Positions 1-32,378 are shown, counted from the first letter of the stretch. The stretch: DNA of 32,378 nt from Gammaproteobacteria bacterium (GCA_011051755.1 DRKN01000006.1:1-32378), one strand, 5' to 3'. Notes: generated from the sequence alone by a model not told the origin. Numbers and translations are program-made.

Positions 1-125
1 AAATGCCCCAATCCTGCGTTCCAGTCCTTGTTAAGGGAGGGGGCCATTAACGGCGGACTGCGCCTTGTCTTGGGGCATTTGCGGGCCTCTGATAGGTGCG
101 CTTTATACGTTACACCACACTAGGG
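1..125 (+). repeat. Hairpin-bearing dispersed repeat, copy 1
   Basis: The first 80 bases form an imperfect long hairpin. The outer arms AAATGCCCCAA (1-11) and TTGGGGCATTT (70-80) are perfectly complementary. Inside them CAGTCC (22-27) pairs with GGACTG (55-60) and GTTAA (30-34) with TTAAC (47-51). A 37-bp tail follows (89-125). The tail matches 34 of 37 bases of the reverse complement of 32268-32304 at the other end of the window, and the hairpin core (16-67) is also recognisably homologous to 32325-32376. This is therefore a dispersed structured element whose complete ends are unknown. It holds no coding sequence. The consensus core sites of an integron attC are not met. Confidence 0.7.
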
Positions 126-489
126 AAGTTCTCTCTCAATTGAACCATATTCATGATAGAGTTCTTCGTGGATTTGTGTGGAACTCCAGTACAATCTCCG
201 GAATCATGTCACCGTAATCATTCCGACCTCAGCTTTGCAATACTCGACAAGCTCGCCCACCGGATCAACGACAACCAGACACGGCGAACCAACGCCAAAA
301 GGCCCGTAAGAAACTCGTTAAAACCACTCATAGACGAACCCTGAAAACCGGCTGATAGAACGCTATTTCACCCTCTTTTCAGGCTCATTTATCGATTGAA
401 AAATACTAATCCAGGGGCAAGGCAGGAATCACGCTAGAATACCGCTATTCGTCCTTTCCCAAACAAGCCAAAATGAGAAACCACACCGC
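126..489. other. Intergenic DNA before the M16C protease, no supported gene
   Basis: About 360 bases lie between repeat copy 1 and the protease gene. A 63-codon open frame (153-344) has no recognisable family, no good ribosome binding site and no conserved neighbour, so I do not call it. A TAGAAT hexamer at 435-440 could be a -10 box for the downstream gene, but no -35 partner was found at the proper distance. A 6-codon ATG frame at 473 ends in a TGA that overlaps the protease ATG; it lacks a ribosome binding site and is probably chance. Confidence 0.5.
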
Positions 490-3414
490 ATGACCAGCCC
501 AAAGCATCACCCCGCATTCCAACATCTGCGCAGCCAGCCTATCGATTCCCTCAACCTCACGGTGGAAGAATACGAACACCGTGAAACCGGCGCCAAGCAC
601 TATCACCTGTCTTCGGACAACAGCGAAAACGTCTTTCTCGTCGCCCTGCGCACGCTACCCACGGATTCCACCGGCGTCGCCCATATCCTCGAACACACTG
701 CGTTGTGTGGCAGTGAACACTACCCGGTGCGCGATCCTTTCTTCATGATGATCCGCCGTTCGCTGAACACCTTCATGAACGCCTTCACCAGCAGCGACTG
801 GACCGCCTACCCCTTCGCCAGCCAGAACCGCAAGGATTTTTTCAACCTCATGGACGTGTATCTCGACGCGGTGTTCTTCTCCACCCTGCACGCACTGGAT
901 TTCGCCCAGGAAGGCCACCGGCTGGAATTCGCCGAGGCCGACAATCCCGACACGGAGCTGCAATTCAAGGGCGTGGTGTTCAATGAAATGAAAGGCGCCA
1001 TGAGTTCTCCGGTCAGCACCCTGTGGCAGACCCTGACCAAATATCTGTTCCCCACCACCACCTATCACCACAACAGTGGCGGCGAACCCCAGGAAATTCC
1101 CGACCTCAGCTATGCGGCACTGAAGGCCTTCTACCGTACCCACTACCATCCGTCGAATGCCATTTTGATGACCTCGGGTAATATTCCCGCCGCAGAGCAT
1201 CAGCAACGCTTCGAAGAACGCGCCCTGAGCCGCTTTCAGCGCGCCGACAAGCGCATCATCGTCACTGACGAAAAACGCTACTACGCCCCCATCGCCGTTG
1301 AAGAATCCTATGCCCTGGAAGAAGCCGGGATGGATGGCGACAAGACCCACATCGTGCTCGGCTGGTTATTGGGCCACAGCACCGATCTGCAAGCCGGGCT
1401 GCGCGCCGAACTGTTGTCCGGCGTCTTGCTGGATGACGGCGCCGCGCCTCTGCGCCGCGCCCTGGAAACCACCGACCTGGGCACCGCCCCCTCACCCCTG
1501 TGCGGACTGGAGAACAGTAACCGCGAGATGAGTTTCATGGCCGGGCTGGAAGGCAGCCGCCCCGAACACGCGACCGCCGTGGAACAACTGATCCTGGATA
1601 CGCTCAGCGATGTGGCCAAAAACGGCGTGCCACAGGAACGCGTCGAATCCGCCCTGCACCAGCTCGAACTGGCCCAGCGCGAGGTCGGTGGCGGTCATTA
1701 TCCCTACGGCCTGCAGTTGATCCTCGACGCCCTGCCCTCCGCCATCCACTACGGTGACCCGGTGGCCTCACTGGATCTGGACGAGGCCATCGAACAGCTG
1801 CGTGAAGACATCCGCGACACGGATTTCATCCCCGCCCTGATCCGCGAATGGTTCCTCGACAACCCGCACCGGGTGCGCTTGACCCTAAAACCGGACACCG
1901 AACTGGCCGCGCGCCGTGACGCCGACGAACGCGCCCGCCTGGCGCGCATCAAGGCCGGTCTGAGCGCGGCGGAAAAACAACACATCGTCACCCGGGCCCA
2001 ACAGCTCGCCGAACGACAGAGGCAGGAAGACGATGCTGACATCCTGCCCAAGGTCGGACTGGAAGACGTACCGGCCGAGATGCCCATCGCCGGGGGCAGA
2101 ACCGATACCATCAACGACATCCCCTGCAGCCTCTTCGAACAGGGCACCAACGGTCTGATCTACCAGCAGGTGGTCGTCAACCTGCCGCCGCTCGATGATG
2201 AACTGCTGGCGGTACTGCCCTACTACACCCACTGCCTCACCGAGCTGGGCTGCGGCCAGCGCGATTACCTCGACACCCAGGCCTGGCAGACCCGGGTCAG
2301 CGGTGGCCTGTCCGCCTACAGCAGCGTGCGCGGGAAGATCGATGACGTGCAGAGCGTGTCCGGCTACCTGATCCTCTCGGGCAAGGCCCTGTCGCGTAAT
2401 CACCGTGAATTTGCCGAGCTACTGCGCGCCTCCTTCAATGAAGTACGCTTCGACGAACTGCCACGCATCCGCGAACTGATGGCGCAGCTGCGCGCCGGTC
2501 GTGAACAGGGCGTCACCGGACGCGGCCACAGCCTCGCCATGCAGGCCGCCAGTAGTGGCATGAGTCCCGCCGCCGCACTGAGCCATCGGCAGTCCGGGCT
2601 GCTCGGCATACAGACGCTGAAATCCGTGGATGACGGCCTCGATGAAACGAAAAATCTCGCCGCACTGGCGGAAAAACTGCACCGACTACACCAACAAGTC
2701 GTGGCCTCTGAGCGGCAATTCCTGCTGATTGGTGAATCACAAAGCCTGACCCAGCTGAAACAAGATACCGCCGAGCAATGGCCTGCGGCGCCCACACAGG
2801 ACACCACACCCTTCGGCCTGCCCAAGGTAAAGGAGACGGTGCGCGCCCTGTGGACCACCAGTACCTCCGTCAACTTTTGCGCCAAGGCCTACCCCACGGT
2901 ACCGGTGGAACACCCGGATGCCGCGCCACTGACGGTACTGGCGGGCTTCCTGCGCAACGGCTTCCTGCACCGCACCATCCGCGAGCAGGGTGGCGCCTAT
3001 GGCGGTGGCGCCAGCCAGGATTGCAGCACGGCCAGCTTCCGTTTCTATTCCTATCGCGACCCGCGTCTGGAGGAAACGCTGCAAGATTTCGACCATGCCA
3101 TCGACTGGTTGCTCAACGAGGAACACGAACCCCGCCAGTTGGAAGAGGCCATCCTCGGCGTCATCGGCCAACTGGACAAACCCAGCTCACCGGCCGGCGA
3201 AGCCAAGGACGCCTTCCACAACCAGCTGCACGGCCGCACACCGGCACAGCGCCAGCGGTATCGCCAACACCTGCTGACAGTCACCCTGGAGGATCTGCAA
3301 CGTGTCGGAAAAACCTACTTGCGTGCAGAAAACGCCAGCATTGCGGTCATTAGCAATCCAGGCGCGGAGGAGAAGACTGCCCGCTCACTGGGTCTCGACA
3401 TCCACGCGCTGTAA
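490..3414 (+). CDS. M16C zinc metallopeptidase (presequence protease / insulinase-like)
   Basis: 974 residues, the usual length for the PreP/Cym1 branch of insulinase-type (pitrilysin-superfamily) peptidases, which degrade short unfolded peptides inside a closed chamber. The inverted zinc motif HILEH is at residues 65-69 (two His ligands and the catalytic Glu), and the third ligand is the Glu of NEMKG near residue 166. The second half of the protein is the catalytically inactive homologous repeat. Near its end is the substrate-binding REQGGAYGGGA segment (about residues 830-840), typical of the family. No signal peptide is visible, so a cytoplasmic role in peptide turnover is likely; the exact substrate is unknown. 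The ATG lacks a clear ribosome binding site, but the N-terminus (FQHLRSQ...LNLTVEEYEH) looks like family starts. It is monocistronic and converges with the ATPase gene that follows. Confidence 0.9.
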   Translation: MTSPKHHPAFQHLRSQPIDSLNLTVEEYEHRETGAKHYHLSSDNSENVFLVALRTLPTDSTGVAHILEHTALCGSEHYPVRDPFFMMIRRSLNTFMNAFTSSDWTAYPFASQNRKDFFNLMDVYLDAVFFSTLHALDFAQEGHRLEFAEADNPDTELQFKGVVFNEMKGAMSSPVSTLWQTLTKYLFPTTTYHHNSGGEPQEIPDLSYAALKAFYRTHYHPSNAILMTSGNIPAAEHQQRFEERALSRFQRADKRIIVTDEKRYYAPIAVEESYALEEAGMDGDKTHIVLGWLLGHSTDLQAGLRAELLSGVLLDDGAAPLRRALETTDLGTAPSPLCGLENSNREMSFMAGLEGSRPEHATAVEQLILDTLSDVAKNGVPQERVESALHQLELAQREVGGGHYPYGLQLILDALPSAIHYGDPVASLDLDEAIEQLREDIRDTDFIPALIREWFLDNPHRVRLTLKPDTELAARRDADERARLARIKAGLSAAEKQHIVTRAQQLAERQRQEDDADILPKVGLEDVPAEMPIAGGRTDTINDIPCSLFEQGTNGLIYQQVVVNLPPLDDELLAVLPYYTHCLTELGCGQRDYLDTQAWQTRVSGGLSAYSSVRGKIDDVQSVSGYLILSGKALSRNHREFAELLRASFNEVRFDELPRIRELMAQLRAGREQGVTGRGHSLAMQAASSGMSPAAALSHRQSGLLGIQTLKSVDDGLDETKNLAALAEKLHRLHQQVVASERQFLLIGESQSLTQLKQDTAEQWPAAPTQDTTPFGLPKVKETVRALWTTSTSVNFCAKAYPTVPVEHPDAAPLTVLAGFLRNGFLHRTIREQGGAYGGGASQDCSTASFRFYSYRDPRLEETLQDFDHAIDWLLNEEHEPRQLEEAILGVIGQLDKPSSPAGEAKDAFHNQLHGRTPAQRQRYRQHLLTVTLEDLQRVGKTYLRAENASIAVISNPGAEEKTARSLGLDIHAL

Positions 3415-3650
3415 ACCAGCGGATATAAAAAACACCCACGACTCGGCACCACAGAGGCGCAGAAAATACAGAGAATACATCGAAGGAATAAACAGCGAGG
3501 GAAGGATCAGGCTGGTGTCGCAAGAGGGACATCCAACTCCTCGGTGGACTGCGTATCCCTGTGGTGGATCGGATAATGACGAACGCCCTTCGATACGAAG
3601 ACCAACGGGCGTTTCGCGTATCCGTTCGTATTGAAGAAAGCGACCTCGAA
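3415..3650. other. Convergent intergenic spacer with a degenerate dispersed repeat and a hairpin
   Basis: At 3449-3463 is the string CCACAGAGGCGCAGA, whose last 14 bases recur at 13845-13858 in the repeat cluster between tmk and mltG. It appears to be a degenerate copy of a dispersed GCACAGAG-type repeat. Near 3580-3616 the arms AACGCCC and GGGCGTT form a hairpin that could end transcription of the leftward ATPase gene. It has no T-run, so this is tentative. Confidence 0.4.
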
Positions 3651-6600
3651 CTACTCCACAAACGCAAAATGGACAATGCGCGCCAACCCCTTGCGCGGCT
3701 CGACCTGTACCTGCAAGGTACCCCGATAGACATCGACAGCGCCGTGTTTTTCAGCCTGTACCTCGACCACATAGTCGCTCTCGCCGCGCGCGACGCCATC
3801 TTCCAAAACCCAGCGCAGATTCTGTAATTCCATACGCCGCGCCACGGTGCTGTCGAACAGGCTCTGATAATCCTTGCGAATACCCGCAACCATGGAGCGG
3901 TCATTGCTGGCGGCATCACTGGAGAAAAGATCCATAAAAGCATCGATATCACCCGCCTCGTAGTAAACCACCAGCGCGCTCATCAAGGGGTTCAGGTCTG
4001 CCTCCGACAGAGGCGGATTACTGGCTGCCGGCTGGCTGCCCTCAACGGTTTTCATGTTCGAAAAATACAAACGGGAAATCTGTAACCCGGCGTCCCCTTT
4101 CGTCACCTGCAGCGTCACCTTGCCCGACGTCAAAATGGGAGCCTCGGCATCCGCAGGCAAGATCGTCGCCTGGAATTCCCCGCGGCCGCGCGCAAAGGTG
4201 TCATCCCGCATCCAACTCAGGTCACTGAAAACCATATTACGCTTATCCGTCGTGGTGAAGATTTTTTCATATTCCGTGCGAATACCCTCTCCCGTGGTTT
4301 GCGTATCCGTGCGCGCCTTGCGGTAAAACAGGGACATGATTCCATTCAGGTTCCCATTTTCGTAGTGAGCGAGAAACCGATCCACCAGCTGCACCAAGTC
4401 CGTCTCGGTGATACCGCTCGCAACCGCCGCCATATTGGGTCTGGCCTCAGACATCGCGGCATTTCTCTCGCTGAGCACCTGTTCGGCGGCCGCCGCGGCA
4501 CGCGCATCAGCCTCGGCCTTTGCCCGTGCCTTGGCCTCGTTCGCTGCCTGGATCCGGGCTTCCTCTTCAGCCCTGGCCCGGGCACGCGCCTCGGCGGCAG
4601 CCCGGGCTTCAGCAGCGGCCTTCGCTTCCTCTTCCGCCTTCTTTCGCGCAGCAGCTGCCTGCCGGGCGACCTCTGCCTGCCGTGCAATCTCTTCCTTTCG
4701 CGCAGCCTCGGCGGCGGCCTGAGCACTGGCCGACAAAGCAAACGACTCATCGCCCAGCTCATTGTCCCTCACCACGGAAGAAACAGCGCCTTGCCAGGCA
4801 TCACCGGCCGTATCAGCAGACATCGCCACAGGCATGTCTTCATCCATTGCCGGATTCTGCGAAAGACCCCGCAAATTCCCCTCGTCGACACGCCCCACCG
4901 CCGGCGCCACGACAGGCGGCGGATCCTCGGGCACGACTTGATGCGCAGGCTCGGCAGGCGCCGTGCTCACCGGCGTCTTGCTGTCCCGGTCACGAATTTG
5001 TGTGACATAGAGAACCAGCAACACCACCACGAGACAGGAAACAACAACCACATGGCGAATATGCACACCGGAACTCCCATCATCGATCTCGACGAAAGCA
5101 TCCCTTTGCTCGCTGGCAGCCTGTGGCATGGAAAGATTGACGGCATCCGGCGCCTTCGGCGCCACATCCAGATCCAGATCACCAATATTATTGATGGCCT
5201 CGATATCACTCAGGGCCGGATTCTCAGTGCCATTGCTGGTTGCAGGCCTTTGCTCACCCCGGCACAAATGTTCATAGGCCGAGCCAATCCGGCTGACACC
5301 GCTATCGACGACGCCGGCATTGTCGTGACGCAGGAGGCGCATCAACAGGCCGTAATTGATTTCAATTTCAGTCAGCGAGGCGCCCTGCTGCAGACCCAGC
5401 ACACGGTAATCATCGCTACCCGGGACAAACATCACACGCCGCACAAAGAAACGCACGGCGGCACGCAGCATGGCGGGGGAAATCCCCATCACGGAAATCT
5501 GCCGCAAATCCCGTAATACCTCATCGTCGGAAACGGCCAACTGCAAAATATTTCGCACGCCGCGGGGCAGCGGCTGGGTCGCGTCGTCCAATCCCGGGAA
5601 ACTGCGTGGAGAACGATGAAATGCCAATACCAGACGCAGGATCTTGCGTGTCGTCACTTCTTCCGTGTCGCCGGGCGCATCCGGCAATGGCGCCAACACC
5701 ACGGGTTGGCGCTTGTCCACATCCGTCCCACGACCGCCGGGAATGACCCGAAAACGATCCTGCTGGCCAGGCTTCGCCTCTTCGTCGAGTGGTTTTTCAG
5801 GTGACCCGGCCTCTGCGGCAATCTCTGTGGGCCCACCTTCGGTCTCATCGGGGTCGGCCTGCGGTACCGGCCGGGTCCAGCTATCATCGGGAACGGCACG
5901 ATCCAGTACACTGTCGTCAGGCACCGAGGCCTTACCGCCATCATCGACGGCGTGACCCGCTGCCGGTTCCATCAGTGACTGCTCGGCACTGGCCAACTCA
6001 AACACATCGGGGGGCGGATCCGTGTTGGTGACATCACGCACAGTCCCGGCGGGTTGCGGCGATGCTTCTTCGGCCGCATGCCGGGCCTTTTCCCGCAAGG
6101 CCGCCGCCAGTTTTTCGCTGCTGCCGTGAAGCTCCTCGGACTCCGGGGCCTCTGTCTCAGAGGATTCTGCCGAGGTGTCCGTGACCGCCTCCTGCCCCCC
6201 TTTCTGCGGCACGGCCTGTGCGACAGACTCTTCCACATCACGGCCAACATCGAACGAATCATCGTGCAACAGGCTTTCCGCCGGCCTTTCGACGGACGGT
6301 GGCCGGCCAGAAACCTCCTGACCCAGTTCGTCGGTCACCTGATGAAGAATGGTGTTATTCACCTCATGCTTTTCTTCCAGGAAACTGAACAACAGTACCC
6401 GGTCGCAGAGCATGTTGATGCGGCGGGGGACGCCCTCAGAATATTTGTAGATACTCTCGAAGGCCTGTTCGGTAAAGCTGGGATCATTCTGCCAGCCAAC
6501 CTGCCTGAGGCGGCTCTCGACATAGCTGCGGCATTCATCGGGGGCAAGGGCGCTGAGATGGTAGTTGGCGATCACCCGCTGGCGCAACTGTTCAAGATCC

Positions 6601-7121
6601 GGATGTTCCAGCTTCTGGCGAAACTGGGGCTGGCCCAACAGGAAGGTTTGCAGCAGCGCCTTGTCGCCCACTTGCAGATTGGACAGCATGCGCAGCTCTT
6701 CCAGAGAGCGGGCGGGCAGATTCTGTGCCTCGTCAACCACCAACAGGGCCCGTTTGCGCTCCCGCGCACGGGCCAACAGGAAGGCCTCCAGGGTCTTCAG
6801 CAGGGCGGCCTTGTCCATGCCTTCATAGCGCAGGCCGAAGGATGCGGAGACCATGCGCAGCATTTCGTCCGCTTCCAGCTGGGTGGTGGTGAGATGCGCG
6901 ACGACCAGATGCTGCTGATCCATTTCTTTCAGCAGTATCTGCGCCAGGGTGGTCTTGCCGGTACCAGGATCGCCGGTAATCACCACAAAGCCTTCGCCCT
7001 GGCTGAGCCCATAGCGTAAATAGGCCAAGGCCCGCCTGTGGCCCCGACTGGGGTAAAAAAAGCCCGAATCGGGACTCAGGCGGAAAGGCTTGGCGCGCAG
7101 TTTATAGAATGACTCATACAA
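3651..7121 (-). CDS. ExeA/exosortase-locus type ATPase fused to J-like, TM, TolA-like helix and two NTF2-like domains
   Basis: 1156 residues from a TTG start at 7121. That start is chosen because AAGGAA (7129-7134) lies 7 bases upstream and the protein then begins LYESFYKLRAKPFRLSPD, the usual start of ExeA/GspA-like and XrtA-locus ATPases. The longer GTG frame from 7208 adds 29 atypical residues and has no ribosome binding site. Domains: AAA ATPase, about 1-265 (Walker A GDPGTGKTT near 50-58, Walker B LLVVDEAQ near 126-133, then SNLQVGDKALLQ and GVPRRIN); an acidic, Pro-rich linker to about 490; a J-domain-like stretch, about 568-622 (YRVLGL...GSAYEHL) in which HPD is replaced by HDN; one membrane segment, about 690-709; an Ala/Lys/Glu/Arg-rich helix, about 800-890, resembling the TolA stalk; and two tandem NTF2/SnoaL-like domains, about 907-1022 and 1036-1156, sharing GIRTEYEKIF/GIRKDYQSLF. 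The inferred topology is a cytoplasmic ATPase with a periplasmic C-terminus, by analogy with ExeA. No exosortase, pilus or type II secretion genes are adjacent. The function is unknown. Confidence 0.8.
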   Translation of the reverse strand: MYESFYKLRAKPFRLSPDSGFFYPSRGHRRALAYLRYGLSQGEGFVVITGDPGTGKTTLAQILLKEMDQQHLVVAHLTTTQLEADEMLRMVSASFGLRYEGMDKAALLKTLEAFLLARARERKRALLVVDEAQNLPARSLEELRMLSNLQVGDKALLQTFLLGQPQFRQKLEHPDLEQLRQRVIANYHLSALAPDECRSYVESRLRQVGWQNDPSFTEQAFESIYKYSEGVPRRINMLCDRVLLFSFLEEKHEVNNTILHQVTDELGQEVSGRPPSVERPAESLLHDDSFDVGRDVEESVAQAVPQKGGQEAVTDTSAESSETEAPESEELHGSSEKLAAALREKARHAAEEASPQPAGTVRDVTNTDPPPDVFELASAEQSLMEPAAGHAVDDGGKASVPDDSVLDRAVPDDSWTRPVPQADPDETEGGPTEIAAEAGSPEKPLDEEAKPGQQDRFRVIPGGRGTDVDKRQPVVLAPLPDAPGDTEEVTTRKILRLVLAFHRSPRSFPGLDDATQPLPRGVRNILQLAVSDDEVLRDLRQISVMGISPAMLRAAVRFFVRRVMFVPGSDDYRVLGLQQGASLTEIEINYGLLMRLLRHDNAGVVDSGVSRIGSAYEHLCRGEQRPATSNGTENPALSDIEAINNIGDLDLDVAPKAPDAVNLSMPQAASEQRDAFVEIDDGSSGVHIRHVVVVSCLVVVLLVLYVTQIRDRDSKTPVSTAPAEPAHQVVPEDPPPVVAPAVGRVDEGNLRGLSQNPAMDEDMPVAMSADTAGDAWQGAVSSVVRDNELGDESFALSASAQAAAEAARKEEIARQAEVARQAAAARKKAEEEAKAAAEARAAAEARARARAEEEARIQAANEAKARAKAEADARAAAAAEQVLSERNAAMSEARPNMAAVASGITETDLVQLVDRFLAHYENGNLNGIMSLFYRKARTDTQTTGEGIRTEYEKIFTTTDKRNMVFSDLSWMRDDTFARGRGEFQATILPADAEAPILTSGKVTLQVTKGDAGLQISRLYFSNMKTVEGSQPAASNPPLSEADLNPLMSALVVYYEAGDIDAFMDLFSSDAASNDRSMVAGIRKDYQSLFDSTVARRMELQNLRWVLEDGVARGESDYVVEVQAEKHGAVDVYRGTLQVQVEPRKGLARIVHFAFVE

Positions 7122-7128
7122 TGTGAAA

Positions 7129-7134
7129 TTCCTT
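7129..7134 (-). promoter_or_regulatory. Ribosome binding site deciding the TTG start of the fusion ATPase
   Basis: On the minus strand AAGGAA stands 7 bases before a TTG (7119-7121). The TTG is followed by codons matching the conserved family N-terminus. The alternative upstream GTG (7208) has no such sequence. Together these support initiation at the TTG. Confidence 0.6.
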
Positions 7135-7240
7135 TCATCGACTCTACCGTTGAATTTCCACGTTAGCGGACGGAGATCACGGATCTTCAGTTCACCCGGA
7201 GCAGGCACAGGAACTCGGATCCTGAGGACTGAACCTCATA

Positions 7241-7249
7241 ATTTTACCA
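7241..7249 (-). promoter_or_regulatory. Possible extended -10 promoter of the fusion ATPase gene
   Basis: On the minus strand TGGTAAAAT fits an extended -10 element (TG-N-TAAAAT), about 115 bases before the proposed TTG start. No good -35 hexamer is present 17 bases upstream. Tentative. Confidence 0.3.
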
Positions 7250-7333
7250 GCTACCACAACTTTTTAAAGGAAATACTTCAGCTGTAACCTGATATTTACG
7301 CGGGAAAATTACCTTTATTGTCCAACAGCCGGT

Positions 7334-7363
7334 TTGACGTTGGAAGCGGAGGCCCACTAGACT
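7334..7363 (+). promoter_or_regulatory. Sigma-70-like promoter for galE
   Basis: TTGACG (7334-7339) and TAGACT (7358-7363) are separated by 18 bases and lie about 35 bases before the galE ATG. The match is moderate: 5 of 6 for the -35 and 4 of 6 for the -10. Confidence 0.45.
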
Positions 7364-7397
7364 GCGCATTGCAACGATAACTCAGAGAACCCATGCC

Positions 7398-8402
7398 ATG
7401 AAAAAAAAGAAGGCCGTGCTCGTCACCGGCGGCGCCGGCTATATCGGCAGCCACGTGGTCAAACAACTGGGCGAGGCCGGAGAACGGGTCGTCATCCTCG
7501 ACAACCTCTCTACGGGCTTTAAAGATTCCGTCCTGCACGGCGAGCTGGTGATCGGTGACACCGGCGACCAGGCCCTGATCAGCCAGTTGTTGCACGATTA
7601 TGACATCGGCTCGGTACTGCACTTCGCGGCCCACACCATCGTCCCCGAATCCGTCTCTAACCCACTGAAATACTACGGAAACAACACCTGCAACTCGCGC
7701 AACCTGCTGGCCTGCTGCGAACAGGCCGGCGTCGATCACGTCATTTTTTCCTCGACTGCCGCGGTCTACGGCATCCCCGAGACCGACAGTGCCCGCGAGG
7801 ACACGCCCACCGCACCCATCAACGCCTACGGCACATCGAAGCTGATGACCGAATGGATGCTGCGTGACCTCTCCCAGGCCTCCAGCCTCCGCCATGTGGC
7901 GCTACGCTACTTCAACGTCGCCGGCTCCGATCCGCAGACGCGTATTGGCCAATCCACCCGCAAAGCCACCCTGCTGATCAAGGTGGCCTGTGAGACCGCC
8001 GTCGGTAAACGTGACAGGATCTGCATCTTCGGCACCGACTATCCGACCCCGGACGGCACCGGCATCCGCGACTACATCCACGTCGAGGATCTTGCCAGCG
8101 CCCACCTCAAGGCCCTCGACTACCTGCGCAGGGGCGGTGAGTCCACTACCCTGAACTGCGGCTACGGCCATGGCTACAGCGTGCGTGAGGTGCTGGATGC
8201 CGTGCAACGCGTCAATGGAGAACCGCTGAATATCGTCGAAGAACCACGCCGTGCCGGTGATCCGCCGCTGCTGGTGGCCGGCGTCGAGCGCATCCATGAA
8301 ACCCTGGACTGGACACCGCAGTACGACAACCTCGACGTCATCGTCAAGACCTCCCTGGACTGGGAGCGTAAATTGCTTGAACTTGAAAAAACCGACGTCT
8401 GA
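7398..8402 (+). CDS. galE: UDP-glucose 4-epimerase
   Basis: 334 residues, the normal size for GalE, an extended short-chain dehydrogenase that interconverts UDP-glucose and UDP-galactose for surface polysaccharide synthesis and galactose use. The NAD-binding glycine motif TGGAGYIGSH is at the N-terminus (about residues 10-19). The catalytic Ser lies in FSSTAAVYG (about 117-125), the Tyr/Lys pair in YGTSK (about 143-147), and ALRYFNVAGSDP (about 167-178) is characteristic of GalE. It stands alone, without other sugar genes beside it, so its role in a particular polysaccharide is not evident. It converges with the serine protease gene, leaving only 7 bases between the stop codons. A closely related UDP-N-acetylglucosamine epimerase cannot be fully excluded. 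Confidence 0.93.
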   Translation: MKKKKAVLVTGGAGYIGSHVVKQLGEAGERVVILDNLSTGFKDSVLHGELVIGDTGDQALISQLLHDYDIGSVLHFAAHTIVPESVSNPLKYYGNNTCNSRNLLACCEQAGVDHVIFSSTAAVYGIPETDSAREDTPTAPINAYGTSKLMTEWMLRDLSQASSLRHVALRYFNVAGSDPQTRIGQSTRKATLLIKVACETAVGKRDRICIFGTDYPTPDGTGIRDYIHVEDLASAHLKALDYLRRGGESTTLNCGYGHGYSVREVLDAVQRVNGEPLNIVEEPRRAGDPPLLVAGVERIHETLDWTPQYDNLDVIVKTSLDWERKLLELEKTDV

Positions 8403-8409
8403 GGACAGC

Positions 8410-9192
8410 CTACGGCTCGTCCTTCAAAGTATCAAGCAGGGCCTTCAGATGCTTAATGGGGATGGCATAGGAAATGCCGCTGGGCTTTTCCAGCACGGTC
8501 TCCTTCGTTTCCTTGATGAACACCATGTTCAGAACCCCGATCACTTCGCCCGTCCTGGGTAGAAATATGGGACTGCCGCTGTTACCCGGATAGGCGGTGG
8601 CATCCAGCTGAAAGATATCGAAAGGATCACGCAGGCGCTTGATCATACTGACACTCAGCTGCCGCCCGGATCGCGCCGGCAACACGATGGGTGAAATCGC
8701 CGACACAATCCCGCGATGAGTCACCGGGTACAGGCCCAGCACGGCACCTATCGGAAAACCCGTGAAGGCGATGGACTCGCCCTCACGCACCCGGTCGGAA
8801 TCCCCCAACCGCAACATCGGCAGCGAACCACCCTCGATCTTCAGGATCGCCAGATCGTATTTCAGATCCATCGCCACCTGGCGCGCACGCCGGCGTATCG
8901 AACGCTTGCCCCGCCCGGCAAATACGGCCAGATATTCCTTGTCTTCCACCGCCAACACCTCAGGCACCACATGGGCATTGGTCACCACCAGGGTGCCATC
9001 ACCAATCACGAACCCCGTACCCCGCAATTTGGCTGGCGGCCGCCGCGTCGCCTGCATCGTGCCCACCGCGACCACGCCCGGCCGCACCAGAGCGATCGTC
9101 TCCGACAGGCCAGCCTGCACAGGAAAAGCAGCAAACAGCGTGGGCGACAAAGCAACCAGCATGGCCACGAACCGCGAAAAAACCTTCCTCAT
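8410..9192 (-). CDS. Exported trypsin-like serine protease without PDZ domain
   Basis: 260 residues. The first 28 or so form a signal peptide (MRKVFSR, a hydrophobic core, cleavage near FPVQAG), so the protein acts in the periplasm or beyond. The chymotrypsin-fold catalytic triad is visible: His in VTNAHVV, Asp in YDLAILKIEGG and Ser in YPGNSGSPIF. The sequence resembles the protease core of DegP/HtrA and S1C-type enzymes, but it ends shortly after the third motif and has no PDZ domain, so it is about half the length of DegP. This suggests a stand-alone processing or quality-control protease; the substrate is unknown. It is transcribed towards galE and is probably monocistronic. Confidence 0.85.
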   Translation of the reverse strand: MRKVFSRFVAMLVALSPTLFAAFPVQAGLSETIALVRPGVVAVGTMQATRRPPAKLRGTGFVIGDGTLVVTNAHVVPEVLAVEDKEYLAVFAGRGKRSIRRRARQVAMDLKYDLAILKIEGGSLPMLRLGDSDRVREGESIAFTGFPIGAVLGLYPVTHRGIVSAISPIVLPARSGRQLSVSMIKRLRDPFDIFQLDATAYPGNSGSPIFLPRTGEVIGVLNMVFIKETKETVLEKPSGISYAIPIKHLKALLDTLKDEP

Positions 9193-9315
9193 GACTCCCC
9201 CAATAACCCATTGGCGTTAGCGCAAACGAGTAAAAAACATTAAGTGCAACACGTTCGTTATAAGCACATTCCGCAGTAGATGCGCCGTGCCGGAAATGCC
9301 TGCTACCATTGCCTC

Positions 9316-10479
9316 ATGACGATAACAAACCGCCCCAACAAAAAAACCGCCGGCAACACTGATTTCCAGCTCGATGACGACATTATCTACCTCAACCACG
9401 CCGCCGTCGCCCCCTGGCCGCAACGCACGCTACAGGCCGTGCAGGCCTTCGCGCAGGACAACGCCACCCTCGGCTCGAAGCACTACCTGCACTGGCTGGA
9501 GACCGAGACACGACTGCACGAACGGCTGCGGGCGCTCATCAACGCCCCCTCCGCCGACGATATCGCGCTGCTGAAAAACACCTCCGAGGCCCTGTCCGTG
9601 GTGGCCTTCGGGCTGGACTGGAAACACGGCGACAATATCGTCAGCAGCAACGAGGAATTCCCCTCCAACCGGGTGGTGTGGGAAGCGCTGGCCCGGAAAG
9701 GCATCAGCCTGCGCCAAGCCGACCTGCGCGACGCGGAAACGCCGGAAGACGCGCTCTTCAGCCAAGTCGACGAACACACCCGCCTCATCACCATCAGCTC
9801 CGTGCAATACGCCAGCGGCCTGCAACTGGATCTGCGGCGCATCGGCGAATTCTGCCGACGGCACGGCATCCTGTTCTGCATCGACGCCATCCAGAGCCTG
9901 GGCGCCGTGCAGTTCGACACCCAGGCCTGCCACGCCGATTTCGTCATGGCCGACGGCCACAAGTGGATGCTGGGCCCGGAAGGGCTGGCGGTCTTCTATT
10001 GCCGCGCGGAGCTGCGCGAAAGACTGGAACTGTACCAATACGGCTGGCACATGACCGACACCTACGTGGATTTCGACCGCCGCGACTGGCAAGCGGCCGA
10101 CAGCGCCCGCCGCTTCGAATGCGGCAGCCCCAACATGCTCGGCATCCACGCCCTGGAGGCCAGCCTCGCCCTGCTGCAGGAACATGGCATGGAAAAAATC
10201 GAGAAACAGGTACTGGCCAACGCCCGCTTGCTGATCAACGCTATCGACGCCAGCCCTTCACTGGAATTGTTGACTGACTCCAGCCCCAGCCGGTACGCCG
10301 GCATTGTTACCTTTCGCCACCGTAACTGCGACAACGACAGCCTGTTCAGACATCTCACCGAGCACGGCGTCATGTGCGCCCAACGAGGTGGCGGCATTCG
10401 CTTTTCACCGCACTATTACACCCCGTCGGAAAAGATTCTGCAGACAGTGGCTTTGATCAATGATTACAAGTTGGGCTGA
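9316..10479 (+). CDS. Class V aminotransferase (cysteine desulfurase / selenocysteine lyase-like)
   Basis: 387 residues from the ATG at 9316. An in-frame ATG at 9280 adds 12 atypical residues before MTITNR. It belongs to PLP-dependent fold-type I, class V. The N-terminal DDIIYLNHAAVAPWP motif is typical, the cofactor-binding Asp and Gln are in FCIDAIQSLGAV, and the Schiff-base Lys is in ADGHKWMLGPEG (about residue 219). Members include cysteine desulfurases, selenocysteine lyases and isopenicillin-epimerase-like enzymes. The conserved Cys loop of IscS/SufS is not recognisable here, and no Fe-S assembly genes are adjacent, so the substrate cannot be assigned. A hairpin about 12 bases after the stop may end its transcript. 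Confidence 0.8.
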   Translation: MTITNRPNKKTAGNTDFQLDDDIIYLNHAAVAPWPQRTLQAVQAFAQDNATLGSKHYLHWLETETRLHERLRALINAPSADDIALLKNTSEALSVVAFGLDWKHGDNIVSSNEEFPSNRVVWEALARKGISLRQADLRDAETPEDALFSQVDEHTRLITISSVQYASGLQLDLRRIGEFCRRHGILFCIDAIQSLGAVQFDTQACHADFVMADGHKWMLGPEGLAVFYCRAELRERLELYQYGWHMTDTYVDFDRRDWQAADSARRFECGSPNMLGIHALEASLALLQEHGMEKIEKQVLANARLLINAIDASPSLELLTDSSPSRYAGIVTFRHRNCDNDSLFRHLTEHGVMCAQRGGGIRFSPHYYTPSEKILQTVALINDYKLG

Positions 10480-10490
10480 GCATAGCGATA

Positions 10491-10512
10491 CCCAACGCTC
10501 GCAATCGTTGGG
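10491..10512 (+). terminator. Hairpin after the aminotransferase gene
   Basis: CCCAACG (10491-10497) and CGTTGGG (10506-10512) are perfect complements separated by 8 bases, beginning 12 bases after the stop codon. There is no following T-run, so it may act as an mRNA-stabilising hairpin or be part of a dispersed repeat rather than a true terminator. Confidence 0.4.
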
Positions 10513-10608
10513 GTTCGTACCTCGGCTTTAGCATCCTGCGTCGCCCTACCTCCTGCGTCCATGCAGTCGTCACCCCAACTTACGGCTTTTTCTCTTCTAT
10601 GACACCGA
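10513..10608. other. Repeat-like non-coding DNA
   Basis: This contains GCATCCTGCGTCGCCCTACC and CCTGCGTCCATGCAG, strings of the kind found in dispersed intergenic elements; GC[A/G]TCCTGC also occurs in the 70-bp tandem duplication at 29303-29442. No gene was seen. Confidence 0.4.
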
Positions 10609-10728
10609 GTCCAGTAGGGTGCGCTGTGCGCACCAAACATGGTAGCGGTATACGGTGATATTTATAGTGATTTGACGGCAATAGAATCGGATGTTTTGTA
10701 ATAGTGCGCACGGCGCACTCTGCTGGAC
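10609..10728. repeat. 120-bp MITE-like element with 25-bp terminal inverted repeats
   Basis: The left arm 10609-10633 begins GTCCAGTAGGGTGCGC. The right arm 10704-10728 is its reverse complement at 22 of 25 positions. The interior (about 70 bp) is AT-rich and non-coding. Both arms also contain the small palindrome GTGCGCAC. The size and inverted ends fit a non-autonomous miniature element or a long REP-type hairpin. No target duplication is evident. Confidence 0.6.
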
Positions 10729-10783
10729 TGTATTTAATCACTATTGAAAACCTCCATACCCTCATATGGTGAAAAGACTTTTC

Positions 10784-10798
10784 GCGGGCATGGCCCGC
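10784..10798. repeat. Short palindromic repeat GCGGGCATGGCCCGC, copy 1
   Basis: This is a 15-base near-palindrome (arms GCGGGC/GCCCGC around ATG). The same string recurs at 14016-14030, and a variant with covarying arms (GCAGGC/GCCTGC) lies at 16253-16267. All three lie in intergenic gaps of the same leftward gene cluster or at its end. Confidence 0.6.
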
Positions 10799-10820
10799 TC
10801 CGACATATTCCGAGGATAAG

Positions 10821-11621
10821 TCAGGGTCGGGAGGCATCCGAAAAACGCCGGAAGAAATTTTCCGTGGTCAGTTCGGCAATGCTTTCCCATTGGCTGTTGC
10901 GCAGTTGGGCGATACATTCGGCGACATGGCGAACGTAGGCGGGATAGTTGGGTTTGCCGCGGTGAGGAACAGGCGCGAGGTAAGGGGCATCGGTCTCCAC
11001 CAGCATGCGCTCGGCAGGCATTTTCTGCGCGACTTCTTTCAGCGCCTTGGCGGAATTGAAGGTGACGATGCCGGAGAAGGAGATATCGAAGTTGAGGTCG
11101 AGGGCGCGCCTGGCCACGGCCCAGTCCTCGACGAAGCAGTGCATTACGCCGCCAACATCATCGGCGCCCTCTTCACGCAGGATGCGCAGGGTATCTTCAG
11201 TGGCGTCACGCATGTGGATGATGAGCGGTTTACCGGTGTTTTTTGCCGCCGAGATATGTTGGCGGAAGCGTTCGCGCTGCCATTCCAGGCCGCCTTCTTC
11301 GCCTTCCTGGCAGCGGAAATAGTCCAGTCCCGTTTCGCCGATGGCCACGACTTGCGGTGCGACGGCCAAGGCGATGAGTTCGTCTGCGCTGGGATCCTGT
11401 CCTTCCTGTTGGTTGGGGTGCACACCGACGGAAACAACAATACGCGGATTTTTTTGGGCCATGGCCAGCAGGTTCGGGTAGTGCTCCAGATCGATGGAGA
11501 CACAGAGAAAATAGCCCACACCTTGTTCGGCGGCTGCTTCCAGGGCACCATCGAGACAGCCGTCCCAGGGGATGAGGTCGAGACGGTCGAGGTGGCAGTG
11601 GGAGTCGACAAGATAGGTCAC
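10821..11621 (-). CDS. TatD-family metal-dependent hydrolase (YcfH-like)
   Basis: 266 residues if translation begins at the GTG at 11621. A GTG at 11636 would add five residues; neither start has a strong ribosome binding site. It is a TIM-barrel metal-dependent hydrolase of the TatD family, whose members act as DNases or D-aminoacyl-tRNA hydrolases. Metal ligands are visible in order: HxH in DSHCHLD at the very N-terminus, Glu in GETGLDYF, His in IIHMRDA, His in MHCF and Asp in ETDAPYLAP. It is the last gene of the large cluster, and tatD (ycfH) follows holB in many gammaproteobacteria. The biological substrate is not settled for this subfamily. Confidence 0.9.
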   Translation of the reverse strand: MTYLVDSHCHLDRLDLIPWDGCLDGALEAAAEQGVGYFLCVSIDLEHYPNLLAMAQKNPRIVVSVGVHPNQQEGQDPSADELIALAVAPQVVAIGETGLDYFRCQEGEEGGLEWQRERFRQHISAAKNTGKPLIIHMRDATEDTLRILREEGADDVGGVMHCFVEDWAVARRALDLNFDISFSGIVTFNSAKALKEVAQKMPAERMLVETDAPYLAPVPHRGKPNYPAYVRHVAECIAQLRNSQWESIAELTTENFFRRFSDASRP

Positions 11622-11691
11622 GGCAAATACCTGCACGAGGATGAATCAATACGAAAAAAGGGAAAACACGCTGCCCGGCCGGGCAACGGTG

Positions 11692-12039
11692 CTACATGGT
11701 ATGGGTCTGGCGTTCCGACTTCAAGGCGCCGCCGAGGTAGCCTTCGATCTTGTTGCGCACGGCACCATTGTCCTGATTGCTGAACTGTACGCCGATGCCG
11801 GCCACGCGCGCACCCTGCGCACCGGGAGGGGTGATCCAGACAATCTTTCCAGCCACGGGGAGTTTCTCCGTCTCATCCATCAGAGTGAGCAGCATGAAAA
11901 CTTCGTCGCCGAGCTTGTATTTTTTGTTGGTGGGGATAAACAGGCCACCATTTTTCACGAAGGGCATATAGGCCGCGTACAAGGAACTCTTGTCCTTGAT
12001 GGCCAGGGAGAGAATGCCGCCTTGTCGAAAACCGCTCAT
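11692..12039 (-). CDS. pilZ: PilZ-domain protein, type IV pilus biogenesis type
   Basis: 115 residues, almost the length of Pseudomonas PilZ, which it resembles throughout: ILSLAIKDKSSLYAAYMPF, then GGLFIPT, YKLGDEVFMLLTL, LPVAGKIVWITP, GIGVQF and a C-terminal THTM. This class is required for type IV pilus assembly, acting with PilB and FimX in Pseudomonas. It lacks the RxxxR and DxSxxG residues of c-di-GMP-binding PilZ domains, and the N-terminus here likewise has no RxxxR. It lies 25 bases after holB, the conserved position in gammaproteobacteria. No other pilus genes are in the window. Confidence 0.92.
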   Translation of the reverse strand: MSGFRQGGILSLAIKDKSSLYAAYMPFVKNGGLFIPTNKKYKLGDEVFMLLTLMDETEKLPVAGKIVWITPPGAQGARVAGIGVQFSNQDNGAVRNKIEGYLGGALKSERQTHTM

Positions 12040-12064
12040 GCCTGTCTGATTTCCTTGCGAGTGA

Positions 12065-13872
<1,808 letters not shown>

Positions 13873-13886
13873 TCAAAATAAAAAAT

Positions 13887-13910
13887 CTTTGCGTCTTTGC
13901 GTCTTTGCGT
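13887..13910 (+). repeat. Three perfect tandem octamers CTTTGCGT
   Basis: Three head-to-tail copies of CTTTGCGT lie between the two 65-bp palindromes. They are the inverse of the ACGCAAAG array at 13709-13741, so the pair brackets copy A. The stretch between (about 13840-13870) carries CACAGAGGCGCAGA-type repeat sequence also seen near 3450. Confidence 0.65.
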
Positions 13911-13937
13911 CGGATGTTTCGTTATTTCCTCAGCCCT

Positions 13938-14002
13938 GTAGGGTGGGCATGGCCCACCAATGGTTTTGCATCGTGCGGCAGTGGGCGATGCCCACCCTAC
14001 GA
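13938..14002. repeat. 65-bp REP-like palindromic element, copy B
   Basis: Arms GTAGGGTGGGCA and TGCCCACCCTAC are identical to those of copy A, with a diverged interior (GGTTTTGCATCGTGC). Both copies are followed by a related GAATTC-containing stretch. It lies in the tmk-mltG gap. Confidence 0.75.
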
Positions 14003-14015
14003 AAGCGAATTCATC

Positions 14016-14030
14016 GCGGGCATGGCCCGC
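14016..14030. repeat. Short palindromic repeat GCGGGCATGGCCCGC, copy 2
   Basis: Identical to 10784-10798 and followed, as there, by TCC. It sits immediately after 65-bp element copy B. Confidence 0.6.
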
Positions 14031-14092
14031 TCCTACGGAGAAGAAACACGCGGCAACAACTGGCTTTTCTCCGTGCCTCCGTGACGAACAAA

Positions 14093-15148
14093 TCATTTGC
14101 CCAGCTTCCCCGAGGGCAACGACGAAAACGGCTTGGCACGCCCACCCAGCTGGTATTCCACCACGGCCTTGTTGTGTTCCTTCAAGGTGGCGGAGAACTG
14201 GTGACTGCCGTCGCCACGGGAGACGAAATACAGTTCATCCCCTTCTGCCGGATGCAGGGCAGCAATCACCGCGTCGCGCCCGGGCATGGCGATGGGGGTA
14301 GGCGGCAGGCCTTTGTGAAGATAGGTATTGTAGGGGGTGTCACGGCGCAAATCGCGGCGGCGAATGTTACCATCGAAGCTGCGGCCAAGGCCGTAGATCA
14401 CCGTAGGATCAGTCTGCAAACGCATGCGTTTCTTCAAGCGGCGGTTGAAAACCCCGGCGATCTGTTTGCGCTCACTGGGCAGGGCGGTTTCCTTTTCGAC
14501 AATGGAGGCAAGAATCAGCGCCTCGTAGGCTGTGCCGAAGGCCAGATCCGGCGAACGCGCCGGCCATTCGTCGCTCAGCAAGGCCTGCATGGCAGCGTAG
14601 GCCCGCTGTAAAAACACCACATCGGTGGTCATGCGCGGGAAATGGTAGGTGTCGGGTAAGAAACGGCCCTCGGGGTGTTCGCCGGGATAACCGAGCTGTT
14701 GCATGATTTCGGCATCGCTGTAGTCGGACAGGGTATGCAACAGGTATTCATTGCTGTGCACGGCGTCCATCAGCTGGCGGAAGTTCCAACCCTCGACGAT
14801 GGTGATGGCATACTGCAAGGTCTCGCCGTTGACCAGTTGCTGTAGCAGACGGTGGGGGGTAATGCCGGTATCGAAGCGGTATTCACCGGCCTTGATCTGA
14901 TTGGCCTTGCCCTCCAGCCGACCCAACCAGATCAGATAGCGCGGGCTATCGATAATGCCTCGGGTCTGCAAGTCGTGGGCGATGCGGGTGAGCGTCATGC
15001 CGGACTTGAGTTCGTAGCGCAAACCGCTTTCGCCAAAATCCAGCGTTTCATTGATGAAACTCCGGTAGTCCATCCATACCCAGGCTATGGTGAGGCTGAC
15101 AAGGAGAACCAGTCCACCGAGCCATTTAAAAACCCGCAACTTAGTCAT
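14093..15148 (-). CDS. mltG: Endolytic murein transglycosylase MltG (YceG-like)
   Basis: 351 residues from the ATG at 15148, which gives MTKLRVFKWLGG followed by one N-terminal membrane anchor (about residues 8-27). The frame extends to 15199 without a family-like sequence. MltG cleaves nascent glycan strands in the periplasm and is thought to set their length. The catalytic domain shows the conserved ILASIVEKE motif (the last Glu is catalytic in Escherichia coli), then FNRRL, MRLQTDPTVIYG, DTPYNTY and GLPPTPIAMPG. The N-terminal periplasmic part has the LysM-like GMTLTRIAHDL region. The start overlaps the end of pabC by 8 bases, which is the usual pabC-mltG-tmk order. Confidence 0.94.
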   Translation of the reverse strand: MTKLRVFKWLGGLVLLVSLTIAWVWMDYRSFINETLDFGESGLRYELKSGMTLTRIAHDLQTRGIIDSPRYLIWLGRLEGKANQIKAGEYRFDTGITPHRLLQQLVNGETLQYAITIVEGWNFRQLMDAVHSNEYLLHTLSDYSDAEIMQQLGYPGEHPEGRFLPDTYHFPRMTTDVVFLQRAYAAMQALLSDEWPARSPDLAFGTAYEALILASIVEKETALPSERKQIAGVFNRRLKKRMRLQTDPTVIYGLGRSFDGNIRRRDLRRDTPYNTYLHKGLPPTPIAMPGRDAVIAALHPAEGDELYFVSRGDGSHQFSATLKEHNKAVVEYQLGGRAKPFSSLPSGKLGK

Positions 15149-15959
15149 TGCACATATCCACGGCGGCGGCCAGATGAGTGGTGAGCGGCCCTGGCGCATA
15201 ATCGCGGCCCGCCAGCCGGCGCACGGGCCAGATGCCGATAACGCTGTTGGTGAGAAACAATTCGTCGGCAGCGGTCAGATCATGCAGGCCCAGACGGCTC
15301 TCGTCCACCGGGATGCCCAGCGCCCCGGCCTCGGCCATCACCCGGGCACGCATCACCCCGGCCACGCCGCAACACGACAGCTCAGGCGTGCGCAGGATAC
15401 CTGCCTGCACCACAAACAGATTGCTCATTGTTCCTTCGATGATATTCCCCTCGATGTCTTGCATCAGCCCTTCGGCGATGTCGATGTCGCACCACTCGGC
15501 GCGCGCCAGCACCTGCTCCAGCCGGTTGAGGTGTTTGAGCCCGGCCAGCGCCGGGTTCAAACCCAGGCGGGTGTCGCAAATCCGCACGGCAACACCCTGT
15601 GTCCGGTTCTCCGGCGGATGGTCCGGAACCGGAAAACGCGCCAGCAGGCGTGTGGGCGTGGGATTTTCCGGCGGACGATAACCACGCCCGCCACTGCCAC
15701 GGGTCAGTACGATCTTCAGCACTCCATCGGCCTCGCCACGGCAGAGCCGGTCAGCCTCGCCGCGCAACAGGATCTCGTCCGGCATCGGTAGACCCAGACG
15801 CCCACAACCGTGGGCCAATCTCGCCAGATGCAGCGACCAGAGACAAGGCCGGCCGGCGCGGATGCGCAGGGTCTCGAACAAACCATCGCCATACTGAAAA
15901 CCGCGATCTTGCGCGTCAATGTCGAGCGTTTCGATGCCATTGATGAGTGTCGAAACCAA
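15141..15959 (-). CDS. pabC: Aminodeoxychorismate lyase
   Basis: 272 residues. A fold-type IV PLP enzyme that releases pyruvate from 4-amino-4-deoxychorismate to give p-aminobenzoate for folate. The N-terminal INGIETLDIDAQDRGFQYGDGLFETLRI block is typical. The PLP-binding Lys is in GLKHLNR (about residue 140), and the conserved Asn/Ser of GTMSNLFV and the LTNSVIGIWPV segment follow. The start codon appears to be TTG at 15959, since no ATG gives the conserved N-terminus. It lies downstream of pabB, separated by a 324-base gap. Confidence 0.93.
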   Translation of the reverse strand: MVSTLINGIETLDIDAQDRGFQYGDGLFETLRIRAGRPCLWSLHLARLAHGCGRLGLPMPDEILLRGEADRLCRGEADGVLKIVLTRGSGGRGYRPPENPTPTRLLARFPVPDHPPENRTQGVAVRICDTRLGLNPALAGLKHLNRLEQVLARAEWCDIDIAEGLMQDIEGNIIEGTMSNLFVVQAGILRTPELSCCGVAGVMRARVMAEAGALGIPVDESRLGLHDLTAADELFLTNSVIGIWPVRRLAGRDYAPGPLTTHLAAAVDMCND

Positions 15960-16252
15960 GTGCCGCGCGTCCGTGATTAAAAGCCGGGAAGGATACCACA
16001 GCCATCTCGCTTGTTGCCGGCCGAAAGCACCCTATCCGACAGAGAAATTGTGACTCGATCGAGGTGGCACAGGGCGCCACGGGATGTATCACGCCGCAGA
16101 GTGGCGCCACAAGTTCAAACATTCGATGATTCATTGTGAAAATAGCTTCAGCCACACAGACTTTTTCACGCGCTATTCGCGATCAAATATTCGCGATTAA
16201 AGCCACTTGCGCTTGTACATTTCTCTGTCAGAGGTTTTTCAGGATGGTTGTC
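15960..16252. other. pabB-pabC spacer with hairpin and direct repeats
   Basis: No gene was recognised. GGCGCCAC (16073-16080) and GTGGCGCC (16101-16108) form a stem with a 20-base loop. ATTCGCGAT occurs twice as a direct repeat (16175-16183 and 16189-16197, spaced 14 bases start to start), which could be a protein-binding site. Short open frames here have no family features. Confidence 0.45.
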
Positions 16253-16267
16253 GCAGGCATGGCCTGC
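16253..16267. repeat. Short palindromic repeat variant, copy 3
   Basis: GCAGGCATGGCCTGC is the third member of the GCGGGCATGGCCCGC group. Both arms carry the matching change (G to A on the left, C to T on the right), so the palindrome is preserved. It lies 17 bases after the pabB stop. Confidence 0.55.
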
Positions 16268-16283
16268 GCCTGACCACGCCGTT

Positions 16284-17603
16284 TCAAATCCCTCCAAGCG
16301 CCAGCAACAAACCACGCGCCTTGGCGCGAGTCTCGGCCAGTTCGCGCTCAGGCACCGAGTCGGCGACGATACCGCCCCCCGCGCGCAGACTGAGGGCCTG
16401 ACCGTGCTGCACAATGGTGCGGATGAGGATATTCAGGTCGAGGCTGCCATCGCGATTGAGATAGCCCATGGAGCCGGTGTAGGCGCCACGGCCCTCCCCT
16501 TCCAGTTCACTCAGGATTTCCATGCAGCGCACCTTGGGACAGCCGGTGATGGTGCCACCGGGAAACACCGCGTGGATCACCTCACCCGGGGTGATATCGG
16601 GACGCAAGCGGCCGCAGACGTTGGAAACGATGTGGTGTACGTGGGCATAGCTCTCCAACACCATCAGTTCGTCCACCTTCACCGTGCCGGGGATGCAGAT
16701 GCGGCCGAGGTCGTTGCGCTCCAGGTCGATGAGCATAATATGCTCAGCGCGCTCCTTGGGATGGGTCAACAATTCATCCTGCAGGGCGCGATCCTCTTGC
16801 GCCCCGGTATTGCGCGGCCGGGTACCGGCGATGGGGCGGGTGTCGATGCGATCACCGCGCACCCGCACCAGCCGCTCGGGGGAGGAACTGATGATGGCGG
16901 CATCGCCATACAGGGCCAGACCGGCAAAGGGTGCGGGATTGTGGCGACGCAGGCGACGATAGATATCGGCCGGGTGGATATCGCGACTCAGGGTGCCGCG
17001 CCAGGGGCGCGACAGGTTTACCTGAAATACATCGCCCTCGACGATGTAGTCCTTGCAGCGCTGCACAGCGGACAGATAAGGCGCCGGCGGCGCCTCGTGC
17101 AGACTCAGTGGCAACGGCGCCGGTTCGCCACCGCTAGGGGCTGGCAACTGCGCCAGATCGGCCTTCAGCCGCACCAGCTGTTCGGACTGCTCGGCCACCA
17201 GCACCCAACCATCACGCCGGTGATCACGAATCACCGCCGCCGGAACGCGGGTGGCAAAGGCTACGGGCAGGCCATCATTGGCCACCGGCAACCGCAGCCC
17301 GGGTTCCACCTGCGCGGCCAGCTCGTAGCCAAGATAGAGAAACCAACCGCCGTGGAAGGGGATCTCTGCGTCGGGCAGGTCAGTCGACGAGACTTGCCGC
17401 CAGGCGGCATCCAGCAGGGTGAGGAAATCATCGCCATCGGCACTGCTCAGGGTCTCGCCGGGCAGGGCGAAGAGAATATCGTAGCGGGCAGCGCCACCCT
17501 GGGCAACGCTTTCCAGCAGGAAGGGATAGCGTGCGGGATGGGCCTCGTGCAGGGCCAGCAGGTCGCGGTCTGCAACAGCATCGAGGAAACAGGTGTGCGG
17601 CAT
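16284..17603 (-). CDS. pabB: Aminodeoxychorismate synthase component I
   Basis: 439 residues from the ATG at 17603 (MPHTCFLDAV). The longer frame runs into fabF and is rejected. A chorismate-binding enzyme that, with the PabA glutaminase, makes 4-amino-4-deoxychorismate. Conserved blocks in order: YIVEGDVFQVNLSR, SSSPERLVRV, PIAGTRPR, KERAEHIMLIDLERNDLGR, VKVDELMVLESYAHVHHIVSNV, FPGGTITGCPKVRCMEI, YTGSMGYL and DLNILIRT. The tail motifs favour PabB over TrpE. However, the PIAGT motif has Ala where Escherichia coli PabB has the Lys of PIKGT, so the covalent-intermediate Lys is absent. No pabA is in the window. Its position between fabF and pabC differs from the Escherichia coli order. Confidence 0.9.
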   Translation of the reverse strand: MPHTCFLDAVADRDLLALHEAHPARYPFLLESVAQGGAARYDILFALPGETLSSADGDDFLTLLDAAWRQVSSTDLPDAEIPFHGGWFLYLGYELAAQVEPGLRLPVANDGLPVAFATRVPAAVIRDHRRDGWVLVAEQSEQLVRLKADLAQLPAPSGGEPAPLPLSLHEAPPAPYLSAVQRCKDYIVEGDVFQVNLSRPWRGTLSRDIHPADIYRRLRRHNPAPFAGLALYGDAAIISSSPERLVRVRGDRIDTRPIAGTRPRNTGAQEDRALQDELLTHPKERAEHIMLIDLERNDLGRICIPGTVKVDELMVLESYAHVHHIVSNVCGRLRPDITPGEVIHAVFPGGTITGCPKVRCMEILSELEGEGRGAYTGSMGYLNRDGSLDLNILIRTIVQHGQALSLRAGGGIVADSVPERELAETRAKARGLLLALGGI

Positions 17604-17652
17604 AATAGCGTGGCTGCCCCCGGCCGGCGACGGCGGATACCGCCCGCACGAC

Positions 17653-18891
17653 TTAGTCCAGCTTGCGAAACACCAGGGTACCGTTGGTACCGCCGAAGCC
17701 AAAAGAATTGGATATGGCCACGTCAATTTTCATCTCGCGCGCCGTGTGTGGCACGTAATCGAGATCACAACCCTCGTCGGGGTTATCCAGATTGATCGTG
17801 GGTGGAGCCACCTGGTCGCGAATGGCCAGAACGGTGAACACAGCCTCGATGCCACCGGCGGCGCCCAGCAGGTGGCCGGTCATGGACTTGGTGGAACTCA
17901 TGGCCAGCTTGTTGACATGCGCGCCAAAGGCGGCCTTCACGGCGTCAGTCTCACCCTTGTCGCCCGCAGGGGTAGAGGTGCCATGGGCGTTGATATAATC
18001 CACCTCGGCCGGATCGATACCGGCATTTTTCAACGCCGTGACCATGCAACGCGCCGCACCCTCACCGCCCGGCGACGGTGAGGTCATATGGAAGGCATCG
18101 CCGCTCATGCCGAAACCGGCCACCTCGGCGTGGATCCTCGCACCACGGGCCTTGGCATGCTCGTAGTCTTCCAACACCACCACGCCGGCGCCATCGCTGA
18201 GCACGAAACCATCGCGATCTTTGTCCCAGGGACGGCTGGCCGCCTGCGGATCGTCGTTGCGCGTGGACAACGCACGCGCGGCGGCAAAACCACCCAGGCC
18301 GGTGGGACTGGTGGCCATCTCGGCGCCACCGGCGATCATCACATCGGCATCGCCGTACTCGATCAGGCGCGCCGCATCACCGATGGAATGGGTGGCAGTG
18401 GCGCAGGCGGTGGTGATGGCGTAGTTGGGACCTTTCAAACCATACATGATGGACAGATTACCGGAAATCATGTTGATGATGTTGCTGGGCACGAAGAAGG
18501 GCGAAATCTTGCGTGAACCACCCTTGAGGAAAGCCGCATAGCCTTCTTCGATGCCGCCCAGACCGCCGATGCCGGAACCGACGGAGACACCGATACGCTC
18601 GGCATTTTCCTCGGTAATTTCCAGCCCGGAGTCCCTGAGGGCCTGCACCCCGGCGGCCACGCCGTAATGAATGAAGGGCGCCATCTTGCGGGCATCCTTG
18701 GGCTTCATGTAATCGCTAATATCAAAGCCCGTTACCGAGCCACCAAAACGCACGGAGAAATCGCTGACATCAAAATGGGTGACCGGAGCAATACCGCTCT
18801 TGCCTGCCAGGATATTGGCCCAGGAATCCGCCACGTTTCCGCCCACGGGGGAAACCATGCCCAGACCGGTGATAACAACGCGTCGTTTCAT
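17653..18891 (-). CDS. fabF: 3-oxoacyl-[acyl-carrier-protein] synthase II
   Basis: 412 residues from the ATG at 18891; the preceding GTG at 18894 is an alternative and is better spaced from a GAGG. A condensing enzyme that elongates acyl-ACP with malonyl-ACP, including the temperature-dependent step to cis-vaccenate. The thiolase-fold triad is visible: nucleophilic Cys in [13 protein letters not shown] (about residue 163), His in [12 protein letters not shown] and His in [11 protein letters not shown]. It ends with [12 protein letters not shown]. It follows acpP after a long spacer of about 400 bases carrying hairpins and an inverted-repeat element, and precedes pabB by 49 bases. Confidence 0.96.
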
Positions 18892-18911
18892 CACGGAGAT
18901 AACCTCACTTT

Positions 18912-19154
18912 AGGGCGCTTCCAATAATAGACTGTGGCCTCTACATAACCTGAAAGCTGTAACCGCACCACCAAAGGAATCAGCATCTTGATAGTCACAG
19001 TAGGCGCTTTTGGAGGGAGCCTACTTTGGACAGGCGGAGTGTGACTCTCGAAAAAGGGGCTCCTTTTCAAAAGTCACAACGCAGCAGATACAACCTTCAG
19101 GCCTCGCCCAGCAGGCATAGAGCCAGAAACCACGCGCTATATTGGAAGCGCCCT
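18912..19154. repeat. 243-bp element with perfect 15-bp terminal inverted repeats
   Basis: AGGGCGCTTCCAATA (18912-18926) and its exact reverse complement (19140-19154) bracket 213 bases in the acpP-fabF gap. Inside are two strong hairpins. In one, AGTAGGC (18999-19005) pairs with GCCTACT (19019-19025). The other spans 19041-19077, with arms GTGACT...GAAAAAGG and CCTTTTC...AGTCAC. No target duplication was found and no protein is encoded convincingly. It could be a miniature transposable element or a large structured regulatory leader of fabF. Confidence 0.6.
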
Positions 19155-19241
19155 TTGACTTTGAATTCAGCCCAATGACCGACAGTGGCCAGCACATTCG
19201 GCCCCGCCCCTGCGGCACCGTGGATACGGCCTAAACGCAAC

Positions 19242-19273
19242 AGGCCGCTGCCACCGAATCGGGCTAGCGGCCT
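19242..19273 (-). terminator. Hairpin after acpP (attenuator-like)
   Basis: On the minus strand the arms AGGCCGCT and AGCGGCCT (19266-19273 and 19242-19249 on the plus strand) form a perfect 8-bp stem, extendable by an inner GCC/GGC. It lies 20 bases past the acpP stop and is followed only by a weak GTTGCGTTT tract. A second stem, ACAGCTGA (19275-19282) with TCAGCTGT (19294-19301), includes the acpP stop codon itself. The two stems probably limit read-through from acpP into fabF and/or stabilise the acpP message. Confidence 0.55.
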
Positions 19274-19293
19274 TACAGCTGAATCAGGGACAA

Positions 19294-19533
19294 TCAGCTG
19301 TGTTTGTGTGCGTTGATATAATCCATCGCCTGCTGAACGGTAGTGATCTTTTCGGCGTCTTCGTCAGGAATTTCCGTCTCGAATTCTTCCTCGAGGGCCA
19401 TCACCAGTTCCACGGTATCCAGTGAATCGGCACCAAGATCGTCAACGAAGGAAGACTCGGTGGTGACTTCTTCCTCTTTCACGCCAAGCTGCTCTACGAC
19501 GATTTTCTTGACTCGTTCTTCAATGGTGCTCAT
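19294..19533 (-). CDS. acpP: Acyl carrier protein
   Basis: 79 residues, acidic and helical, the standard ACP size. The phosphopantetheine attachment motif is [20 protein letters not shown], with the modified Ser at about residue 38. It carries growing acyl chains for the Fab enzymes encoded on both sides. The ATG is preceded by GGAGG about 11 bases upstream. A separate promoter lies in the 162-base gap after fabG, consistent with the need for far more ACP than enzymes. Confidence 0.97.
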
Positions 19534-19587
19534 TTTGGATAAATCCTCCCAATGGTTTGCTTTGACAGCCCGCAGGCCGCGGTCGGT

Positions 19588-19616
19588 ATTCTAGTGAAAA
19601 GCCAGTCTGGTTACAA
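19588..19616 (-). promoter_or_regulatory. Sigma-70-like promoter of acpP
   Basis: On the minus strand TTGTAA (19611-19616) and TAGAAT (19588-19593) are separated by exactly 17 bases, 55 bases before the acpP start codon. The matches are 4 of 6 and 5 of 6. Its position between fabG and acpP fits the known internal promoter of acpP in related bacteria. Confidence 0.6.
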
Positions 19617-19695
19617 GCATAAAAAAGCCCGCCAAAAACCCATAACCTATTGATAAATATACAAATTCAAAAAATACGGTAATAATTGGCGTGGT

Positions 19696-20451
19696 TTAAC
19701 CCATATACAGGCCGCCATTTACATGCAGGGTGTTGCCCGTGATGTAAGCCGCCTTGGGTGACGCCAAAAAGGCCACGCTAGCGGCGATCTCCTCGGGCAG
19801 GCCCAGGCGTCCCAGGGGAATGTCCTTGAATAACGCCACTTTCCGCGCATCCGCCAGGGCGCGGGTCATGTCCGTATCGATGAAGCCCGGCGCCACCGCA
19901 TTGACGGTAATGCCGCGCGCGCCCACTTCGCGGGCCAACGACTTGGTGAAGCCGATCAGGCCGGCCTTGGCAGCGGCGTAGTTGGTCTGCCCGGCATTGC
20001 CGGCGACACCCACCACCGAGCTGATGCTGATGATACGACCTTTGCGCGCCTTCATCATGCCACGCAGCACGGCCTTGGACAGGCGGAAGACAGAGGTCAG
20101 ATTGGTGTCGATGATGTCATTCCACTCATCGCTTTTCATCCGCATCAGCAAATGATCACGGGTGATGCCGGCATTATTGACGAGGATGGAAGGGGAACCG
20201 AACTGTTCCTGAATATTGGCCATCAAGGCTTCGACGGAGGCCTGTTCAGTGACGTCGAGCACCATACCGGTACCCTTTACGCCATTCTCCTTCAGCGTGT
20301 CGCCAATAGCGGTGGCGCCCTTCTCCGAGGTTGCGGTACCGATAATCGTGGCGCCCTGGGCACCCAGCGCCAGTGTAATGGCTTGACCGATGCCGCGGCT
20401 GGCGCCGGTGACGAGGGCGATCTCGTCCTGTAATGTTTCATGGTCAGACAT
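19696..20451 (-). CDS. fabG: 3-oxoacyl-[acyl-carrier-protein] reductase
   Basis: 251 residues from the ATG at 20451, which has GGGAG about 9 bases upstream; the in-frame ATG at 20457 is only 3 bases from it. A short-chain dehydrogenase that uses NADPH to reduce 3-ketoacyl-ACP. The cofactor motif TGASRGIGQAI is near the N-terminus, VNNAGITRD follows, and the catalytic Ser-Tyr-Lys lies in SISSVVG...TNYAAAKAG. The C-terminus YITGNTLHVNGGLYMG is the classic FabG end. It overlaps the end of fabD slightly, indicating coupled translation. Confidence 0.95.
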   Translation of the reverse strand: MSDHETLQDEIALVTGASRGIGQAITLALGAQGATIIGTATSEKGATAIGDTLKENGVKGTGMVLDVTEQASVEALMANIQEQFGSPSILVNNAGITRDHLLMRMKSDEWNDIIDTNLTSVFRLSKAVLRGMMKARKGRIISISSVVGVAGNAGQTNYAAAKAGLIGFTKSLAREVGARGITVNAVAPGFIDTDMTRALADARKVALFKDIPLGRLGLPEEIAASVAFLASPKAAYITGNTLHVNGGLYMG

Positions 20452-21391
20452 TGTCATTCTCTCCCGTTGCGCTCAACGCTTTGGCCAGGCTGTCAGCATC
20501 CAGGGTCACCAGCGCGGCCATGCCTCTGTCGATGCGTTTGTTGAGGCTGGTCAGCACCTTGCCCGGACCGCACTCCACGACCGTATCGACGCCTGCATCG
20601 GCCAGCGCCTGAATGGTCTCCATCCAGCGCACCGGACTGAACAGCTGGCGTTTGAGCGCTGCGCGGATGGCATCGGCATCGTTCTCGGTGGCCACATCCA
20701 CATTATTGTAGACGGGAACCATGGGTGCGCTGAATTCGATGTCGGCCATGCGCTCAGCCAGTTTTTCCGCCGCCGGCATCATTAGTCGACAGTGCGACGG
20801 CACGCTCACCGGTAGCATCAATGCGCGCTTGGCGCCAGCGGCCTTGGCCAGTTCCACAGCGCGCTCGACAGCGGCCTTATGACCAGCCACCACCACCTGC
20901 CCGGGGGAATTGAAATTCACCGCCGAGACCACCTCGCCCTGCGTCGCCTGCTCGCAAACCCTGATGACCAGAGCATCGTCCAGACCGAGGATCGCCGCCA
21001 TGGCGCCGACACCGGTGGGCACGGCCTCCTGCATATAGCGGCCGCGATCAGCCACCAAGCTCACGGCATCGGCCAGCGACAGACTGCCGGCTGCCACCAG
21101 GGCGGTGTATTCACCCAGGCTGTGGCCGGCCATGACTGCCGGCTGCATACCGCCTCGGGCCCGCCACACACGGCACACGGCGATGCCGGCGGCGAGCATG
21201 GCGGGTTGGGTGATGTGGGTCTGATTCAGCGTCTCGGCGGGATCCTCTTGCACGATCTTCCACAGATCGTAGCCCAGCGCCTCGGAAGCTTCGGCAAAGG
21301 TCTCCGTCACCTGCGCATGCCGCGCAGCGAGGCCGGCGAGCATACCGACGGACTGGGAACCCTGACCGGGAAAGATAAAGGCAAATGACAT
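20444..21391 (-). CDS. fabD: Malonyl CoA-acyl carrier protein transacylase
   Basis: 315 residues from the ATG at 21391, giving MSFAFIFPGQGSQSVGM. AAGGAGT (21398-21404) is a good ribosome binding site for it, while the frame extending to 21433 is not family-like. It transfers malonyl from CoA to ACP. The nucleophilic Ser is in AGHSLGEYTALVAAG (about residue 92), the oxyanion Gln is in GQGSQ, and the catalytic His is in VPSHCRLM. A conserved C-terminal ECGPGKVLTSLNKRI follows. It lies between fabH and fabG in the usual order. Confidence 0.96.
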   Translation of the reverse strand: MSFAFIFPGQGSQSVGMLAGLAARHAQVTETFAEASEALGYDLWKIVQEDPAETLNQTHITQPAMLAAGIAVCRVWRARGGMQPAVMAGHSLGEYTALVAAGSLSLADAVSLVADRGRYMQEAVPTGVGAMAAILGLDDALVIRVCEQATQGEVVSAVNFNSPGQVVVAGHKAAVERAVELAKAAGAKRALMLPVSVPSHCRLMMPAAEKLAERMADIEFSAPMVPVYNNVDVATENDADAIRAALKRQLFSPVRWMETIQALADAGVDTVVECGPGKVLTSLNKRIDRGMAALVTLDADSLAKALSATGENDNV

Positions 21392-21439
21392 ACTAATACT
21401 CCTTGAAAGCAGGACTGAGTCCTGACCACTCACGTCCTG

Positions 21440-22396
21440 TCAGTACTTCAGCAGGGCTGAACCCCAGGTGAAACCGCCACCAAAGGCCTCCAGCAGCAGG
21501 ATGTCGCCACGCTGGATGCGGCCATCCCGCACCGCCACGTCCAGCGCCAGGGGCACGGAGGCAGCAGAGGTATTGCCATGTTCCTGCACCGTGGTCACGA
21601 CGTGATCCATGGACATCTTCAACTTGCGTGCAGTGGCCTTGATGATGCGGATATTGGCCTGATGCGGTACCAGCCAGTCGACATCGGATTTTCGCAAGTT
21701 ATTGGCGGCGAGGGTTTCATCGACGATGCGCTCGAGGGTATTGACGGCTACTTTGAAGACTTCGTTACCTTGCATGGTAATGTGTACCTCACCGTTCAGG
21801 CCCTCGGAAACGCCACCACTGGTCGACAATAGCTCTTTATACTGACCGTCGGCATGCAGGTGGGTGGAGAGAACACCCGGCTCAGCACTGGCGGACAGCA
21901 CCACCGCCCCGGCACCGTCACCGAACAGCACACAGGTATCGCGGTCGGCCCAATCGACGATGCGAGACAGGGTCTCGGCACCGACCACCAGCGCATTTTT
22001 GTGCGTGCCGCTGCGGATAAACTTATCCGCCACGCCAAGGGCATAGACGAAACCCGTGCACACAGCCTGAATATCGAAGGCGGTACAGCCATGGATGTCC
22101 AAGCGTTCCTGCAACAGGCAGGCGGTGCTGGGGAAGACCCGGTCGGGGGTGGTGGTGGCAACGATGATCAGGTCGATTTCATCGTAGCCAATGCCGGCCG
22201 CATCCACTGCTGCGCGCGCGGCCTTCTCGGCCAGATCACAGGTGGTTTCTTCCTCGGCAGCGATATGACGTTTTCGGATACCGGTGCGATCCGTGATCCA
22301 CTGATCCGAGGTCTCGACCATTTCTTCGAGATCGTGATTAGTCAGTACTTTTTTCGGCAGATAGCTGCCGGTACCGCTGATTCGCGAATGGATCAC
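21440..22396 (-). CDS. fabH: 3-oxoacyl-[acyl-carrier-protein] synthase III
   Basis: 318 residues. Starts fatty-acid synthesis by condensing acetyl-CoA (or another acyl-CoA) with malonyl-ACP. The Cys-His-Asn triad is visible: Cys in [11 protein letters not shown] (about residue 112), His in [10 protein letters not shown] and Asn in EHGNTSAAS. The start [14 protein letters not shown] and the [14 protein letters not shown] block are characteristic. Its ATG overlaps the plsX stop (ATGA), so PlsX and FabH are translated together. Primer preference (straight or branched) cannot be read with certainty. Confidence 0.96.
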
Positions 22397-23421
22397 GCCG
22401 TCTGCCTCTCGCTGAGCAACGCTTCCAGGTGGCTGCTGATGCGCTGAGGTACGTTCTTTTCGACTTCCTTCACCGCTTCACGAATGGCATAGGTGAAGGC
22501 CAGGACATCGGCGCCACCGTGGCTCTTGACCACGATGCCCTGCAGGCCCAACAGACTGGCACCATTATAGCGTCGCGGATCGATGCGTCGACGCAGGGAC
22601 TTCAATACCGGCAATGCCACCAGCGCTGCTATCCGGGTCAACAGATTATGACTGAACTCTTCCTTCATCGCATTGCTGATCATCTTCGCTACGCCCTCGG
22701 AGGTCTTCAGCGCCACATTGCCGACGAAGCCGTCACAGACCACCACATCCACACAGCCCTTGTAGATATCGTCACCTTCGACAAAACCCACGTAATTCAG
22801 ACTGCTGCCTGTCAGCAGGCGTGCAGCCTCTTTGACGCGCTCATTGCCCTTCACTTCCTCTTCACCGATGTTCAACAGACCCACGCTCGGTGACTCCAGG
22901 TTCTCAACCGCACTGGTCAACACCGAACCCATGACGGCAAATTCGAGCAGGTTTTCAGCGCTGGTATCCACATTGGCGCCCAGATCCAGCATATGCGTCG
23001 GTCCATTCATCGCCGGCAAGGCACTGCATATGGCCGGCCTGTCGATGCCCGGCAACATCTTCAGCACGAAGCGCGCCGTGGCCATCAAGGCTCCGGTATT
23101 GCCTGCGCTGACGCAGGCTTGCGCCTCACCGGACTTAACCAGATTAATAGCCACACGCATGGATGAGTCCTTCTTGCCACGCAGGGCCAGAGAAGGTTTG
23201 TCATCCATTTCCACTTTCTGCGAGGCGTGTTGCAGGCGCAGATTCGGGCCACTGCGGGCATTGTGAGAGGCCAGTTCCTGCGCCAGCACCGTCTCGTCAC
23301 CCACCAGGACAATCGACAGATGGGATACCTCGGCCAACATCTGCAAGGCAGCAGGCACAACGACGGCGGGACCAACATCTCCCCCCATGGCATCCAAGGC
23401 GATGGTTACATTTTCACTCAT
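22393..23421 (-). CDS. plsX: Phosphate acyltransferase PlsX
   Basis: 342 residues, standard for PlsX, which converts acyl-ACP to acyl-phosphate for the first step of phospholipid synthesis with PlsY. Typical blocks are [12 protein letters not shown] at the N-terminus, [10 protein letters not shown] (about residues 102-111), [38 protein letters not shown] and [16 protein letters not shown]. It is a peripheral membrane protein acting at the inner membrane. It lies 152 bases after rpmF, the conserved rpmF-plsX-fabH order, which links lipid synthesis to growth and translation. Confidence 0.96.
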
Positions 23422-23573
23422 AGAACCAGGATTCTTGCAGCAATAATCACTGCGAAAAAGGGAGTTGTCGCAATCAACTGACCCACTGTCGGCGGAAGAT
23501 GGGATGACACTCGGGGCAGATTATCAGAGGGTAGCAACAGAGGGAAAACATTCCCCGTCGCCGGATGACGAAT

Positions 23574-23756
23574 TTATTCGTCGTCCTTGGTGCTGACAAC
23601 CTTGCGGCCACGATAGTAGCCATCGGCACTGACGTGGTGACGACGATGCGTCTCGCCAGTGGTCGGCTCTACGGACAGGGTTGGGCCTGTCAGGGCATCG
23701 TGCGAACGGCGCATGCCACGGCGGGAAGGAGTTACTTTATTCTGTTGAACGGCCAT
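23574..23756 (-). CDS. rpmF: 50S ribosomal protein L32
   Basis: 60 residues. [20 protein letters not shown] is the typical L32 start, and [18 protein letters not shown] its C-terminal half. This is the zinc-free (Cys-lacking) form, since no CxxC pairs are present. It follows yceD by 29 bases and precedes plsX, as in most proteobacteria. Confidence 0.97.
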
Positions 23757-23785
23757 CGTTTAATTCCTCGTCTAATCAGTATCTG

Positions 23786-24304
23786 TCAGTCGTTACGTTC
23801 TTTCTTCAATTCGGCCAGCACCGCGAAGGGATTCTCCCGCTGCGCTGCAACTTCATCCTGCTCGTCCTGCGCACCCGCTGCCGGACAGTCCTTCATTTCA
23901 TGCAACGCCACCAGGGGCAACGCCAGAATCAGTTCATCTTCCACAATGTCCACGACCGTCATCGGTTCATCCGAGACCAACAGCGGATCGTAGTTGTCGG
24001 GCAGGAACTGCGCCTGTTTCTGTGTACGTACGATACCCAGATGAACATCGACGCTCACCGGCACCCCCATCCCCTGCATGCAGCGCTGGCATTGCAGTTG
24101 CAGTATCGCCGTAAGACGGCCCATCACCCGGGGCTGACCGACCTCGTCCTTGTCAAAATCGAGGCTGATATCCACCACCCCCTTTCCGTTCTGGAGAGAC
24201 TGACATAGTCTATCCAGACGCGACAAAGGCAACCGGCCCGTGAGGGTACGCCCTTTCTCGGCCAGGAAGAGCGGTTCTATTAATTCGCCAAAGTGATCCG
24301 ACAT
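23786..24304 (-). CDS. yceD: YceD/DUF177 family protein (23S rRNA accumulation protein)
   Basis: 172 residues. The family is known for its gene position before rpmF and, in Escherichia coli, for a role in 23S rRNA accumulation. Visible features are a Cys pair in LQLQCQRCMQGM (about residues 70-81), the acidic VVDIVEDELILALPLVALHE block with a following Cys, and the C-terminal ENPFAVLAELKK motif typical of the family. The N-terminus FGELIEPLFLAEKGRTLTG aligns in character with the Escherichia coli start, supporting the ATG at 24304. It is the first gene of the large leftward cluster. The promoter -10 box ends only 9 bases before this ATG, so the mRNA should have almost no leader and no ribosome binding site. 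Confidence 0.9.
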   Translation of the reverse strand: MSDHFGELIEPLFLAEKGRTLTGRLPLSRLDRLCQSLQNGKGVVDISLDFDKDEVGQPRVMGRLTAILQLQCQRCMQGMGVPVSVDVHLGIVRTQKQAQFLPDNYDPLLVSDEPMTVVDIVEDELILALPLVALHEMKDCPAAGAQDEQDEVAAQRENPFAVLAELKKERND

Positions 24305-24313
24305 AAACGCGCC

Positions 24314-24342
24314 ATAATATAAGCAATATCGATTGCTGTCAA
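24314..24342 (-). promoter_or_regulatory. Near-consensus sigma-70 promoter of the yceD-rpmF-plsX-fab cluster
   Basis: On the minus strand TTGACA (24337-24342, perfect) and TATTAT (24314-24319, 5 of 6) are separated by exactly 17 bases. The predicted transcript start, about 7 bases downstream of the -10, lies within 0-3 bases of the yceD ATG at 24304. Confidence 0.8.
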
Positions 24343-24343
24343 A

Positions 24344-24520
24344 ATGAAAAACAATAATTTCAATGCAACCAGCGGCTTAGATGGCTATACTCGCAAGAAA
24401 ATCGGCCTATTGCCTGGTTATAAAATGAAACCACGGCCGAACCGTTTCTGCTGCTGGATGCCGCTAACCACTCGTCCGCGATCATTCACGTTAGATCCGT
24501 TACACAAGGCGACTGCATGA
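24344..24520 (+). CDS. Possible 58-residue small ORF overlapping the pycA start
   Basis: An ATG frame (MKNNNFNATSGLDGYTRK...) runs 58 codons and ends in a TGA that overlaps the pycA start codon as ATGA, an arrangement typical of translational coupling. The product is basic with a Cys-Cys-Trp and resembles no family I know. Against it: there is no ribosome binding site before the ATG, and its beginning abuts the -35 box of the divergent yceD promoter. It could equally be chance in the untranslated leader of pycA. Confidence 0.2.
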   Translation: MKNNNFNATSGLDGYTRKKIGLLPGYKMKPRPNRFCCWMPLTTRPRSFTLDPLHKATA

Positions 24521-25935
24521 TAAAGAAGATACTCATAGCCAACCGTGGGGAAATTGCCGTACGCATTGTACGCGCCTGCGCCGAGGCCGGCATCAAATCC
24601 GTCGCGGTCTATACCGAAGCCGACCGCTATGCCCTGCACGTCAAGAAAGCCGACGAATCATACAGCCTGGGACCGGACTCTGTCGCCGGTTATCTGAACG
24701 CCCATCATATCGTCAACATCGCCGTCGCCGCCGGCTGCGATGCCCTGCACCCCGGCTACGGCTTTCTCTCCGAAAACCCGCAACTGGCGAAGATCTGCGC
24801 CCGGCGCAACATCCGCTTCATCGGCCCCAGCGAAGCCGTCATCCGCCGCCTGGGCGACAAGGTAGAGGCCCGAGCGGCGATGATTGCGGCTGGCGTACCG
24901 GTCACGCCCGGCAGCGATGGCAATCTGAGCAATGTCGAAGAGGCCCTGGCCTGTGCCGAAAAAACCGGTTATCCGGTGATGCTGAAGGCGACCTCCGGTG
25001 GCGGCGGGCGCGGCATTCGTCGCTGCGCCAATGCCAGGGAGTTACGTCCAAACTACGACCGCGTGGTCTCTGAGGCCAGCAAGGCCTTTGGCAGCACCGA
25101 CGTGTTTCTGGAAAAATGCATCGACACCCCCCGCCACATCGAAGTACAGATTCTCGCCGACAGCCACGGCAACATCATCCACCTGTTCGAGCGCGACTGC
25201 TCCATCCAGCGCCGTCACCAGAAGCTGATCGAGATCGCCCCCTCCCCGCAACTGACGGACGAACAACGCCGTTTTATCGGTGAACAGGCCGTCAAGGCGG
25301 CACAGATCGTCGGCTACGAAAACGCCGGCACGGTGGAGTTTCTGCTCGACGAAAACGATAACTTCTATTTCATGGAAATGAATACCCGCCTACAGGTGGA
25401 ACACACCATCACCGAACAGATTACCGGCGTGGACATCGTACAGGAACAGATTCGCATCGCCGCCGGCCTGAAGCTGCGCTACCAGCAGTCCGACATCCAA
25501 CGCCGTGGCTATGCCATGGAATTCCGCATCAACGCCGAAGACCCGCAGAACGACTTCCTGCCCAGCTTCGGCCGTGTCACGCGTTACTTCGCCCCCGGTG
25601 GCCCCGGTGTGCGTACCGATGCCGCTATTTATACGGGTTATGAAATTCCGCCCCATTACGACTCCATGTGCGCCAAACTTATCGTCTGGGCACTGGACTG
25701 GGATTCACTGCTGGATCGTGCCGCACGCGCCCTGCAGGATATTGGCGTCTACGGTGTAAAAACCACCATTCCCTATCATTTGGAAATTATTCGATCCGCA
25801 CAGTTCCAGAGCGGGCGCTTTGACACCTCCTTTGTCGAACAACACCCGGAGCTGGCGCACTATTCAGTGCATCGCTCATCGCGTGATATCGCCGCCGCGA
25901 TCGGCGCTGCGGTTGCCGCACACCTCGGATTATAA
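24517..25935 (+). CDS. pycA: Pyruvate carboxylase subunit A (biotin carboxylase)
   Basis: 472 residues, an ATP-grasp biotin carboxylase that carboxylates a biotinyl carrier with bicarbonate and ATP. Blocks in order: IKKILIANRGEIAVRIVRA; HPGYGFLSENPQLA; the glycine-rich ATP loop KATSGGGGRGIR (about residues 159-170); HIEVQILADSHGN; LFERDCSIQRRHQKLIE; the metal-binding FYFMEMNTRLQVEHTITE (about 290-307); and the C-terminal HYDSMCAKLIVWA. It is similar to AccC. However, the gene directly downstream encodes a pyruvate-type carboxyltransferase with its own biotinyl domain and there is no accB here, so a two-subunit pyruvate carboxylase is favoured. AAGG lies 8 bases before the ATG. Confidence 0.85.
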   Translation: MIKKILIANRGEIAVRIVRACAEAGIKSVAVYTEADRYALHVKKADESYSLGPDSVAGYLNAHHIVNIAVAAGCDALHPGYGFLSENPQLAKICARRNIRFIGPSEAVIRRLGDKVEARAAMIAAGVPVTPGSDGNLSNVEEALACAEKTGYPVMLKATSGGGGRGIRRCANARELRPNYDRVVSEASKAFGSTDVFLEKCIDTPRHIEVQILADSHGNIIHLFERDCSIQRRHQKLIEIAPSPQLTDEQRRFIGEQAVKAAQIVGYENAGTVEFLLDENDNFYFMEMNTRLQVEHTITEQITGVDIVQEQIRIAAGLKLRYQQSDIQRRGYAMEFRINAEDPQNDFLPSFGRVTRYFAPGGPGVRTDAAIYTGYEIPPHYDSMCAKLIVWALDWDSLLDRAARALQDIGVYGVKTTIPYHLEIIRSAQFQSGRFDTSFVEQHPELAHYSVHRSSRDIAAAIGAAVAAHLGL

Positions 25936-25982
25936 ACCAGTCCCCATTCAGCCTCGATAAAAGAACGACAGGAACACAGACT

Positions 25983-27806
25983 ATGGCAAAGCCACAAGTT
26001 CACGTCACCGATACTGTGCTACGTGACGCACACCAGTCCTTACTCGCCACCCGCATGCGCACTGACGACATGCTGACCATTTGTGACAGACTGGATAAAA
26101 TCGGCTACTGGTCGCTGGAGATGTGGGGTGGCGCCACCTTCGATGCCTGCATCCGCTTCCTCAAGGAAGACCCGTGGGAGCGCCTGCGCAGACTGCGCAG
26201 CGCATTGCCCAACACCCGCCTGCAAATGCTGCTGCGCGGACAAAACCTGCTCGGCTATCGCCACTACGCCGACGACGTGGTACGCGCCTTCGTCAAAAAG
26301 GCCGCAGAAAACGGCATCGATGTATTCCGCGTTTTCGATGCGCTCAACGACCTGCGCAACCTGCGCGTTTCCATTGAAGCAATAAAGGAAAGCGGCAAGC
26401 ATGCGCAGGGGGCCATCTGCTACACGACCAGTCCGGTGCACTCCATCGAACAATTCGTCAGGCAGGCCCACGAGCTACAGGCCATGGGCTGTGACAGTAT
26501 CGCCATCAAAGACATGGCCGGCCTGCTGACACCCACCACGACCGCCGAGCTGACCCGTGCATTGGTCAACGCACTGACTATCCCCGTGCATCTGCATTCA
26601 CACGCCACCGCCGGTCTGGCCAGTATGTGCCAGCTGAAAGCCATCGAGAATGGCTGCCGACACATCGACACGGCTATCTCCGCCCTCTCCGGCGGCACCA
26701 GCCACCCGCCGACGGAAAGTATGGTCGCCGCGCTGCGCGACACCGAATACGACACCGGCCTCGACCTGCCGGCACTACAGGAAATCGGCTTTTTCTTTTA
26801 CGAGGTACGCAAAAAATATCATCAGTTCGAAAGTGAATTCACCGGCCTCGACACCCGCGTGCAGGTCAACCAAGTGCCCGGCGGAATGATTTCCAACCTG
26901 TCGAACCAGCTGCGTGAACAGGGCGCACTAGAGCACATGAATGCCGTGCTGGAAGAAATCCCCCGCGTGCGCAAGGATCTCGGTTACCCGCCGCTAGTCA
27001 CGCCTGCCTCACAAATCGTCGGTACCCAGGCGGTGCTGAATGTCATGACTGGCAGCCGCTACAAGAGCATCACCAATGAGGTCAAACTGTATCTGCAAGG
27101 CCGCTATGGCAAACCCGCCGCCCCCGTCAATCGTGCAATTCGGCAGCAGGCCATTGGCAATGCCGACATTGTCGCCTGCCGGCCGGCAGACCTCCTGCCA
27201 GCGGAAATGGACAAACTGCGCGGTGAAATCGGCGAGCTGGCCGAATCAGAGGAAGACGTGCTGACCTACGCCATGTTTCCTGATGTGGGTCGTGAATTCA
27301 TCGAACAACGCCGCGCAGGCACCCTGCAACCGGAACTGCTGGAACCCCTGCCGTCGGCAGACACCTCACAGGCGAAGGCTTGCAGCGAATTCAACGTCTC
27401 CATTCACGGCGAGAATTATCACATCAAGGTCGCCGGCACCGGGCACAAAATGCAGGATAAACGCGCCTTTTTCATCAGCGTCGACGGTATCCCCGAAGAA
27501 ATTATCGTCGAATCCCTGAATGAACTGGACACGGACGAATCGAGCGGCCAGGCATCATCCGGCAAGGGTAGCAGCCGACCCAAGGCAAGCTCACCCGGGC
27601 ATGTCACCACGTCCATGCCCGGCATCATCGTTGACGTGTTGGTGAAGATTGGCGATCAAGTTGACGCAGGTAGCGCTCTCATCGTCACCGAGGCCATGAA
27701 AATGGAAACGGAAATCCAGGCACCCGTGGCGGGAAAGATTACCGCCATTCACGTGAAAAAGGGAGACAGCGTCAATCCAGACGAAGTGCTTATTGAAATA
27801 GAATAG
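25983..27806 (+). CDS. Pyruvate carboxylase subunit B / oxaloacetate decarboxylase alpha-like
   Basis: 607 residues. The N-terminal carboxyltransferase TIM barrel starts VTDTVLRDAHQSLLATRMRT (metal-binding Asp in TVLRDAHQS), with FDALNDLRN and metal-binding HLHSHATAGLA (about residues 205-215). The conserved PYC/OADA domain covers about 290-480. A Ser/Gly-rich linker (about 518-540) joins it to a biotinyl domain with biotin-accepting Lys in VTEAMKMETEIQAP (about 572). It moves carboxyl groups between biotin and pyruvate/oxaloacetate. No membrane subunits of the sodium-pumping decarboxylase (OadB, OadG) are near, and the biotin carboxylase is directly upstream (47-base gap, ribosome site AGGAA). 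This points to anaplerotic pyruvate carboxylase PycB rather than a decarboxylase. Confidence 0.88.
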   Translation: MAKPQVHVTDTVLRDAHQSLLATRMRTDDMLTICDRLDKIGYWSLEMWGGATFDACIRFLKEDPWERLRRLRSALPNTRLQMLLRGQNLLGYRHYADDVVRAFVKKAAENGIDVFRVFDALNDLRNLRVSIEAIKESGKHAQGAICYTTSPVHSIEQFVRQAHELQAMGCDSIAIKDMAGLLTPTTTAELTRALVNALTIPVHLHSHATAGLASMCQLKAIENGCRHIDTAISALSGGTSHPPTESMVAALRDTEYDTGLDLPALQEIGFFFYEVRKKYHQFESEFTGLDTRVQVNQVPGGMISNLSNQLREQGALEHMNAVLEEIPRVRKDLGYPPLVTPASQIVGTQAVLNVMTGSRYKSITNEVKLYLQGRYGKPAAPVNRAIRQQAIGNADIVACRPADLLPAEMDKLRGEIGELAESEEDVLTYAMFPDVGREFIEQRRAGTLQPELLEPLPSADTSQAKACSEFNVSIHGENYHIKVAGTGHKMQDKRAFFISVDGIPEEIIVESLNELDTDESSGQASSGKGSSRPKASSPGHVTTSMPGIIVDVLVKIGDQVDAGSALIVTEAMKMETEIQAPVAGKITAIHVKKGDSVNPDEVLIEIE

Positions 27807-28086
27807 ATTGCCAGCGGGCCCCTTGGATCTCTTAGGGCACGATTTCTCGCAGCGCAGGTTTTTTTACGATTGATGACAGAACACTCCGTTCTCGCGCAGC
27901 GCAATTCGCGCCCAAGCGAAAGAGCTTGCCGCAGGATATCGCTGCGCCCCGGCCAAGGTTAAAACCACCACCTTAAAACAGCTGGATTCATCCGTGCTGC
28001 TTATTTCTACCCCGTTACAATTTGACTTGCCGAGTCGACATTCCCGTCCCAGGGGGTGGGAAGGAATTCACCCGTGATACAGCGTT
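27807..28086. other. Intergenic DNA after the pyruvate carboxylase genes
   Basis: No gene was recognised. There is a T-run at 27859-27865 without a convincing stem before it, so a terminator for the carboxylase genes cannot be confirmed. The rest is plain non-coding sequence leading to the repeats next to the IS66 remnant. Confidence 0.4.
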
Positions 28087-28218
28087 CAACGCTGGTTCGC
28101 AGCAAGCTGTAGGGAATTGACTCCTCAGAGATTAAAGTAACAGAGAAGCACTGACTCGCTTCGCATTGTCAACGTTCGTTCGCCGCAAGCGGCGGGGAAT
28201 AGAACCCCAAGAGATTTA
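28087..28218. repeat. Two diverged ~48-bp direct repeats with small hairpins
   Basis: The stretches 28087-28133 and 28170-28218 share CAACG, GTTCGC-GCAAGC-G, GGGAAT and an AGAGATT end. Each contains a hairpin around CAAG: CAG-CAAG-CTG in the first and CCG-CAAG-CGG in the second. The middle pair is A-T in one and C-G in the other, so pairing is kept. The second copy runs into the 3' end of the IS66 remnant. Confidence 0.45.
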
Positions 28219-29134
28219 AGCGTCGAAGAGGTAGCCGCGAATGCGGCAAAATGTTTGCGCGCCCCGGTTAGCGCGAAAGCGGCCTGAGACCTTTTGCTTC
28301 ACCTTGACCATGCGCACATCGCGTTCAGCCAGGTTGTGATCAAAGGGCAGTGAGACGTCGTATAAAAACGCCAGCACCTTTGTGGTTTACCAAACGATCA
28401 TGGAGATTTTTAACTTTGTGCTGTTTCGGCCTTCCGCGTTTCTTGTTTTTATCGACAGGTAACAGCGGAAGCTCATCGCGGCCCGCGCGCAACAGGCGAC
28501 TGTAACACCGATCAAAGTAGGTGATGCGCGATGCCATTAGTGATGGTGCGTTAGCCGCCTTGGCATCATCGACTTCCCGCTTGGCACCCAATAAGCACTG
28601 GCTCAGTTCGGCAACCCACTGCTGTTGATGCTGCGTCACACTTCCGCCGGAAACTCGGCCTTGACGCGAACGGCACAATGGGAAGCAGGTTTTGATCTGT
28701 ACGCAGTGCACTGTGACGCAAACGTTAATCTCTACAAGATCGAAGACTTGGCGTGCTTCATGCTGAATCGATGCTTGCTGTGACAAGTCCGCATGACAGT
28801 GGTTACATTGAGTGACCGCGTGTTCCTGAGCATGGTTCGGATGCTCGACCTGTTTTAACGTGCTGCCCTTGTGTCCGGGTTGCCCTCCACTTTTACGCCC
28901 ACTCTTTTTGCGCGGGCTTTTTGGCTTGGGTTTGCCATAACCATCACTGGAAGGTGGTTTGCTGCTATTACGGCTGTTCTTGGCCAGCTTGTTTTTTAGC
29001 GCCTCGATCTCTTTTTCCAACCCGGTGATACGGGCACACTGAACGTGCAAGCGTTCAACCTGCTTCGAGAGCAGAATGATCAACTCATCTTATTCTGTGT
29101 GGCTGAGGGTCTTTAGATCGGGCAGGGGTTGCAT
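28216..29134 (-). pseudogene. IS66-family transposase (TnpC), decayed remnant
   Basis: Read on the minus strand from the ATG at 29134 (MQPLPDLKTLSHTE), the frame is stopped by TAA at codon 15 (29090-29092) and continues DELIILLSKQVERL, the typical IS66 N-terminus. The KNSRNSSKPPSSDG motif and the zinc-binding CNHCH region follow. Around 28665 the frame shifts (KAEFPAEV is in another frame). At about 28638 the central part holding the first two catalytic Asp residues is missing, and the sequence resumes in the late region (QQWVAELSQ...FDRCYSRLL). A further shift near 28380 moves the C-terminal block ([23 protein letters not shown], with the catalytic Glu) to another frame, ending at 28216. It cannot encode an active transposase. 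GGCTGAGTAGTTAC at 29191-29204 may be one IS end; the other end and a target duplication were not found. Confidence 0.85.
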
Positions 29135-29302
29135 GGCTGTGGAGGTTATATCAGAATCTATCCGGTATTCAATAGATTGTGGGTATTTCGGGCTGAGTAG
29201 TTACACGAAACCCACTTTGGGTAGGCGAGCAGCCGGGAGGTTTGGTCGTTCCAAATGAACGAGAGCCTGTCCCGTGAGCGTAACAAGTGCTTTGAGTACG
29301 AC

Positions 29303-29442
29303 CAAAGCTACCGCATCCTGCTAACGCCCCTCGCCTGAAAGCGCCTACTGTTGGTGCCTACATCCCTGTAGGCAAAGCTACCGCGTCCTGCTAACGCCCC
29401 TCGCCTGAGAGCGCCTACTGTTGGTGCCTACATCCCTGTAGG
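29303..29442 (+). repeat. 70-bp tandem duplication
   Basis: Units 29303-29372 and 29373-29442 are head to tail and differ at 2 of 70 positions (both A to G). Each ends with the hairpin CCTACA-TCCC-TGTAGG. A partial third copy is not present: only CAA follows the second unit. The high identity implies a recent duplication or gene conversion. No coding function is apparent. Confidence 0.85.
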
Positions 29443-29633
29443 CAACACGGCATGGACTTTTTCAGAGGCAACCCGAGCAATTCGTCGGGAGCGGATTGGC
29501 AGCATACAGCAACGCCGAAGGGATGAAAGGACAGGGATGTCCTTCATCAAAAACCGGTGCGCATTTTTCACCCAGCGGCATGGGCAGTCGCGCATGCCAT
29601 CCTATCGATGCACGCATGAATCTATCCTGAGGA
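29443..29633. other. Non-coding DNA with one hairpin
   Basis: GATGAAAGGACA-GGGA-TGTCCTTCATC (29522-29549) forms a stem with one bulged A, of the same GGGATGTCC type as the stem in the neighbouring tandem repeat (TCCCTGTAGG). No gene was recognised. Confidence 0.45.
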
Positions 29634-29667
29634 CAAAAAAACACCGGCCAGTGGCCGGTGTTTTTTG
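29634..29667 (-). terminator. Rho-independent terminator (bidirectional) of the H1-like gene
   Basis: Arms ACACCGGCC (29641-29649) and GGCCGGTGT (29653-29661) form a perfect 9-bp stem with a 3-base loop, flanked by A-runs and T-runs on either side. It lies about 20 bases after the stop codon of the H1-like gene on the minus strand and has the hallmarks of a strong intrinsic terminator in both directions. Confidence 0.85.
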
Positions 29668-29682
29668 CAGCGCCGGTATAGC

Positions 29683-30252
29683 CTAGGCTGCGGTTTTTTT
29701 CTTACGGGTAGCGCGACGACCCTTTTTGCCAGCCTTGGCCTTTTTCGCCGTCTTAAGGTCATACTCACGTTCCCATTTCGCCGTAAAGGCTGCAACTGCC
29801 TTGGCCTTGGCCTCTTCTTTCTTGCGCTCGGTTTCCGCAGATCTCACCGCATCCTTAACGGCCTTTTCAGCCTCGGAGGCATTGGCTCGCGCTGCCGCCA
29901 ATGCAGCCCGCGCCTTTTGCGCAGCCGTCTTGGCCGTCAACAGCGCACGACTGGAGGCAGTCGACTTTTTCTGTGCGGCATTTTTCACGGCCGTCGCAAC
30001 CTTACTCTTGGCGACAGCCGATTTCTTTTCAGCAGCCGCCACTTTGGAAGCCGCTGCTTCAGCAACATTCAATGCACGGGCAACAACTTTCAAGGCTGCT
30101 TCGTGCACCTTGTTCACGGGGCTGGCGGCTGCAACACTCGCAGGAGAAGGAGCCGGACGGCGTCCTCTTGCTTTCGCCTTTACTTTCACTTTCGACTTAA
30201 CCTTGGTTTTAGCTACTTTAGCCTTCACCCGGGCTATCTTCTTTTTAATCAT
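29683..30252 (-). CDS. Lys/Ala-rich histone H1-like (AlgP-like) DNA-binding protein
   Basis: 189 residues from the ATG at 30252, chosen because AGGAG lies about 8 bases before it; upstream in-frame ATGs at 30273 and 30285 have no ribosome binding site. The protein is almost entirely Lys, Ala, Arg, Val, Ser and Glu. It has a basic N-terminus (MIKKKIARVKAKVAKTK) with KARGRRPAP, a long Ala/Lys helical middle (KVAAAEKKSAVAKSKVA...), a short distinct block FTAKWEREYDLKTAKK and a basic tail GKKGRRATRKKKTAA. The composition matches bacterial histone H1-like and AlgP-type proteins, thought to coat DNA or act as global regulators. Homology beyond composition cannot be judged. It is monocistronic, with AT-rich upstream DNA and a strong terminator. 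Confidence 0.75.
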   Translation of the reverse strand: MIKKKIARVKAKVAKTKVKSKVKVKAKARGRRPAPSPASVAAASPVNKVHEAALKVVARALNVAEAAASKVAAAEKKSAVAKSKVATAVKNAAQKKSTASSRALLTAKTAAQKARAALAAARANASEAEKAVKDAVRSAETERKKEEAKAKAVAAFTAKWEREYDLKTAKKAKAGKKGRRATRKKKTAA

Positions 30253-30674
30253 TTCTTCTCGCTCCTCGGACATAACATAATTCAAACAATAACGAAGTGT
30301 ATCGGATTTTTTTTAAATAACAAGTGTTTAGTAAAAAAATTCAACAAATATTGGCGATTTTCCAACAAAAACATCTGAATTCAGGAAAAATAGTGCCTGC
30401 ATCAATGAATATAAAATCGACAAACACAAAAATACATGCCCGCACTATTACGATAATGTCTTCGTCAGACAAAAAATATTGCAGGAAATCCGTGGCTGAT
30501 TAACGCTTAAATCAGCTCTCAAACCAATCACCGGGAAAATATCAAAATAATGTGGATCGCCAAATGCATGCAACCTACCAAACAGAAAAGTCATTGCTCT
30601 TTTATCATTTATAACTCTATGCAATAAGAATAATCGTATATTTCATGACTTTTGACGACTTACAGAAACCGGGG
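30253..30674. other. AT-rich spacer between sbcB and the H1-like gene
   Basis: About 420 bases markedly richer in A/T than the rest of the window. It should hold the promoter of the leftward H1-like gene and the end of the sbcB transcript. No hexamer pair with good spacing stood out, and no sbcB terminator was seen. No open frame of note. Confidence 0.5.
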
Positions 30675-32120
30675 CTATTCCTGGATATTTAACACTGTCT
30701 GCCGGTATCTCAAAAGCGCTCCAAGAATGTCACGCTGTTGCTCAGTAATATCCACTAACGCCAGCAATTCATTAATCCGTGCCATATAGTCCTGCTCTGT
30801 AATGCTGGCATTAAACGATGGATCTGTCAGTCGCTGCAGGCGATACTCATTCCAACACAGCATTTCATCTACAGAAAGTGTTTGCGGATAGTTTCTGGCC
30901 CGATATCGAAACAACATTTCCGGGATTCGTTGATCCTGGAAAGGCATATCAAACGCCTTTAGCTGCTCAGGAGAAGCATGGCGAATCTTTTCCATCTTCT
31001 GTCTATCGGCATTACTGAAGAAACCTCCACTGTAAATCATCAGATCCGGATCGCTTTCCGCTTCGAATTCATGTTGTTTATAGACGGATAGAAGAAGGGA
31101 TATAAAATGAGGATTGCCACGAATAACTTCTAAATGCTGCTGGCAGATATTTGTATCAATCTGCCATTTTTCAGCCATCTCTGCTGTCAGTGTGTTTTCC
31201 GGCACGACAATCGGGCATTTATTGATGTGAATGGTTTTTACCGGTAGCCGCTCAATATCTTTGGGTAACTCGCGCTGGCGGGTAAACAAACGCTGGCGGA
31301 GATCATCAATGGAAAGATGAAGATACGCAGACGGGTCATGCCGCAGGTCATACACCACGACTTCATTACGATTCGATGGATGATTCGTGAGCGGGGCTAC
31401 CAGGGCGATACAGCCCAGTTCGGCAGGGTACATGGATGAGACATGCAAAACCGGGAGCATTTGCGCCACATTCAGCAAACGCCCAACCTGCTGTTTCGAA
31501 CGATGGCGGAAAATGTAGTCGTACAGACGAGGCTGTTTGTCGCGAACCAGTCTGGCAATGGCAATGGTGGCATGCACATCGGACAACGCATCATGTGCCG
31601 ACTGGTGACTCAGGCCGTTGGCTCTGGTCAGATCTTCGAGGCGAAAACTGGGTTTGCCATCCGCATGGCTTGGCCACTCGATGCCTTCCGGCCGCAGGGC
31701 ATGGGTCACCCGTACCAGGTCGATGACATCCCAGCGTGAATTGCCGTTCTGCCATTCGCGCGCATAGGGATCAAAAAAATTTCGATACAGCATATTGCGC
31801 GTCACTTCATCATCGAAACGGATGCTGTTGTAACCCACTACGCACGTATGGGGGCGGGAAAATTCTTCATGGATTCGTGCAATGAACTCCGCTTCGGGAA
31901 GACCTTCCTGCAATGCGTGCTGCGGTGTTATTCCGGTGACCAGACAAGCATCGGGTTGCGGTAGAAAATCGTTTGCCGGGCGACAGTACAGCACCAGCGG
32001 CTCACCGATAATATTCAGATCAAGATCCGTGCGAATACCGGCAAACTGGGCAGGACGATCTCGCCGAGGGTCGACGCCAAAGGTTTCATAATCGTGCCAA
32101 TAGAGACTGTCCGCGCTCAT
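30675..32120 (-). CDS. sbcB: Exonuclease I (3'-5' single-strand DNA exonuclease)
   Basis: 481 residues from the ATG at 32120, which has AAAAGGAGT just upstream; the frame to 32141 is less likely. It degrades single-stranded DNA 3' to 5' in recombination and mismatch repair. The DnaQ-like exonuclease core is at the N-terminus: DYETFG with the catalytic Asp and Glu (about residues 11-13), GYNSIRFDDEVTRN with a further Asp, and HDALSDVHATIAIA with catalytic His and Asp (about 178-190). The SH3-like and helical C-terminal domains follow (RYRARNYPQTLSVDE, the family-typical RARN motif). The length and all motifs fit intact SbcB. The gene appears monocistronic. Confidence 0.95.
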   Translation of the reverse strand: MSADSLYWHDYETFGVDPRRDRPAQFAGIRTDLDLNIIGEPLVLYCRPANDFLPQPDACLVTGITPQHALQEGLPEAEFIARIHEEFSRPHTCVVGYNSIRFDDEVTRNMLYRNFFDPYAREWQNGNSRWDVIDLVRVTHALRPEGIEWPSHADGKPSFRLEDLTRANGLSHQSAHDALSDVHATIAIARLVRDKQPRLYDYIFRHRSKQQVGRLLNVAQMLPVLHVSSMYPAELGCIALVAPLTNHPSNRNEVVVYDLRHDPSAYLHLSIDDLRQRLFTRQRELPKDIERLPVKTIHINKCPIVVPENTLTAEMAEKWQIDTNICQQHLEVIRGNPHFISLLLSVYKQHEFEAESDPDLMIYSGGFFSNADRQKMEKIRHASPEQLKAFDMPFQDQRIPEMLFRYRARNYPQTLSVDEMLCWNEYRLQRLTDPSFNASITEQDYMARINELLALVDITEQQRDILGALLRYRQTVLNIQE

Positions 32121-32155
32121 GCTCACTCCTTTTGGTATCATCGTTTATAAGCACG

Positions 32156-32161
32156 ATTATA
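32156..32161 (-). promoter_or_regulatory. Possible -10 box of sbcB
   Basis: A perfect TATAAT on the minus strand, 35 bases before the sbcB ATG. No convincing -35 hexamer 16-18 bases upstream. Confidence 0.35.
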
Positions 32162-32214
32162 CCTCCGGGCGGGAAATAGTCGGCAGCGAGTCAGCTATCA
32201 TGACGATAGATAGA

Positions 32215-32246
32215 ATGAAGGGAGTAAACAATGAAGGGAGTAAACA
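32215..32246 (+). repeat. Two tandem 16-bp units carrying a ribosome site and ATG
   Basis: ATGAAGGGAGTAAACA occurs twice in perfect tandem and is followed by a third ATGAAGG. Each unit supplies AAGGGAG 6 to 7 bases ahead of the next ATG. The last ATG (32247) opens an 8-codon frame (MKAAGMTP) that stops on the TAG at the edge of the dispersed repeat (32268 onward). Confidence 0.7.
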
Positions 32247-32267
32247 ATGAAGGCCGCAGGCATGACA

Positions 32268-32378
32268 CCCTAGTGTGGCGTAACGTATAAAGTGTACCTA
32301 TCAGCGTGGTGGGAAGCCGTTAGCTGCAAGGCGCGTCTCGCCGGGAATGGCGTGCCCTTTTCAAGAGACGCAACGCCG
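32268..32378 (-). repeat. Hairpin-bearing dispersed repeat, copy 2 (inverted, cut by window end)
   Basis: The 37-bp tail 32268-32304 is the reverse complement of 89-125 at 34 of 37 positions. The hairpin core shows GCGTCTC (32333-32339) pairing with GAGACGC (32365-32371). The core aligns with copy 1 (shared GCGTT, GTC, CTTG, AAGGG, GCCATT, CGGCG, GCGCCTTG in the element's own orientation), but the stem sequence differs while pairing is maintained. The outer arm GGAAGCCGTTAGCTG (32312-32326) has no partner inside the window. Confidence 0.7.

Follow-up and report, generated by a model that had tools for sequence, protein, structure and literature searches.

The locus considered here raises the question of what a bacterium might do with a single protein in which an exosortase-type ATPase, a J-like domain, a membrane segment and two NTF2-like domains follow one another in one chain. 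It lies on a stretch of 32,378 nucleotides from a genome recorded as Gammaproteobacteria bacterium (GCA_011051755.1, DRKN01000006.1:1-32378), the whole of which is referred to below as the window, and all results are computational, obtained from sequence, predicted structures and gene neighbourhoods. An open frame occupies positions 3651-7208 on the minus strand, within which the gene (3651..7121) runs from a TTG at 7121 to 3654 plus the stop codon. Alignment showed this TTG to be a conserved start, homologues opening with MYESFY or VYENFY, and because conservation begins at that point a protein of 1156 amino acids is the likely product. A preliminary description of the same DNA had proposed an ATPase, a J-like domain without HPD, one membrane segment, an Ala-rich stalk and twin NTF2-like domains; all of these are present and in the order claimed, with a linker between the ATPase and a module, termed HJ here, that contains the J-like domain.

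An unusual chain of this kind could be the product of a faulty assembly, of a frameshift or of a decaying gene, and in one genome (G014) the fusion gene is indeed broken into two frames. The gene is nevertheless uninterrupted in independent metagenome-assembled genomes (MAGs) of several genera with dN/dS below 1 throughout, and such an origin, contradicted by this conservation across genera, is scarcely credible. Each of the seven genomes of the window's genus has the full architecture, split over contigs in three of them (G002, G004 and G006), and most genera of the family also keep it; the 16 related loci compared were from MAGs recorded as Chromatiales, Ectothiorhodospiraceae or Gammaproteobacteria. 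Within the genus dN/dS was 0.04-0.07 for the ATPase, 0.02-0.10 for HJ and 0.10-0.24 for the NTF2-like heads, and reached 0.27-0.47 in the linker and stalk (0.27-0.45 for the linker). The fusion protein is therefore real and conserved among bacteria, and in the window's genus it is under strong purifying selection.

Profile scores place residues 1-270 (6312..7121, minus strand, as are all features of the protein) among the AAA ATPases of the XrtA/PEP-CTERM-associated type, TIGR03015. The window protein scored 369.3 bits against a curated cut-off of 324.5 with the whole model covered, and the Pfam family AAA_22 gave 87 bits in the same region. Key residues of both nucleotide-binding motifs were invariant across 15 homologues: Walker A, GDPGTGKTT (residues 50-58, 6948..6974), varied only at residue 51 and in Walker B, LLVVDE (residues 126-131, 6729..6746), D130 and E131 did not vary. 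TIGR03015 members over the cut-off are mostly frames of about 290-455 amino acids, whereas the window protein has ~890 further residues and lies outside an XrtA locus. Other combinations of this ATPase were also encountered, with an OmpA-like C-terminal end, judged from a motif by eye, at L145:6809-9067, L146:7186-9366 and L147:7286-9511, and in one frame with an apparent UDP-GlcNAc 2-epimerase at L057:8886-11105.

The ATPase is followed by an acidic, poorly conserved and putatively cytoplasmic linker (residues 271-484, 5670..6311) and then by HJ (residues 488-628), which is conserved as one module. Its first part is an uncharacterised helical domain (residues 488-567, 'LRLVLAFHRSPRSFPGLDD...VMGISPAMLRAAVRFFVRR', 5421..5660) that had no match in a Pfam profile search and that stays conserved along with the J domain in another family, where identity falls to 23%. 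The second part (about residues 568-628, 5238..5420) is J-like. Pfam DnaJ gave a sub-threshold 15.5 bits with the window's own domain; it matched 13 of the 15 aligned members, at best with 2.8e-12, and the alignment profile found solved J domains in the PDB at 1.5e-9. Structure predictions covered two regions, HJ and the NTF2-like heads. The AlphaFold model of HJ was moderate (pLDDT 69) and J domains were its top fold hits with a probability of 0.99, but since the Foldseek E value of 0.5 was not significant the assignment rests on the profile match. A working J domain carries the motif H-P-D. At this site (residues 598-600, 5322..5330) the window protein has R-H-D, and among the aligned relatives HPD is intact only in L110, L123 and L125, with QPD in L056 and L115 and degenerate forms in the others. 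As judged from these profiles and alignments a J fold is present without the motif of a functional J, which bears out the earlier claim of a J-like domain lacking HPD. The likeness to DnaJ and other J-domain proteins extends to the fold, whereas the window's lineage differs in the loss of HPD, in membrane anchoring and in the new helical domain ahead of J. One relative has the HJ module duplicated within a single protein (L124:7384-9963).

A hydropathy scan revealed one strongly hydrophobic segment, at residues 691-709 (4995..5051), from which an N-in/C-out orientation is suggested, with the ATPase and HJ predicted to be cytoplasmic and the heads periplasmic. Between this segment and the heads is a stalk rich in Ala, Glu and Arg (about residues 786-890, 4452..4766), in which 44 of 105 residues (42%) are Ala. 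The stalk had been described as TolA-like, and it does resemble that of TolA in being Ala-rich, probably helical and presumably periplasmic, but the TolA family model gave 36 bits where its cut-off is 59.45, with a match confined to the stalk, and the end of the window protein is NTF2-like instead of a TolA C-terminal domain. The stalk is also unconserved, being kept in part of the family only and swapped for unrelated sequence in L052, L053 and L056, so that "TolA-like" describes composition only. Membership of the TolA family was accordingly rejected, while the Ala-rich stalk itself stands.

The two heads, at residues 898-1021 (4059..4430) and 1031-1156 (3654..4031), were recognised from models, fold matches and profile matches. 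Their AlphaFold mean pLDDT was 84.5, the order of helices and strands is that of the NTF2 fold and a fold search returned 634 PDB matches at E <= 0.001, so that the predicted structure confirmed the tandem NTF2-like domains of the preliminary description; on this evidence the heads are members of the NTF2-like superfamily. The folds matched are often enzymes, from which no enzymatic role is claimed for the heads, and weak profile matches to the NTF2 domains of PBP2a/PBP5, to 4xzz and to Cds6_C are weak leads to a ligand. Two relatives (L045 and L056) have one head instead of two. Two NTF2-like domains were also seen at L153:4324-6012, where the adjoining genes look, on inspection by eye, like those for type VI secretion.

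Among studied proteins the closest layout is that of ExeA, a cytoplasmic ATPase with a peptidoglycan-binding periplasmic domain that is needed for assembly of the ExeD secretin (PMC4098917). Like ExeA/GspA the window protein has an AAA ATPase, putatively cytoplasmic and complete with both Walker motifs, one membrane segment and a predicted periplasmic end. It differs in having HJ and tandem NTF2-like heads in place of a PG_binding domain, none of which was among its 25 best Pfam matches (all in the ATPase region), and in lacking secretion neighbours, no ExeB/GspB gene being seen among the genes adjacent to it. The best reading is that it is ExeA-like in layout and not an ExeA. There is good support for the more general proposal, a trans-envelope device that uses energy and whose periplasmic end has been replaced, because related ATPases carry OmpA-like or NTF2 ends at the same place. 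A part in a type IV pilus or in protein secretion, like that of MshM or ExeA, would fit the shared AAA_22 superfamily and a short paralogue in the window's genome (C124, 37% identical) that lies in what was judged by eye to be a pilus/type II-like locus. That paralogue is however a separate gene, no pilus or secretion genes were recognised by eye beside the members examined, and such a role is very unlikely.

Comparison of gene neighbourhoods gives a different indication. In the window it is flanked by a PreP-type M16C peptidase gene (490..3414, plus strand) and by a divergent gene for an NAD-dependent, GalE-like sugar epimerase (7398..8402, plus strand), both conserved neighbours, and 236 bases (3415..3650) separate it from the end of the PreP gene. 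Elsewhere in the window a gene for a DUF6444 protein (28343-29083), possibly a transposon remnant, lies between ordinary housekeeping genes. In sister genera (L047 and L049) the gap is occupied by an operon on the same strand, downstream of the fusion gene. Its genes are for a small secreted product recognised by eye, from its composition, as GfcA/YjbE-like, for YjbH, for a long OPX protein containing SLBB repeats and for a Wzz-type protein in which no kinase domain was detected. In L049 the OPX protein has a GfcC end and the operon also includes an APS kinase; the OPX, Wzz-type and APS kinase genes are co-directional with the fusion gene where examined. In each of the 12 genomes of the family outside the window's genus in which both genes were detected, no more than about 2 kb separates YjbH from the fusion gene. 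The set resembles the group 4 capsule (gfc) and yjbEFGH operons in its GfcA/YjbE-like, YjbH and OPX members, whereas gfcABCDE-etp-etk and yjbEFGH have no such ATPase. GfcD, a homologue of YjbH, is an outer-membrane beta-barrel that binds GfcB and GfcC (PMC8592465), and GfcD/YjbH have a porin-like barrel, their C-terminal halves being similar to the PNAG porin (PMC9603273).

In the window's own genus this operon is gone and the fusion protein alone remains. OPX, YjbH and Wzz genes are absent around the window gene, and no YjbH was detected in any of the genus's seven genomes. A search of the window's genome detected no YjbH, exosortase, TIGR03016 or Poly_export gene, and the same held for G001, G003 and G004. 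These four genomes are draft assemblies, 74-93% complete, which leaves some room for chance loss of the partner genes, although such loss from all four is unlikely. The statement that the protein stands alone without its partners thus holds for the window's genus and for fusions in two other families, but not for the sister genera, in which a polysaccharide operon lies directly downstream.

Another polysaccharide connection is found within the genus, since two of its members (G005 and G006) have exosortases and XrtA polysaccharide loci, that of G005 (L155) with members of TIGR03027, 03007, 03018, 03016 and 03006, PrsT and PrsR, and that of G006 (L157) with a TIGR03018 kinase. None of ten XrtA loci of the family (these two and eight more, one of them partial) contains a TIGR03015 ATPase gene. 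Outside the family, where positions were compared, such a gene was directly adjacent in 25 of the 35 genomes with TIGR03016 over the cut-off. A caveat to be applied is that the ten absences share ancestry and count as one event, not ten. An XrtA locus likewise without the ATPase gene occurs in G224, from another family that has the fusion. Given that the family's loci are without their usual ATPase, the fusion protein may act for them in trans. In G014 a further polysaccharide-like locus (L176:15414-16319) includes a short TIGR03015-type ATPase of its own, with genes for a kinase and a Wzz-type protein next to it.

It might then be argued that the protein is the ATPase of the XrtA/PEP-CTERM system itself, moved to another place and now carrying a new C-terminal half, with the YjbH link secondary. 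The TIGR03015 score, 63% identity to the XrtA-locus ATPase of G044 and the ATPase-less XrtA loci, including those of G005 and G006, which have no YjbH, would all agree with this. However, the XrtA/exosortase setting is missing at the window gene, which adjoins the PreP and epimerase genes, and no exosortase was detected in the window's genome or in four of its genus mates. G097, of the same genus as G224, has both a fused and an XrtA-locus ATPase, and in the ATPase tree the fused clade stands apart from the weakly supported group of short-frame ATPases that includes the XrtA-locus proteins L028 and L180. Relocation of this kind is improbable.

A search with an HJ profile of 369 genomes of the class showed that proteins combining HJ, a single membrane segment and an NTF2-like head at the C-terminus also occur in other families, mostly without the ATPase, and that some of these ATPase-less proteins keep an intact HPD. 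ATPase fusions to HJ-NTF2 were found in the window's family, in a second (L056 and L120) and in a third (L109 and L111, the hydropathy scan giving no membrane segment in L111). The preliminary description would have been wrong had homologues of the C-terminal half always been separate genes; this is not so, the half being joined to the ATPase in over 20 genomes, although it also occurs ATPase-less in other families. A tree of the ATPases groups every HJ-NTF2 fusion in a single clade (97% support) that excludes both the short-frame ATPases and a type without HJ, ATPase-membrane-NTF2; this grouping suggests a single fusion event. The HJ+NTF2 tree requires two changes for the fused forms and does not reject one clade (p 0.158); several independent fusions are thus disfavoured. 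The simplest reading of the two trees is one ancestral fusion between an XrtA-locus-type ATPase and an HJ-membrane-NTF2 protein of the kind often found in exopolysaccharide loci. The type without HJ, ATPase-(membrane)-NTF2 (L143:7950-10514, L144:6927-9254, L149:6937-9381 and L151:7345-9984), is a second kind of fusion, its genes being followed by those for a secreted-looking protein of 211-241 amino acids and a lipoprotein-like protein of ~1000 amino acids.

The settings of the ATPase-less proteins vary. L110 and L124 adjoin genes for Wza (Poly_export), Wzc (Wzz, GNVR, AAA_31) and Wzy_C, with a CpsB gene also near L110; L113 adjoins YjbH and OPX, as by eye does L114; L116 adjoins a sugar transferase. 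No clear polysaccharide neighbour was seen for L119 and L121. On the comparative gene-neighbourhood evidence it is likely that the fusion protein drives surface polysaccharide export or helps to assemble its machinery, and that it does not belong to a pilus or a protein-secretion system; of the three roles first offered, pilus, exopolysaccharide and protein export, the comparison favours that in exopolysaccharide. Specifically, a trans-envelope ATPase that assists the assembly or the operation (gating) of a polysaccharide-export machinery, or exit complex, is the role towards which we lean, with some reserve, because of the ExeA layout and the outer-membrane barrel of GfcD and its YjbH homologue. 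In such a device the ATPase would work as a cytoplasmic ring, HJ would be a docking part that in the window's lineage had lost stimulation of DnaK, and the stalk and heads would cross the periplasm to a putative contact with peptidoglycan, a YjbH-type porin or an OPX protein.

The weak point of the export reading is that strong selection is maintained in genomes without a detected polysaccharide partner, and the fusions outside polysaccharide loci in two other families (L056, L109, L111 and L120) also count against it. Both the latter and the solitary fusion of the window's genus would suit the chief rival explanation, a DamX/ExeA-like factor of the envelope or cell wall in general, with NTF2 heads that anchor through the wall, a role in peptidoglycan remodelling or division and polysaccharide operons as mere frequent neighbours. 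The OmpA-like ends of the same ATPase elsewhere and the weak PBP2a/PBP5, 4xzz and Cds6_C matches of the heads point the same way. Against it, neither a SPOR nor an OmpA domain, any more than PG_binding, was among the 25 best Pfam matches, the YjbH link holds in 12 of 12 family genomes outside the window's genus and several ATPase-less relatives have a polysaccharide setting. The window's genome moreover has a separate gene for a DamX-like paralogue (C17), in which a related ATPase is joined to another kind of C-terminal end, whereas the window protein has an NTF2-like C-terminal part without SPOR and no DamX among the matches listed. A wall factor is accordingly a less likely explanation, though one to be taken seriously, than export.

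A literature search, limited in coverage, found no mention of TIGR03015 and no description of such a domain combination, and the novelty lies in the architecture and in the HJ-membrane-NTF2 family. More tentatively, and with rather less confidence than the export role itself, HJ-membrane-NTF2 may be an unrecognised part of many Gram-negative polysaccharide-export systems, a family of membrane J-proteins in which HPD has been lost in several lineages, and fusion to the ATPase may have made of it a stand-alone trans-envelope motor able to act in trans for two or more export systems. The family is apparently undescribed and ties a J domain, its HPD often lost, to exopolysaccharide loci. It is not settled, to our knowledge, by what route the energy of ATP reaches the steps of polysaccharide export at the outer membrane, and a conserved single chain with an XrtA-type ATPase and a periplasmic head, encoded beside YjbH and OPX, is a concrete candidate for the means by which it does so.
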